Assembly (NCBI GenBank): GCA_003116975.1
Contig: BGKB01000044.1
Location: forward strand, 508,940 to 572,939
Direction: 5' to 3'
Length of the DNA stretch: 64,000 nucleotides
Source: Aurantiochytrium sp. KH105
Lineage: Eukaryota; Sar; Bigyra; Thraustochytrida; Thraustochytriidae
The translations under genes were made by a program, and so were the position numbers. This document shows, piece after piece, positions 1 to 64,000 of the stretch. Positions within the stretch are counted from its first letter, which is position 1; the number at the start of each line of letters is the position of its first letter. The notes under the pieces were generated by a model. It did not search any database. It was not told the origin of the DNA and was given only the letters and a program-made list of their open reading frames with translations.

Positions 1-539
1 CTGACGTGGACATGGACATGGATGACAGCGACGACGAGGAGGGGCCGATCCGTGTACGTACAGACTACCAGGCGCAAGTTCGAGCCCAGTCCGTCAAGGA
101 CACCAAGCTTGCTCTCCCTGACGGCAGACAAATGGACGCCAATGATGTGAACGAGCACATGCGCAAAGAGCTGATTGATCCCAAATGGAAGGAGCAGAAG
201 GAGCGCTTTCTTGAGAAACAAAAGGTCCAGGCCTTTGCAGAGCAAGATATTAGTCGTAATCTTGGGAGAATGGCCGCTCACAGACCTGACGTCTTCTCCA
301 CGGATGAGGGAGCTGCAAAGCGCGCGCGCGATGAGGACGAGGCTGCCCAGGCAAAGGGCGCTTCTTTGACCTGGGACGGCACCGTGAGCTCTGCCGCTGC
401 TGTCACGGCAGAAGCACAGCGTCGGAAACAAGAGGCACGTGGTCGTCGTGACGATGATGCGGCGCCGCAAATCAATTACTCTGTTGGCCCGGCACAGGCG
501 CCGCCCAGCAAACGAAGCAAACAGTCAAAGTCTCTCTAA
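1..539 (+). CDS. SF3A1: Splicing factor 3A subunit 1 (SF3A1/Prp21), C-terminal part
   Basis: The frame is open at the left edge, so this is the 3' end of a longer gene; the visible 178 or so residues end in TAA. SF3A1 is a U2 snRNP component that helps recognise the branch site during prespliceosome assembly in the nucleus. Family signature: an acidic stretch (DDSDDEEGP), then a segment of the type LPDGRQMDANDVNEHMR..LIDPKWKEQKER, then a block with ISRNLGRMAAHRPDVF and a TWDG motif, in the order seen in animal SF3A1. The chain stops about 60 residues after TWDG with a basic SKRSKQSKSL tail, so the C-terminal ubiquitin-like domain of human SF3A1 is absent. The next gene is convergent, 484 bp away. 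The SURP domains would lie left of the window and cannot be checked. Confidence 0.88.
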   Translation, partial: DVDMDMDDSDDEEGPIRVRTDYQAQVRAQSVKDTKLALPDGRQMDANDVNEHMRKELIDPKWKEQKERFLEKQKVQAFAEQDISRNLGRMAAHRPDVFSTDEGAAKRARDEDEAAQAKGASLTWDGTVSSAAAVTAEAQRRKQEARGRRDDDAAPQINYSVGPAQAPPSKRSKQSKSL

Positions 540-1022
540 AGGGAAAGAATGGCCCCAAGGTCTGCACAACACGGCATTTACTGCCAATTCATGCGCGGCT
601 CTCCTCGTGGACGAAAGAGAGCCAAGATTCGATGGGGCGCCTGCCCTGCTCAGCAATAGGAATGCTTTGCTTTGCTTTGCTTTGCTTTGCTTTGCTTATT
701 GGGCTCAAAGAACTGAGATGGGCTGGCGGCGTTGTCAATCATGCGAGGAGCAAAAATCCCACAAACGACGAAGAAGTGAGCGAGTAGAAAGAAACAAATG
801 AATGATAGACACAGTCAATTGACACAAAACATTTATCTTTCGAGTTGAGCCGCGACGATTTTGGTGGCTCTTTCAAGCTAATACACAGACTGATGGAAGG
901 ATCGATGCCGCGGGCTGCTGCTCTGAGCAGTGCACTTTTTGGAGATTATCTTCCATTCGCTGGTCGAGCGTCCTTTTTGTCAGTCGTTGGGGTGGATCTC
1001 TCACTGTCTCCTGACTTTCGTT
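540..1022. other. Convergent intergenic spacer, SF3A1 / JmjC
   Basis: This spacer lies between two 3' ends. It contains a CTTTG pentanucleotide array and AT-richer sequence around 790-845 that could serve as 3'-end signals. I see no supportable gene in it. Confidence 0.5.
664..697. repeat. (CTTTG)n microsatellite
   Basis: About six to seven uninterrupted copies of a CTTTG/GCTTT unit, 125 bp past the SF3A1 stop codon. Confidence 0.9.
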
Positions 1023-2468
1023 TTAAAAAGGAGGCTGGGGCATGAAGGCCGCTGCCGTGTCCTTGCCGTGGACCCAGTAGTTGACCATAACGGAGGATCC
1101 CATGTTCTGCACATGATGGAACCAGCCCGCGGGAAGGTAGAGAAGCTCACCAGGCTTGATGTCGACAATCATTTTGTTGTAATGCGAAGAGGACACTCCA
1201 GGGGCGTTCGGGTCCGCAGGGTCGCCGTAGCAAAGACCTTTGTTCCGGCCAACGCAGCGCGGCTTGAGCAACTGAAAGTCCGAGGGTGGCGCAATGGTGA
1301 AGCGCTTGGTGCCGGCAATCATCGCGACAATGTTGTCACAGCAGTCCGAGTGCGAGGCCGTACCAGACACACCGTTACCCATCCAGAGGCTACCGCGCTG
1401 CATCCAGCGGCGGGGAAAGAGGGGTGGAGGGCGAATGCCAAGCTTTTGCAGCGCATGCGGCTTGATCTTCATGTTACGCGGGAGGTTGCGGAGGCCCTTC
1501 TTCTTGACAAGCGTCGCGTTGGCGCGCAAGGCCGCGAGACCGGGGCCAAGATCGACCTCGCCATCGAAGCGAGCGTTGGGCCGGTACTGCGCAAAGGTCT
1601 CAGTGGTCACATCATGGCCATCGAAGGGAAACATCTCGTTGAGTTCCTCAAAAGTGAAGGCGCGGCCAGTGTAGCCAGACTTGCGCATGTTGTCCATGCG
1701 AAAGAGCACAGGCTGACCAAACTTGCGAAAGCGCGCGCGAAAGTTCTGTTCATTGAGCTGAATGCTACGCTTGAGCACGGGAACGAAGCGTTTGATTGGG
1801 TTTGCGCGGTACAGACGAGCGTACTCTTGCACGCCCCACCACTCGTTCTGCTTGGGCGCGAGGTCGGGGACAACGACGTCAGCGCTTGCAGCGTACTCGG
1901 CGTAGTTCTCAAAGATGTCCGAGTCCTTCATGCTCGTGAGATCGTGAAAAGGCTCGAGATACAGGTCGGCGACCTCGGCAGCTGCCGACTCGTCGGCGCG
2001 CTCGTCCTCCTCCCGCTCGGCCTCCTCCTCGGCGGTTTCCTCGGCAAGGTTGGGGTTGACATCACCGGGAGAGGGATCTCCATTCTCAACGCGACGGCTA
2101 AAGTGCTCGTTGCCGTTCTCGCTGGTAATCTCGAAGCCGTCGTTGCCAACGGCCGGAAGAGTGGTCCCGCCACTGCCAGCCATCGTCGGAGCTGCGCGGC
2201 TGTTGCCACTTCCGGCGACAACAACGTCCTGCTTGCCATGCGCCGCGTAGCCGAACATGAACGATGCCGAGACGAGCATGAGAACCACCACGTACATGAA
2301 CCACCGCGACTGCTTGACGGCATTAACCTGGTGCATGACGCGCTCCATGACCGGCGCGTTGCGCGCGCGACCGCTCAAAAGGCCTGTCTGGCCATCCTCG
2401 GTGGGCGAGGAGGCTCTCGAGTACGGCAGACTGCCGCTGCTGCTGCTGTGCTTGCGCGCCTTCATCAT
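1023..2468 (-). CDS. Membrane-anchored JmjC/cupin_8 2-oxoglutarate oxygenase
   Basis: 481 residues, starting at tandem ATGs (2468 or 2465). A Ser-rich cytosolic N-terminus is followed by one hydrophobic segment (about residues 57-76) and an acidic Glu-rich stalk (about 140-165), giving a type II topology. The C-terminal half (about 225-470) is a JmjC/cupin_8 fold: the metal triad is visible as HSD (H373, D375) and a distal His in GWFHHV (451/452), with TKRF supplying a lysine (388) near the likely 2OG site and a PAGWFH motif typical of JMJD5/TYW5-like proteins. The expected reaction is Fe(II)- and 2-oxoglutarate-dependent hydroxylation of a protein or RNA; the substrate is unknown. The topology puts the catalytic domain in the ER/Golgi lumen. 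It is divergent from the prolyl hydroxylase gene 1.6 kb away, also a membrane-anchored 2OG enzyme. Confidence 0.88.
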   Translation of the reverse strand: MMKARKHSSSSGSLPYSRASSPTEDGQTGLLSGRARNAPVMERVMHQVNAVKQSRWFMYVVVLMLVSASFMFGYAAHGKQDVVVAGSGNSRAAPTMAGSGGTTLPAVGNDGFEITSENGNEHFSRRVENGDPSPGDVNPNLAEETAEEEAEREEDERADESAAAEVADLYLEPFHDLTSMKDSDIFENYAEYAASADVVVPDLAPKQNEWWGVQEYARLYRANPIKRFVPVLKRSIQLNEQNFRARFRKFGQPVLFRMDNMRKSGYTGRAFTFEELNEMFPFDGHDVTTETFAQYRPNARFDGEVDLGPGLAALRANATLVKKKGLRNLPRNMKIKPHALQKLGIRPPPLFPRRWMQRGSLWMGNGVSGTASHSDCCDNIVAMIAGTKRFTIAPPSDFQLLKPRCVGRNKGLCYGDPADPNAPGVSSSHYNKMIVDIKPGELLYLPAGWFHHVQNMGSSVMVNYWVHGKDTAAAFMPQPPF

Positions 2469-4051
2469 CTTTGCTCTTTTGCTGCTGGCCGCTGCTTGGA
2501 CCGTTTATCGTTTGCTTTGGCAATCTTGCGCGCGTTCAGGTTTTGCTTTCGGCCTTTGGGAGATTGGTCTTCCAGGGCTTTGCTTGCTACCGCACTGCTG
2601 CTTGTTTTGCTCAATCGTGGCTTCTTAAAGGGTGCTCGGCTCGAGTCACGGGCCCGCCAAAGGCCACCAGGCACGCGTGCAGGGCCACCGTCGTCCGCGT
2701 CACGGTTACGTTGCTAGCTCCGTGCGCACTCGTCTCCCAGCCGTGGCCGTGGATAAGGCATCTATCTATCTTCATGTTTGGCGGGGTGGTCGATCATGTT
2801 CGGCCGGCCGGCCGGCCGGCCGGTGAGCCAGTCGCTCTGGCAGCAACTAGGTCGGGGTCGGTTGATGCGCCTCGCTCGGGCCGCCATCTTGGACGTCATG
2901 GCCTCAGCCTGGCCGGCTCCGGACGTCTCGTCACCGGCCACCATCACGGCCGTCCTGGTGCGGCGGGCGCGGCAGCGGCCAGGTGGCGGCAGGCGGTGGC
3001 CTCTACAGTGTAGCGGGGAAGAAAACGAGGAGACTCGTCCTCAGCCCATCATGTGGGGGCCGGCCCCACACCTGGCACCCTCGGTTCAGACTCTTTTCCT
3101 GCCCTCTTTTGCGTCTTTCACCGATAGCTCACGATCTGGATGGGAAGGAGCAAGGTCGAGACTCTTTGCGCCGTCAGCTTCTTCGCTGGGAGTTCCGCGC
3201 GAAGCGTCCTCACGGAACGTCCCGCACGGGGCCCCTTTGCACCCCGCAACGAACTAACTGCGGAGCGAGCATTATAGTGCTCGAGCAGCGCGCACGGTCT
3301 CACACCATACCCACACGTCCCCACGCTCCCGGCACGGAAGCGTCCGGGACGCTTCACCTGCGAGGCGGCCGGAGCCGGTCTTGGCTGGCCGCGTGCCGCC
3401 ATTTCCCTCGCACGCGTCCTGCGATCGACTGGTGTCGTGGCCGGCCGCCACCGCTGCCGGAGGGAGCCGGCCGGCCTCCCTCGGCGAGATCGTTCGTGCC
3501 GCCATCACCCACCTCGGCACGACGCCCTTCGGGGTTGGGACGCCTCGATCGACCGTAAGGGAGGGAGGGACGGAGGGAGGGCCCCACACGTACGAACGGA
3601 TACATTCGTCCCTCTTGTCTCGCTTCAAGGGATCGGCCCCACGGCCACAAGGGCGGGCTGGGAGGCGTTTATCGATCTGCCCGACCATCGAAGAGGCGCT
3701 TTCTATCAATACAAACAGTGGCCATGGTGGCCGGCGCACGCAGTAAGGACGGTCGCCACGCGGACGCCGCCGCGCCGGCCGCGAGAAGGCTTGCGGAAGC
3801 AGCCCCATGGCGCGACCCTGCCTCGAAGTCCGTCCGCTGGGAGGCGGAGAAGGAGGTAGGGCGCAAGCGGGGACACCACTCACCACTGGCACGTGTATAA
3901 GCTCAGTCGATACGTGCGGCAATGACCAGAACCGCATCGACCAACTTGGGAGGAAGAGCGTCCAGAGTGACGCGGCAGCCAGCTGGCACGTGTGGACGCA
4001 GACGAGACATCTTGTAAACTTGTAAAGCCAGAAAACTTCGGTACCATCAAA
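2469..4051. other. Divergent promoter region, JmjC / prolyl hydroxylase
   Basis: 1.6 kb of GC-rich DNA between two divergent starts. Open frames exist on both strands but are Arg/Pro/Gly-rich and overlap each other, typical of GC-rich noncoding sequence. It includes a perfect CGG-CCG tract. It probably holds both promoters and 5' leaders. Confidence 0.5.
2801..2823. repeat. Self-complementary (GGCC)n tract
   Basis: 23 nt of alternating CCGG/GGCC, perfectly palindromic, about 330 bp upstream of the JmjC start. It could form a hairpin in single-stranded DNA or RNA. Confidence 0.85.
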
Positions 4052-5701
4052 ATGCAGACCCTTGCCGGAGCGGCAGTGCTATCTTGTGAGCAAGAGAAAG
4101 TGAATCGCACATGTGACGATGAAGAAGACGAGGCGCTGAAAGAACTGCAAGAGATGAGCAAGGCGTGGCTTACAAGCACACTCACACGGCTAGCGACCGT
4201 CGCCGCATCCATTCTCATCCTCGTCGTAGCGATCGCTATCGGCATGAGCGAGGAGATCCAAAATGATCTGAAAAATATCGCACGTGACGTGCCGTTGCCT
4301 CGCACTTTGGCAAGCTACGGCCAACACCACGCAGAGCAGGACGATCAAGTAGAGTTTCCGGTAGACTTTACTGTGCATTTTAATGGCGATGGCCTCGGCG
4401 ACGGCATGTCTGCGTCCTCGCGAGACTGGACGGGCATCGATCCGCTCATCCGCGCCGCCTGCGATGAAATGGAGGAAGTCCTTGAGTTCGCGTCCTATGA
4501 CAATGAAACAATGGCTCGCATCTGCGAGCCGACTCGAGGTGCTCGTCTCTTTACACCCGGGGGCAAGCGAGTCCGCTCTTTTGCAGATGTTCCGGCCAAC
4601 GGAACGCGCATCTATCTCGTGCCCCAAGGTCTGCAGTTTGTCTTTCCTCTTGGCAAAGTTGGTACTGAGATTGTAGCCACCAATGTGGTCTCACCGCTTG
4701 CAGACAAAGTCGTCAAGCTACGGCAATTGACCGAGTCTCCGCGGGTGTTCAGTTTGGAAAACTTTATCTCCGACGAGGAGATTGACGCGATTTTAAAGCA
4801 CAATGCTGATCTCGTCAAACCTAGCGAGGTTGGGTTCTCCGGTTGGAGAGACTCTACACGGACAAGCAGCACGGCCTGGGACATGCACTCGTTGGCCTCG
4901 CGCGCCGTGCGCAGACGTAGCTTTGACTTGCTCGGCATGGACTTCGACAATGACATGGCCGATGCCCTTCAGGTACTCCGGTACAATCTCAGCGAGTGGT
5001 ACAAGCCTCATCTGGACTCCTTCGACAAAAAGGCGTACGATGGAACCGTTCCCAAGGTCAAAAACGGGACAAACCGATTTGCAACAATCTTTCTTTACCT
5101 TTCTGACGTCGAAGAAGGCGGGCATACGGTTTTTCCTCTTTCGACGACGCATGAGGGCTACAATGGCGAGAAAATTGTACATGACGGAACCGTGCGGTCG
5201 CCGGGATACATTGCCGATAAAGACGCGCGCTGGGCGTGCAACACTTCCTCGACTGCATTGCGGTCCGGTACTCGTCGTGGCTCCGCACTTCTCTTTTACA
5301 GTCAGACTGCGGATGGTGAGATTGATCCTTACAGCTTGCACGGCGGCTGTCCTGTTGTCAAGGGCATCAAGTACTCTGCCAACGTCTGGGTCTGGAATCG
5401 ACCAAAGCCGTCAAAGTCTGACGCCAAGGACGCTGGGGCAAGGCCTGCGCCCGATCTTAATTCGATTCAAATGCATTTCCACAACCGTCGCGCAGAAAAG
5501 GTCAACTTGTTCTGGGACGATGGGACGGAAGACATGATTTTCCAGGCAGAGATCCTTCCTGGGGAGATGCAGAGCATGACGACGTACCACGGTCACAGCT
5601 TTGTGGTGCGAGACGCGGATTCCAACGAGGCCTTGCACGCTTTTACAGCAAATGACAAGCTTCACAAGGGGAAGCAGCACGTGGAGGTCATCAAGGCGTG
5701 A
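4052..5701 (+). CDS. Prolyl 4-hydroxylase (P4Hc) with C-terminal VHL-beta-like domain
   Basis: 549 residues. The frame is open a little further upstream but only from GTG; the first ATG is at 4052. A transmembrane segment (about 47-64) gives a type II protein, probably ER. Residues about 90-210 are an N-terminal region containing a GARLFTPGGKRV stretch that weakly resembles a doublecortin/ubiquitin-like fold. The P4Hc domain (about 230-450) has YKPHLD (H320, D322), a distal SLHGGCPV His (430) and KGIKYSANVW (K440), the Fe and 2OG ligands of prolyl 4-hydroxylases. After a short linker, residues about 470-540 read like the beta domain of the von Hippel-Lindau protein: hFHNRR, a VNLFWDDG strand, LPGE, and TTYHGHSFVVRDA. 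The VHL hydroxyproline-pocket Ser-Tyr-x-Gly-His is matched by T511-Y512-x-G514-H515; the pocket Trp after His is Phe517. It likely hydroxylates and may bind the same kind of substrate. Confidence 0.92.
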   Translation: MQTLAGAAVLSCEQEKVNRTCDDEEDEALKELQEMSKAWLTSTLTRLATVAASILILVVAIAIGMSEEIQNDLKNIARDVPLPRTLASYGQHHAEQDDQVEFPVDFTVHFNGDGLGDGMSASSRDWTGIDPLIRAACDEMEEVLEFASYDNETMARICEPTRGARLFTPGGKRVRSFADVPANGTRIYLVPQGLQFVFPLGKVGTEIVATNVVSPLADKVVKLRQLTESPRVFSLENFISDEEIDAILKHNADLVKPSEVGFSGWRDSTRTSSTAWDMHSLASRAVRRRSFDLLGMDFDNDMADALQVLRYNLSEWYKPHLDSFDKKAYDGTVPKVKNGTNRFATIFLYLSDVEEGGHTVFPLSTTHEGYNGEKIVHDGTVRSPGYIADKDARWACNTSSTALRSGTRRGSALLFYSQTADGEIDPYSLHGGCPVVKGIKYSANVWVWNRPKPSKSDAKDAGARPAPDLNSIQMHFHNRRAEKVNLFWDDGTEDMIFQAEILPGEMQSMTTYHGHSFVVRDADSNEALHAFTANDKLHKGKQHVEVIKA

Positions 5702-5868
5702 TTGGAAACTTCTCTGTATCTGAGTTGTGTTGTATACTTTTTTTTGCCAGGCAAATCTCTGGCGCTATCTGCTAGCTTCTGTCTTGCTTCTGAAGAAGGT
5801 GATTGGCACGTCGAATTACTTTCAAAATTGATCTTTATAACGAATACACTTTTCATTTCTTGCCTCGT

Positions 5869-6360
5869 CTACTTTGCAAAGTTGGTCCAAGACTTGCGGA
5901 CGACTTCTCGGTTAATGTCCTTACCCAAGTTCTGTGCCGTCTTTTTTCGAAGCGTGCTCATCGTGGCGGCGCACTTGCCATTATCGCCAAAGGGGAACCA
6001 GCAAAGGACAATGTTGAGAAGTGGAGCCAGCGGGATGGTGAGAGGAAGGAAGCCTGTGCTGCCGTCGACGACTTTGAGCGTCGTGGAATCCTGAGACTCA
6101 GACGCGACCTCAATGGTGATCTGGTCAAGCCACTTGAGCTTGGTGGTCAAGTAGTCCACGGTGAGCTTCTTCTCCTCACGCTTTGCCGGCTCATACTCCT
6201 CCAGCTCGCCGGCTGCCTTCCAGATCGCCTCGAGCGTCTCCTTGGCACTGGCTGCGACCACCCACGTTTGCTCCTCGGAGTGCAGATTGCGCACGCCCGG
6301 CAGCACCAGAGCCGGCCGCAGCTTCGTCTGAATGCTCCGCTGCCACGCGATGAAGCCCAT
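5869..6360 (-). CDS. Conserved-looking small protein of unknown function
   Basis: 163 residues, with the ATG directly after a GAA-repeat leader. I do not recognise the family. The sequence is not low complexity: a polar N-terminal half (TWVVAASAKETLEAIWKAAGEL), a beta-rich middle (KKLTVDYLTTKLKWLDQITI), then one hydrophobic stretch (about residues 108-126, LPLTIPLAPLLNIVLCWFPF) and a basic C-terminus. The hydrophobic segment with a central proline suggests membrane association or a lipid-binding pocket rather than a classic span. It is convergent with the prolyl hydroxylase, 167 bp apart. Real coding is likely from composition, and an upstream exon cannot be excluded. Confidence 0.65.
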   Translation of the reverse strand: MGFIAWQRSIQTKLRPALVLPGVRNLHSEEQTWVVAASAKETLEAIWKAAGELEEYEPAKREEKKLTVDYLTTKLKWLDQITIEVASESQDSTTLKVVDGSTGFLPLTIPLAPLLNIVLCWFPFGDNGKCAATMSTLRKKTAQNLGKDINREVVRKSWTNFAK

Positions 6361-6387
6361 CTTCTTCTTCTTCTTCTTCTTCTTCTA
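6361..6387. repeat. (TTC)n / sense (GAA)n abutting a start codon
   Basis: About nine TTC units on the plus strand, read as GAA in the sense of the gene at 5869-6360, ending immediately at its ATG. Position makes it 5' leader sequence. Confidence 0.9.
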
Positions 6388-6831
6388 CTTTGTCTCCTTC
6401 TCCTCTTCCGTCCGCTTCGCCGAGTCCTTGTCTCCGTCCGAGTCGCTCGTCCGTGTTGGCGTTCTGCTTGCGCTTACTCGCAAGCTCTGCGACACTGATG
6501 TGGACGGTGAGGTAAGTATAACAGTAAGTAGCGCGGCCTAATACTACTGACAGTGAAGCATACGAGAGCACCCACCTCCTACCCTGCTTTTCACTTTATA
6601 CCTTCGTCGTCACCAGCACCGGCTGCGACCTCGGCCTCGGCGCTGGCTCTGGCGGCCGTCAGCGTGCGTGCTGCTGCTGCGCATGGACACGTAAACCTCC
6701 ACTGCGGCTCGCGGCTCGGAGGCCGACGCGGACGCCGCGCGAGAGGGGCTGCGCTGCTGCGTGCCGCGCAGAATTCTCAACCAAACCCTTGGACTCCTCA
6801 CCGTCAGTCAAGGCGTGCTACGAACAGAGAA

Positions 6832-6939
6832 TCGTGAGAGCTTTGGGACTGTTGAGAACTTTGGCGACTCTTAAGAGGTTTGAGATCTTTTCGAATGACT
6901 AGTATCTTAAGAACTTTGAGAACTCTTCATAGTGTTGGC
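6832..6939. repeat. Imperfect 36-bp tandem repeats
   Basis: Units start at 6868 and 6904 and share a CTTAAGA..TTTGAGA core at a 36-bp period; a weaker copy starts near 6832. AT-richer than the flanks. Confidence 0.6.
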
Positions 6940-7007
6940 CAGGAAGGGATGCAACACAGCCGAGTTGCGTTCAGAAGAATAGCAAGGTGGTATACTTTGC
7001 AGCTCGC

Positions 7008-7047
<40 letters not shown>

Positions 7048-7080
7048 TAAGCAAGCAAGCAAGCGAGCAAGCGAGCAAGC
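7008..7080. repeat. (AAGC)n microsatellite
   Basis: About 18 AAGC units with a few substitutions (AAGT, GAGC). The same motif family recurs near 41.3, 42.1, 44.5, 44.7, 52.9 and 60.2 kb. Confidence 0.92.
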
Positions 7081-8063
7081 GGCGGGCAAGGGGGTTAATT
7101 AATGAAGCGTATACATACATGACTTGATCATTGTGCATTGTGATTTCCTACAACATCAATCGTGCCGGTCTACTCGTTGGCTTCGTGTGGGCCATGAAGC
7201 AGAAAGGAACAAAGAAAGAAGAGCCACGATTAGAAAAGCAGCAACCTCGAGGAAAAAAAGGAATGGTGAATCTATGCTGCAACGGACGTATGTGTACCCG
7301 GGACAGCATTCTCATGCGTATACCCCCAAAATGCGTTGCGCGAGGGACATTCTCGATGAGCAACAAGCCACCACACCACCTCAAAAGCAAACAAACACGG
7401 GGAAGGAGGGGGGCGGGGGATTTTATTGGATCGCAACCAGAGTTACCGCTGGTCTCAATCGAAAGATGCATCCCATGAAAGAACTAGAAACTAGAAATGG
7501 ATGTCTGCCAACCCAGGGCGGACAGTTGCGATCGGTACAATGGTCGGCGTGTGTTGCCTTTGACGCTCCAAGAAAGAGATACCTCGGTTGGTCAGCAACC
7601 CGCCGACCCTGACTTTGCCATTCTCCCCTTTTATAGCAGCCTTGGCTGCCCTAGTGTTATTGGTTTCCGCTTCCTCTTTACGCATCCTTTTCATTCTTTT
7701 ACAAGCTCGTCAATGGCATCGCGCCACATCACGCGACTCGCTGCTGCTGAGAGGCAAAAGACGATACATTGCAGGCTTTGCTAAATCTGATCCGTGAAGG
7801 GTGACAGCCGCAATCGGGCGGACCACCGGGACCAATCTTCAAGTTCAGACCCCAGGTTTTCCAGTACCGAAAATGCTGGCAGCTTCTTCCTGTGGATGCC
7901 AGTGTCTGATGTCCTAGAAGCTGACAAAGCAACCAAGGTCGGCAAGATGTGGAGCCTTTGGGTTCGCCCCCAAAAGTAGAGAATTTACGCAAAGTCCCCG
8001 GCCCGGAACGGAATTCACTCGAGTCGGTAACAGTCCTTCAACACACATTATCGCCCCCCTGCC

Positions 8064-10061
8064 ATGGCGGGGTCTAACGAGACAGATGCCGCTGCTGCGT
8101 CGCTCTGCGCACGTGAAGTCGCTGCGCAAGCTGAGCGTCTTGGCGTTGAACCGGCAATCCGCCTCAACGAATTTCCTGGGTGGACACGAAAACTCGCGCT
8201 TGGCGTCTTTCTCGTGTCCATTACCTATTATGCCATCACGCTCGTGTGGTGGTTCGCGCGGCGTAAACACTACTTGATACGAAAGAGAGGGTCTCTCTTT
8301 ATGCTTCTCACGGCGTTTGGACTCATCAATAGCGAGATCGCAGTGCTTCTTCGCGTATACATGGGCATTTCGACCTTCTCATGCGATTTGTACCATTGGA
8401 GGCTGGTGGCCATGTCTCTTATCGTCGCGCCCATCGTGACACGTCTCATTCTCCACGCCAATGGCAGTCGCTTCAACACCATGCTGTTGGAGCGGGGTAA
8501 GCGAGACATCGCCTTTGAGGAATACCGGGACCTGACTGTGGCAAACGCGTCACGCGTATTTCTCTTCACATTTTGCGGCATGTGCCATCGAGGACGGCGC
8601 AGGCGCCCGCACACGCGACGTGCCCGGCTTGAGCGGCGCGAGTCGATTGGATCTCAGGCGATTGACTCCGAGACTGAAGACGAATTGGAGGATCAACATC
8701 GCGCCCAAAGTAGACACGAGGCAAATGATGGACGCGCACAATCACAAGCTCACCTCAAGCACTCGCATCACCATCGTGCTACTGTCGACATCGAAGAAGG
8801 AGGCTCGAGGGAAGGCAGTGGGCAAGTGCCTCCTCTATCGCAGCGAGGAGCGACGCCCCGAGCAGCGGGCAAGTCAAGGACCCTTCGAGCACTCACGTTC
8901 GACGAGCAGCAGCTCTTGGTGGCGTACTACAAGACGACCAACGTGTACGGCCTCATGCTCGCTGGAGGATTTGCGCTCGCGCCTGTGACTTATACTGTGA
9001 GCACAATGCTACGCGAAAACTCGCCGTATGGGGGCAAGGGATGCCAAGGCTGCCTCGGGAGCGCTCTCGATGTCCTGGTCTTGGCAATTACCTTTGGAGT
9101 CATGCTTGTGATTGGGTGCAACGTGATTGCACAGACGCAAAGTGGGGATGCTCTGGGTGTCGTGGCAGAGTTACGAAAGTGCATGGGGCTCTCTGTTATG
9201 ACGGCAGTTGCAACTGCCATCGTCATGGCGGACCCGGGCGAGCTTCAGCGACGACGAATTTTTCCCCTGGACATGATCGTGGTGCCATTCTTGATGATGA
9301 TCCACTTTGTGCAGTGTCCCCTGCAAGTGTACCGGACCAAGTGTCCACTTCTAAACTGGCTCGCCAACTGCAAAGTGCAAGCTCCAAAGAATGGCGGGCA
9401 GGGAGCCCCATCTGAATCAATTCATCATCGTACCATTGGATCTGGAAAGTCCTCTCGCGCCTTTGTCACGCACTCGTCATCATTCTCGCGATCCATGCGT
9501 GCACCTCCACCGTCACCTTCAACGATAAGCCCATCGAGGAATGCTTTGGAATCGAGCGATGACGTTTCCTGTTCGCGAACCATCTCATGTACGATGACAT
9601 CGAGTACGCGTTTGACATCCAAACCCTCTCTCGAAGAGGTTCTCGAGAGCGCAGAAGGGCGTCAAGCTTTTGTGCGACAGCTTAGTCGAGAGCATAGTAT
9701 TGAGTCGTATTATCTGCTCGATGCCGTGCAGCGGTATCGAGTGATGCAGGAGCAGCACCCAAGCTCGCCGTTGGTGCTCGATATGGTCTTCAAGATCTAT
9801 CGCACTTTCATAGCGGACAATTCCATTCTTCAGGTTAACGTCTCGTGGAACGTTTCTCGCGAGCTCGCTCGTGCAGTGGCCGCGCTAAGCGAATCTGAAG
9901 CGCAGGTGCAAGAGCCCGCTGGAGACCTCTTTGATGGCGTGCTTGGCGAGGTCATTGAGATGATGCGAAGAGACTCCTTTCAGCGGTTTTTGCTCTCTGA
10001 TTTATCTCAAGACTATTTGCGAAGACGTCGAACACGTTTGTGTCATGCAGCAACTGCATGA
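8064..10061 (+). CDS. Seven-transmembrane protein with C-terminal RGS domain
   Basis: 665 residues, ATG in a CCATGG context. Hydrophobic segments at about 43-64, 77-99, 112-131, 292-315, 333-354, 373-389 and 398-417 make seven spans. The loop between the third and fourth is very long (about 132-285), basic then acidic, with a HSHHH cluster. A Ser-rich linker leads to a helical domain at about 521-655 (SLEEVLESAEGRQAFVRQLSREHS..., LDAVQRY, FKIYRTFI, a DSFQRFLLSD end) that fits the regulator of G-protein signalling fold. RGS domains accelerate GTP hydrolysis by G-alpha; fusion to a 7TM module is known in plants (AtRGS1) and several protists. The ligand and partner G-alpha cannot be told from sequence. 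Confidence 0.85.
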   Translation: MAGSNETDAAAASLCAREVAAQAERLGVEPAIRLNEFPGWTRKLALGVFLVSITYYAITLVWWFARRKHYLIRKRGSLFMLLTAFGLINSEIAVLLRVYMGISTFSCDLYHWRLVAMSLIVAPIVTRLILHANGSRFNTMLLERGKRDIAFEEYRDLTVANASRVFLFTFCGMCHRGRRRRPHTRRARLERRESIGSQAIDSETEDELEDQHRAQSRHEANDGRAQSQAHLKHSHHHRATVDIEEGGSREGSGQVPPLSQRGATPRAAGKSRTLRALTFDEQQLLVAYYKTTNVYGLMLAGGFALAPVTYTVSTMLRENSPYGGKGCQGCLGSALDVLVLAITFGVMLVIGCNVIAQTQSGDALGVVAELRKCMGLSVMTAVATAIVMADPGELQRRRIFPLDMIVVPFLMMIHFVQCPLQVYRTKCPLLNWLANCKVQAPKNGGQGAPSESIHHRTIGSGKSSRAFVTHSSSFSRSMRAPPPSPSTISPSRNALESSDDVSCSRTISCTMTSSTRLTSKPSLEEVLESAEGRQAFVRQLSREHSIESYYLLDAVQRYRVMQEQHPSSPLVLDMVFKIYRTFIADNSILQVNVSWNVSRELARAVAALSESEAQVQEPAGDLFDGVLGEVIEMMRRDSFQRFLLSDLSQDYLRRRRTRLCHAATA

Positions 10062-10248
10062 TGAATTGCAGAGACATGTACGAGAGTCCTCCAATCGTTC
10101 GTTCCCTGATGGGCCTGATGCAAACAAAGCAAATACTACATGACTGAGAAATTAGATAGGAATGAAAAAAGAGGGTTGACGGTAGTTGAAGGAGACAAAA
10201 CCTTGCATACTGGGTTGCATTGTTCTGTATTCTGTGTTTGTGTTGTGA

Positions 10249-10583
10249 CTATCGAGCGCAATACGCGCATGCGCTGTTTGTACATGTTGCTGGGTTGTGC
10301 AGCGACCCGCGCACTGTGGCGTGGTGAAGAACTTGAGGAAAGGCCTTGGTCGATGCGGGGGCTCGCTCTGGTGCAGAGCCGCTGTCGAGTGACTTTTGCT
10401 CTTCAAGGGATCCAATGGAGCTCACTGAGCTCGAAGCGGATCGCTGGCCCAAGGACAGTGGGCTCAGCGCGGCAGCAAAGAAGGCGGGAAGAGATGACGC
10501 TAACGTCGTTGGGCTCTGTTGCTGTTGCTGCTGTTGCTGCTGTTCGTCAAAGCTGTTGCCTCGAGAACGATCTTGGCCTTCCC

Positions 10584-10615
<32 letters not shown>

Positions 10616-11001
10616 GTCTGGCTTTGTTGGCGCTCTTCGTCGCGCTGCAGCTGTCGCTGCACGGCTCGCCATCGCGGCGAAGCGATCGAGTCATCGCCCA
10701 GCTGGGCTTCGAGCAGAGGGCCCGATGGTGTGACACTTATGGTGAGGTTGGACTTTTTCGACGAAGCCTCGAGCTCAATTTCGGTCTTCTGGATCTCGTA
10801 CCTCGTGACCCCGAGCAGGCTCGACGCCATGCTGCTGCTACTATGCTTGCGCAATAACCCGCCGCTGGGACCGACGAAGCCCGTCATGTTCGCCGCCGCT
10901 CCCGACGAGCAGTACGCGCAGTCTCCGCGCTGGCAGCTCGCGTGTTTGTGCAGCTTGATCGCGTGCCGCAGGTCGCTGCGGAACCCCGGGGTCTCGTCCA
11001 T
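10249..11001 (-). CDS. PolyQ protein with duplicated LH-C-x4-CAYC motif
   Basis: 250 residues from the ATG at 11001; an upstream in-frame extension is Arg-rich leader. Family not recognised. The striking feature is the same Cys motif at both ends: LHKHAS-C23-x4-C28-AY-C31 and LHNPAT-C240-x4-C245-AY-C248, i.e. LH-x2-A-[ST]-C-x4-CAYC. Between them are a Ser-rich region, a short beta-rich stretch (about 70-95, EIQKTEIELEAS..LTISVTPSGPLL), two CAG-encoded glutamine tracts and a Ser/Leu-rich segment. Three cysteines plus a histidine per motif suggest metal binding, perhaps by both ends together or by dimers. It is convergent with 7TM-RGS (187 bp). The polyQ tracts make the exact length variable between strains. 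Confidence 0.62.
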
Positions 11002-12349
11002 GGCGCCTTGCCTTCCCTCCGCTCTCCTCTCCTTTCCTCCCTCCAAAGGCCTGAGTCTGCGTGCCAAGCTGTCTGTCCCTGTCCCTGTCCCAGTCCCTCT
11101 CCTCTCTCTTCAACGCCGACGCCAACCTCGAGCGCGAGCTCGAGAGGAAGCGGGTCTGCTCTCGTGGGCGTCTCGCCCAGCGCGGGAGAGTGGCCCCGGC
11201 GCACGGAGGAGGCGGCGGAGAAGGAGGCCCACGCGGCGCGCCTTGCTGCGCTCAGGTCCCCCGCCTCCTCGGCGCGCGGGAAGCGGCGGAGAGGGGCCGC
11301 GAGGAGCGGACTCGCGTCCGATCTCTGTCAAGATCGCCGCGGGCGATGGCGGCGATGGCGGCGACCGAGGGGTGATGGAGGGAGGGAGGGAGGGAGGGGC
11401 CGTGGATGGACGGACGCAGCGCGAGAGCGAGGGAGAGAGGAGGGGGCGGCGCAGAGAGCGGCTCGGCGCGGCGAGGGGGCGGCTGACTGACTGCGAACAC
11501 CTGACTGGCTGGGACGAGCGAGACCGAGCGCAGCTGGCTGGCCGCACGATTTTCAAACCGAATTTCAAACCCGCGCGGCGACCAATCGACGCCTCCGCGC
11601 CGCCTCGTGACGCGCCGCGCGAGGAGGCTCGCCCCGTCCCGTCTCGTCGCGGCCCTCTCTCTCTCGTTTGCGCGCGCCCTCTCTCTTCCTTCCTTTCTCT
11701 CCCTCTCGCGCGCTGTCGTTCGCCGCGCGCGCGGGATCGGATGGGAGGCTGCGTCGAGAACAAGGCTCGATGCCGAGGCCGCAGACGCTCGAGCTCGGGG
11801 ACCTCGTCCGCCTCCTTCCTCTCTTCGCCAGCAGCAGCCGAGCAGCTGTACCTGCAGACCGCAGCCGCACGCACCGCACCGCAACGCAACGCGACGCGAC
11901 GCGGCCTCGGGCTGACGGTGACTGACGGTGACTGACTGCGCCTGCCTGCCAGCCAGGGCGCGATTGTGTTTTGCTTTGCTCTGCTCTGCTCTGCTCCTGC
12001 TGTATACTCCGCTCGTGTCGCTCTCGCTCCTCCCCGCGGCAGTGCAGCAGCAGAGCCGCAGCAGAGCGGCGGGCGGGGCGCCCCCTGCCGACGCGAGCAG
12101 CGGCCTGCCTGCCTGCCTGCCTGCCTGGTCACGAGAGTCCAGGTCCCGAGTCCAGTTTGCGCGCATCCGCGGCGCGGCGCGGCTGGGCGGGTGGGACACT
12201 CATGGGACGAGTTTTTTGTTATCACATCGGAGTCCAGGTCCCGTTTCCTGTCCCTGCGCGGTACTAGTACCTAGATTCCTCGCTCGCTGCGCTGCTGCTG
12301 CTGTACAAGAAGCTCGTGCTGCTCGGAGTCGCTGCGCTGCTCGTGCGGC

Positions 12350-12391
<42 letters not shown>

Positions 12392-12870
12392 GCAATGGAG
12401 AGAAGCCTGCTCTCGGCTGCTCGGGTATCGGGCTGGAAACGGAAGGCGAGGTGACGACGCGGAGGAGGAGCAGCAGCAAGTAGGAGGTTAGCGCCAAGGC
12501 AGCGTGAGTTCGCGGCGTGGCGTGGCGCCAACAGCCGGCGAAGGCAAGACTCTACCGACGAGACAACTATACGTATGTCGTCGTATGCCATCAACGACAT
12601 CGTATGTGCCGCGTTCCACGATGGCGAGGCGAGGCCGATCTTCTTCCCCAGCCATTATGGCCGCAAGAAAGCAAGCAAGCAAATCAAGGTCGCTATGCTG
12701 GCTTGCTTGGCGCGGGGCTTCGGGGAGGAAAAAGAGAGGAAAGGAAGCGGAGATCAAGAAGACATCCGAGAAGTGTGACTGACTGTGACAGTGAGGATTG
12801 TGAGGGAGTTCTTTATACCTAATTATGGATGTGATAATAGTCGACCGCAGAATCGGGTACAAGCGAGGTC
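11002..12870. other. GC-rich gene-free stretch
   Basis: 1.9 kb upstream of the CAYC gene and downstream of the coiled-coil gene. Long open frames on both strands are Arg/Ser/Pro-rich and mutually overlapping, so I do not accept them as genes. It contains purine/pyrimidine-skewed sequence, a CTGC array (12103-12125) and a CTG tract (12351-12391) that would encode polyQ on the minus strand in a frame with no other protein-like features. Confidence 0.5.
12351..12391. repeat. (CTG)n tract
   Basis: About 13 CTG units. On the minus strand this is CAG, as in the leaders of several genes here, but no convincing gene starts just downstream. Confidence 0.9.
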
Positions 12871-14100
12871 TCAGATTTGGGCGCTCTGCCTCGGTTGCGG
12901 CGTCTTGGGAGCTGCGCGGCGCGAGCTACGGCAGCAGCCGCAGCAGAGAATGCAGGCGATGAGACGAAAGGGGAGGAGCAGGATGGCGACCGCGAAAGCG
13001 ATCACAAGGCCAATAACGGGACCCGTCAGGAAGTAAGCGGAGATAAAGGCCACCGCCACAAGAGCGGCATCGATGAGGACCTCGGCATTCTCCTCGGTCA
13101 TTTTGTTTCGCCGCACCGTCTGGATGGCGCGCTCACGGAAAACATAAAATTGTTTCTCGGCCTCCTTGTGAAAAGAGCGCATCCTCTTGGGAGCCTCGTC
13201 CGCAAGGTCAGAGGCCGCGGCCGTAAACTTCTCGACGTGCGGCTTGGCATGCTCGTCGTAAACGGGCTGGACAGCGTCGAGCTGCTCAAAGAGCCAGACA
13301 CGCGCTGGGACGGTGGCCTGCTCGAACGCATCCCACTGCGGACCGGCGAGGATCTTGAGCTCTTCAAGCTTTTGCTGCGAGAGCTCCGAGAGCTGTGCCG
13401 TGCCGGGAACGACCTGCTTCTCGTAGAATTCCTGCAGCTGCTCCGAGGCCAAGTTTGCGTGCACCGAGCCGCGGCGCATGGCAATCATCCAGAGCGACTC
13501 AGCGTTCTCGTCGGCGCTCGCCTTGAGCCGCGCCGTCTCCTCGTCGTGGCGGGCCTTTTCGCGCTCGAGCTCGCGCTTGAGTTCCTCGAGAGGCTTGGAG
13601 CAGTCCTTGCCCGAGCTTTTCAGCTCGGCGATCTCCTTGCGCAGCCTCATGGTCTCCTCCTCAAACTTGCGGCTGTCGTCGCATGAGCTCTGCGCCTTGC
13701 CTGCATCCATCATGGCACGTTTCGTCTCTTGCTGAGCGGCTTCGAGGCGCTTCTCCAAGCCCTTCGACTTCTCCTCCGAGGCCTTGATCTTGGCATCGCA
13801 TGATGCTTGCGACGCCTCGCTGTTCTCGTTGGCGGACTGTACCTTCATCGAGCTCGCGTCGTGCATATCCTGCGCGCGCTTCGACGCCTCACGGAGCGCC
13901 GTCCCGGCCATCTTCAGCTCCTCGTCCTTCTTGCGGAGGAGCTCCTTGCTCGCTTCCAGCTCGGCCAGCAGCGCGGCGACGTCCACCTGAGCTTCTCCTG
14001 CACCCTCTGCGACCTCGTCGCCGCACGCCGGCGTCGTGGTCGACGCGGCAACCGCCAGCACGGCCGCCACGGCCCACAAGCCACGCACGATACGCGTCAT
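12871..14100 (-). CDS. Secretory-pathway coiled-coil membrane protein, unknown
   Basis: 409 residues from the ATG at 14100. That start is preferred because MTRIVRGLWAVAAVLAVAAS is a good signal peptide, with cleavage near residues 24-29, whereas the in-frame sequence upstream is a CAG-encoded Gln leader without a matching function. After the signal comes a long Lys/Glu-rich coiled coil (about 45-200) with scattered cysteines, then a mixed helical region rich in aromatic residues (about 205-330), then a large hydrophobic block (about 345-390, LIDAALVAVAFISAYFLTGPVIGLVIAFAVAILLL) wide enough for two spans, and a short Cys-rich, basic tail. The coiled coil should face the lumen or outside. Family unknown; a structural or tethering role in the endomembrane system is a guess. 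Confidence 0.8.
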   Translation of the reverse strand: MTRIVRGLWAVAAVLAVAASTTTPACGDEVAEGAGEAQVDVAALLAELEASKELLRKKDEELKMAGTALREASKRAQDMHDASSMKVQSANENSEASQASCDAKIKASEEKSKGLEKRLEAAQQETKRAMMDAGKAQSSCDDSRKFEEETMRLRKEIAELKSSGKDCSKPLEELKRELEREKARHDEETARLKASADENAESLWMIAMRRGSVHANLASEQLQEFYEKQVVPGTAQLSELSQQKLEELKILAGPQWDAFEQATVPARVWLFEQLDAVQPVYDEHAKPHVEKFTAAASDLADEAPKRMRSFHKEAEKQFYVFRERAIQTVRRNKMTEENAEVLIDAALVAVAFISAYFLTGPVIGLVIAFAVAILLLPFRLIACILCCGCCRSSRRAAPKTPQPRQSAQI

Positions 14101-14849
14101 CGTCTCCTTCGCCTTTCGAGCGGGCCACGCTTGCCGCTGCTGCTCTCCTTCTCGCTCGTGCTGCTCTTGCTGCTGCTGCTGCTGCTGCTGCTGCGACAGC
14201 CGGCCCTTGCAGCGCCGCCGCACCGACTGCTCTCGACGCGCGCGTCGCCCTCTGCTTCTTGCCGCCCTGGTTCACGATCTGCTGGCTCGCGATCTGCGCA
14301 ACGAAAACCGTTGCGCCTAGCCTTGGATTAGGAGTATACTACTTATGCACGGGCAGCATTGTTGGGCTGGACTGACTTGCTTATTTGACTTGCTTGTCCG
14401 CCTCCATGACGGCAATAGCGGCGATGACGACGATGATGACAAACTTGATCGGGATCAGCAACGGCAACTCTATACCGCGAGCGGACCTTGAAATTGCAGC
14501 ATCGCATGCGTAAACCGCCAAAACGAAGGGACAAGATTTTTTTTTTTCTTCTCGAAAGTCAGTCCCAGAAGGAAAGCTGCGCGTGCGAGACGAATTGTCT
14601 CGCCACTGTTGTAATGGAAGCCACGGTGGTGAGCTTTTGACTGCTGTCACTACTTTTGCTTCTGCTCTCTGCTTCTGCTTTTGCTGCTGGGCGCAACTTC
14701 TTCCGAGGTGGGGGGTGGGGAGCCGTGTGACCGGTGAACGAAGTTAAAAGTGCTTATCTTGTCGCACGCCCAGCAGAGGAGACCTTCGTGCCGTCTCTCT
14801 CGTGTTGCAAGTACGATCGCACGCTTTTTGCTTCGGTCATCTCTACGGA
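14101..14849. other. Intergenic region with CAG-sense leader
   Basis: Next to the coiled-coil gene lies its leader, including a CTG/CAG tract at 14167-14194. Further right is AT-richer sequence, a T9 run near 14538 and a G-rich stretch (14707-14721). No gene seen. Confidence 0.45.
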
Positions 14850-15266
14850 ATGCGAGACGGGCGACTTGTCTATGCCTGGCGCAAAATCAGCCAAGAGCTC
14901 GGCAAACAAACCCGCATTCTACGATGCCCCAAGTCTCTGGCTCTCCAGTACTGGCGCCACGTCAGATGGACGCTCGACATGGACTCGGAGCTTCGCGTGT
15001 ATATTGCCAAGAAGCTGTGGACGCAGCCTTCTCATGTCGTACAGACCAACCCGTCATCCTGGGAGGAGCTCCGTTTGCACCCCGAATTCGAAACGATTAA
15101 TGGGACCGATCTCAAACGAAGAGCTGCAAGTATAGGCGCATTTGACTGGTGGAGGGAAGTGAACAACCCTACAAAAGGTCGTAAACGTTCTCGAGTTGAA
15201 CAAAATGAGAGCCAACAGTCTACAATGGACCCAAATCGTAAGCAGAAGAAATCGATTCGTGTTTGA
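14850..15266 (+). CDS. Hypothetical protein, possibly partial
   Basis: 138 residues from the first ATG. The frame stays open about 100 bp further upstream without another ATG, so an upstream exon is possible. The middle reads like a small helical domain: WEELRLHPEFETINGTDLKRRAASIGAFDWWREV vaguely resembles the W...DLKxR pattern of Myb/SANT-type DNA-binding domains. A basic, Lys/Arg-rich tail (KGRKRSR, NRKQKKS) would suit nuclear localisation. Convergent with the Fic gene only 7 bp away. Support is weak: length is short and there is no family match I can name. Confidence 0.35.
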   Translation: MRDGRLVYAWRKISQELGKQTRILRCPKSLALQYWRHVRWTLDMDSELRVYIAKKLWTQPSHVVQTNPSSWEELRLHPEFETINGTDLKRRAASIGAFDWWREVNNPTKGRKRSRVEQNESQQSTMDPNRKQKKSIRV

Positions 15267-15273
15267 GCATATA

Positions 15274-16086
15274 TTACTCTATATCAAACATGCAGATAAT
15301 TTGGTCGAGATGCGCATGAAAAGCGTCCAGAACGTAGCGCTCAAAGATTCCAAAGTTGCCCTGTTCGCGCGCCGCTTGTAGGCTCATGATATACCAGGTT
15401 CGACTTGTCAGCTGTGTATTGTTGCCTCGATCCATACGCTCCGCGGTGTAGAGAACCGGGTTTCTGCTGGGCTCGACAAGTGCAATTGGAATTCCAAAAT
15501 CGCTCCTGAAAAACCAGGAAAAAAGAATTCGAGCAGTGCGTCCGTTTCCATTCTTAAACGGGTGGATTGAGAGGAAGCGAATGAAGAAATCGGCCGCATT
15601 GGCAATCTTATCCTGCAAGGGACATTTCCCAACAACTTCCTGATTTGCATACTCCAAAAGATCGCACATCTGACCATCGATGCATTGCGGAAGTGTATAC
15701 ACGTAGGGAACCTTCGTGGGCTTCCCGTTGCAATCTAGCACAAGGGCGGAGGCGGGCATCAATCGTCTGCTTGACCTCTCACCGAGTTTTGAGCCCAACA
15801 CCAGTGCGTTGATGGACGCGACGAAGTTCCAGTCCAACTCGTCTCTCTGTTCAAACATAAACTTGGATGCAAGGCGAAGAGCAGTTTGTTTGCTCTCAGT
15901 GGGGAAGGAGGATTCCATGGCGAGTGTTTTCTCGGCAAACTCGTCCAATAGAAACTCTTGTAAGCTCTCCTCACCCAGTACGCCTTGCTGTCCGTCAAGC
16001 CTCGCCCTGAACGCCTGGACCTTCGCGACCGTGTCCTTCCATTCCTGCTCAGCACTCTCCTGACACTCGGCTAAGCCAGCATCCAT
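15274..16086 (-). CDS. Fic-domain protein (putative AMPylase/NMP transferase)
   Basis: 270 residues from the first ATG (16086); the frame extends upstream only from a GTG. The Fic core is unmistakable: IHPFKNGNGRTARILFSWF at about residues 174-192 matches HPFx(D/N)GNGRxxR with the catalytic His and both Arg. Upstream, PYVYTLPQCI forms the flap beta-hairpin region. Fic enzymes usually transfer AMP from ATP to Ser/Thr/Tyr hydroxyls of target proteins. At about residues 54-59 the sequence TLAMES aligns with the class II autoinhibitory motif (S/T)xxxE(G/N): the inhibitory Glu is kept but the following Gly/Asn is Ser. No signal peptide, TPR repeats or membrane segment is visible, unlike animal FICD, so a cytosolic or nuclear location is likely. 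It is the only confidently assigned enzyme in the accessory island. Confidence 0.9.
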   Translation of the reverse strand: MDAGLAECQESAEQEWKDTVAKVQAFRARLDGQQGVLGEESLQEFLLDEFAEKTLAMESSFPTESKQTALRLASKFMFEQRDELDWNFVASINALVLGSKLGERSSRRLMPASALVLDCNGKPTKVPYVYTLPQCIDGQMCDLLEYANQEVVGKCPLQDKIANAADFFIRFLSIHPFKNGNGRTARILFSWFFRSDFGIPIALVEPSRNPVLYTAERMDRGNNTQLTSRTWYIMSLQAAREQGNFGIFERYVLDAFHAHLDQIICMFDIE

Positions 16087-16329
16087 GTAGTAGACGCGCG
16101 GCCCGCGCTGCACTGTGTCGCGCGACTTTGCGTCCACCGTCGTCTCGTTGCAGTGGATTATTGATTTGAAGTCGTGAACTCAAAACTGAAGGTCTCCTGT
16201 ACTCCAAATCGACCTACAACTGTGTCACGGCAGACAAGTCTTGGAACCTCCAAATCACAAGTTGGCAGCAGTCCCGAAACTCCCGAACCAAAAACACTGA
16301 TAACGCACCCAAACCTTACAACAAAGACC

Positions 16330-16876
16330 ATGGCGCACTCCCACCCAGCCCAAGCCATGAGCAGCTCGAGCAGCAGCGGCGAAGTCGTTGTTGGGAAGGT
16401 TCCGTTCTCGCAGGAAATGCAGGCGCTCATGATGCGCGTGCATAGCGAGATGGGGAACAGACTCAAAGGCAAGTACGACCGCGCCAAGGCCGAGGCCATC
16501 GCCAACTACCTCTGGGCCCTCCCCTCCGTCGATGGCTGCACCATCGACTTCGACTTCGTGTGTCAAATTCTGGGACAACAATAAGAAGAAGAGCAGCTTC
16601 GTCGCCCGCGACTACATGAGCGACGCGCAACAGAGTCAAGCGGTCGTGTTTCTGGCGCTTTCTAACAGCTTCGATGATCCCGAAGTAATGCGCACTGCCC
16701 TGATGCAGAGCACGCGCGAGTTTGACACCAGCGTGCTTGCGAGGTTCTTGCACAACAAGCCAAACGAGGTGCCTGCCAAGCACATGACGCTGAAACGGGC
16801 GAGTGACACTCTTGCGCTCATCGAGGACGCAGGTCCTGCGCAAAAGCGGGTACGTCGCCGCGAATTGCGTAACTAA
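16330..16876 (+). pseudogene. Frameshifted unknown gene
   Basis: A first frame starts at ATG 16330 (Ser-rich, then VGKVPFSQEMQALMMRVHSE..., about 80 residues) and stops at 16584. A second frame, shifted by one, carries the natural continuation (VKFWDNNKKKSSFVARDYMSDAQQ...) to the TAA at 16876. The switch falls at a GTGTGT run near 16558, so one or a few inserted bases, a sequencing error, or an unseen intron would explain it. The combined reading is about 180 residues and looks like one protein. Its last 30 residues reappear in a decayed copy 285 bp downstream. Family not recognised. Divergent from the Fic gene, 243 bp between start codons. Confidence 0.45.
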
Positions 16877-16947
16877 CTAACTAACTAATAAACAGGCTTT
16901 AGGAAGTTTGTAATAGGCCTATCCCGGAATTCCGACTTCAAAGGCAC

Positions 16948-17184
16948 GTGCCTTGCACACGCACGCGCGAAGCAGCAATCGCTCGCGTGCACACTCTGTG
17001 TCAGAACTCCCACGGCGAGCTCATGCGTGTGATGCAATGCCAGTCTGGCACAGTGCCCGCTAAATTTATGACGCTGAAGCGAGCGCGCAATAGCGTCGCG
17101 CTCATCGAGGACACAGGTCCTTCGCCAAAGCGGGTAATCTCCGCGAATTGCATTCGCGTGTTGTTGTGGCACGACCTTTATTGA
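16948..17184 (+). pseudogene. Decayed tandem copy of the preceding gene's 3' end
   Basis: The reading VPAKFMTLKRARNSVALIED aligns with VPAKHMTLKRASDTLALIED of the upstream gene, and the DNA matches over about 80 bp (16771-16850 versus 17056-17135), including the following GCGGGTA and CCGCGAATTGC. The 5' part of the copy has diverged or been lost, so this is probably a pseudogene fragment rather than a separate 78-residue gene. Confidence 0.5.
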
Positions 17185-17304
17185 AACGAAATGAGCACAA
17201 CAAAAAACCGAAACTGTATTATCTGAATATCTGAAGATTGATCTTTTTTGGTTGACGTGTGATGGATGATGGATGGATAAACACACTGCCAGCGTGATGG
17301 GAGC

Positions 17305-19461
17305 TCAAGGCGTTTCCTTCCGTGCATCTGCTTCTTCGGCCCTTTCAGCCTGACGGCGCAAGTTGTACTCGACTTCGGTGATGAATTGGAAAAGTTTGTC
17401 AAGGACATCAACAGCCTCAAAGGCTACGTCCTCGAGCCTCTTCACACGCTCTATGAGTTCTCTCGCGTTCTCACTATAATATGCAGTGAGTTCCCGGGCT
17501 TCTTCCTTGGTGTCTGGCGCGTGCAACACAAGAAGCGGCCAGACCTCAGTGATTCCCAGCTCAGTCGTAACGATCTCAGCGCAGGCGGCGCGCTCGTCTA
17601 CTTTCGGGACATCTTCGACTGGCTCCGAATTGAACCTAAGCACGCACGCTATCGGAGGGTAGTGATCGAGGCCGATGACAAGAGGCACACTATCGGGCGC
17701 AGGCGGACGCTCTGGCCCGACGAGCTCAAACGTCTTGGTCCACTTCTCCTCCAGCTCTGCATATTCTTGGTCACTCAGCTCACCTGCTTCTCCCGCCTCA
17801 CGCGCGTCACGCTCCTTGCGCAGATGGTTCACCATGTTTCCGTCAAGTACGAGAATACGAAGACCAAACGGATACTCGTGTTCTTGGACATCGCGATCAA
17901 GCGTCTTCGCATCCGGCGTGTCCCACACGAGCAGCTTCACCACGTCCTTCTCGCTCAACTGCTCGTACTGCTCAGCGTTACGCACGCCACGATTACCAGT
18001 AGCAAATTCTGCCACGCCGCCAGTACGTGGGGCAAAACGGACGTTCTGCATGAAGGTTTCGTACGCATAGCGACGCTGGCCACGTCGCCTACCAGAGCCG
18101 ATGAGTTCATCCCACATCGCCCAGGCGCCATGCTCGTGAAGCGTATCAACGTATCTCGTTACTGCAAACTGCCACGTGAACAGCACGCTCGTATTGTCGT
18201 AGCCCATAGGCCCGTAAAGCACCAGAGGCACGTACAGCACGTTCGAGAGTTCCTGGGCGCGGAAAAGCTCCGGCATGGTATCAATACCATCGTAGCTTTG
18301 AAGCCATTCCTCGATCGGGACGGTCCCTTCGCCAGGTATACGTAAGTCCTCACGGAACGAAAGGCGCCGAGGCCAGTGTTGCGCCCGCTGCGACGCCAGG
18401 TTGGAGAGGGAACGACGCGCACGCGCTCTGTGGGAGCTGCTCTCGCTGTCTTCCCATTCGCGGACCTCCTTAAACGCAGACTCGTCGTAGAACTTGACGT
18501 TGAACGAATACTCGAACTCGCTGAGCGTAGAATGCGTCTCTTTGTAGGCAATGCCGACGACAGAAGCTACTTCGATCTTCAGAGCGTTCTGCGATGTGAC
18601 CTCACTAGATCTAGAGAAGCTGAGAATAACCTCACCGTGACGACGCTGCTCTTGAATCGCAGGCACGAGCCTTTGAACCTGCGGGAACTGCATCCTGTTC
18701 ATGTAGTACCAGCGTGTGTTGCGGACATGAGGCTGGTACAAAGGAGGAATGAACCTAAATGTCTTTCTAACCATCCCACTCTCCGCGGATGTCGCCGTTC
18801 TGTTGCGACTCGCGCCGCTGGACCCTACCGCGACCGCAGGGATGGGCGTGACCTCTGGCACGCTCAGAGTGACTTCCCGGTCATTCTCCATCTCGACCTT
18901 GCTGCTCGACGACGACACCACCTCGATTACCCTGGCGCCCAAATCGTTCAGCATGTAGAGCGCTTCGTTCATGGTCTCGTCGTCGATAGTACGCTGATAG
19001 GTGCTCAGCGGCAGATAGCGGTCTTCGTCAAGAGGGTGCTGGCGATACAGCTCGCCGTCGATGAAGCGAAAGTTGGGGTCTTTTCGAAACGGAAAGCGAT
19101 CCTGGAATTCGGGTGTGCGGGTGGCGGAGAGAGAGTAGACCTCAAGCGTCTCCGCGCGCTCGAGACAGGACTTGAGCTTTTGGTAAATGCGCGGGTTTGC
19201 GAGAAGGACCTTGTCGTGGACCACGAGCAAGTATCCGGGGAGCTCCTTGTCTAAGGAAGGAACTATCGAGTGAAAGAGGCCCTCTTCGACTTCTTTGACG
19301 GTTGCGAGCGCGCTCCTGGTGTTCCTGCGACTGCGACGGCTAGTCAGGTGGCGCAGCTTCGACGAGAAGCGGCGTCGGTTTTGCTCTCGCTCTGCGGCAG
19401 CTTGGAGCTCGGTTTGTTCCTTGCTCGCCGTCAGCTTGTTGCGATCGATTGCGAAGGTAAT
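17305..19461 (-). CDS. Large unknown protein without an ATG start
   Basis: At least 641 residues of coherent sequence. The conventional frame begins at a TTG (19230), but it stays open up to about 19461 and the extra part reads as protein (KEQTELQAAAEREQNRRRF, then a basic Arg/Ser stretch and VKEVEEGLFHSIVPSLDKEL). No ATG occurs until about 90 residues into the conventional frame, so an upstream exon is missing or the start has been lost. Recognisable regions: a helical N-terminal portion, LPLSTYQRTIDDETMNEALYMLNDLGARVIEVV, a Ser/Ala linker, a beta-rich middle (IPPLYQPHVRNTRWYYMNRMQFPQVQRLVPAIQEQ), a helical region, and a Glu/Arg-rich coiled-coil C-terminus. I do not recognise the family. It could be an expanded lineage-specific protein of the island. 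Confidence 0.68.
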   Translation of the reverse strand: MTFAIDRNKLTASKEQTELQAAAEREQNRRRFSSKLRHLTSRRSRRNTRSALATVKEVEEGLFHSIVPSLDKELPGYLLVVHDKVLLANPRIYQKLKSCLERAETLEVYSLSATRTPEFQDRFPFRKDPNFRFIDGELYRQHPLDEDRYLPLSTYQRTIDDETMNEALYMLNDLGARVIEVVSSSSSKVEMENDREVTLSVPEVTPIPAVAVGSSGASRNRTATSAESGMVRKTFRFIPPLYQPHVRNTRWYYMNRMQFPQVQRLVPAIQEQRRHGEVILSFSRSSEVTSQNALKIEVASVVGIAYKETHSTLSEFEYSFNVKFYDESAFKEVREWEDSESSSHRARARRSLSNLASQRAQHWPRRLSFREDLRIPGEGTVPIEEWLQSYDGIDTMPELFRAQELSNVLYVPLVLYGPMGYDNTSVLFTWQFAVTRYVDTLHEHGAWAMWDELIGSGRRRGQRRYAYETFMQNVRFAPRTGGVAEFATGNRGVRNAEQYEQLSEKDVVKLLVWDTPDAKTLDRDVQEHEYPFGLRILVLDGNMVNHLRKERDAREAGEAGELSDQEYAELEEKWTKTFELVGPERPPAPDSVPLVIGLDHYPPIACVLRFNSEPVEDVPKVDERAACAEIVTTELGITEVWPLLVLHAPDTKEEARELTAYYSENARELIERVKRLEDVAFEAVDVLDKLFQFITEVEYNLRRQAERAEEADARKETP

Positions 19462-20145
19462 TCATGGATTGCGGACCAGCGCGCAAGTATCGGCAGGCGT
19501 CGTGCCCCTGCTAGTCGCGAAGCGCGTGGCTAGCAGGCGGCGCTGCGATGGCGGGAGAGGCCTCTTGTGCGGCGCGACGCGCTGCGCGGTGCGCGTTGTT
19601 GTGCAAGCGACGTTCCCGCCAAGCTGATTGGTGTTTGCTGCTGCTGCTAAGTCAGACGAGTGTGCTCACAATGACTGCACAGCGCTGGCGCGTTCTTCAA
19701 AATGCGTAGCTCCAGATACGTAGGTCTCAGGCTGGGGCTGGAACAGTTGACACGGTGTAGAAAGTGTTTAAAGGAGGAACTACAGTGAGGCGTGTTTAGA
19801 GCGTGCAGGTGCACACTGACACGATGGGTCGCGTGCCAAATGCAGCTGCGTGATGGCAAGTGCGCTCACTGGCGGGATAAGAACAAGCTCAAAATGTCTA
19901 GGCCTATCTTCTGTTTTTGTAAATCAATCACGATCAATCAATTGAAATTGGACCTCAAATAAAAATTAGTTAGCTTTCACAAGAAATCAGGTGTCGTGTC
20001 CGCGAGCGAACGAAGTAGCCAGGCATACGTTTATCGCCCGCGCAACGGGAGCACGAGACTGGCGCGCGGATACAAGCTCTGGCCACCTGACCAAAGGGGA
20101 AGGCCCGGACCTCTGCTGGAAAGATCATACGATTCGCCCGCGAAG
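19462..20145. other. Spacer with no supported gene
   Basis: Divergent spacer between the large unknown protein and the nuclease-like gene. It could hide the missing first exon of the former. AT content rises at 19910-19985 (AATAAA-like sequence). Confidence 0.4.
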
Positions 20146-20892
20146 ATGGGGTCGTGCTTGTCATCGTATTGCTTGCCTCGTGTGGCAAGCAGACCCAACG
20201 ACCCGGGCAAGATGCGCCAAGAAACCGAGCAATACCTAATAGCGAGCGTGTCGTCAACGCTGCGCGATCTTCTCGATATGACGGAAAAGCAAAAGTTCGT
20301 GGAAAAGGACTTTTCAAGGCACCTCGCCGAGACGCCCGAGGTTATTCATCAAGGCTACTCCAAGCGTTTAAGCTACGCAAGGCACAAGAGCATAATGAAC
20401 AACGAGCAGCGCAATTTTCAAGAGGAAGCTGCGCAAGAGGCTTCAATTGCGGCGCTTGCGCCGAACGGCTGGCTTTGCTCGCTTTGGGAGTATAAATTTA
20501 CCTTGAAGCGGAAGCGTCAAAGTCGGACACTGGGGAAAGGCGACCTTTGCTTTCTACGCCATCTCGGCAAAGCTGGTCAGTGGGCTGCACTGGTTGTAGA
20601 AACAAAGCATCTAAAGGGAAACACCCACATTTCAGACAAACTCAAGCTCGTAAGTGCACAGGCTAAGAAATACCTCGACTTAACGCGCCAGATCTTTGAC
20701 GCTGGCAAAGTCCCCATTGTCTTTGGTGTCGCGGTAAGTACAGAAGACAACTACGGGCGCGACCTTCATGTCTTGCACGGTACAATCTATTGCTCGAACC
20801 ATGGCTCGCACACCGGTCTCCAAGAGCTATGCCGCGCACACCCCGGTATCGACTTTCCAGAGTCGTGGTTTGCCACGTCGACCTCTGCGTAG
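20146..20892 (+). CDS. PD-(D/E)XK nuclease-like protein
   Basis: 248 residues from the first ATG; the frame upstream starts only from GTG. The fold signature is visible in order: a Glu-rich helix (about 92-101), GKGDLCF with D133, a strand ALVVETKHL giving E152-x-K154, and SAQAKKYL as a QxxxY motif (Q172, Y176). Together these match motifs I-IV of PD-(D/E)XK phosphodiesterases, whose Asp/Glu/Lys residues bind Mg and cut nucleic acid. The N-terminal 90 residues are helical and unassigned. No transposase, helicase or methylase neighbour is present, so a restriction or classical mobile-element role is not supported; a relic of a mobile element, a repair nuclease, or a secreted-effector-type nuclease domain all remain possible. 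Confidence 0.65.
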   Translation: MGSCLSSYCLPRVASRPNDPGKMRQETEQYLIASVSSTLRDLLDMTEKQKFVEKDFSRHLAETPEVIHQGYSKRLSYARHKSIMNNEQRNFQEEAAQEASIAALAPNGWLCSLWEYKFTLKRKRQSRTLGKGDLCFLRHLGKAGQWAALVVETKHLKGNTHISDKLKLVSAQAKKYLDLTRQIFDAGKVPIVFGVAVSTEDNYGRDLHVLHGTIYCSNHGSHTGLQELCRAHPGIDFPESWFATSTSA

Positions 20893-21231
20893 TTCCACAA
20901 GTACATCATCATACGGTCTGACTTTTTAGTCTTGGAAAGGCGCGATATGACCTGCGTGGCTCCCGCCGCGATTATGAGTCGTTTGATGCCGATCTGGCTC
21001 AGCTTCACGGCCGCGTTATCGCCGTAGAATCCATTGCAGGCGCTTGTCTCCAAGAGAACTTTAAAGTCCTTGCGCAACTTTGACAACGGATCCGACCAGT
21101 CGTAGTCAGGCAGTGAACATTAGAGACTCGAATCACCTCCTACTATCCACAAATCCGTATATTAATCAAGCTTCACGGTCCGCAAAAATTGCAACAGACT
21201 CTATAGTAGTTAGATCAAACGTGATTTCTGT
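20893..21231. other. Spacer with possible protein-like remnant on minus strand
   Basis: A minus-strand frame of about 65 residues (20895-21086; KLSQIGIKRLIIAAGATQVISRLSKTKKS) reads somewhat like protein but continues only as a shadow of the nuclease-like gene. AT-richer sequence follows to 21231. I treat it as possibly a remnant, not a gene. Confidence 0.25.
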
Positions 21232-23599
21232 CTAACTATGCGCTTTCAGCGCGCGTCTGATGAAATGCAGCGCAAGTGGAGACTCTTCGAGGAAAGAGGT
21301 TAAATCGTGCACGCGCTCTGGGTTATCATGAACGTTTTGCAACATACACATCTCGCAGAGTGCCATGCCGAGCCGACAATCGAAATAATCAAAGACTGTG
21401 ATCAAATGGAAAGCCACTTGCCAACGCCACGACACCCCTTGCCGCCAAAAACAGATCTGTCCTATATTGCTGCTCGTCGGAGTGGTCACAAAGGATCTAA
21501 ACGCCTTGAAGAGTGAATCATCTCCATGAAACTTGACCTTTTCACCTTCGCTCCCCATCCACTTCTCCCTGTGGCCGGCAAGCAATAACCTGTGAAAGTA
21601 TCCGCACATCCGGATGAGCGTGTGAGACGATATGCAATCGTCCGCCCCGCTGCCCTGAAACTCAAAGACCACGTCCACATTCGGACAATCTGGCGGGATC
21701 GGGAGCAGCTGGTCCGGGTAAACCACTGGTAAATTGTTTTCCGGGAAGAGAGCACAGTGCATTGCGCTCCAATTCAGAGGGTTCTGCATCATACTACACG
21801 CCAGAGCGTGTACATTCTGCACATCGAGGGGAGCACGATCACCGAGGTAGAAAGAAAGCTCCTCCAGTCCTATCACGCGACTGACGCGCTGGAAAATGGG
21901 GACGTCAACCAGCGCAATCAACTTGTTAAGATCATGCGTCTTTGCAGCAGAGTACTTTGCTGCCATTGAAATGCAAGCAGCGACCTCGCGGTGCCAGTAG
22001 TCGCTGTCTCTCTCCGCCATCCCAATTGTAAGCTTGACAGCTCGCTCGAAAATTTGAGTGTAGATGTTGAACTCTACCGGCTCCTCGGACAACGTGGCCA
22101 CGCCGATCTCGCCAATCTTACCCTCGTGACTAAACCATTGTGCCCATTCCGGGCGACCTCTTATCTCGCGCGTGTACACCTCATCATGGATAAAAAGTGG
22201 GAGGTACTTGTCGGCAAATGATTCGTTGGTCTCGTTGATTGTGATGGCAGCTGCAAAGATATCTTCACGGTCCAGGAACTCAACACCAAATTCGCCGAAC
22301 CAGTCACATGCACTGGCTATAAGGCACAAACCTTGGTAGCTGCGGAGCTCCAGTGTTTGTGTGCTGTCCACCTTGAAGAGGTACTTCAACAACCCTGGCT
22401 TCTGATGAAAGACCTCCGCTAGTACGTCATCACTCGGGCTGTACCAAACCGCCTCACAGCACAAAGCCGGTAAACCCATCAGATCCTGATCGTGCAGAAC
22501 TGAGGACTGGTGGTCCTGGGTTTCAAACGCTACCAATGTCTTCGCAGCAATGCTCTTGTCGGATACGCGACGCAGGTCACCCAGCACGGTCTCGCTCAGC
22601 GGAGTTTCAGTCTCTGCAGCAAACATGAGCAGGAGACCAGCCACCGCGTCGATGTCCTTTAGAACATTGACGAATTTATCATTGATGGACCACGGGGCAA
22701 GGTCGTACACAGTCGTAAATTCCCCGTACTCGAATCCCTCAGGACGTTGGATTGCACGCGTGAGCATGGACATGAACTTGCCCTCGAAGGACTTCAGCTC
22801 AGCGGTGGTGAAAATGCTATGTATGAGAATCTCGCGAAAGAGATCCAGAACATTGGGAAGATGCCAAGCGTTTTCTCGACTCGTTGCGCCTAGAATCGAG
22901 TCGAGAACTGCATGTGCGAACGTGCTGATCGCTTTCATGTGGCGAATCACGAGCGCTTTGAACAATGCGAGATAGTTCACAGATTGGAGCGCCAGTTTGA
23001 GTCGAAGATCTTCTGGCAAGCGCTCGGCGTTGAACGGTCCGAAACTGAGTACAATCACGTCTAGGTATGGGCTCAGAGCGGCGTGTTTATCGGCAACACG
23101 GCCGAGTGCGTACGCAAAAGCCATCAAAGACACTGGTTTCACGCTGGAAGGCTCTACCAAAGGGCCCATTGTAGACTGCCACCGCCCCATTCATCTCATC
23201 GCAGCATGTGATCATGCGGAACTGCAGAAAGAAGGCCTTCTCGACGTTCGCATCATCGCAATACATTGTAGAGATACGACCCGTGATGGATAGCATCGTT
23301 GCCATTGAAGTGTCCAGATTTTGTTCGCATGCGAGAAGAAACTGCTCCTTGACACGTGAGAATAGCGCACTGGCGACGGCATTCGATTCACACCCGACGG
23401 CACTCGGCGAGAACCACCCAGGCGGGGGAAATGCTGAGGCCAGCCCACCGCGCAGAGAGTTAATTAAGCGGCACCGACGCTCTGCGCGCGTCGGCGGCAA
23501 AAGACCCAGAGCCCGGCATTCCTCGTGGTACTCTTCCGTACCAGCTTCGAGCAACATCTGCTCCATGAACACTTGGGATCCTCGCGCGGCTCCGGGCAT
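21232..23599 (-). CDS. BTB/POZ-domain protein with a frameshift near its 5' end
   Basis: The main frame (21232-23190, 652 residues) is a helical, repeat-like protein ending in a BTB/POZ-type domain at about 510-652: VDVVFEFQG, then SSHTLIRMCGYFHRLLLAGHREKW, KVKFHGDDSLFKAFRSFV, and a helical tail. BTB domains mediate dimerisation and often recruit cullin-3 ubiquitin ligases. The ATG at 23190 is directly preceded by an in-frame TGA, while another frame (23599 to 23087, shifted by one) carries about 135 residues of similar character that would lead naturally into it. The shift must lie between 23190 and 23087, near GGGGCGG or GGGCCC runs. Either the gene has a recent frameshift, the assembly has an error, or 23190 is a true start and the upstream part is a remnant. 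Confidence 0.62.
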
Positions 23600-24244
23600 A
23601 CAGCAAGGACACCCCCCCTCCCTGGCGTGTCAAGACTTGAGGTTCAACCTCCAACGGACCCCATTTTTTTGGGAACTTCCATCGACATCGACGAGGCTGC
23701 AATGCAAACAAAGGCTGGGGTCACATCAAATCCTGGACCCTAATCACAGTCTTCAACGGTAAAATCGTCGATCACTTGTCACAAAAACCGGATTCCCCGG
23801 TCTCTCACAGCAGCGAGATCGCGATCGGCCAATGGCTTGTCTTACAATGCAATCGAGACAGGAAACAAAAGCAAAGCTGAGGGCAGGAGGGGGATTGGTT
23901 GGTGGGGTGAATGAAACAAGAAAGCTAAATTGATCGTGAGAGAGAATAAATAAAGCTAACCGTGTGCGATGGCCAAAGAGGAATGGGGAAAGGATGTGGG
24001 TCAGAATCCAGGGGCAACGGAGGAAGAATAGTGCCCACTGTCACTGCCGTTACGACAGCTTGAAGTGTGAAATGGCCAACCCACTCTCGGACCATATTTT
24101 CATTTGCCCGGACCCGATGTGTGAGATAAATTTGAGTGACTCTGCAGTTTATCAAGGCATAAATCTGTAAAACAGCGTGCAGATTTATCCACGCTCTGGA
24201 TTGTCTTGCCGTCGGTAAACACGCCTAGACGCTGAGCCCCATCC
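23600..24244. other. Intergenic spacer
   Basis: Divergent spacer. It holds AT-rich stretches (23930-23955, 24110-24180) and no coherent frame. Probably the promoter of the multipass gene that follows. Confidence 0.45.
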
Positions 24245-26131
24245 ATGACCGTCGAGGCGGCTGTCACGGAAGAAGCTCATACGGGCGATGCTTCCAGTCA
24301 AAGCGTACAGGCTCCCAAGGCTCTAGCGGCGCACGACGCTAGCGCGCATCATGATGCCGACGCGGAGGCTACTACATCGTCTCATGTTGCTGCTAATGCT
24401 TATGCTAATGCTCGTACTAATGCTCATGCTCATGATAATGACAATCATAATACTGTCACTGCCGCTGCCACGGCTGTCGGCACTTCTCCTGATGATGCCG
24501 CTGACGCCACTAACGACGCTGATGCACTGCAAAGTGGTAGAGCAAGGTACATTACTGATGATGCTCTCAATGATAGCGCAAAGAAGAAAGCGCAAAGGCC
24601 ACGAAGAGCAAGCGACGACAGCATTGAGAGCGAAGATATATCATGGGGCAACATGACGAACGACCTCACTGTCGCGAGCGTACATTCCGAACACAACGAC
24701 CGTTCCGTCAGAGACGAGATCGTGGCGGCTTTTACGCTCACTTTGCGCGTGTCTATCTTTGCAATTGTGGGTCTATCGCAGGAATTCTATTGGCTTGCGC
24801 GCCTCCTCGTCTTTGACTTGCACATGGGGGATGATCCAATCTTCGTGCCAACGACCAAGGCGGGCATTTTTGTTCACCATGCAACCCTCGTGCTGACATT
24901 TGGCTTTCTTCCAGCCATGCTCGCCGCATATTCGCGGATGCACCCCGTGCGAGCCTTTTTCATCTTCTACGTACCCATCATTACGTGGGCCATCGTCTGG
25001 GACCTCGTTCCCTTGGCAGCAATATGGAAGCTTTGCATTCCATATGCATACATCCCGCTGGCACTTCGAATCTTTGTGGTGTCGAAACGAAGCTCGCTTC
25101 CGCAAAAAGCAATCTCCTTTTTCGTTAGCCTCCTGCTCGGTAACATGCTCGTGATCTTTGTCAACTCCAATGATCTTTCCAAGAGTACGGTGAAACGCAT
25201 CCTCTTCACATCCGTTTTGGTTCCGTTGATCAAGGAACTCACGGCTTCGTGGTTCCGCTCGTCGACGCGAAACCTCGTCACCAAAGCGGACGCAGCCATT
25301 GGTCGTACAAACCGGGCCGTACCGTGGGCGCAGCTGCTTCTCATACAAATTGTCTGGGCCGTGTACGGACGGATGCTCTTTTCCGAGGCAGAAGACGACA
25401 CGGTGCTGACCGTCATCGTCATTATGCAGGGAGCCACAGAGATTTCTTTGCGCCTGAGTATTCGTTGGCGCGATAAGAAAGTTCGTACCGCAAAGCGCTT
25501 TGTACATGCCGCCATGTATGACCGATTTGGACTGCCCTACCCAGAGCAGCATGCTTCCGTCCTGATTGTGCCGAACTCGAACATCTTCAGGGAGGTTGGA
25601 ACGAGGAATCGAGATGGCATCGAGCGGATCTTTTATGGCATGGTAGTCTTGTGCGATATGCTTGCCGAGTACATTGCAATTCTCATGGTACCACTCATCA
25701 TTCTCACATTTCGCACCAGGATTATCCTCATTCCTCTCAACTATTACAGCAATCAATTCGACGCAGCAACCCCGTTTCAAGGAATTGATGTTTGGCCGCT
25801 TGCGCGATGGACTGCTCTTCAGCTTGTCACAGAGCTCATCGTCGACGCTTTGTGCATTGCGTATGAACGAAAGCACCTCAAAATAGACCTCGAGAGGCTC
25901 TGGAGTAGGCGCCCATCGTCCTTCGTGCCATGGGTCATCTTTGCTTCTCTTGGCGCCGCACCGTTTGTTTACCTCACACTCGACACAGACCTTTGTGCCG
26001 ATCCAGGCAAGAATTACTGCAACTGCGCAAATGGCAATGGCCTTTCGAGCGGAGGTCTTTTGCAAAAGTATTGTGAGCAGCTGTATCCGCTCACTTTTGG
26101 AATTCCGTACAACACTTCGGCCACTCCATAG
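24245..26131 (+). CDS. Multipass membrane protein of unknown function
   Basis: 628 residues. The first 155 are disordered, Ala/Asp/His/Asn-rich, partly encoded by an imperfect GCTAAT-like repeat (24385-24440). The rest is a polytopic membrane protein: hydrophobic segments at about 159-180, 205-228, 237-262, 266-280, 287-306, 362-380, 385-402, 465-490, about 535-555 and 565-585, with conserved-looking charged positions between them (GLSQEFYWLARLL, RSSTRNLVTKADAAIGRTNRAVPW). A small Cys-containing tail (CADPGKNYCNCANG) follows the last span and may be lumenal or extracellular. I do not recognise the family; it lacks clear transporter or GPCR hallmarks. Convergent with RCC1. Confidence 0.82.
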   Translation: MTVEAAVTEEAHTGDASSQSVQAPKALAAHDASAHHDADAEATTSSHVAANAYANARTNAHAHDNDNHNTVTAAATAVGTSPDDAADATNDADALQSGRARYITDDALNDSAKKKAQRPRRASDDSIESEDISWGNMTNDLTVASVHSEHNDRSVRDEIVAAFTLTLRVSIFAIVGLSQEFYWLARLLVFDLHMGDDPIFVPTTKAGIFVHHATLVLTFGFLPAMLAAYSRMHPVRAFFIFYVPIITWAIVWDLVPLAAIWKLCIPYAYIPLALRIFVVSKRSSLPQKAISFFVSLLLGNMLVIFVNSNDLSKSTVKRILFTSVLVPLIKELTASWFRSSTRNLVTKADAAIGRTNRAVPWAQLLLIQIVWAVYGRMLFSEAEDDTVLTVIVIMQGATEISLRLSIRWRDKKVRTAKRFVHAAMYDRFGLPYPEQHASVLIVPNSNIFREVGTRNRDGIERIFYGMVVLCDMLAEYIAILMVPLIILTFRTRIILIPLNYYSNQFDAATPFQGIDVWPLARWTALQLVTELIVDALCIAYERKHLKIDLERLWSRRPSSFVPWVIFASLGAAPFVYLTLDTDLCADPGKNYCNCANGNGLSSGGLLQKYCEQLYPLTFGIPYNTSATP

Positions 26132-26511
26132 ACGACACCATATCGTACGACTTGACAATGCGTCGAGCTACGCCAGAAAACTGCGGCATCTCTCTCATTT
26201 TCGTATGGTCCTTCCACCTTCCTTTTCTTTCTCGTCTACTAGTAGTGTATACATGGCTTCAATCTAGGCGCCTGAATAATACGCATGTATTCGAGCCATT
26301 CCGTCTGCTAATACTAGGCCTAGTCCGTGAACATTTTTTTTTTCACTTTCTGTGCTACTAGGTGACCTATACACAGAAATGGCTCGCCCGCCAAGGGACC
26401 TAAAGGATCTACAAGAATCACTCAGAGTTCTAAAATGTGATTGTGCTTGCGTGGTTTATTGTTGCTTGCTTTTTGAGGAAGAAAAGTTGTGGTGAAAGGG
26501 AAAAGCCAACC

Positions 26512-27954
26512 TCACGAAAGAGACAGGCAGAGTGAATGCTGGCCTCCGGCAGTGATGGTAGAAACCTTAAAGGGAGAAGGGTCGGCCTTTGACTTGATAA
26601 CGAGTTTTGGCGTTGGCTGATCCTTTGCTGAGCCGTTGCCAAGCTGAGCCATGTCACCGAAGCCCCACGTGTAGAGGCGATGATCATCCGTGACGACCGC
26701 GCACATGTGGCTTCCGCAGCAACCCGACACAACGCGAGCGGGTGGATCAAACTTGACCTTGCAAGGCTTGCTCGAAAAAGAGCCAGCGCCATCGAGGTGA
26801 TTGGCGTCCAATGGCACGCCAAGCTCGCAGCTGTCTGCGCGACCAAAGGTGTACACGGAACCGTCACGGCCAATTGCCATGCTGTGATGCTCACCACCAT
26901 GAATGGCACAGATGCCCTTGTTGTCGAGCGCCTCGACGCGCGTAAGCATGGAAACCTCCTTGTTCTCGTCGGAAAGCGCAAGCTGACCGTACTGATTGAG
27001 GCCGCACGCGAAAACCCGGCTGCGAACTGCCTGCAAAATGAAGGAGTGATGGCTTCCTGCACCCACGTAGCGTGCGTTGTTGACAGGAGAGTTCTCGCTA
27101 TAGAGCATCTTGGCCGGCACGAGGTGGTCTTGGTACACCTTTTCCTTTTGGTAAATATGCTTTTCGTCCTTGAGCGGGGCCACGGGGCGGCCAAGCTGGC
27201 CAGCCTCTCCTAGGCCCCAGGCAAAGACGGTACCGTCGCCGCAGAGGACCATAGTGTGGTTGGCGCCCGAGGCGATTTGCGTGGCACCTCCGTGGCGATC
27301 CGCGCCGCTCACCTCGGGAACCTCAAGAGGCTCGAGCTGCGTCGTCTGGAACGAGGACTCGCCCGAGTCACGTCGAAACCACTTGCGGCCATCCTTGTCA
27401 AGATAGCATCCCCAAATGTAAACTTCGCCGTTCATGCCGAGGACGGCCGAGTGTGCATCGCCAGCACTGACCTGAACAGCAAAGATTTTGTTTTGCAGAG
27501 AGCGAACAATGCCCGGAAAGTTTTCCTCATCTCCAGTGGTCTTGCGGCCAAGCGTTTCATTGTCCGAGCAGCCCCAGCTCACGACGGAGCCATCCGCTGC
27601 GTCAATGGCGAGGTTGTGCATGCCGCCAGCGGAAACACAGCACAAGTCCATGTCCTGAATCTTGGGAATGGGCGCGGGACGCTTCAAGAAGGTCTTGTCC
27701 ATCGAGTCGTCCTCGTCCTGGCCGAGGCCGAGCTGGCCGCAGTCACCTGTGCCAAACACATATGCGGTGCCCTGCGTGCAAAACTTTTCCTTGAGAAGCT
27801 GCGCGTGCGACACGTAGTCAAGCATGCCCTCTTCCCAGTTCGCGCATGGGTTTGCCTGGTCGTTGTTGTGCACCCATTGTCTGAACGTGCGGTTGAGGCA
27901 CGCCACTTGCCTCCCGTACTCGGCCTCGAGCTCGTCGTTGCGCTTCCTTTTCAT
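26512..27954 (-). CDS. RCC1: RCC1-family protein, likely Ran guanine nucleotide exchange factor
   Basis: 480 residues, close to the length of nuclear RCC1 proteins. The chain is made of seven-bladed-propeller repeats with the usual GxxxxxxW/FGxxxxGQLG signature: AYVFGTGDCGQLGLG, SVVSWGCSDNETLG, EVYIWGCYLD, TVFAWGLGEAGQLG, RVFACGLNQYGQLA, SVYTFGRADSCELG, RLYTWGFGDMAQLGNG. SAGGMHNLAI, SGANHTMVL and GGEHHSMAI are the intervening strands. The N-terminus (MKRKRNDELE) is basic and could target chromatin or the nucleus. RCC1 loads Ran with GTP on chromatin, driving nuclear transport and spindle assembly. No extra domain (HECT, FYVE) is present, which favours the true Ran GEF. Divergent from ISY1 with an 800-bp GC-rich spacer. 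Confidence 0.9.
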   Translation of the reverse strand: MKRKRNDELEAEYGRQVACLNRTFRQWVHNNDQANPCANWEEGMLDYVSHAQLLKEKFCTQGTAYVFGTGDCGQLGLGQDEDDSMDKTFLKRPAPIPKIQDMDLCCVSAGGMHNLAIDAADGSVVSWGCSDNETLGRKTTGDEENFPGIVRSLQNKIFAVQVSAGDAHSAVLGMNGEVYIWGCYLDKDGRKWFRRDSGESSFQTTQLEPLEVPEVSGADRHGGATQIASGANHTMVLCGDGTVFAWGLGEAGQLGRPVAPLKDEKHIYQKEKVYQDHLVPAKMLYSENSPVNNARYVGAGSHHSFILQAVRSRVFACGLNQYGQLALSDENKEVSMLTRVEALDNKGICAIHGGEHHSMAIGRDGSVYTFGRADSCELGVPLDANHLDGAGSFSSKPCKVKFDPPARVVSGCCGSHMCAVVTDDHRLYTWGFGDMAQLGNGSAKDQPTPKLVIKSKADPSPFKVSTITAGGQHSLCLSLS

Positions 27955-28763
27955 CGTGCTCGCGCGCAGTCGGGGAGGGGAGCCCCTGACTTAACTCTGC
28001 TGCACTGCCTTACTGCCGCTGCAGACGAACGAGGTCAAGCGGGCCCTCCTGCCGAGGCCGCCTTCGCAGTGCGGCCCTCTCGAGGCTCTCGCCGTCGTCG
28101 TCGTTGCCGCTCTGCTCGTGCTTGTGGCCAAAGAGGCGCGCGGGGGCACTGCGCGACTATTTCCGCCTATCTTCCGCCGCCTCCGCGGCCTTAACCCAGC
28201 CTCTCCGGCCAAGCGGCGCGCACATGCGCAGCGTGCCCCCCGAGAGGCAAGTCGGCCAAAGGCCCCGTCGCAAGTGGACTTTCGGGCGGGGCAAGTGCAG
28301 AAAGGCGCGCATAACGCACTTTGGCGGGCCCGGCTGAGCCGAGACAAGACGCGCCAAAGCAAAGCGACTACGACCGCGACGACCACGCGCGCAGGCAACG
28401 CGGGCGCGGGCGCGGGCGAGCGACGCGGGCGGCGGCGGCGAGGAGGAGAGTCGCGGCGCGGCTGCGCGGAGTTCACCGGCGCCTCGGTCTTCTTGTTTGC
28501 TGCGTCGCAGCGAGGCGGGACTGCTCGAGCGGGAAGGAGGGAAAGAAAAGGCGCATCCACGCGCCGCTTGCCGTCCGCAGCGGCAGTATACGCAGCAAGC
28601 AGTGCACGCAACAGCGGTGTACGAAGCAAGGGGCCAAGGGTGTATCGAAGTCGAGCGTGGTCCTGATCTGATCATCTCCTTTCTCTTTTTCCTTGTTCGT
28701 TGACACGCACAAACACACGCAGAGGGCGAGCAGAGCCGTAGAAAAACAACAAATCAAAGGACC
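27955..28763. other. Divergent promoter region, RCC1 / ISY1
   Basis: GC-rich, 0.8 kb between divergent starts. Overlapping Arg/Ala/Ser-rich frames on both strands are not accepted as genes. It probably contains both promoters. Confidence 0.5.
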
Positions 28764-29543
28764 ATGTCGCGCCGCAAGGTCGTCCAGATGGGCACCCTGA
28801 ACAGGTGGATGTCCTTCCAGCAGCAAGTGCGGCTCGGACAGGACCAAAAGGATCGCTCGAAAAATCCCGAGTCGTGCAAGAACCTCGATGACGCGCACCG
28901 CTTTCGACGCGCCGTCATGAGGGAGATCTCGCAAAAGCTCACGCAAGTACAAATGGCGTCGCTTGGTGAACATCGGCTGCGCGAACTCAACGATGAGATC
29001 AATAAGCTCATGCGCGAACGGTTCGCCTGGGAACGGCAGATTCTCAAACTTGGAGGCCCTGATTTGAGGAATCATGCATCCTCTGGGAAAACGTACAAAT
29101 ACTTTGGCGCGGCACGCGAGCTCCCACAAGTGCGTGAGCTTCTCGCACGACCAGAGGTCAAACCGGCAGTCTCGAAGAAACGCAAGCGGGACGATATCAT
29201 GCGCACCATCACTCCTGCCTATTACCACTCTGTCGATGATACACGCGACGATCCAATGGGACTGTTGGACGCTGAAGCCCGCGAGGAGAGCGAAATTCGT
29301 GCCGAGCGCATCGCAGAAGAGGAACCGATTCCGCCGAATGCCGAGCAGGAGGCCGCAGAGGCCGCAGAGAAGTTGGAGGCTAGTGCTTCGCCGTTTGAGC
29401 AGCTCATGCTTCGTACAGCACACTACTCGTCGCTGTCATTTTTGTCTGTGGAGCAGCGCAAAGATCTCGACACATCCAAAGCCATGGAAAAGGTCATTGT
29501 GGAGCGAAAACGCAAGGAGCTCATGGACAAGTACCTTCTTTGA
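28764..29543 (+). CDS. ISY1: Pre-mRNA-splicing factor ISY1
   Basis: 259 residues. The ISY1 pattern is clear from residue 50 onward: REISQKLTQVQMASLGEHRLRELNDEINKLMRERFAWERQILKLGGPDL, followed by KTYKYFGAARELPQVRELL and the acidic C-terminal region with a KRKRDDIMRTITPAYYHSVDD segment. ISY1 is a member of the Prp19-associated (NTC) complex and stabilises the spliceosome for the first catalytic step. The N-terminal 30 residues are less like the family's usual start but keep the LNRW..FQQ pattern. With SF3A1 this is the second splicing factor in the window, consistent with introns existing in this genome even though most genes here lack them. Confidence 0.93.
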   Translation: MSRRKVVQMGTLNRWMSFQQQVRLGQDQKDRSKNPESCKNLDDAHRFRRAVMREISQKLTQVQMASLGEHRLRELNDEINKLMRERFAWERQILKLGGPDLRNHASSGKTYKYFGAARELPQVRELLARPEVKPAVSKKRKRDDIMRTITPAYYHSVDDTRDDPMGLLDAEAREESEIRAERIAEEEPIPPNAEQEAAEAAEKLEASASPFEQLMLRTAHYSSLSFLSVEQRKDLDTSKAMEKVIVERKRKELMDKYLL

Positions 29544-30563
29544 TCTCGTCGCATGCGCAACACTGCATTCACGCAACCATACTTTTTTTTTCTGTCAGTT
29601 CTGAACGGACACGTCCATGTGTACCGGCTTCCGGTCATGCGTACGGCTCTTTATCACACTATCTACTATTGAGCTGTATGATCAAGCAGAGTAAGCACTG
29701 CCAGACCATAGGAAATCTCGATTTTTCCGACAGACAACTTGCGTTGCGGCTGTAACAAATTTGAGCTCACTTTTCTGGCCTGTTTCTTTGTTAGCATCAC
29801 CTACGATGAGCTCGTGAATTGAGTCTCGCCATTCTGCTACTTGTCGCAATGCCTGCTATTTGAGCAAAGTGCTTCCGCGGCTCGCATACGTGCGCAAAAG
29901 CAGACAGATTTCTGGGCTGCTGCTGCACTGCTTTGGTAGATTCTTTAGGGCACAATTTCTTTCTACAAGATACGCGTATCTATTCGTGTCTTCACACCAA
30001 AAGGAAACAAAGAATGACTTAGGATCGATCTTTGATTCACACCACGAACATTTTTTTCTTTTATGCATTTGCAGCGAGCTGAGCAGCTTTCCTGGAACAC
30101 GCCTGGCTGACTGACTGACTGACTGACTGACTCCCCATCGGTCGACCCCTTATCTGCCTCTCAGACTCTCGCTCTCGCGTGCGCGCTTTCTCGCTCTCTC
30201 GCTCTCTCGCTCTCTGCTGGACAGTGAGCACATGCGTTGATGCGCGCACGTGCATGCTCGCACGGCCGTCCTCGAAATCCGGACCGGCAGCAAGGCCGGA
30301 TCACAAGTGCGGGGGCGCGTCGTCGGCGACCAAATCTTGGGCGCGCCACAATTTTGGTTTGACAGCCAAGCAGAAAGTCGAACGCATCCGGCAGAGCAAA
30401 CTTGCTTCGCGAAAAAGGAGAGCGCGCGCCGCCTCGCCCGCGCTAACTTACCTCGTCCGCCGCACCGTCTGCGCGAAGCTGGGTTTCGGGAAGGCAGACG
30501 AGGAGACAGAAAGAGAGGGCGAGAAGCAGGCAGAACACGATCGACAGCGGCAAGCACTGCACC
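29544..30563. other. Intergenic region with CTGA and CTCT repeats
   Basis: 1 kb between tandem genes ISY1 and PGP. The left half is AT-richer with T-runs (29583-29592, 30051-30058) that may be 3'-end signals. The right half is GC-rich with a CTGA array (30107-30132) and CTCTCG repeats (30188-30216), likely promoter and leader of PGP. Confidence 0.45.
30107..30132. repeat. (CTGA)n microsatellite
   Basis: Six to seven CTGA units, followed 60 bp later by CTCTCG repeats, upstream of the PGP start. Confidence 0.88.
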
Positions 30564-31427
30564 ATGGGCGGGCGCAAGCTTCTCGACGTGTACAAGAACT
30601 TCGTGCTTGACTGCGACGGCGTGCTATGGCACTCCGCGACGGCCATCGCCGGCAGCGTGGAGGCGGTCTCGCGGATGCGCGCCGCCGGGAAGCGCGTCGT
30701 GTTTGTGACGAACAACTCGACCAAGTCGCGACAGGCGTACCTGGACAAGTTTGAGGCACTCAAGTTTGAGGGCGTCGAGGTCGAGCACATCAACACGTCT
30801 GGCTCTGCTGCGGCGGAACTGTGCAAGCTCGGTGGCCACAAGAAGGTCTTTGCTATCGGTGAGCCCGGTCTGATGGAGGAATTCAAGGCCGTCGGCGTGG
30901 AGACCGTCGAGGTGTCCAGCGATGCGAAGACCGGCATGGATGAGGCAGAGTTTGAGGACGCCAAGCTCGAGGAAGGCGTCAGCGCCGTCGTTGTGGGCTG
31001 GGATCGTAACTTTTCGTTTCGCAAGCTTTGCCTGGCCTCACTCTACATTCAGGCCGGCGCCAAGCTTATCGCGACCGGTTTGGACCCCAGTGATAAGGTC
31101 GGGGGCAAGTCCATGCCTGGCAACGGGTGTAACGTGAACGCCATTCAGTACAGCGTAGATGACCCTCAAGGCGAGCACACAACCGTGGCAGGCAAGCCTA
31201 ACTCTCACCTCATGGAGAACATTCTCAACAAGTACAACTTTACTGGCAGCGAGACCCTCATGGTCGGCGATCGCCTCGACACGGACATCAAGTTTGCCGA
31301 AGGTCAGGCCAAGAGTCTGCTCGTTTTGAGTGGGTGCACTCCGATCGAGGAGTATGAGTCGCGCACCGACGTCACGCCCACGCACGTTGCCGCAGACCTT
31401 GCAACAGCTCTGGACATGGAGATTTAG
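30564..31427 (+). CDS. HAD-superfamily phosphatase, phosphoglycolate phosphatase / PGP type
   Basis: 287 residues, the usual length for the family. HAD motif I is LDCDGVLW (D16, D18), motif II TNNSTKSR, the C2-type cap lies between, with AIGEPGLMEEF and VVVGWDRNFSFRKL as in PGP/PDXP proteins, then GKPNSHLMENIL and motif IV MVGDRLDTDIKFA. Such enzymes hydrolyse 2-phosphoglycolate (a by-product of DNA repair and of side activities of glycolytic enzymes), glycerol-3-phosphate or pyridoxal phosphate in the cytosol. Sequence alone does not separate PGP from pyridoxal phosphatase; the GWDRxFxFxKL cap motif fits both. No transit peptide is visible. Confidence 0.92.
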   Translation: MGGRKLLDVYKNFVLDCDGVLWHSATAIAGSVEAVSRMRAAGKRVVFVTNNSTKSRQAYLDKFEALKFEGVEVEHINTSGSAAAELCKLGGHKKVFAIGEPGLMEEFKAVGVETVEVSSDAKTGMDEAEFEDAKLEEGVSAVVVGWDRNFSFRKLCLASLYIQAGAKLIATGLDPSDKVGGKSMPGNGCNVNAIQYSVDDPQGEHTTVAGKPNSHLMENILNKYNFTGSETLMVGDRLDTDIKFAEGQAKSLLVLSGCTPIEEYESRTDVTPTHVAADLATALDMEI

Positions 31428-31662
31428 ACGAGATAGATCACAACAACGTTGCGCGCGTCGTCATGTGAAGTCGAGTAGTAATAAGGATAACATATCTTTT
31501 TTCGCTATTTACGTAGAGCTTTCTCGAGCCAGACAGCGCCACGAGATGGCCAAGTCTACCTGACGTGGAGGATTCTACTCGCCAGGTTGGCAAGGCTATC
31601 TTATCTGTCAATGAAGCAAAAGAGCCAAAAAAGGGGGGTGGGAATAGATCGTAAACAGTAGA
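31428..31662. other. Convergent spacer PGP / MBF1
   Basis: 235 bp between two stop codons; slightly AT-rich, no gene. Confidence 0.5.
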
Positions 31663-32187
31663 TTAGAAGCGGCGGCTCTTTGGTGCCTGGTTCTTAGCAT
31701 TTGCCGCGGTCACGGCGCGGGGACCCTTTGCGGCGCCAGTCTTTGCAACAGCGGCCTTCTTGGCCTTGGCCTTGTCAACAGCCTTCTTTTGCGCCTTGGT
31801 AAAGGTGCCGGCCACAAAAGCAGGGTTCTTCTGCTTGAGAGCGCGCTCAATCTTCTTGAGAAGCATCGAGTTCGGGATGGCCTTGCCGGCCTCGTAGTCC
31901 TGAATAATGTTCGCCTTGAGGTTGCAGGCCGTGGCGAGCTCCTTCTGGGTCATCCCCGCCTTCGTTCGCTCCTGCTGGAGCAGCTTCTTGAGCTCCAGCG
32001 AGACCTTGGCATTGGCAAAGCTCTCCGAGTCCTCCTCCACGCGCGCCGCGTGCGAGGCCCCGGCGGCGGCCTGCGAGTTGCCGCCGGCGCCGACCTTCTT
32101 CTCCGTGTCAAGGAGGCCCGACCGCGCGGCCGATGCCTTGCTCGGCGCCTTCGACCACGTCACGTCGGCCCAGTCCTGGTGCTCCAT
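31663..32187 (-). CDS. MBF1: Multiprotein-bridging factor 1 (MBF1/EDF1)
   Basis: 174 residues. It has the MBF1 layout: an N-terminal domain beginning HQDWADVTWSKAP, a linker, and the C-terminal helix-turn-helix (Cro/C1 type) KVSLELKKLLQQERTKAGMTQKELATACNLKANIIQDYEAGKAIPN, followed by the usual ALKQKNP. MBF1 bridges gene-specific activators (bZIP, nuclear receptors) and TBP, and also acts in ribosome-collision surveillance. The C-terminus carries about 50 extra Lys/Ala-rich residues (KAQKKAVDKAKAKKAA...), making it longer than the usual 140-150. The leader is a purine-rich GGAGA repeat on the sense strand. Confidence 0.95.
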   Translation of the reverse strand: MEHQDWADVTWSKAPSKASAARSGLLDTEKKVGAGGNSQAAAGASHAARVEEDSESFANAKVSLELKKLLQQERTKAGMTQKELATACNLKANIIQDYEAGKAIPNSMLLKKIERALKQKNPAFVAGTFTKAQKKAVDKAKAKKAAVAKTGAAKGPRAVTAANAKNQAPKSRRF

Positions 32188-33183
32188 CTTCGCCGCTCCT
32201 CTCCTCCTCTCCTCTCCTCTCCTCTCCTCTCCTCTCCTCTCCGCCCGCCGCGCCGCGCCTCCGCGCTCCGCTGCCCGCGAGTCCCGCCCCGAGTCTGCGC
32301 ACGCGACCTTCGCGAACGACGGCTTCTCCGACTTGACGTTCGCGATCTGCTGCTGCTTCTTCTGCTTCGACTGTCGATGATGCGGCCCACGCTCGGGAGG
32401 GGCGCGCTGCGAGTCCCCGGTTCCGCATCTGTTCCCCGCTTCGCTGCTTTCAGGGGGTTGATATTGGCAGAACGTTCTGCACTGGTGCTGGAACGGTTCC
32501 GAAGGAGGGTGTGCGCGCGAAAGACTCGCAGGAGGGCCCCTCCCGTGCGCCGTGTGCTTCTGCGAGCGTCACTGTTTCGCTTGACTTCTTTGTCGAGGAC
32601 GGCGCGATTCGTGATCGCCTCCTGCGTGCGTTTCCTGCAGAAGGCGCGTCAACACGCAGACTCGCAACGCGGACGCAAGGCCTCTCCTTCCCCCGTTTGG
32701 ATCTTCGAAAAGTTTGGGCGCAGCGCGCAGTGCGAGTTGTCGAGAAAAGGCGGGACGGATGCGCATGTCCGAAGAAGCGGCCGCGACATTCAGATTTGAC
32801 TTGGGGGTCGAAAGATCTTTTTCACCTCTGCCTGTCAGGCTTGCTGCAAACTGGAAGACGTTCGCATCGTTTCTTGCGCAGTCCTCGGGATGATGTGCAG
32901 GGAACAATATGGACGATGTTCAAAGTCAGTCAGTTATGTGACTTTCGAGCTCCACAATTTCCCTCTGCTCCTTCTCGAGACAAGTCATCGCTCGTCGCCA
33001 GTCAGTCATCGCCAGCAACCTGCGGCAAAAGCCAGCCAGGTTTTGGCCTCCAAAGAGCATCTCGCTAGCATCTTCTGCCAAGATACTGTCCTGATGATAC
33101 TGCTTGTGCCAAAATAGCAGTCTCGAATTGCCCAGTTTTTCGCGGTGACAGGACGCGCGCGCGCGACCGCGAGGCCGGAGAGA
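32188..33183. other. Divergent promoter region MBF1 / mitochondrial protein
   Basis: 1 kb. Next to MBF1 lies a pyrimidine-rich CTCCT/CCTCT array (32195-32241), purine-rich on the MBF1 sense strand. The rest has no credible gene. Confidence 0.5.
32195..32241. repeat. (CTCTC/CCTCT)n array in MBF1 leader
   Basis: About nine CCTCT units starting 8 bp upstream of the MBF1 ATG; sense strand reads GGAGA. Confidence 0.9.
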
Positions 33184-33573
33184 ATGATGCTGCTCGCGCG
33201 GCGCGCGGTGCTGACGTCGCGCCTGGCCAGTGCCAGCGCTCGGGGCGGCCAAGGCCGGCTGCTCGCGACGGACTCTCGTGTGCAACAGGGCCAGGCGGCC
33301 AAGCATGCAGCTGCAGCGCCGGAGGCCGCGGCCCAAGGCGCTGGCACAGGCGCGAACGCTACGGGAGCCAAGCCGAGAAAGAACAGCTCGGGCATGTCAG
33401 CATCTGATGTTGCCATTATGCTGGTGCTTTGCGGCGGGTCGACGGTATATCTCGTGAACGAGGTAAAGGACATGGAACCCATCCAGCCCAAGGGCGCCAA
33501 GAACAAGGCAAAACCAAGCCCGCCCCCTGCTGATGCGTCCGCCGACGCATCCGACGCTCCGAAGAGCGCCTAG
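33184..33573 (+). CDS. Small predicted mitochondrial single-span protein, unknown
   Basis: 129 residues from the tandem ATGs at 33184/33187. The N-terminus (MMLLARRAVLTSRLASASARGGQGRLLAT) is Arg/Ser/Ala-rich without acidic residues, typical of a mitochondrial presequence. An Ala/Gly-rich linker leads to one hydrophobic span (about 82-99, SDVAIMLVLCGGSTVYLV) and a short Lys/Pro tail. The layout suits a small inner-membrane or respiratory-chain accessory subunit, but I recognise no family. Supported by the clean targeting signal and coherent frame. Confidence 0.65.
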   Translation: MMLLARRAVLTSRLASASARGGQGRLLATDSRVQQGQAAKHAAAAPEAAAQGAGTGANATGAKPRKNSSGMSASDVAIMLVLCGGSTVYLVNEVKDMEPIQPKGAKNKAKPSPPPADASADASDAPKSA

Positions 33574-34136
33574 ACACTTGCCGTCCAGACTTCGCTGCAA
33601 AGAGGATATTCAAAGATTTTGATGTACACAGACGCCAAGCAAACCCAACGATAACAAGCCGACGCAGAGGAAAGAATTGTGCGAGCGAGACAAATGGCAG
33701 CAGCACTCGCAAACGCATTCAATCTATTAGCATAAAAAACACTATAACACAAAAATGTGCTGTCTGACTGTAAAATTAAACCCTATCATTTAAGAGGCTT
33801 GGGCGACGTCTTTCGTCTCGCTCCCCCCCTCCCCCGAAAGAAGCATCTTTCACCCCACGAATGACTTTGTACCGCACGCCAGGCAAATCTTTAACCCTTT
33901 CCCCCCTAAGATAAGGACAGATGAATGCTCCTGTAGATTTTGACCTTCTCCAGGGATGTAGACAAACTTGGGTTAGAAGAAATCGAACCACCCACAAAAG
34001 TAGCACTCGAGATGATGCCGTTGACACACATTAAAGCCACCACAGTAAGGAAGCGACTAAAGTTTTAGCCCTCGTCCGGTTTGGTCTTGGACTCCGCCTG
34101 CTCGCCAGGCTTCCTTTCCCACAAGCATGCGTTGCA
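33574..34136. other. Convergent spacer
   Basis: 560 bp between two 3' ends. AT-richer (for example 33720-33780), consistent with 3' processing signals. No gene. Confidence 0.5.
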
Positions 34137-35525
34137 TCACACCACAGAAACCGTATTTGACGGTGCTTCCAAGAAGCTGCCGGTGCTTTCGGCGCCGGGC
34201 GAGCGCGGATCGATGTTCTGCACAATGGGCGCCCGACCAGAGTTTTCGTCCTCCGTTTCGGCAGCAGCTGCCTGACGCGCAACCGCGCCAGACTCATCAT
34301 TATTCTGACGCGGCTTGAAAACAAAGAGTAGGATGCCACAAATGGTGATAAGGATGCCAAGCGTGAACAATGAGATCTGCTGAGTTGAGAAATCATCAAA
34401 CTCGCCATAAAAGAGAGCACCCATGGTCACGGACGAAATGATGAACATCGCGTTGTAAAGAGGAAACACGAGAATCGCGTCATATCGAGACATGCCTTTG
34501 TTGAGCATGGAGAGCTGCGAGATTGCCAAGATGAGCGTCGCAAGAATAAAGACGTACGGGTACCACGTTGTCCACGCGCTCTGGCCTTCCTCACTGCCGT
34601 CGAATACGCTCGTCTTCATGAGCACGCCAACAGCTTTGAAGAAAATATTTTGAAGCGCGCCAAGCCCCCCCGACACAAATCCATAATAGAATGGGCGCAT
34701 TGCAAAGTTCGCATAAGCAAGCTTGGTGCACCAAGGGTCCGCCGCGGGCGAGGCGACCGCCACGTGGGTGCCGACAGTGCCTGGCGTGATGTTAACCAAT
34801 TTGGAAGGATTTTGCAGCTCTGCCTTGGCAACGTCTCCGTCGATTTCGATGTCTTCGAGCACAATCGAAGAGCACGTGGCTGAATTTTTCTCCGCAAGAT
34901 CCCCAGTCAATCCATTTTGCTTTTCTTCTCCAGCATCACTTCCTGCCGAATTGTTATCCTGCGTCGTTTTCAGCACGGCAGAAGGAGTATTGTCCGCTAG
35001 GTTTTGCTTGAGAGGGTCCGTGAAGAGAAGCGAGCATGTCATGAGAAACATAGTGACGCCGAGGGTGACGACACCAACAAGAAAGGAAGGCGAACGGAAA
35101 AACCCGAGCAGGTCACCGAGCACGTACGACTCGGAATCATGGTTCCCCGTCACCGTGGTCAAAGTACATCCAATGAAGACGATGATGCTGGCGATGATAT
35201 CAATTTTGTAGACCTTTTCCTTGAGAATGCATGGCGCGAAAAATTGATTCATGATGAGCGTGAGTCCTGCAAATGGGACGACGAGGCTTTGTGCAGCAAA
35301 GCTAAAAGCAAAAAAGTCGAAGGGGAACGGAAAAAGACCCATCATGATGAAAGAGGCCCACCAACACGGCGAGCACACGATTCCAAGCATGACAGGGTAC
35401 TTTTTGTCGTCAGGAAGCGCCTGATTTTGATTGTGCGCATATTTTTGGAAAATTAATCCCAGACAGCTCAGCACCGAGCTTGCGATGCTAAAGGTGACGC
35501 CCACCACCCACTCGGACTCGCCCAT
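34137..35525 (-). CDS. NIPA-like magnesium transporter
   Basis: 462 residues. Nine hydrophobic segments are evident. The start (VGVTFSIASSVLSCLGLIFQKYAHNQNQ) and LGLFPFPFDFFAFSFAAQSLVVPFAGLTLIMNQFFAPCILKEK match the NIPA/DUF803 (DMT superfamily) pattern in which the first helix ends in a Gln-Lys pair and the third carries AAQS-LVVPF. A large cytosolic loop (about 190-270) is hydrophilic and unlike animal NIPA. The C-terminal spans contain LSMLNKGMSRYDAILVFPLYNAMFIISSVTMGALFYGEF, again family-typical. Human NIPA1/2 move Mg2+ and related divalent cations across the plasma membrane or endosomes. The disordered C-tail has acidic and Ser-rich sequence. Confidence 0.9.
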   Translation of the reverse strand: MGESEWVVGVTFSIASSVLSCLGLIFQKYAHNQNQALPDDKKYPVMLGIVCSPCWWASFIMMGLFPFPFDFFAFSFAAQSLVVPFAGLTLIMNQFFAPCILKEKVYKIDIIASIIVFIGCTLTTVTGNHDSESYVLGDLLGFFRSPSFLVGVVTLGVTMFLMTCSLLFTDPLKQNLADNTPSAVLKTTQDNNSAGSDAGEEKQNGLTGDLAEKNSATCSSIVLEDIEIDGDVAKAELQNPSKLVNITPGTVGTHVAVASPAADPWCTKLAYANFAMRPFYYGFVSGGLGALQNIFFKAVGVLMKTSVFDGSEEGQSAWTTWYPYVFILATLILAISQLSMLNKGMSRYDAILVFPLYNAMFIISSVTMGALFYGEFDDFSTQQISLFTLGILITICGILLFVFKPRQNNDESGAVARQAAAAETEDENSGRAPIVQNIDPRSPGAESTGSFLEAPSNTVSVV

Positions 35526-36059
35526 AGTAAATCAGCCTCGCGCCAGTGCGCAACAAGAGATATGCTTGTGTGCTTTCTTGTCGTAGCTAGCTAGCCAGCT
35601 CGATCGCGGTCCTCGCGCGGAAAGTGCTAAACACCTTCCAGGTTCCTATGGGTCCGTCAAGAGAACTCTCTCTCTCTCTCTCCTTCTATCTCTACCTCGG
35701 TCTCTGCGCCTCAAGCCGCGCGGTCTGGGACGCAAAGGCCGTAGACGCACGCGCAAACGACGATGGATATGCCCACCCACCCGCCCACGTGAGTTTGCTT
35801 GCAGCTGCGCAAGCAACATATGCGCCCTCAAAAAATGAATGTTGGAGTTTGCATCACAGAAGAGGTCCGTTGGCCAACCCCGAACCCATAGGAGTACCTT
35901 AGGCTTCAAATAACATTGATACCCTCCCTCCCTTCTTACGGCCCAACCAAGATTGCCTGAATAACTCCCTGCCAGATAAGCTTGCGCAGCGCCATCATTT
36001 GACGATGAATCAAATGGATGTTGAGTGTGGTGCATCTTTCTCTCCCGCACTTCCTGCTA
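35526..36059. other. Intergenic spacer NIPA / AAAP
   Basis: Between two minus-strand genes. Contains a TC/GA dinucleotide run (35666-35683), which is purine on the NIPA sense strand. No gene seen. Confidence 0.5.
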
Positions 36060-37436
36060 CTAAAACTCTTGAGCAGGAGCCGGGATATGCGAGGCGCACG
36101 TAAAAGGCCCCGCATCGCTCGATGGAGCCTTGGCAATGGTGACAATGACAGCGGCAAGGCCTCCAACAAAGAGGACCGCAGCATAGAAGAAGATGAAGCC
36201 GTAGACGATTTGCTGTGATGTCGAAGTGCGAAGCTTGTTGAGACGGCGCGCGAAAATGGTACCGACGAGCGGAAAGACGTAGGCCAGGCAGACGGTGAGG
36301 CTACCGATGAGACTGACAATCTGGTCAAAGACTGGAATCGCGTTGGCAATGAGCAGCGTTGTCAAGACTATGCCCAGTGTAACGAGAAACCAATCAAAAG
36401 TACCACGAAAACTTGTCTTGTTGAGCGTGGAGGGCCGCAACTTGGCGTGCAGTAGACGGGCCAAGACCTGGCCCTGAATGAGAAAGCTCACAACAAAATG
36501 GACAAAGAGCATACCAGAGGCGATCCGAAAGTTCGCGTTGCGCGTCATGTAAAGCACTAAGAGATCATTGCCCGTCTTGCCCAAATGAGAATATCCAAAT
36601 CCGCCAATGCTAAAGTACGTGACGAGCTGCATCGGAACAGAGAGCGCAATTGAGCGCGTAAAGTTTGCCGGTGACCTCATTTCTGATAAAAATTGCAACG
36701 TGAGGTGCGTGTTCATGTAGGAAAACGAAAACTTGGAGAGAGAGTTGAAGACGTCCACCCATGAAAGGTCGGGCGGAACCACATGCGTCGAGGCAGACGA
36801 TGGACCCGGGTGCTGCAGAAAATCGAGCATGACGAGAATAACGGCCCCGTAAAAGGTCAATAGGTTGAACCACAAGAGCCATCGGAGCGACGCCAAATTG
36901 CGCAGCTGCATGAGAGGTAAAACTACGAGGCAGCCGACGACACCCCAAGAAAACCGACAGAGAGAAAGGACATCGAAAAACACGTACTGAAGCGTGTTGC
37001 TCATGAGCAAGACAAAGGCTGCATTCGTGAGGCCAAGGTAAAGGTGCTGCAAGAAGTCCACAAAGCTATTGTACAATGCGCTGGGCACGGCAAGCTTGGA
37101 AAGGAGCACGATGCCGTGTGCTTCGGGAACGAGTTTGCTTGCCTCGAAGAGCTGCATCGCACAATATGCATTCAGAATGCAACAGGCGACGGCAAAGACG
37201 CTGGCCATGGCCCAGCCGAGCCCAGCGAACGCTGATGACATTGACAAGACGCCAGCGCCGATGGTCGACCCTAGTTGCAGCCACGACACGAGCACCCACG
37301 AGGCATGTCTGGGCGGGCCTGCAGGGACGTGCTCGTAATCATCTGGCGTTTCGCAAGATCTGCTCGCGAGAAGCGGAGTTGCGGAAGAGGGCTCCAGCGT
37401 CGTTGTCGTCGACGTCGTCGTCGTCGTCGCTGCCAT
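36060..37436 (-). CDS. Amino acid/auxin permease (AAAP) family transporter
   Basis: 458 residues with 11 hydrophobic segments. The first span after a Thr-rich, GTC-repeat-encoded N-terminus is WVLVSWLQLGSTIGAGVLSMSSAFAGLGW, the AAAP/SLC32-36-38 signature (GxGIL..P-like kink). MSNTLQYVFFD, a charged loop, and FASFLIQGQVLARL-type later helices fit Aa_trans proteins. Members move amino acids with H+ or Na+ across the plasma membrane or vacuole/lysosome. Substrate cannot be read from sequence. The C-terminus lies in a hydrophobic segment followed by a short tail. Confidence 0.9.
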   Translation of the reverse strand: MAATTTTTSTTTTLEPSSATPLLASRSCETPDDYEHVPAGPPRHASWVLVSWLQLGSTIGAGVLSMSSAFAGLGWAMASVFAVACCILNAYCAMQLFEASKLVPEAHGIVLLSKLAVPSALYNSFVDFLQHLYLGLTNAAFVLLMSNTLQYVFFDVLSLCRFSWGVVGCLVVLPLMQLRNLASLRWLLWFNLLTFYGAVILVMLDFLQHPGPSSASTHVVPPDLSWVDVFNSLSKFSFSYMNTHLTLQFLSEMRSPANFTRSIALSVPMQLVTYFSIGGFGYSHLGKTGNDLLVLYMTRNANFRIASGMLFVHFVVSFLIQGQVLARLLHAKLRPSTLNKTSFRGTFDWFLVTLGIVLTTLLIANAIPVFDQIVSLIGSLTVCLAYVFPLVGTIFARRLNKLRTSTSQQIVYGFIFFYAAVLFVGGLAAVIVTIAKAPSSDAGPFTCASHIPAPAQEF

Positions 37437-38582
37437 CTCTGCTCACGTCCAAGAGAATCTCCGAAAGAATCACCACAAACACGCACTCACCCAGAGACAC
37501 GAGCTTGCGCGCGTGCGTGCGCACTGGTCTAGCGTCTTCGTCGGCGACTTGCACCGTCCCTCGTTTCCTTTTCTTTGCTGACTTCCGCGGCGGAGACACG
37601 AGCTTTGGGGCGGCCGGCTTCTCGGCGTCTCCCAGTCCGAGACGTCACGTGCAGCAGAAAGAAACTGCGCACCGCGGGCACAGACCCACCACGATTGCGG
37701 TCTGACCACGAGCCCGTTCGCAGTCTCCGCGCACGCGCGCGTGCTTGGCCTGCACGACAACCTTGGCGGCCGCGGCGCGCGCAGCCTCGGAGCGCGCGTC
37801 CGCCGAGGCTCTCGCAGGTTCTGTCTTTGGAGTCGCCAGAAGATGAAGATGAGCGAGAGTCCATACATACTATATACATACCTCAGCGGCTCGAGGACTG
37901 GCGGCGAAGTGACCGGTGGGCGTCTTTTCGCAAGCTCTTGTCTTTCCATTGAAGAGTGAGTCCGAGAGCACATCATGCTGCTGGGTCACGAGCTCGTTGC
38001 GGTGGCGTGATGTGATTGTTTGTCCTGGGCTTCCTGGTCTTGTTGTCGTCTGCGTCGCGATGCGAGCGGCGTGGCCGGCCAGGAAGAGAGAGTCAAACCT
38101 ACACGGGTGATGATCCTGCGTGGCAGGACAGGCCAAAAAAAACCAGTGCTGATGAACAGTCCGGAACCGAGAGCTTTGGCAGTGCCGGGCAGACTTTGTC
38201 GATGTTGGGAACCTTGCTCGGAGCCAGGGTGCTGAGATGTTCTGTCGTGGCAAGGAGGTCCCAATGATGATGTTGACGATGGTCATCGCAGAACGCAAGG
38301 TAACCAGGATCCTCAGGAGGGAGAGAGAGTCCGACCACGCACACCAGTTGCAGGGAGCAATGGTGGCTGCGGCGCTGCGACGAGAATGCATCACCGGCGG
38401 ATCGGAAACGCTTCGGCCACTCGCAGTCAAACATTATCTCATCTACTATGTGTACTATGTGGAGTGAGGCCCAGAGCTTTGGAAATGCAAGTCGGCAAAC
38501 CAAGATCGCTCCAGAAGGAAAGGCTTGCGGCGAGCACGGTGGACGCGGCTGGGCTGCGGAAGCGAGCAGAGGACGGGCGACG
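37437..38582. other. Divergent spacer AAAP / unknown polyQ gene
   Basis: 1.1 kb. Several short frames, none coherent. AT rises at 37860-37880. Probably the promoters of the two divergent genes. Confidence 0.45.
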
Positions 38583-39659
38583 ATGTTTCGCGTGGCACAC
38601 GCGCAGGCCGAGGGCGGCTCGGCGTCGGGCGGCAGCCTCGGCGGCAGCGGCAGCGGACATGGTGCAGATGGCGGCGCCGGCGGCGAAGCGCAGGTGCTCC
38701 GGGACGACCGGCAAACTCTGCTCAACATCCTCGAGGTGGTGCGCGCGCTCAATCGCGCAGAGAGGACGGGAGAGAACAAGATGAGCGAAGAAGACGTGCG
38801 CTTCGTGCAAAAGGCCAATGAACAAATTACCAGATACGGATTCTTTGGCGGTCTCGTGGGCGGTGGGTCCACCCTCTTCATCTTGCGAAATGCGAACAAG
38901 GTCTTTCGCTTTACGGCGGCGATTGGCTCGTGGGTGATCACTTCTGCCGTAGGGCGTTTTGCCGCGGTGGATAACTCGCTGGATCAAATCTTCAATGGAC
39001 TTCCCGCAGAGTCGCAGCTCCGCCAGGCGGCACGAAAGGTGGTAGCCATGTACGCCGAAGAAGATGGGTACTTTGCCAAGCGGTATGGCTTGAACGTTCT
39101 CGAGGCGGACGCTGAGACCGAGCTCGGACTCAACACTTGGCACAATGACCGTGACAAGTTTGAGACGCAGACGCGCCCCAATCCTAGCGCTTCGCAATCG
39201 AAGTCCAGCGAAAACATGGAGGATGGCGACGCCTCCGAGCAGGAGATCTTCGACATGCATGCATACTTTGACAATGACGGCAGTAGCAATTCCAGCAGCG
39301 CCAACAATCAGAGCAGCAGCATGCTAAGCAAAAGTGGCGCAAGTAGTAGCGCGCAGGGAGCAAATGACTCTTGGTCGCGTGAGACCTCGCAGCAGGCTCC
39401 GCAGCAGCAGCAGCAGCAGCAGCAGCAACGGCAGCAATATCAGCAGTCGGTTCACGACGATCCATTTTCTCATGGGTCGCCATACCCTCATCTTGGTCCG
39501 AACGACGCAAACAGTCGCGGGGGAGCCGCTGCTTTGCGCATGTACAGTGAAGATTTTGAGGATGCAATGATCATGGAACAACAGCAGCAACAAGCACAGC
39601 AGGGACACGACAGGACTTGGGAGGATGTACGAAAGGAGTATTATTCGCACCACAAGTAA
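38583..39659 (+). CDS. Unknown protein with polyQ C-terminal region
   Basis: 358 residues from the ATG at 38583 (the longer in-frame extension upstream is less protein-like). A Gly/Ser-rich N-terminus is followed by a helical region (about 50-190): LRDDRQTLLNILEVVRALNRAE, RFVQKANEQITRYGFFGGLVGGGSTLFILRNANKVFRFTAAIGSWVITSAVGRFAAVD, with one or two amphipathic or membrane-associating helices (GFFGGLVGGGSTLFI, FTAAIGSWVITSAVG), then LPAESQLRQAARKVVAMYAEED. The last 150 residues are disordered, Ser/Gln-rich with a CAG-encoded tract. The glycine-rich paired hydrophobic helices could be a mitochondrial or peroxisomal inner-membrane module, but no family is recognised. Confidence 0.78.
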   Translation: MFRVAHAQAEGGSASGGSLGGSGSGHGADGGAGGEAQVLRDDRQTLLNILEVVRALNRAERTGENKMSEEDVRFVQKANEQITRYGFFGGLVGGGSTLFILRNANKVFRFTAAIGSWVITSAVGRFAAVDNSLDQIFNGLPAESQLRQAARKVVAMYAEEDGYFAKRYGLNVLEADAETELGLNTWHNDRDKFETQTRPNPSASQSKSSENMEDGDASEQEIFDMHAYFDNDGSSNSSSANNQSSSMLSKSGASSSAQGANDSWSRETSQQAPQQQQQQQQQRQQYQQSVHDDPFSHGSPYPHLGPNDANSRGGAAALRMYSEDFEDAMIMEQQQQQAQQGHDRTWEDVRKEYYSHHK

Positions 39660-39836
39660 GTAGGTAGCCAGCTTCCTCGTGAAGTCTTAGGAATGGAAAT
39701 TGCCCACGCGTCAAGGCGAGCTAGCATCGCTGGTCAATTTAATCTTTTCTACTCTCCATTTATTTTTTTCTTAAAAGTTCGGAGAAGCAGTGCTTACAAG
39801 ACTCGGGCTATAGACAACCTTATACTGTCAAAATCA

Positions 39837-41270
39837 TTACCATACATAGGAGTTTGAGTTGCTGCCATTGTCGACCTGGCCCTTTTTCATGAACCATCGC
39901 TCATCGTGCCAAGCTACGCCCGGCTTGCTCCATTCAAAGGTTGTAAGACGTCCATCGACGTGCACACTTGCCGTATGCCGAATTGTGCTGGGGACGTCGA
40001 GCATCTTGAGCCCGCGCGATGAAAGTGTTTGGGGCAAGTTGCGACGCATAATCGTGATATGCTTTGTAAAGGTCGAGGTGCTCGTGCCAATGAAGGTTGC
40101 GGCATGCGTACATATCAATTGCTCCAGAGCAGCAGCCACTGATCCAAAAAGTTGCGGATGAGCGAAAGCAGCCTTGAGTTGGTCGAGCGCTTCCTTAACC
40201 TGCGGATACTCGCCAGAGAAGAGATCAGGAGAGAAAATCTTGCGGCCCGTGCGCTTCATGAGAGGCGCAAGAAAGGTATGCGAGGGTTTGGCCACGGTTG
40301 CGACAAACAAAGGATCGGCCTCGTCCACGTGGACCTTTTGCAAAGCTTGCGCGAAAGCTTCAGCGCTATGCATCTGGGTTTTCATCATATTCGCGACGTC
40401 ACCAAGACGAACATGCACAGCGCTAAAAATCTCGCCCTCAAAGACTTCCGCGTGCACGAGTGAGGCTATTTCTTGCAGCGCTGGCGCGTATCGTACGCTC
40501 GACCACATGGAATATCGCAGCCAGTGATAGCTAAAGAACCTGCCCTTGGAAAAGACAACATGTGCTGCGTCGGCGTTTTTCAAGAGCTGCATGTGTGCTC
40601 TCGCGCGAAGAACATTGGGTGTAAGTAGCGGACTTTGAATATCTACAGTCTCGACTTTGTTTGGATCCAGAGACGCAATAAAGTCCACGAGCTTTACGTC
40701 TATTGGCACGAGGTCAATGCCGAGTGTGTTTACCATGGCAGGGAAATCAAAGAGGCGGTCCGCGGCCAGCAGCGAGCTTGCATCTGCTGCAAGGTACCTG
40801 AATGCCAAGTTCAGATGACCGGAGGCCATGGGCACAATGAGTTCACGGCCAAGACTTTGTGCAATAAAGAGCGCGCTCGCCAAACATATGACCTGGTTTC
40901 CGAGTCCTCCGGACGGCGTGTAGACATAGTACTTTTTGGTGGAATCGAGCGCACCATACTTTGCATCCGTCGTTCGCGGCATAACTTCGTCAAGGGAGGG
41001 TCGACGATCTCCGAGGTCTTGAGCAGCACTCTTGCTAGAGTCGTCCTTGTCTTCTGGTGAACCAAGCCAGTCATACTGGTACGCCGTGCCCTCTTGGTCA
41101 CCCTGGCCCAGAGCGTTCGAATGTCGAAAGCAATCTACGCACTCTATGCTCTCATTTACGTTTGCAGAGAATTGAAGCAGGGAGGCTGACTTGTGCAGCG
41201 TCAGGATTACGGTCAGCACCGAAAATACAAGGGGCACAGAGTACCTTGCTGCGCGAGTTCGCCAGTTCAT
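39837..41270 (-). CDS. GDP-fucose protein O-fucosyltransferase-like, type II membrane protein
   Basis: 477 residues. One signal-anchor span (about 10-29) gives a Golgi-type type II topology, followed by a stem rich in Asp/Ser. The catalytic domain shows YVYTPSGGLGNQVICLASALFIAQSLGREL (donor-site GGLGNQ-like loop), FSAVHVRLGDV (the HxRxGD motif of O-fucosyltransferases, GT65/GT68/GT106-like), and THAATFIGTSTSTFTKHI near the C-terminus. These enzymes transfer fucose, and in plants rhamnose, to Ser/Thr or to polysaccharides. The acceptor is unknown. A TTGC repeat lies just outside the start codon. Confidence 0.85.
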   Translation of the reverse strand: MNWRTRAARYSVPLVFSVLTVILTLHKSASLLQFSANVNESIECVDCFRHSNALGQGDQEGTAYQYDWLGSPEDKDDSSKSAAQDLGDRRPSLDEVMPRTTDAKYGALDSTKKYYVYTPSGGLGNQVICLASALFIAQSLGRELIVPMASGHLNLAFRYLAADASSLLAADRLFDFPAMVNTLGIDLVPIDVKLVDFIASLDPNKVETVDIQSPLLTPNVLRARAHMQLLKNADAAHVVFSKGRFFSYHWLRYSMWSSVRYAPALQEIASLVHAEVFEGEIFSAVHVRLGDVANMMKTQMHSAEAFAQALQKVHVDEADPLFVATVAKPSHTFLAPLMKRTGRKIFSPDLFSGEYPQVKEALDQLKAAFAHPQLFGSVAAALEQLICTHAATFIGTSTSTFTKHITIMRRNLPQTLSSRGLKMLDVPSTIRHTASVHVDGRLTTFEWSKPGVAWHDERWFMKKGQVDNGSNSNSYVW

Positions 41271-41302
41271 GGTCCCACTTCACCTTCTGGAACTCGGTGA
41301 AA

Positions 41303-41315
41303 TTTGCTTGCTTGT

Positions 41316-41354
<39 letters not shown>
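41303..41354. repeat. (TTGC)n microsatellite
   Basis: About 12 TTGC units, sense AAGC for the fucosyltransferase-like gene whose ATG is 33 bp away. Confidence 0.92.
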
Positions 41355-42578
41355 GCTGTCTCGCCCGCTTCAGCCATACGGTCAGCCTGCCAGCGCTCCA
41401 GCCGGCAAGCAAGCGCTACCTTGGATCTGCACGACCTGTCGCACGTAGGTCTCGCGCGGGCTTCTTCTGCACTCCCAACGTTTAGCACACTGCTCGTCTC
41501 CCGGCCGATGGATCTTTCCAAGCTTTCTGCTACTAATCGATCGCCAACCAGTCGACTCGACTCTGGCCCACCGGCGCTTGCAGAGCTGGTCGTCTGCTTG
41601 CTCGTCTCGCCGGCTGTTTCCCTTTCTCGCAAAGCCTTTCAGCAGCCCTGGGGTCAAGGGGTCGGCTTGTCTGGGACGTCGCGACAGTGAATGTGGTCCA
41701 CGTCCGAACGGCTCGCCACTGTGCACCTCCTCCTCCTCCTCGACAGGCCCTCGGCGCTCTCTTCCACGCGGGCGCGCAGCCGGGGCGACACCGCACGACC
41801 CGGCACGGCCCGACACGACACGACACGACCCGACACGAGACGAGACGAGGCGCCCGCGGCCTCCCCCTCGCGCGGAGTCTCTTTCTCGCGCCGTTGCGGA
41901 CTTGCGCGTGCTGCCCTGCTTGCCCCGCTTGCACGCACACCGCGGCCCCGCTGCCTGCACTGCCTGCCTGCTTGCGCCACGATATCGCCGCCGCGCTGCT
42001 CGGGCCCGGCAGCCAGCCAGGCAAGCCGGCGCCACGCGGGGCGGCGCGGGGCGGCGCAGACCGCGTCTCGCGCGGCCGCGCGAGGGCTGCGGCAGAGGCG
42101 GGCGAGCCAGCCAGCAAGCAAGCAAGCAAACAAGCAAGCAGAAGAAGCGCGGCGCGGAGCTCGCGAGATCGAGGAGCGCGCGTGTCCCCGGGTCCGGTGC
42201 GGGCCGCGCGGGGCGTCCAGAATGCAGAAGAGCAGGGGTTTCGGGGCGGGGCGCGCGCAGCGGACCCGGCGGCGGCGCGGGGGCTCGCGGCGACCATTCC
42301 TGCCGCAGAGCCGCAGACGAGGAAACAGAGAAACAGAGAAACAATCGCACGATCAGATCAGAGAAAGCAAGCATCAGACCTCGAACCACCGCGAGCGAGC
42401 GACCCGCGCTCGATCGATCGACGCGCGAGGAGGCGGTCCGCGGTCGCGCTTCACGTGCGTGCGCGCGTGCTCGCCCGCCCGCCCGCCCGCTTGCCCGCGG
42501 CCCCGCGCGCGAGGTCGGTCGCCGCGGCGTCGGCGGTTGAGGTGCAGTGCAGTTGGTGGCGGCGACGCGCCCGGAGAA

Positions 42579-42582
<4 letters not shown>

Positions 42583-42636
<54 letters not shown>
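42583..42636 (+). repeat. (CAG)18 tract in GMP synthase leader
   Basis: Eighteen CAG units ending 9 bp before the ATG at 42646 and in frame with the coding sequence, but with no upstream ATG (only GTG). Confidence 0.95.
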
Positions 42637-42638
<2 letters not shown>

Positions 42639-42645
42639 CGCGAAG

Positions 42646-44340
42646 ATGGACGCGGACAAGGCCGGCGCGACGCGCGAGGAGGAGAGCGCGCGCGTGAGCG
42701 AGGCCGTGAAGCAGGCGCGCGCCCTCGCGGGCCAGCTGACGAGCGACCGCAAGCAGATCGCGATCCTGGACTTCGGCAGCCAGTTTAGCCATTTGATAGC
42801 GAGGCGGATTCGGGAGCAGCACGTGTTCTGCGAGCTGTACAGCTGCCTGGTGGATGTCGAGGTGCTCAAGAGCGCGCACGTGATTGGCGTCGTGCTCTCG
42901 GGCGGACCTGCATCCGTGTACGATGAGGGCTCCCCCCACGTGGCCGACGGCTTCTGGGACTGGGTCGAGAGCGAGAAGATCCCCGTGCTGGGCGTGTGCT
43001 ACGGCCTCCAGGAGATGGTCAACCACTACGGCGGCAAGGTGGAGGCCTCGGCGAAGCGCGAGTACGGCAAGTCCATCGTGCACCGGACCGGAGGCCACGG
43101 CGAGAAGCGCGGCGACCTCTTTTTTGAGATCCCCGACGAGGACGACGTGGTGTGGATGAGCCACGGAGACAAGGTCACCGAGCTGCCCCCGGGATTCAAG
43201 AGCATTGCCCACACGGACAACTGCCCCGAGACGGCCATTGCCGGTCCCGAGGACGGCGTGCCTCTGTACGGCATCCAGTTCCACCCGGAAGTGACCCACA
43301 CCAAGCACGGCGCGAAGCTGATCAAGAACTTTGCCGTCGACATTTGCGGCGCCCCCACGGACTGGGACATGAAGGACATTGCCGAGGAGTTCATCCGCGA
43401 GGTCCGCGAAAAGGTCGGTCCTGACGGCCATGTGATTGGCGCCGTTTCGGGCGGCGTGGACTCGTCGGTGGGCGCTGTTCTCCTGCACCGCGCGATTGGC
43501 GACCGTTTCCATGCCATTCTGGTGGACAACGGCTGCCTGCGCCTGAACGAGGCGGAGCGCGTGCTGGACCGTCTGCGCAACCGCGAGGGTATCGACCTGC
43601 ATCTTGTCGACGCCTCGGACCGCTTTTTGGCTGCGCTCAAGGGCGTTGAGGATCCGGAGGTGAAGCGCAAGACGATCGGTGCGCTCTTCATCGACGTCTT
43701 CCAGGAGGAGGCGGAGCGTATCAAGAAGGAGGTGCCGGAGGGGCACACAGTGGACTTTTTGCTGCAGGGCACTCTTTACCCTGATGTGATTGAGTCCATC
43801 AGCTACAAGGGCCCAAGCGCCACGATCAAGTCGCACCACAACGTCGGCGGTCTCCCGGAGAAGATGAGTCTCAAGCTCATTGAGCCTCTTCGCGAGCTGT
43901 TCAAGGATGAGGTGCGTTCTCTAGGCCTTGCGCTGGGCCTCGAGCACGAGTCTGTGTTCCGGCACCCGTTTCCCGGCCCGGGTCTTGCGATTCGTATCCT
44001 CGGCGAGGTAAACAAGGAGAGCTGCGACAAACTGCGTCTTGCGGACGACATTGCCATTTCTGAGATTCGCAAGGCTGGCATCTACGACGACATTGCGCAG
44101 GCCTTTGTGGTGCTGCTCCCGGTCAAGTCTGTCGGCGTGATGGGCGACGGCCGTACGTACGAGAACGTGGTTGCTCTGCGCTGCGTCAACTCGAGCGACT
44201 TTATGACGGCCAACTGGTACTTTATGGACCACGAGACGCTGGGCCGGATCTCGAACCGCATCATCAACGAGGTCCCTGGCATCAACCGTGTCTGCTACGA
44301 CATTTCGTCCAAGCCCCCAGCCACGATTGAGTGGCTCTAA
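42646..44340 (+). CDS. guaA: GMP synthase (glutamine-hydrolysing)
   Basis: 564 residues. The N-terminal class I glutamine amidotransferase has ILDFGSQFSHLIARRIRE, GVVLSGGPASVYDE, the nucleophile in GVCYGLQE (C118), and the HPEVTH His-Glu pair (H213, E215). The ATP pyrophosphatase domain has the P-loop SGGVDSSVGA (about 268-277), ILVDNGCLRLNE, LLQGTLYPDVIES, IKSHHNVGG, LGLEHESVFRHPFPGPGLAIRI and the C-terminal dimerisation domain with RTYENVVALR...CYDISSKPPATIEW. It converts XMP plus glutamine and ATP to GMP in the cytosol. The ATG at 42646 directly follows an 18-unit CAG tract. Confidence 0.97.
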   Translation: MDADKAGATREEESARVSEAVKQARALAGQLTSDRKQIAILDFGSQFSHLIARRIREQHVFCELYSCLVDVEVLKSAHVIGVVLSGGPASVYDEGSPHVADGFWDWVESEKIPVLGVCYGLQEMVNHYGGKVEASAKREYGKSIVHRTGGHGEKRGDLFFEIPDEDDVVWMSHGDKVTELPPGFKSIAHTDNCPETAIAGPEDGVPLYGIQFHPEVTHTKHGAKLIKNFAVDICGAPTDWDMKDIAEEFIREVREKVGPDGHVIGAVSGGVDSSVGAVLLHRAIGDRFHAILVDNGCLRLNEAERVLDRLRNREGIDLHLVDASDRFLAALKGVEDPEVKRKTIGALFIDVFQEEAERIKKEVPEGHTVDFLLQGTLYPDVIESISYKGPSATIKSHHNVGGLPEKMSLKLIEPLRELFKDEVRSLGLALGLEHESVFRHPFPGPGLAIRILGEVNKESCDKLRLADDIAISEIRKAGIYDDIAQAFVVLLPVKSVGVMGDGRTYENVVALRCVNSSDFMTANWYFMDHETLGRISNRIINEVPGINRVCYDISSKPPATIEWL

Positions 44341-44703
44341 TTGCCTTTGGGTGGTCAGTGCTACATGACATGTTGCCCAAGGCATGACATGATATGATAC
44401 GGTTTTTTGACATTCCCTGGCACGCTTGCGCTGCGATTTTCCCATGTAAAAGCCGGAGTTAAAACAGAGAGTTTGGGTGTCTCGGACACCCTGTTTTTTG
44501 ACTGCGTTATCCTCTTGCTTGCTTGCTTGCTTGCTTGATCTTGAAAGCCCTTATGGCGAGGCAACGTTTCGTGGAGAACGCAGAACTCTCTTTCAAGTCA
44601 TCAATGAGCTTGAGCTTGAAGAATTTATGAACAGAAGACGGGACTTTCTTTGGGTGTCTCCTGCGCCCTGTTGTTTTTGTCTTTGTTTTGTTGCATTGTC
44701 CGA

Positions 44704-44740
<37 letters not shown>

Positions 44741-45184
44741 ATTGAAAGCTCTCGTGGCAAGTCAACGTCTTTGTGGAAAACACAAAGCTCAATTTGGAGC
44801 TTGAGCTTGAACTTGATGGTTGAAGAAAGGGGACATGGTGATTGATGGAAAGAGACAGATGATTTCGCTTTAGAATTCGAGGTCATGTACGTATACACTT
44901 ACAGCAGGGCATCTAGCTTGTTGTGCTTTCTATGGGACTTGGCAAGTGGCCGGCCATCAAGAGATGAGAGGGCCTTGGGAGCACGCAGCGGTGCGGGTCA
45001 GGAAAGTATTGTAATGTGTGCAGGGGTCGAATACTTGCCTAGCAACCAGCCAGCCAACCAGTAAATCGGCAAGATGGCGAGCAGGGCAAGCTTGTGTCGA
45101 AGATTTGCTAGTCTTTTGCGACTCGGATCATGGGTGGCAGGTAGGAGACGCCGCAAAGCGCTTCGACTTGCCTTTTGCCCGAGC
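44341..45184. other. Convergent spacer containing an imperfect 177-200 bp duplication
   Basis: 840 bp between two 3' ends. It holds two related units each with a TTGC array (44474-44630 and 44651-44825). No gene. Confidence 0.55.
44474..44825 (+). repeat. Imperfect direct repeat, two units each with (TTGC)n
   Basis: Landmarks recur in order: TGGGTGTCTC at 44474 and 44651, CCCTGTT, a TTGC array, TTGAAAGC at 44541 and 44742, a TGGC-AG-CAACGT block, and GAGCTTGAGCTTGAA at 44606 and 44797. The offset grows from 177 to about 200 bp because the TTGC array is longer in the second unit. Confidence 0.78.
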
Positions 45185-46570
45185 CTAGGACTTTCGACGG
45201 ATCTTTGCTGCGTCAAGGGAAGAATCGCCCGGCTGGAGCTTGCGCTCGTGGAAGCCGAGGCAACGAAGACCTTTGATGCCAATGTTGATGATCCGGCCCT
45301 CGGCATTAACGCGATTCTGAAATGCGGGCCAGATCTGGCCGGACTTGCGCAAGAGCTGCAGAACGGCGGCTTCAACCTCGGGAGTAAAGGGGCACGAGCC
45401 ACCATCGCTGCAGGTAAGGTGACAGAGAAGACTCTTGCGGTAGCATTCCTCCGGTCGCAAGGGCATTTTTTCCCTCGACTGAAGCCAGTCCTCGAAGCAA
45501 GCACGCGAAATGATACCGGACGCGTCGATGCCGTCATCGGTGAACTTGACGTGCTTCATGAAGATGCTCATTGCCGTGATCTTTGTTGGCTTGGAGGAGC
45601 TGGCCACGGATGCAGTGGGCGAGGATGCGGCCGAGGGCAGAGACGATGCCGAGGCAGAATGCGAGAGTTTCGGGAGAGAAATTCGCTGTGTCTGAGAGTT
45701 TTCCTGGCGTGAACGTTTGCGACCAATGTCCGAGCTCCAGCTTGGCGCGGGGCTCGCCACCGGGGTGGGGACCTCGGAGTACATGTCGACGGTGCTGCCC
45801 TTGTTCACAGGCTCGTGCGACCTTCGGACCCGGCCACCGGTGCTCGCAGTACTTTTATGCTTGTGGGTTTCGAGCTTGACCGGAGCATCCACGTTCGCAG
45901 GGACGGGTGCTGGGGCGTTGGCGTACATGTGTATGCTATCGTTTTCGAGCTTGACTTGCTTAAATTGTGCGTGGCGTTTCACCTGAGGGGCGCTCGAGGA
46001 ATGAATGTCGTTGTTGTTGTGGGTGTTGGTGGTCGGAGCTGTTTCCTCGTCAGCAAAGAAGAAGGATCCGTCCTCGTTGAGCTCCTGCAGCCATGCGACG
46101 AGGTCATAGTCATGAGCGTCGGGCTTGATGGATGTGGCAGGCGGTGGGTTTGGGATGGAGAGGTCGTGGGCATCGCCGTTGAATTCCTTGGACTGCTGTC
46201 CAGCTGGCACGTCGAGCAACATTTCCCAGAAGTCGTCCCGGTCGACTGCTTCGTCGTTGGTCTGGGGAGTGTTGCTGATGATGCCACAACTCCTGTTGTT
46301 GCAATCAGTACGACTACTGGTGCTGCAGGTGCCAGCGTTGTTGTTTACTCCGAACCGAGTGTACTCTCCGCTGACGCAAGTGCTCGTGCTGCCCGCGCTG
46401 GCGCCGCTGGCCGTACTGCTTGTGCTGTCCTGGCGACGGTGATGCGAGAGCGGGTGATAGTGGTACTGCTGGTGCACGTGCGCGTGTTGGTGGTGGTGAT
46501 CCTGCTCAGCTCCCACTGTTGCTACGTAGGAGGGGCCGGCGAGAGGTTGAGCCCAATGGAAAGGTGGCAT
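45185..46570 (-). CDS. Unknown His/Ser-rich protein with conserved-looking C-terminal domain
   Basis: 461 residues from the ATG at 46570; 90 in-frame upstream residues look like leader. The first 300 residues are disordered: His-rich (DHHHQHAHVHQQYHYH), Ser/Thr-rich, Asn-rich. A short acidic stretch (DDFWEMLLDVP, DYDLVAWLQELNEDGSFFF) resembles an activation-domain-like module. The last 115 residues are ordered: TAMSIFMKHVKFTDDGIDASGIISRACFEDWLQSREK, then ECYRKSLLCHLTCSDGGSCPFTPEVEAAVLQLLRKSGQIWPAFQNRV and a basic tail. I do not recognise the family. The layout suits a nuclear regulatory protein, a weak inference. Confidence 0.72.
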   Translation of the reverse strand: MPPFHWAQPLAGPSYVATVGAEQDHHHQHAHVHQQYHYHPLSHHRRQDSTSSTASGASAGSTSTCVSGEYTRFGVNNNAGTCSTSSRTDCNNRSCGIISNTPQTNDEAVDRDDFWEMLLDVPAGQQSKEFNGDAHDLSIPNPPPATSIKPDAHDYDLVAWLQELNEDGSFFFADEETAPTTNTHNNNDIHSSSAPQVKRHAQFKQVKLENDSIHMYANAPAPVPANVDAPVKLETHKHKSTASTGGRVRRSHEPVNKGSTVDMYSEVPTPVASPAPSWSSDIGRKRSRQENSQTQRISLPKLSHSASASSLPSAASSPTASVASSSKPTKITAMSIFMKHVKFTDDGIDASGIISRACFEDWLQSREKMPLRPEECYRKSLLCHLTCSDGGSCPFTPEVEAAVLQLLRKSGQIWPAFQNRVNAEGRIINIGIKGLRCLGFHERKLQPGDSSLDAAKIRRKS

Positions 46571-47925
46571 TGGGTTTGTGCAGGGCTGAGAGGGATCGAC
46601 CGAGTCGCGTCGAGTCGCGGAAAGGCTGGGAAGCTTCCGACGATGTGGAAGTCTCTCCTCAGGGCAGGCTGCAGACGCGCCAGCAGGTAGAAATAACACC
46701 CACTCAACCACAGAGGGAAGGGACAGAGCGAGGGAGGCGGAGTGAGCTTGCTTGGTGTCGGTTTTCGATTCGCAGCAGGAGAGGGGCGACACACCGGCCG
46801 GCCCGGTCAGCAGTAAGCTATAGGCAGTAGCTGACAAATCGACACGCTCGCGTCCGCGTGCGAGCGTGGACGTGGGAGGGGGCTGGCCGCGGACGGGCTA
46901 CACAGAGATCCAGGCAGACACCGGCACCGTCGGATCACTCAGAGAGAGAGAGCAAGTGCGATGCGATGCGATGCGATGCGCTGCGAGAGAGCGTGCAGAC
47001 GTGCGGGTGTGCGCGGCTTCTTCGCTGATGCTTTTTCCAAGATCTTCTTCGATCAACCTACTCACAATGGATCGGGCGACCGTCCCGTCTGTCCTGGACG
47101 CTCGCTCGCTCGGAGCGCAGCGCGTCCACGGAGCGTGCCGGCCGGAAGCCTCGCTTGCCTGATTTATTGCGCTGCAGCTGTCTGCCTGTCTGCCTCAGCG
47201 AGGTTGTTCCCTCCTCCTCCTCCAAGTATTCCCTCCAGGCGCGCGCGCGCGCGCGCTGCTGTCGCTTCTTCTGTCGCCGCTCCTACAGCCGCTGCTTGGT
47301 TGCGGGAAGAAGGTGTGAGGCTGGGTCCAGAGAGTGTGTGCACGGCGCCTCGTTGCTTGCGCTCGTTGCTTGCGCTCGTCGCTTGCGCTGCGCCTGCTGC
47401 GACTCGATGCGATGCGATGCGGAGGGAGGCGGAGCGAGGCGGGGCGTTGGGAAGCGCGGGCGCGAGGAAGGCGGCGGGAAGGCGCGGCGGGTCCGCTGTG
47501 TCTTTGGCCTTCCGCTTTCTTTAGGCCCGTCAGGTGTATGTATGTGACAAGGTATTCGCTATGTGCGTGCTGGCGCGGTGGTGGCGTGGCGTGGCGCGAC
47601 CGGAGCGTGCGTGCGTGCGTGCGTGCGAGCGAGCGAGCGAGCGTGCGTGCAGAGGGGTCTGTTCGCCTCCTCGACCGCGCGCAGGGCGGGGAAGCAGAGC
47701 AAGGCGAGGCGAGGCGAGGCGAGGAGGAGGATCCGAGGCGCACGTAGAAAAGGGGCTCTTTCGAGGAGGGGTGAAAGGGAAACAAGCAACTCCTCGGTTT
47801 ATCGTCTGTCTGCCGTGCAGTGCAGATGATTGCTTGCTTGTTCTTCTTTTTCGCCGGAGTGCAGGAAGTACTTTTGACTTTCACAGTGGGCTGGCGGATG
47901 AACGAAGGAACAATCGATGGATTGA

Positions 47926-48020
47926 TCAATCGATCGATCGATCGATCGATCGATCGGATCGACGAATCGATTAGAATTTGAGGCGAAGCGAATGCGGCGG
48001 TCGATCGATCGATCGATCAA
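47926..48020. repeat. Two CGAT arrays
   Basis: CGAT/GATC tetranucleotides at 47926-47957 and again at 48001-48020, separated by about 45 bp. Confidence 0.88.
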
Positions 48021-48360
48021 TCGAGCAAGCGGCTGGCGTTCTGGGTCTGGAGCGACGAAACGAAGGGAGCTCACTCGCTTGCTTGCTGGCTCGCTGGTTC
48101 CTCGGCACGGACTTTTGTTTTGCTGCTGCAGTGGCAGCAGGACTCGACTCTACCTCCCTCCTGCCGGAGGCGCGAGAGGGTGGTGTCGGAGCGCCACGAT
48201 CGATTCCTCGGCACGGATCTCTGGCGATACGCGCGGCGCGAGGCGGGCACGCGGTGCGGCAGCGGCGGTCGGCTGCTCCCGAGCGAGCGTCCGCGGCCGA
48301 CCTGGCTGGCTGGCCCAGGTCGAGGCGAAGCGAAACGAAAGGAAAGCTAGGATCAGCTAC

Positions 48361-48372
48361 GCTAAGCTTAGC
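48361..48372. repeat. 12-bp perfect palindrome between AAGCTAGGA repeats
   Basis: GCTAAGCTTAGC is perfectly self-complementary; AAGCTAGGA copies flank it on both sides (about 48344 and 48374). Confidence 0.75.
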
Positions 48373-48626
48373 AAAGCTAGGAGGCGACCGATTCGCCTCG
48401 CTCTCGCTTTCAGCCGTGCAGGCTGCGGCCGGACAGGAAGCGCCAGCACCACAAGCAGGCGCGCAGGCACGCGGGCAGGCACGGCGCGCAGACTCGGCGC
48501 GCAGGCAGGCACGGCGAGAATGAGCTTCGAGCGCGGCGAAGCAGGCAGCTAGCTCCCTCCGCGCCGCTGATTCGAATTTGCGGATTTGAATTTATCGAGG
48601 TTTCCCTGCATTCGCGTGCCTGCGAA

Positions 48627-48654
48627 AGACAGACAGACAGACAGATAGACAGAC
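48627..48654. repeat. (GACA)n microsatellite
   Basis: Seven GACA-type units with one GATA variant; a second GACA array sits at 49421-49441. Confidence 0.88.
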
Positions 48655-50136
48655 GAACAGAGAGGAGACGAGGAGACGAGGGGTGCCAGGAGGGACGCGT
48701 GCGGCATGTCCCTCCACCCTCTCCCCCTTCTCTGCTGGCTGGCTGGCTGCTTGCTGCGGCCGGCCGATTGACCGCTGCGGCCGCACCCTCGCTCCCCGCG
48801 GCCGCTCGGGGACGCGGCCGCGGCGAAACGTTGGCGGCTGGCGTGGCTTGCCGGCTGGCTGGCTCGCTGGCGTGGCGTGCCGGCGGGGAGGGAGAAAAGA
48901 TGGATGGAGGGACGACCTGGTCGGTTGGCGCGGCGGCCTCGTGCCGGCGCCGGTGCCGGCCTCAAATCATTTCAACTTTTCATTTCATCTTTTCCATTCC
49001 TTCCTTCCTTCCCTCCACCGTCGCTATCTTCCAGATTGCCTTCCATGTTTGTATTTTCATTCTTTCACCTCTTCTTCCGCTTTTTTTGTTTTTAATTTTA
49101 ATTCCTCCCCATGTCGGCCTCTTTCCTTCGTCTCATTACAGCCGCAAAGCCCGGAGGATTGGAATGGAAAAGTATCCAATTATCCATCCATCCACCACCA
49201 CTGCCATCATCCACGCTCTCTCCACTTTCATTCGTGCCTCTGTGCGTCCAACCCTGCTCGATGTGGCGCGAGGGTACCCGGATTTCACTCCCCGCGCCAT
49301 CCAGCATTCGCACGCGTGCATGCGTGCGTGCGTCCGTGCGAGCTCTCGAGGCTCCGTTCTTCGACATTTCACGCACGCGCAAAGGTTTCCCTTTCGCCGA
49401 GCCAGGCTAGCCAGCTATCCAGACAGACAGACAGACAGACCCTGGCTCGGCTCCGTTCCGCTGCCTGTCATCTTTCTGGCTGACAACTGCGCACGCGGCG
49501 GCGCTAGCTTATTGAACCATGGCCTGCTGGACGGCAGCGCAAGAAAGTCCCATCTCCGCTGCGCCGGACCGGCCGCCTCCGGCGCACCGCGCGTGCGGCG
49601 GCCCGGGCCGGCCCTCGGCGGAGGTACTCGTGGCGCAGCGCTGGGCGGCGCGATGGCCGAGGGAGGACCTTTGCTGGCGGCGAGGCGGCGAGAGCGACGG
49701 CGCAGGGCGGGGAGAGAAGTGGAGACGACGCGCTGGCGCAGAGCCCGAGCGAGCGAGGCAGCAAGCAAAGAAGGAATGAGAGAAAGAAAGAAAAAAAAAG
49801 GGAAAGAAAAAGGCCAGCAAGGCAGGCAGGGTCAGCGCAGCCCCGAACACGTGTCCACAGCCAGCTTCTGGAGGGAATGACTATGGGGATGGTCAGCGAG
49901 GAAACTGCCGGGAAGTTTTAAGCGCGGGCTTCGAGGTTTTTAAAACTGAAAAAAAGCCCTTTCCTCTTTCAATCGCCCATTCTCCTGCCACCACCGGCCA
50001 CGCCCAATGAGCGCGCCTGCCAAGCTGGCCGCCTCGCTGGCTAGCGCTCCCCTCCTCCGGCATGGCCGACGTAGCCGATCCGGCCGGTCGCGCGTAATCG
50101 TAGCGGCCAGCTGCAGCGACGGCCGGACCTTTTGCT

Positions 50137-50162
50137 TGGCTGGCTGGCTGGCTGGCTGGCTT
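50137..50162. repeat. (GGCT)n microsatellite
   Basis: Six GGCT units; the motif also occurs near 48735 and 54041. Confidence 0.88.
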
Positions 50163-52547
50163 GGCGCCCCACGTGGGTGGTCGCGACCATGCCGAGAACC
50201 ACAGAGCGTCCCACAGCGCGCGAGATGGCGCGCCGCGAGGCCCGCTGGAGGGCCGAAGTCACCGGGATCCGGGAGGGAGGGGGACGCCGGCCGCCTGTCG
50301 CACGAAGATAACAGAGCCAGCTGCGGAGCACCGCTGTGGGCCGGCCGTAGCGCAACGGCAGTGGCCGGAAGGAGGAGCAGTCCGAAGCTGTGGGAGTGGT
50401 GGGGAGAAGGGCGTGCGGGGGAAGGGGGCAGCGGGGGGCGGCGCGGCGCGCTGTCCTCAGCCAGGCGTGCGTAGTGTAGCTTGCACGAACGCAAAGGCAA
50501 GGCAAGAAACAAGAAACAGAAACAAATCAGCGAGAGACTCGAACAAGCGGCGGCATTCTTTCCTCCTTTCTTTCCTCCCATGCGTAGGTCAGGCAGCCGG
50601 GTCAGGTGTGCCGGGGTCAGCCGGGCACGCGCGGCGCGGGCAATCGAACGATTCGCCGCAGGCTGGCGAGGCGAGTGGAGAGCGGAGCTCGCGGATGCAG
50701 CGGCACGGCCAGCCAGGGCGGCTAGCTGCCAGTCGCGGAGGTGAATTCTCCGACGCAAGGGCCCGGGGCAGCGCCCGCGCGAGGCGCAGCGAGCTGAGCG
50801 TGGGACGGCGTCTCGAATCGATCGATGGGCGGGTGGATGGATGGGTGGGGGGCCACTGCTGCGCGTTTGCACGAACGAACGGACGAAGAAACGAGCGATC
50901 ATGCGGACGAACGAACCAACGAACGGCTGCAGACGTTTGAATGGATGGATGGATAGATAGATGGACAAACGAAGATAAGTGGGTTCGCGCCAACGCGCAT
51001 CGCAGCCAATGCTGCTGGCTGCAGCTGCAGCTGCAAGAGAAGCATGGCCATGAGAGGTAACCAAAAAATGGATAGAAGAAGTTCGTCCGCGTGTGCACAT
51101 CGTATGACCAAGCCATCAGCCAGCTGTCACATAGCCAGCCAGGCCACCAACTTGAAGCGAAGCACGCAACTCGAAACTGAGAAGAGAAAACCTTCTGCCC
51201 TCCCCTCCCCCTATGTCAGCCAGGACGCGCGGCGCGGCCCGCGGCTGCTCGCGGTCCAACCCGAAGCCGCTGCTGCGCCTGGCTACAGCAGCTTGCAGTT
51301 AGAAGAAGAAGAGGCACTGCCTGGTTCCCTTCGAGTGCGTGCGTTTTGCGGTGCACGCGCCTCGTCGACGATAGCGCAATGGAGCGCGAGAAGAAAATCC
51401 TCGACAGTTGGTTTTGTTCAATCGTGCGTGTCTCTACTTCTGAGGCTTGGCTTGGCGTGGCTTGGCTCCCGTCGACCGTGGCCTCTGCACCTGCCACTGG
51501 CCGCGGCAGGCGCCAGCCTGGCCGTCCAGCGGCTCAGCTAGCTGCAGCTGCAGCTGCTGCTGCCCAGGATCGACCGCGACACGAGCGTCAGTTTCCGCAG
51601 CCGCGCTTCGTCTCGAGGTCGCCCAAGTTCCGAAGAACTTGCGAAAGAAAGAAGTGCAGACGCTGTGTTTGTCGCCCCTTGCACACATACGCGCCGTCGC
51701 TGCTGCAGCTGCTGCTGTTGTTGCTGCTGCTGCGTTGCAGCCATCGCATAAAGGTGTCGCAGCCAAACGCACGCCTCACGTTCGTTCAATCCATCGATCG
51801 ATCGATCGCACATTCGTTCGGTCGCATGTCGGTCGAGCGGTAAAATTCGTCGCCTCGCGAGCCCGAGCATCGGGGTCGTCTTACTATTTATTAGGCTGGC
51901 CAACGTCGTACGCCACACAAGCCACTGCCCGCACAAAACGGCCAGCCAGCTGCGCTCAAATGCTCGCATCTCGCACTCGCCTCACGGTGGCGCGAGACGA
52001 GCGAAGCCTCCGAGGCCTAAGCTAGGCGTGGCCGCACGGACGCACGCGCCCCGGTGCACTTGTGAACGGATGAACCGAGGGGCCCGCCGCTGCCGGTGTT
52101 CCTCCATAGATAAACCGTGCTGTGCTGCGCGCCGTGCCACGCCACGCCACACCGTGCCATGCACGCTCGAAAGCTCGCGCGCTGTGAGCAGCTGCTAGCT
52201 GCAAAGTTGACTGGCCAGCGAGCGATGTCATGCGAAGCGATGTCAGGTGAAGCGATTTCATGCGAAAGGACTGGTCCACCATCGGCGCGGCAGCGGCCTC
52301 GCGGCTTGGCTGGCAGTGGGGGCATGACGCGCTCTAATTCTAATCCTCTCTTTCTTTCTGCATTCCCGCGGGAATTCCGCGCACTATGCTGGAGCAGGAG
52401 GCGAAGAAATGAAATGAAGACTGGCAGACGCTGGCGCGCGCGCGCTGCAGCGCAAAACCGCGGTCCTGAGAGCGACGCGCGGCTGCGAGCCCGTCCCTCC
52501 CGGTCCAGGCGAGGTGTAAATCGCAGATTGATGGTGCGGCGGCGGAG

Positions 52548-52549
<2 letters not shown>

Positions 52550-52592
<43 letters not shown>
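52550..52592. repeat. (CTG)n tract
   Basis: About 14 CTG units in the gene-free region. Confidence 0.9.
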
Positions 52593-55500
52593 GGAAACGG
52601 GGTCCCGGTGGAGGAAGTATGGACGGAGGATTGGACGAACGGCTGGGCGAGGTCCAGTTCGCGCAGAGAATCCATCTTACCAGTCGAGAGAGGGGGGCTT
52701 TATGAAGGTTTTTGCTTCGGAAAGAGTTTCTGGCGCTCGACATCGTCAACAGGAATTAAGGTGAGTGGGTACGGCCCAGAAAAACTGTCGATCCTGCACA
52801 GGAAGAGGAAGAGGATTGTCTTAAGGCACGCGACCGCGCCAAGAGTAGCCTTGTGAATCATGCCGGACCGACAAGCAAGCAAGCAAGCAGCAGCAGCATC
52901 ATCAGCAGCAGCAGACGGGCCTCTTGAAATTTCTGGTTTCTTGGCTCGGACGCCTTATCATCAACTCATCCTGACGACCTCAAACTTGAGGCGGAACGGA
53001 AAAATCGTTGCCGTTACCTTTTGGAGAGGCCAAGAGGTGAAAGCAGCAGGATTGTCAATGTTAGATCCGCCAGCCGCAGATATTCCGTGTTTTGTTGGCC
53101 GCAGCCGACACTCGCAGCAGCAAAGCATCTTCCACGTCGCGAAACGGTGGCACGTCAAACAGCATGTTTTCGCGCGCACCACCGAAACCAGGGTCCAGCC
53201 CAATACTCGTCTTCAAACCCGCGCATGTAGCCGCAGCAGCCCGACTTCAACCCTGGGTCTTCACACGTCCATGGAAAACCTTCCTGCCAACAGACTTGCC
53301 TCCATCTCCGTTTCGGTCTGGCTGGGCAGCGAACGGATAAACTTGAAACGATGAGCAAATGAATGCTCGAATCAATCAATCAGTCTCTTGATCAAACGCA
53401 AAGAATCGTCGCTTCGTTGCGGACGCACGAGGCATCCTGGCAGGCCAGAAAAGAATGGCATTGTGTACCCACGTCTCGCAACACGGTCCACGAGCATGTG
53501 TTCTATGCACGTGCACACAATCAAAACCAACCAATCCATTCTTTCGCCTCAGCCTCGCGCCTTGCTGTCCTGCCTCGCAGCGCCAAGGAAACAAACTCAA
53601 GCAGTCGCAGTGCCGCCGCTCGCCTCTCCCAAACTCGCCTTGGCCGCAAGGAGCTCCCAACTCACGCGCTGCCCCCCGAGGGCGGACCTTTTCACCCGCA
53701 GCTTCCCGCAGAGAAAACAAGGTGCGGGGTGTGCAGACCCGGTCGGCGCCTGCGCGGACTAACATAGGGCTGTGGGCCAGGACGTAAACTTCCCACTTGC
53801 AGCGTGTATGCGAGGGGCTGTGGGTGGGGCTTTTGCCTGAGACGAGACGAAAAAAGACCCAAGTGACCCGGAGGTGGGCCCATTCGAAGTCTTGCGGAAG
53901 CGAGCCTTAGGAAATGGGAAGAAAGAAGTGGAAGTAGAGGCAAAGAAAGGCTGAAAGGGACTGCCTCGCTGCTGCCTCGCTAGCGAGCGGAGTGAAGGAG
54001 AGAGAGAGATCGACGGAGACAGGGTGGCTGAAACCCATGGCTGGCTGGCTGGCTGCTGCAGCTGATGGCTGGCGTCCGACAGAAAGCAAAGAAACAGCGC
54101 AGGCTGGCGAGCGCAAACGTAGGCAAGGGCGTCGAGCAACAGCCCAGGGACGACGGCACGAGAAGTGTCTCGTGGCAGGCCGACACCGCTGGCGCGGATG
54201 AACAAGTGATCAACAAAAATGGACCAAACCTGGCAGGTGCCAGTGAAAATGTGTTAATTCCTTCAACCGTGTCGGTTTGACGCAATAGCATTATCCATTC
54301 CTGATTAAGAAAAAATTCTGGTCGTTTCCTGGCTGGCTGCAAAAGCGCGGTGCACTACGCGTGGAAGGAAACATAGATGGCTTGAGACGATGAAAATCCA
54401 TAGGGTAAGCACACGAGACGGCTCTGCACGCAGTTGTTGCCTGATGCGCGTGGCAAAGACAGCCGCCTCCAAAGAAAAAGGGAAAAAGACCGCAGTCCTC
54501 TTTATCAAGCCGATCAGCTAGCCTGGCGAGATGGAAGAGAAACCGAGACGTAATGCGACGTTGCGTGGCACGACGTTGCGAAAGTCGTCTTTTGTTGGGA
54601 GATCAAGTTTTTCTTTTCGGACGCTTTCCGCACTGCCCCCTTTGTCAAATGGCGTTTTTCCTCTTTGAGTCAATCGACCAATCAGCAGCAGAAGCAGCAG
54701 CAGCAGCAGCAGCTCGACCGGACTTTCTCTTTCTAAAAGCAAGACTTTTTCTGTCTCTGGCACTGGGTCCAGGCCTTTCTAAAGGATTAGAAATCAAGGA
54801 GGAAAGGAAGGAAAAAAGGAGAAGAAAAGAAGAAGCATTCGGTTTCTTTTTTTTTTCTTTTTTCTAGCTAGCAAGAAATCATCTTCCTTCTGTGCGAACG
54901 AACTTTTTTGCGCGTTGCTTCGCGGGGCTGCTGCTTGAGGCTGTACCCAAAGCTTTTGCAACCCATTTACTCTGGCTGTTCCCGCAGCCAGCTGCTCGTT
55001 GAGGCGCATCGCATCCCGAGACACTGATGATCTCTGGATCGATTCGCCACAACCTGCCAGGTGCGCACGCAGCCTGCTCGAGCCTGCCGGCCTGGCTTGC
55101 TGGTTGGGACCATGGCATGAACATTTTTTGGATTCTTTCAGCTAGAGCGGGCGCAAAGTTTTTCATCTACCATTGGCAACTGCGGTAGCTGCTGCTGCTT
55201 CTGGGAGATTGATCTCCGTGAGCCAGAGCGCGGCCAAAAGAATGTCTCGACACAGCCCTCAGACCTCTCCCTTCTGCTCGCGCCCACTGGCCGTCGCTCG
55301 AATTTTCAACGCTGCGGTAGAGAGCGTTGCAAGCGTGTCTGGCTTGCTGGCTGCACTGCTGTCGATTCACGTATCGTTTCGAGCTTGGCCTTCTCACCAT
55401 TTTCTTAGAGAGGACGTGTGTGACCTTTCCGCCCCAAAACCTCCTCCCGCGCGAGACGTGCGAGCGCAGGTTCCCTCGCACTCTCTCGCGCGCGCAACTC

Positions 55501-57204
55501 GCGCGCGCAAACGATCAGCCTGGCCGTCCCTGCCGATCTCGGAGCCTTCTGCAGCTCCTTCTGGCTGGCAAGGCAAGTAAGTGTTGCTTTTACACCTCGC
55601 TAGCGATGCAAGTATTGCTACTAGTGCAGCTTTTTGGCACGGAATGCACGCGGTCACTCGGCTGCCAGCTTCCGCTCCTTGTCGACCCCCCTTCGCTTCT
55701 CCCGGCCACTGGCAGCCACCACCAGTCGAGCCGAGCCACCTCCTTCGACGCGAACGGTCTCCGGTCGCGTCGAGTCCGCTGGGGCCGCCGGCGGACGGAC
55801 TGCCTCGAGTGCCTCGCGCTCATCGAGTCAAGCGTCGGCCCTCCAAGCGAAAGCAGAAGCGAAGCGGAGCGACAGACCCGCGCCCGTGGAGCGCGCGGCT
55901 GTCGCCTCCCCTCGAGGTGGGTGACCCCCGCTTTGCTACCCGAAAGACCGTCTTCCACACTCACCCTCCAATAAACAAAGGAATAAACACAATCAACCAC
56001 TCACCGTCAATCCACCCACCAACCAACTAACAAAGACCGACTAAAATCTCAAGTCAACGATGGCAAGCGGCGGCAAGCCGAGTCGAGTCCAGTCCAGTCG
56101 ATGGTTGATTCATCACCAAAATGTACTCGAATGAATCGCCTCTGGAGAGTGCATCGGTGGGTGCCATCGACGATGCGTCCACCGGCCCCAGCCCCGCCCG
56201 ATCCATCCCCCTCCGTCCTCCGTGGCGACCGCCGTCCGCGCCCGCGATCTTCCGCACGACCTCCAAGAAACCTGGATGGAATCGGGCAGTGCGGCCGCAA
56301 CCTGCAGGCTGCTGCTGCTGCTGCTGCTGCGTACGCGAGACTTTGTGGCTTCATTTCATCCCTCGGCAGCTGCAGCTGCAGCAACCATCAGCGTTTTGTT
56401 AGTGACACAGACCGCGCCCAAAATGAAGAGCCCGTCCCGACCGTCCGCGCGAGCTCCCCCGCGCATCTGTGTCCGCCTTCCGCATCGCGACCGCGACCGG
56501 GGTACGCGATTCGAGGCGAGGCGAGGCGGGGCGAGGGAAGCGGCCGCGGAGACCAGGTTTCTTCTTTGAGCTTCTCTCCGAGCTTCTCTCCGCTCCTCGA
56601 GTCGACCGAGTCGATGGCGATGTCTCCTCTTGTTTCGCAACAGCGACAGCGACATGCAACACGCACCCACCCTCCGCCCCAGCATCGCACTGCGACTGCG
56701 ACAGCAACCGCGACGCCCTCGAAGGATTCGAGTTGCGCCGAAGGCAGGCAGGCAGGGAGGGAGCATGCGAGCGGCGCGTGCAGCGAGCGCTGTGGTCCAG
56801 AAAAAGAAGTCTGGCGGCCGGCGGGACTGGGGAAGAAGAGCCTGTTCGCGGGGTCAGTGGCCATGGTGGCAGCCTAGCCTCCAGGGCCGCGGCCGCCGAG
56901 ATAGAATTCCAGCTTCTGGCTGCGACGCCGGCGGCCGGCTGCCTGGCCAGAATGGGAGGCGACTGTTTTCGGGTTTCATGGGTTTATGATGACTGACCTA
57001 AGCTAGACTTGGCCCCAAAGGCGATCTCGATGTGATGCATCTCGCCTGTGGCCACCAGTGCGGCCAATCCTATGGTAAATGAAAAGGCTCGAATGCAAAC
57101 GGCCTCGACGACGGCTTGCTTGCTCTCTTGCTTCGCTTTGCCGAGAGGAGGGAGGGTCATCTCCGGGTGGGTGGGTGCAAGGAACCGAGAGGCTGGATGT
57201 CTCC

Positions 57205-57243
57205 AGAGGGTGCCTGTAGAGGGTGCCTGTAGAGGGTGCCTGC
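57205..57243. repeat. Three tandem copies of a 13-bp unit
   Basis: AGAGGGTGCCTGT at 57205, 57218 and 57231 (last base of the third copy differs). Confidence 0.9.
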
Positions 57244-57867
57244 TGCGGCCGCAGCAAGCGCCACATGTAGTCGCTTGTTGCGCGCAGCGCCGCAGGCACA
57301 ATTCAATGCACTTTGGAACGCAATCATCCGCAACTTCGCTTCGTTGCGTGCTCTCCCCAGCGGCGCTCGCGAAGAGGTTTTCACCCACCAGTCGAGTGAC
57401 ACAAAGCTAAGCTGCAGGTTGCGATCGATCGATCGATCCGGCACGACGGTTCTGTCCTGCCCTGTCCTGTCCTGCTCTCTACACAGCTGGCTGCGGCTGA
57501 TTGCTGATGGTGACCATCGTCACGAGCTGCACAAAAGGGAGACTCTGCCCCCCCCCCCCCCGGCCACTAGCCGGTACAAGGGAAGAGGTCGCGAGGGCGC
57601 ATGGTCCGAGATTGTTTAGGGCCTCGAGATGTGTCCCTGCAACCCGCTGCCGCGTACATCCCTTCCTCCCTCTCTCTCTCCCTCCCTCCTACCTACCAAC
57701 CGCAGCCGATGTCTGTGCTGACAGGGTCTGCCGTCCGATCGCCTAGGAAAGCTCGTCTTGCTTTTCATTCGGTGATCGTGCAAAATCGAAGAACCTGACC
57801 CTTTGTAGACGCGATGAGTTAGGACAATCGATGGCGAAACAACCGCCGCCAGCGCGGCCGTGGTCAT

Positions 57868-58926
57868 CTAGGGCAGCGGCTTTTGCGCCAAAAACTCAGA
57901 GTTGGCCTTCCATTGCGCCTCGTTGCGGCGACCCAAGTAGGCCTCCTTCTTCCAGATCGGGACGCGGGCCTTCAGGGTGTCGATGGCGAAGTGGCAGGCC
58001 TCGAGCGCCGCTGCGCGGTGCGCCGACGACACCGCAATCACGACACTCGTGTCCTGCACGGGACTGTCGCCAATCTTGTGCTCGATGGCCATGTGGAGCA
58101 CGTCAGGCCAACGTTCGCGCGTCTGCGCGCAAACCTTGTGGAGCTCCTTTGTCGCCATGCTTTCGTACGCCGAGTACTCGAGGTGCGTTACAATCTTGTC
58201 CTCGAAAGAATTACGAGTCGTCCCGGAAAAAGTCACAATAGCCCCAGCAAAAGGACTCGCAACCTTTTCGACGAGACCAGCAACGTCCAAAGAGGTTTCC
58301 ACCAGCGCGCAATGCGTCTTGGGCTCTTCTGCTTTCAGCCGCTTCGAGGCCGAATAAATCTTGTTCTGGGATTCCTTGGCGTCCTCCTCCTCGTCGGAGT
58401 CGCTCTCATCGTCCTCCAAGAAGACGAAGCCATTCTCCTGCAGCCTGCGCTCTCTGCTGCTCGCAGGCGCCTCGTCTTCGTCCTCTTCTTCCTCGGAATC
58501 CCCATCGTCTTTATTCGCGCTCTTCTCGAAGCTTTGGCCGGTATCTTTTGCATTGGTGACCTTCTTGTCCTCTGCGAGCTCATCGCCCTCGTCGGAGCGC
58601 TTGGGCCTTTTCTCAGCCATGGATGCCGCATCGTCCTCATCCTGGTCCAAGTCGGTTTTGGCTGCCCCATTCTCGGCTCCAGACTGCTTCTTACGCTTCT
58701 TGCTCTTGCGCTGCGACTTGCTCGAGGCTTGCGAGGCCGTCTCGCTCGCGCCAAGATCCTCTTCGCTCTTGTGCGCGGCGCGCAAGGTGTCGACCAGTCT
58801 GCAGACTTGGTACCCCGCCGCGAAGCCCGCCAGGAGCGCCACGCCCAGCGCCGGCACCAGCGAGGTCGCCGGCCACGCCGTCTTGTTGAGCGTCTGCGCT
58901 CCTCCTCCTCCACCCGCCTCCGCCAT
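57868..58926 (-). CDS. Molybdopterin synthase catalytic subunit (MoaE/MOCS2B) fused to an N-terminal membrane anchor
   Basis: 352 residues from the ATG at 58926. Residues about 14-36 form a hydrophobic segment (WPATSLVPALGVALLAGFAAGYQ), followed by about 160 disordered residues that alternate Lys/Arg-rich and Glu/Asp-rich stretches. The C-terminal 145 residues are MoaE: GAIVTFSGTTRNSFEDKIVTHLEYSAYESMATKEL, VLHMAIEHKIGDSPVQDTSVVIAVSSAHRAAALEACHFAIDTLKARVPIWKKEAYLG and AQWKANSE. The lysines expected at the active site (the KK of PIWKKE, about 326-327, and K340) are present. MoaE with thiocarboxylated MoaD inserts two sulfurs into precursor Z to make molybdopterin. Bacterial and animal MoaE are about 150 residues and soluble, so the membrane anchor and charged linker are unusual. 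Confidence 0.9.
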   Translation of the reverse strand: MAEAGGGGGAQTLNKTAWPATSLVPALGVALLAGFAAGYQVCRLVDTLRAAHKSEEDLGASETASQASSKSQRKSKKRKKQSGAENGAAKTDLDQDEDDAASMAEKRPKRSDEGDELAEDKKVTNAKDTGQSFEKSANKDDGDSEEEEDEDEAPASSRERRLQENGFVFLEDDESDSDEEEDAKESQNKIYSASKRLKAEEPKTHCALVETSLDVAGLVEKVASPFAGAIVTFSGTTRNSFEDKIVTHLEYSAYESMATKELHKVCAQTRERWPDVLHMAIEHKIGDSPVQDTSVVIAVSSAHRAAALEACHFAIDTLKARVPIWKKEAYLGRRNEAQWKANSEFLAQKPLP

Positions 58927-59498
58927 GGCGCCTCCGCGCACGCCCGCTCGGAAGCCTCTCGCGCGTGCTCTCCCTTCCTCTCGCGCTCTTGCTCGCTCGC
59001 CGCTCCTCCTCGGCCTCGCCTCTTCGCGCAATGCTTTCGCTTCTCGTCCTCGTCCTCCTCGTCCTCCTCGTCCTCCTTGTCTTCGTCCTCCTTGTCCTCG
59101 TCCTCCTTGTCGTGGGATCGTCTGCGCCTCTGCACGTATCGCACAGCGTTCCCACCCGTCCCCGACACTCACACACCTTTCGCACACACGTGTCCGCGCA
59201 TAGACGGGAACGCGCCCAGCCACTGCGCCTGGCCGCTGCTGGGTGTGAACTTTCGCATGCGCCTTAATGCCAGGGTCCGGGCGGCTGCGATAAGGAGGCG
59301 GGTTAAGGCGGGCGGAGGGGCGGTGCGTGGCTGCACGGATAGGGGAAGGGAAGGGAAGGGAGGGAAGGAGAGGAGGAGCGCGAGGAAGAGCGGCGCGCAG
59401 AGCGAGAAGAAGAGCAGCAGCGGCAGCAGCAGCAGCGAGCGCAGCGGCAGCAGGCAGCAGGCAGGCAGCAGCGGCAGCAGGTCTTTAGCAGCGGAAGG
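58927..59498. other. Divergent promoter region MoaE / ATP synthase delta
   Basis: 570 bp. A CAG/GCAGCGGCAG-rich stretch (59410-59480) leads into the ATP synthase delta start, and Glu/Asp-type GAC/GAG repeats lie on the MoaE side (59040-59110). No gene. Confidence 0.5.
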
Positions 59499-60035
59499 AT
59501 GATGCAGCGCGTGGTCAGCGGCGTCGCGGCGCGGCGCGTGGGCGCCAAGCTGGGCGCGCGGGCGCTCCACGCCTCGCCCACCGTGCGCATGATGGCCGAG
59601 CCCGAGGCCGCCGGCAGCACCAGCGTGAACCTGACGCTGGCGTCCGCGACCAAGCCGGTCAAGTCCAAGGAGCCCGTCTTCCTGGTCAACGTGCCGGGCA
59701 TGACTGGTGAGTTTGGTGTCGCCGCCGAGCATGCCCCCGTGCTCTCGGAGCTCAAGCCTGGCGTCGTTCAGGTCACCAAGGCCGAGGGCGACGCCCCGGA
59801 GTCCTTCTTCGTCTCTGGCGGCCTCGCCTCCGTCCACGAGGACTCCTCCATGGACGTCTCCGCCGCCGAGATCTTCTCCCTTGACGAACTCGACGGATCC
59901 GTCGCACAGAAGCTCTACACCGAGGCCAAGAGGAAGCTCGACGGCGCCGCCGAGGGCTCGCAGGAGCAGGCTGTCGCCCAGATTGAGGTCGACGTCTACG
60001 AGGGCGTCTGCGTCGCGCTCGGCATCTCGGTCTAA
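59499..60035 (+). CDS. ATP5F1D: Mitochondrial F1Fo-ATP synthase delta subunit (bacterial epsilon type)
   Basis: 178 residues. The N-terminal 30 residues (MMQRVVSGVAARRVGAKLGARALHAS) are a mitochondrial presequence rich in Arg/Ala. The mature part has the delta/epsilon beta-sandwich: VNLTLASATKPVKSKEPVFLVNVPGMTGEFGVAAEHAPVLSELKPGVVQV, then FFVSGGLASVHEDSSMDVSAAEIFSLDELD, and a C-terminal two-helix region (AQKLYTEAKRKLDGA...). It is part of the central stalk, linking gamma to the c-ring and coupling rotation to ATP synthesis on the matrix side of the inner membrane. The leader is GCAGCA-rich on the sense strand. Confidence 0.95.
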   Translation: MMQRVVSGVAARRVGAKLGARALHASPTVRMMAEPEAAGSTSVNLTLASATKPVKSKEPVFLVNVPGMTGEFGVAAEHAPVLSELKPGVVQVTKAEGDAPESFFVSGGLASVHEDSSMDVSAAEIFSLDELDGSVAQKLYTEAKRKLDGAAEGSQEQAVAQIEVDVYEGVCVALGISV

Positions 60036-60806
60036 GCTTTGTCCTTCTAAGCTAGCCGTCCAACTGATCTCTCCCTCTTTTTTTCTTTTTTCCAAATCAC
60101 CCTTTTCGCGTGTGCTCTCGATCTCTACCTTTCGACTCAGCGATCAACTTTGGGTCTGTCTCTCTCTTTCCTTCTCTTTCATTCCTCTCGTCTATCCCGC
60201 TTGCTTGCTTGCTCGCTCGCTTGCTTGTAACACCTGTGTGCAAGTGAGAAAGTCAGACCTGCAGGCAGGCAAAGAAGCAGAAAAGAAGAGAGGGTTGAGT
60301 GAAGGCATCAATGTCGGCGATCTAAGATACAAAGAGTACATCTCGTTGGGCCCGCTGTGCTCTTGTCTCGCGCGTCCTCGCGGTGAGTGCATGACCAACA
60401 GAATGGAGCGGGGCTGGCGGCTCAGAGACGACGAGATCGATTTCTTTTCCATTTCTTCCATCGCCGATCGATGATGCCTGATCCTGCTCACGCGTGAGTC
60501 TCGCGAGGCAACTTAATCAACAATAGTGCACGCCTGACGGAACTATCCCTTTTTTAGCTAAAATGACGCCACTATCTCTTACCATCTCCTCGGATCGGTC
60601 GATTGATCAAGCAATTGATCAAAAACATGTATCATCATTCAATCAGTGAATGGATCAATGTGCTTCGAGCGAAAGCGCATCTCTTCTTCGTCGAAGCGCC
60701 ATCGCACTCATCTTGGTGCGCCGCTCAATCGCGAGAGATCTACATCTCCCCAAGATGCCCTTTCTCTTTCTCTTGTCAATCTTTCCGTTCGTGTTGTTTC
60801 TGTTAT
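60036..60806. other. Convergent spacer ATP synthase delta / MINDY
   Basis: 770 bp between two 3' ends. Includes pyrimidine-rich sequence after ATP5F1D and a TTGC/TCGC array (60199-60228). No gene. Confidence 0.5.
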
Positions 60807-61955
60807 CTACATTACTACACAGCCGCTTTCCTTTGAGTGCCTGGTGTTCGGGTTACCAGGACGCCCATTTCTGGCTTGCGCGCGTTGCTGCGCGCGTGGC
60901 GAACCTTGGTTCTGTCTCGAAGCCGCGCGCTCTTGTGCCGCGAGCTGTCGCGCGAGTTCTTCGTCGGCATCGATCCGACTGCCTCCCTGATCTTCGAGCG
61001 TCTGACCCAAGTCGTTCGGATGTACATACTCGCTCGGCTGTCCAAACGAGGGCGACACCAACTCGGTATCACCATCCACGGCATTCAAAAGCTCCCATCC
61101 AATCATCCCATTGTCGCGATATCCTTGGTCCGTCACGAGCGCATACAAATGACCTTCAATCTTGAACAACGTTGAAAAGTGGTTGTTGCGGAAAAAGACA
61201 CACACTTCGCGCTCCTTGACCGTCTCGTGCAGCTGCGTTAACGCCGTGAAGGTAAACTGCGAGGCAGTCTCCGAAAGAAAGCGCTCAATAATTTCTGCCT
61301 CTTGCAATGTCTGTACGAGCTCCTCGGATGACGTTTGGCCATCCGATCCGGCCTCGCGCGCCGCAATAATGCGATCCATCGCCTGATTGTACGAAAGATT
61401 TGCAATGGCATCGTACACTTCCGTGTCCTGCTGGTCCACCACCCAGCCGTGAAAGAGGTTCACACCCAAAAGGTCGAAGATCGCGACGTGATTGTCGAAT
61501 TCGAAGAGGGAGACGCCTCCGAATCGCACGTTCACGTCTAGACCGTACTGCAAAGTTGGCAAGATATCCATCATCTCTTGCATCGTATGCTGCATGTTCT
61601 CGTCTGCTCCAGAACCATTCTTCTCTACCAGCAAATTAGCGACCATTGCAATCAGGTTCTCGCTGCCAATCGAGCGTCGATCTTTGTGCATTTTAAGCGT
61701 CCCACGCAACAGGAGCACGTTCACAAGCGCGATGAGCGGGCACGGCCCGTTCTCGTTTTGCAGAACTACGCTCACCTCGCGGTTCAGAAACGCCATGCGC
61801 TTCACATCGTGCACGAATCCATGGTCACCTGTCTTGTCTTCCACCTTGCCAGCCTCGCCCTCGCCCTCGCCCGCGCCTCCGCCTTGAGCACCTGCCGTCG
61901 TCGTCGTCGTCGTCGTCGTCAACGTCGTCGCAGTCGGCGCGTCCATCTCCGCCAT
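60807..61955 (-). CDS. MINDY-family K48-specific deubiquitinase with CaaX C-terminus
   Basis: 382 residues from the ATG at 61955. A Thr-rich start encoded by GAC/ACG-like repeats is followed by the MINDY (FAM63) catalytic domain: VVLQNENGPCPLIALVNVLLL carries the nucleophile (C72), ENLIAMVANLLVEKN, LPTLQYGLDVNVRFGGVSLFEF, NLFHGWVVDQQD, and REVCVFFRNNHFSTLFKIEGHLYALVTDQGY with the catalytic His (about 259). MINDY-1 trims Lys48-linked polyubiquitin in the cytosol. A Gln/Arg-rich, ubiquitin-interacting-motif-like tail (ADEELARQLAAQERAAS) leads to a final Cys-Val-Val-Met, a textbook CaaX box predicting farnesylation and membrane targeting. It is divergent from the unknown tail-anchored gene at the right edge. 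Confidence 0.92.
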   Translation of the reverse strand: MAEMDAPTATTLTTTTTTTTAGAQGGGAGEGEGEAGKVEDKTGDHGFVHDVKRMAFLNREVSVVLQNENGPCPLIALVNVLLLRGTLKMHKDRRSIGSENLIAMVANLLVEKNGSGADENMQHTMQEMMDILPTLQYGLDVNVRFGGVSLFEFDNHVAIFDLLGVNLFHGWVVDQQDTEVYDAIANLSYNQAMDRIIAAREAGSDGQTSSEELVQTLQEAEIIERFLSETASQFTFTALTQLHETVKEREVCVFFRNNHFSTLFKIEGHLYALVTDQGYRDNGMIGWELLNAVDGDTELVSPSFGQPSEYVHPNDLGQTLEDQGGSRIDADEELARQLAAQERAASRQNQGSPRAQQRAQARNGRPGNPNTRHSKESGCVVM

Positions 61956-62376
61956 CTTTCTTGGTTCTACCCTCCCTTGCACGGACGCCGCCGCTGGCGA
62001 CGGGAAGTCTCGGGCCAGAAGAAGAAGGAGAAGGGGGAGAAGACGCGGAGGGAGTCGCGCGGGGGTCCCGGCGTGCGTGTCACAGCGCAACGAGCGACGA
62101 GGTCGCTCGCTCCGAGTCGGAGAGAGAATTGCAAAGAGCCTGCTCAACGAAAGCGCCTTTGTGCCGGTTTGTGCGACGCCCTTGTGCAAGGCAGGGAGGG
62201 CGACGAGGCAGGCAAGGTAAAGAAAGAGCTCTTCAGGTGCATGTGTACACGCGGAGACGAGACGAGCAGCGTGCCTCAGGCTGCGACGGGACGGCGACAA
62301 GGCAACAAGCGCAGCCAGCCGTGCGGTGTTCTGCGCCGAGAGAGCGCAGCTGCAGAGGCACCAAGGGACAACAAGA
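61956..62376. other. Divergent promoter region MINDY / unknown gene
   Basis: 420 bp. Purine-rich on the plus strand near 62018-62060. Frames reading through it lack coherence. Confidence 0.45.
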
Positions 62377-63690
62377 ATGGAGGTGCTCATCGTCGCCGGC
62401 GAGCAGCCGACAGGACTGCACTACGCCTTGACGCTGTGCCGCGCCAAGGAGCGCAGGCAAGTGCCGGAGAGCAAGGATGGCCGGCAAATCATCGTCAAGG
62501 TTCATGTCGTTGTCGACGGTCAGGTCTCTGAACGAGCACGCGCAGTAGAGCGCGCTGGTGAAGACTTTGTTGTGGACGGCGACAAGGTGAATACGAAAGG
62601 TACGCTTTGCGTGCACCACGCTCAAGACTTTGACAAGGCAGACCTTGCCTGGGCCGAACGTTGCAAGCCCTTCTTTCTCATGCCGAGGCCCTGGGAGGTC
62701 GCTCGCTGGACAGCGTGGGCGCGGGAACATGCGCAGCCCGGCACGGTCGTTGCCTGCATGCACCCGTGCCTGGACCATATTGGCAAAACCCTTGAGGTCT
62801 TTGACGAGAAGAGCCAAATTTCCATCCTCTTTGGAGCGCCCTTTTACGCAGCCTCTTTTCGCAATGGAGACAATGCCGTTTGCGCATCAAGTCTTGGCTC
62901 AATTCTACTTGCTCGCATTCCACGTGGAAAACAACATCTTTCCATGCAGACGCAGGCCATCGAAGCACCGGGCACACACAATCTTTGGTACCGCGACGAT
63001 ACGTACCGCAACAACTGGCTCTTCGGAACTTTTATGTGGCGTCTTTTCGACGCCTACGCAGCACTCTTGTTCGACCCTGCTCGGCCTCGCTCATTTCACG
63101 AACAACTCGCCGCAGATGGTGGTCTTCACCGCCGGGCCTTGCTCGCCCTCTTTGATGAGGCCCTTGTTCTCATTCCAAAGAAGGAGCGCTCGCTCATTGA
63201 ATTTGTTGGCTCGCCCCTCGCACTGAGCCTGTCTTCAACCCGCTTGCTTCTTCGCATGCCCGACCCAATCTTTAGCATGCTGCAGGGGCTGTGGCCCATG
63301 CTCACACTCACTGGCTTTGTCAGCTCTTGCAATGGTGTCCATCATGGCGATGCTGACGCGCTTCGGGCTGCCCCCTTTTTCAACGGGTTTGTTGTCGAGC
63401 AGACCAAGAAACTCATCGCAGACGGCCTCGCGGTTGCCACCGAGCCAAGCTTTAACGCTTTTCTTGTGGAGCAGTCTTCCAAGGCACACAAAGCTAAAGA
63501 GACCGCTGGCAAAATTCCTTTGCTTGCGCCCGCAGAGATTGAGCCGCATCTACAAAAGACGCCGCTGTTCTCGCTTCCCGTGGCGCTTTGCATCGTCCTC
63601 GCTGTGCTCGCGTGCATCTTCATCGTGCTGCCCGGGTGCTGCGCCGTTGCTCTCAACATCATTCTTCCCAACGAAGCCAAATTTCTCTAA
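62377..63690 (+). CDS. Unknown protein with C-terminal membrane anchor
   Basis: 437 residues from the ATG at 62377 (shorter than the longest frame, which begins 17 codons earlier without a better start). The N-terminus MEVLIVAGEQPTGLHYALTLCRAKER could be a nucleotide-binding strand-loop-helix, and PGTVVACMHPCLDHIGKTLEVFDEKSQISILFGAPFYAASFRNGDNAV suggests an alpha/beta fold, but no family motif is clear. Middle helices contain FGTFMWRLFDAYAALLFDPARPRSFHEQLA and ALFDEALVLIPKKERSLIEFVGSPLALSLSSTRLLL. The last 35 residues are a strong hydrophobic segment (FSLPVALCIVLAVLACIFIVLPGCCAVALNIIL) near the C-terminus, as in tail-anchored proteins. Confidence 0.8.
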   Translation: MEVLIVAGEQPTGLHYALTLCRAKERRQVPESKDGRQIIVKVHVVVDGQVSERARAVERAGEDFVVDGDKVNTKGTLCVHHAQDFDKADLAWAERCKPFFLMPRPWEVARWTAWAREHAQPGTVVACMHPCLDHIGKTLEVFDEKSQISILFGAPFYAASFRNGDNAVCASSLGSILLARIPRGKQHLSMQTQAIEAPGTHNLWYRDDTYRNNWLFGTFMWRLFDAYAALLFDPARPRSFHEQLAADGGLHRRALLALFDEALVLIPKKERSLIEFVGSPLALSLSSTRLLLRMPDPIFSMLQGLWPMLTLTGFVSSCNGVHHGDADALRAAPFFNGFVVEQTKKLIADGLAVATEPSFNAFLVEQSSKAHKAKETAGKIPLLAPAEIEPHLQKTPLFSLPVALCIVLAVLACIFIVLPGCCAVALNIILPNEAKFL

Positions 63691-64000
63691 TGGTTTCCTA
63701 GTGCACTAGACCTCAATCACCACTGCCACTGAGACTGGATAATGACAACAAAATTGATGCTGATAATAATGATTGACAATGAGTCGGGGGATGAATGGGA
63801 CATTGCAAATGTGTCCCATCGTCCAAAAACGTTTTTTTTTCGGGCGATTGACCGCCTTTGGGGGGGAATGGAAAAAAGAAGGAGGTTTGCAGACGTGCGT
63901 GAATGGCCTTGGACAAAGAAGAGCATGACAACACAAAGCCAGCGCAAGCGTGCCCATCCTAGGCGGCCCATTGTCCTGTCTGATTTGCGGACAGACGAGG
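63691..64000. other. 3' flank and right edge
   Basis: Slightly AT-rich with a T8 run (63832-63840). Minus-strand frames reach the window edge but read as noncoding. I see no gene here. Confidence 0.45.

Follow-up and report, generated by a model that had tools for sequence, protein, structure and literature searches.

A predicted prolyl 4-hydroxylase carrying a VHL-beta domain in the same chain in Aurantiochytrium sp. KH105

In animals, the writer and the reader of hydroxyproline (Hyp) are separate proteins. The locus analysed here raises the question whether a prolyl 4-hydroxylase (P4H) and a VHL-beta domain occur together in a single chain, and what such a protein would do. The window, i.e. 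the whole analysed stretch of 64,000 nucleotides, contains the gene at 4052..5701 (+), at the position originally predicted, as an uninterrupted frame from the first ATG (4052) to the stop codon, encoding 549 aa. A second allele (L002), located on contig C116, shares this ATG and shows 98% identity along the entire length. As most matches in the genome were paired as near-identical copies, the assembly seems to carry two haplotypes.

The catalytic region was assigned to residues 216-452 (4697..5407, +), based on a Pfam match to PF13640 (2OG-FeII_Oxy_3; residues 306-448, E 6.5e-11, 43.5 bits, cut-off 27) and on alignment over residues 225-451 (E 1.1e-24) with the algal P4H structure 2jig, which we take to be the Chlamydomonas enzyme. 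The sequence of human P4H-TM (PDB 6tp5) was matched with E 7.8e-14. Following the 2jig alignment and the residue roles given in the accessible part of PMC7948501, Fe ligands were located at His320-x-Asp322 (5009..5017, +), and the third Fe ligand His430 and the 2OG-binding Lys440 were located at 5339..5371 (+). All 12 residues sought were present (Fe ligands H320, D322 and H430; 2OG residues Y311, T359 and K440; further R270, W276, Y317, R342, N444 and W446), the correspondence with P4H-TM being set by spacing and the 2jig alignment rather than by direct alignment with P4H-TM. With this complete set, including the metal and 2OG residues that had been pointed out beforehand, the protein is a predicted prolyl 4-hydroxylase. 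According to the same source, HIF-P4Hs carry Arg and Leu at the places of Lys440 and Thr359 (PMC7948501, in part); the chain differs from a HIF prolyl hydroxylase (PHD/EGLN) by Lys440 instead of Arg and by a predicted transmembrane anchor, as opposed to a cytosolic protein. Four phage records matched the protein at 41-47% query cover, all inside residues 193-450, and three of them are annotated as oxygenases.

At the C-terminus, residues 472-547 (5465..5692, +) were assigned to a VHL beta domain. Pfam PF01847 matched residues 472-530 against profile positions 10-68 (E 4e-5, 24 bits, cut-off 21); the C-terminal 87 aa scanned alone gave 28.5 bits, and the allele scored 22.2 bits. For a separate comparison, a profile was built from 74 bacterial VHL domains, containing neither the human nor the window sequence. 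This bacterial profile scored the fusion protein at 41.4 bits (E 1.1e-11), its allele at 39.9 bits and human VHL, as positive control, at 53.7 bits. Profile-profile comparison (hhalign) returned 98.6%. AlphaFold2, one of the checks proposed beforehand, was run on four sequences from this genome (both alleles of two genes) and predicted seven beta strands (472-478, 484-489, 496-501, 506-511, 516-521, 527-532 and 542-547) and one short helix (535-538) with pLDDT 84.4 and pTM 0.71; the beta domain of human VHL is described as a seven-stranded sandwich in the accessible text of PMC3688787.

That the match reflects chance or low complexity is next to inconceivable on these data. Such a reading could draw on phmmer searches with the domain alone and on an HMM built from the four copies in this genome, both of which failed to retrieve VHL from the PDB sequences at E values up to 10, as well as on the paralog L003/L004, in which Pfam VHL gave no match when it was scanned alone. 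Against it stand the Pfam score above cut-off, the hhalign result, and the bacterial profile, which scored the two paralog alleles at 30.9 and 31.4 bits, while 2000 shuffles each of the tails of the window protein and the paralog (4000 in total) reached at best 7.2 and 6.6 bits and the best of the remaining 586 window frames 6.1 bits; on the shuffles and the other frames, a chance or low-complexity match was rejected. In line with the original prediction, sequence comparison thus confirms that the chain joins the P4H to a genuine homologue of the VHL beta domain; both domains lie above their Pfam cut-offs. No relatives of the domain were found in bacterial and archaeal genomes searched with the fusion's own domain, nor in viral contigs, in which the whole protein and a cyanobacterial VHL domain likewise found no relatives.

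Besides PF13640 and PF01847, no Pfam family was matched in the chain at E <= 1, which includes the peptide-substrate-binding TPR domain of the collagen P4H type, and NCBIfam likewise gave no match at E <= 1. A transmembrane segment is predicted at residues 47-65 (4190..4246, +), where the 19-residue Kyte-Doolittle average rises to its highest value, 2.68, at residue 47, the next peak being 1.12. Residues 96-215 (4337..4696, +) form a middle region with no Pfam family at E <= 5, which is 52% identical in the paralog L003/L004 (contigs C112/C24); this paralog is 57% identical to the window protein and has the same architecture, with the VHL-like domain after the P4H. By eye, the N-terminal region of a further P4H (L006/L007) resembles residues 96-215. 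Five sequons lie beyond the hydrophobic segment, three of which align with sequons of the paralog, and four Cys are common to both proteins. Hydropathy suggests a type II protein whose P4H and VHL domains would face the ER/Golgi lumen. The divergent neighbour at 1026-2468 (-) encodes a Cupin_8/JmjC-like protein (PF13621, E 2.6e-27), a family that includes FIH-type 2OG hydroxylases, and is possibly a second 2OG oxygenase adjoining the P4H-VHL gene. Other frames of the window were O-fucosyltransferase-like (39840-41270, -) or corresponded to GMP synthase (42547-44337, +), MoaE (57871-59223, -) and a MINDY deubiquitinase (60810-62390, -).

Whether the domain could read hydroxyproline was assessed at the pocket, which in human VHL comprises W88, Y98, I109, S111, Y112, H115 and W117; S111 and H115 hold the Hyp hydroxyl, and Y98 forms a hydrogen bond with the Hyp carbonyl (PMC6105673 and PMC9528729, accessible parts). 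The Y98H change disrupts Hyp-peptide binding, and Trp117 also belongs to a core aromatic tetrahedron (PMC3688787, accessible part). The register was taken from the PF01847 match of both proteins, in which the window residue minus 400 gives the human number without gaps (15/59 residues identical), and was reproduced ungapped by the bacterial profile for the fusion and for human VHL. The resulting pairs are Trp488=88, Gln498=98, Met509=109, Thr511=111, Tyr512=112, His515=115 and Phe517=117. Among the five core residues (W88, Y98, S111, H115, W117), Trp88 (Trp488, pocket wall; 5513..5515, +) and His115 are kept, Ser111 is replaced by Thr, the usual bacterial state, and Trp117 by Phe517, which is still aromatic; the kept His and the two replacements are as they had been described. 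The place of Tyr98, on which the original prediction was silent, is taken by Gln498 in register with Phe497 beside it (5540..5545, +; from register and paralog alignment), and the pocket Ile109 by Met509. The stretch Thr511-Tyr512-His513-Gly514-His515-Ser516-Phe517 (5582..5602, +), which holds the equivalents of Ser111, Tyr112, His115 and Trp117, is identical in the window gene, its allele and both paralog alleles. The proposed alignment of a WDDG element held for its Trp, which falls on human Trp88, and failed for DDG, which does not fall on human FDG in either register. With two core residues kept, Thr for Ser111, Phe for Trp117 and Tyr98 replaced, hydroxyproline reading by this pocket is plausible; because Tyr98 and Trp117 are changed, Hyp selectivity may be weaker than that of human VHL, or absent.

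The profile used to gather bacterial VHL-beta domains contained the human sequence. Two cyanobacterial plasmid proteins matched PF01847 (37.6 and 31.3 bits); a scan starting from them returned 18 loci from bacterial genomes, one being the same record again. PF01847 was matched at E <= 0.001 in 21 of 387 genomes of a phylum sample centred on a Verrucomicrobia record and in 56 of 392 genomes of one centred on a Rhodopirellula record. The 74 frames used comprise 2 plasmid loci, 16 from a scan with a cyanobacterial query, 1 from a further scan, and 25 and 30 from the phylum samples; the 30 from the Rhodopirellula-centred sample are fewer than its matches, and the frames are neither independent nor random. 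Repeat loci (L021, L023, L039, L040, L042, L043, L044) were dropped before counting, and some identical proteins (L020, L022) remain in the set. A VHL-like bacterial protein from Litorilituus has been described before (PMC9002001, accessible part).

In 79 bacterial domain copies, N78 is Asn in 78, W88 is Trp in 75, Y98 is Tyr in 74, W117 is Trp in 78 and H115 is His in 71, while position 111 is Thr in 71 and Ser in 6. The five core pocket columns rank 2-6 of 79 by entropy (weighted; 57.8 effective sequences of 74), and the two remaining pocket columns come 25th (109) and 19th (112). The chance that the five named columns fall into the top seven is 9e-7 if all columns are equal, a value that is too favourable, since aromatic and core positions are commonly conserved and the loci were gathered by VHL profiles. 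Pocket conservation could also be partly structural, given the core role of Trp117 and the lower ranks of columns 109 and 112. Within the 74 frames, VHL was matched in 71, DPPIV_N in 54, Peptidase_S9 in 46, S15 in 9, Esterase in 5, sulfatase in 3 and M90 in 2, with 20 families altogether and no 2OG-oxygenase family in any of the 74; frames from whole-genome loci end about 1.5 kb away from the domain, and partner domains lying farther off may have escaped the count. DPP-IV-like enzymes act at proline, and the VHL-beta domain therefore recurs beside proline-linked enzymes. In the bacterial loci L028-L038 and L045-L098, the domain was found mostly in DPP-IV-like S9 peptidases, with a nearly invariant pocket of the hydroxyproline type. 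A 606-aa minus-strand frame of L068 showed five tandem matches to the VHL profile, three of them weak.

In the Aurantiochytrium genome itself, 16 matches were obtained with the window protein and 33, mostly in pairs, with PF13640. From the latter, 12 P4H-like groups were examined, in which several frames are partial genes: seven paired (the window pair, C112/C24, C14/C31, C4/C55, C60/C1, C241/C32 and C78/C169) and five in single copy (C7, C157, C61, C74 and C42). The P4H-VHL arrangement is not unique in this genome, a VHL-like domain being present in 4 of the 12 groups, one of them weak, and on either side of the enzyme: after the P4H in the window pair and C112/C24, before it in C60/C1 and C78/C169. 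The two copies of C60/C1 (L100/L101) scored 18.4 and 16.2 bits (best of 3000 shuffles each, 7.5 and 6.5), and those of C78/C169 (L104/L105) 13.1 and 12.1 bits (best shuffle 8.5), which is weak support. No VHL match under the inclusion threshold was obtained with the bacterial profile in the other 8 groups, and C7, C157, C61, C74 and C42 remained without a match also with a profile including the protist copies. A Pfam scan of one copy each of C60/C1 and C78/C169 did not call VHL, and a genome-wide Pfam VHL search missed these two groups and C112/C24. When one sequence per VHL-bearing group was aligned, the only invariant columns among the four were F76, W88, T111, H115 and F117 (human numbering), Phe thus standing for human Trp117 in all of them; near position 98, the aromatic residue is F, F, Y and, as read by eye in a loop of another length, probably W. 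As two paralog groups carry the VHL-like domain before the P4H, more than one origin of the pairing is probable. The frame at 738-2174 (+) of L104 joins the weakly supported VHL-like domain, ShK and P4H in one chain, ShK being an accessory domain of plant P4Hs. A P4H-free 339-aa frame on the minus strand (L011/L012; contigs C104, C113) showed a marginal VHL match (21.1 and 18.6 bits with Pfam searches, 12-13 with the bacterial profile); within positions 111-117 it retains T, H and W, and it lacks W88 and Y98. PfaA-like frames (best 930 bits, below the family cut-off of 1010) would suit a thraustochytrid-like stramenopile without proving one; 11 of 14 control genomes also gave matches at the loose threshold, none of them above the cut-off.

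Constraint was compared between alleles and between paralogs. In the VHL core (469-520), 5 of the differences between the alleles are synonymous and 1 is non-synonymous; for the full VHL region (469-549) the counts are 6 and 5, suggesting that the end of the region is little constrained. Between the window gene and the paralog L003/L004, synonymous sites of the VHL core are saturated and pN is 0.29. The seven pocket positions are identical between these paralogs, with 41 of 79 columns of the domain identical overall (hypergeometric 0.008; 0.015 for the 52-residue core), and the VHL domain is 52% identical, compared with 72% for the P4H region.

The reading favoured here, to which we give an even chance, is a secretory-pathway P4H whose built-in VHL-beta domain would bind Pro/Hyp-peptides and tether substrate or product. 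The N-terminal anchor would hold the enzyme at the membrane, its catalytic and VHL domains projecting into the lumen of the ER or Golgi; the P4H domain, judged by its family, would hydroxylate prolines of secreted or surface proteins; and the VHL-beta pocket may clamp a proline or 4-hydroxyproline of the same substrate. Such a clamp would retain the substrate or the product at the enzyme, allowing one proline after another to be modified or the completed product to be kept bound. This tethering role would resemble the one that the peptide-substrate-binding domain may have in collagen P4H, the folds of the two domains being unrelated. The predicted anchor, the sequons and the catalytic Lys of the collagen-P4H type point to the secretory pathway rather than to a cytosolic oxygen switch. 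An oxygen-dependent degradation switch of the HIF/PHD/VHL kind, here in a single chain, would have in its favour the same pair of activities as in animals and the presence of Skp1-type POZ domains in the genome, and is nevertheless very improbable: besides the anchor and sequons, Lys stands instead of the HIF-P4H Arg, and the VHL box (PF17211, elongin C) is absent from the chain and reaches at best 16.5 bits in the genome against a cut-off of 22.4. A HIF-like ligase was rejected on the missing VHL box, the anchor with its sequons, and Lys440. An E3-ligase role is unlikely, as no VHL box was found in the chain or above cut-off in the genome, and the earlier statement that no elongin-binding alpha domain is visible holds.

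The domain might also tether substrate only, binding unmodified proline-rich chains without discriminating Hyp, so that the protein would write and not read; the loss of the Tyr98 hydroxyl and the bacterial relatives on DPP-IV-like enzymes, a family acting at proline, fit this, but the Thr/His pair for the 4-hydroxyl is among the best-kept parts, and the reading appears improbable. A rather unlikely though weightier alternative is a structural or docking module that stabilises the enzyme, makes dimer or partner contacts or binds another ligand, the pocket being a relic. This would account for Tyr98 being lost in register and for Trp117 being replaced by Phe, Trp117 having a core role in human VHL (PMC3688787, in part), and for the faster divergence of the VHL domain than of the P4H between paralogs. 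It is opposed by Trp88, Thr111 and His115, which are among the residues common to all four aligned paralog groups, Thr111 and His115 corresponding to human Ser111 and His115, the holders of the Hyp hydroxyl (PMC6105673, in part).

The findings suggest that the writing and the reading of hydroxyproline can be combined outside the oxygen-sensing pathway of animals. A wider proposal, possible but with the balance somewhat against it, is that the VHL-beta pocket is an ancient Hyp/Pro-peptide reader of extracytoplasmic proteins, older than HIF and repeatedly joined to proline enzymes (bacterial DPP-IV-like enzymes, protist P4H on either side), the elongin box appearing only in animals. The P4H-VHL paralogs and the bacterial relatives with their conserved pocket make a role of VHL before HIF testable by binding, and the fusion might supply natural hydroxyproline-binding domains independent of elongin partners. 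The component families are known; their arrangement, which here comes in either order and recurs in several paralogs, was not found in the open-access papers searched, whose titles and abstract openings describe no natural P4H-VHL fusion and no bacterial VHL-DPPIV fusion; nor was a functional test of bacterial VHL-beta domains found there. VHL is discussed in animals, a choanoflagellate and fungi, and a P4H-VHL fusion is not, in the accessible part of PMC9618697, and the main text of a paper on bacterial prolyl oligopeptidase (PMC4522959) contains neither 'VHL' nor 'Hippel'.

Compared with known systems, the fusion shares with the beta domain of human pVHL Asn78, Trp88, Tyr112, Gly114 and His115, with Thr for Ser111; it differs in that Tyr98 is not kept, Trp117 is Phe, the alpha domain with the VHL box is missing, and the domain is not a separate ligase subunit but joined to a P4H behind a predicted anchor. 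The algal P4H 2jig is alike in catalytic domain and Fe ligands, whereas the fusion has in addition the C-terminal VHL-beta domain and the middle region without Pfam family. Human P4H-TM resembles the fusion in its layout of anchor and lumenal P4H and in the matching residues, but has an EF-hand domain, and a VHL domain is not mentioned in the accessible part of PMC7948501. The alpha subunit of collagen P4H likewise holds the enzyme in one chain with a domain binding Pro/Hyp-peptides (PMC12433258, in part), which would be a functional analogy, such binding being a prediction for the fusion; there the domain (PSB) is a TPR domain ahead of the enzyme, in place of which the fusion has a VHL-beta domain. 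For the PSB, binding of Pro-rich and of partly hydroxylated peptides lies at about 20-70 micromolar, and the abstract of the same paper calls its role in the collagen P4H mechanism unknown (PMC12433258). The bacterial proteins with a VHL-beta domain, which are DPP-IV-like S9 peptidases and small proteins, share with the fusion the domain itself, Thr at 111 and, often, a place beside a proline-linked enzyme; unlike in the fusion, this partner is a peptidase. An engineered counterpart is a VHL-beta/F-box chimera used with a PHD in plants, where hydroxylase and VHL-beta write and read Hyp as well, but in man-made, separate chains, on a HIF-derived substrate and with degradation as output (PMC13223302, accessible part).
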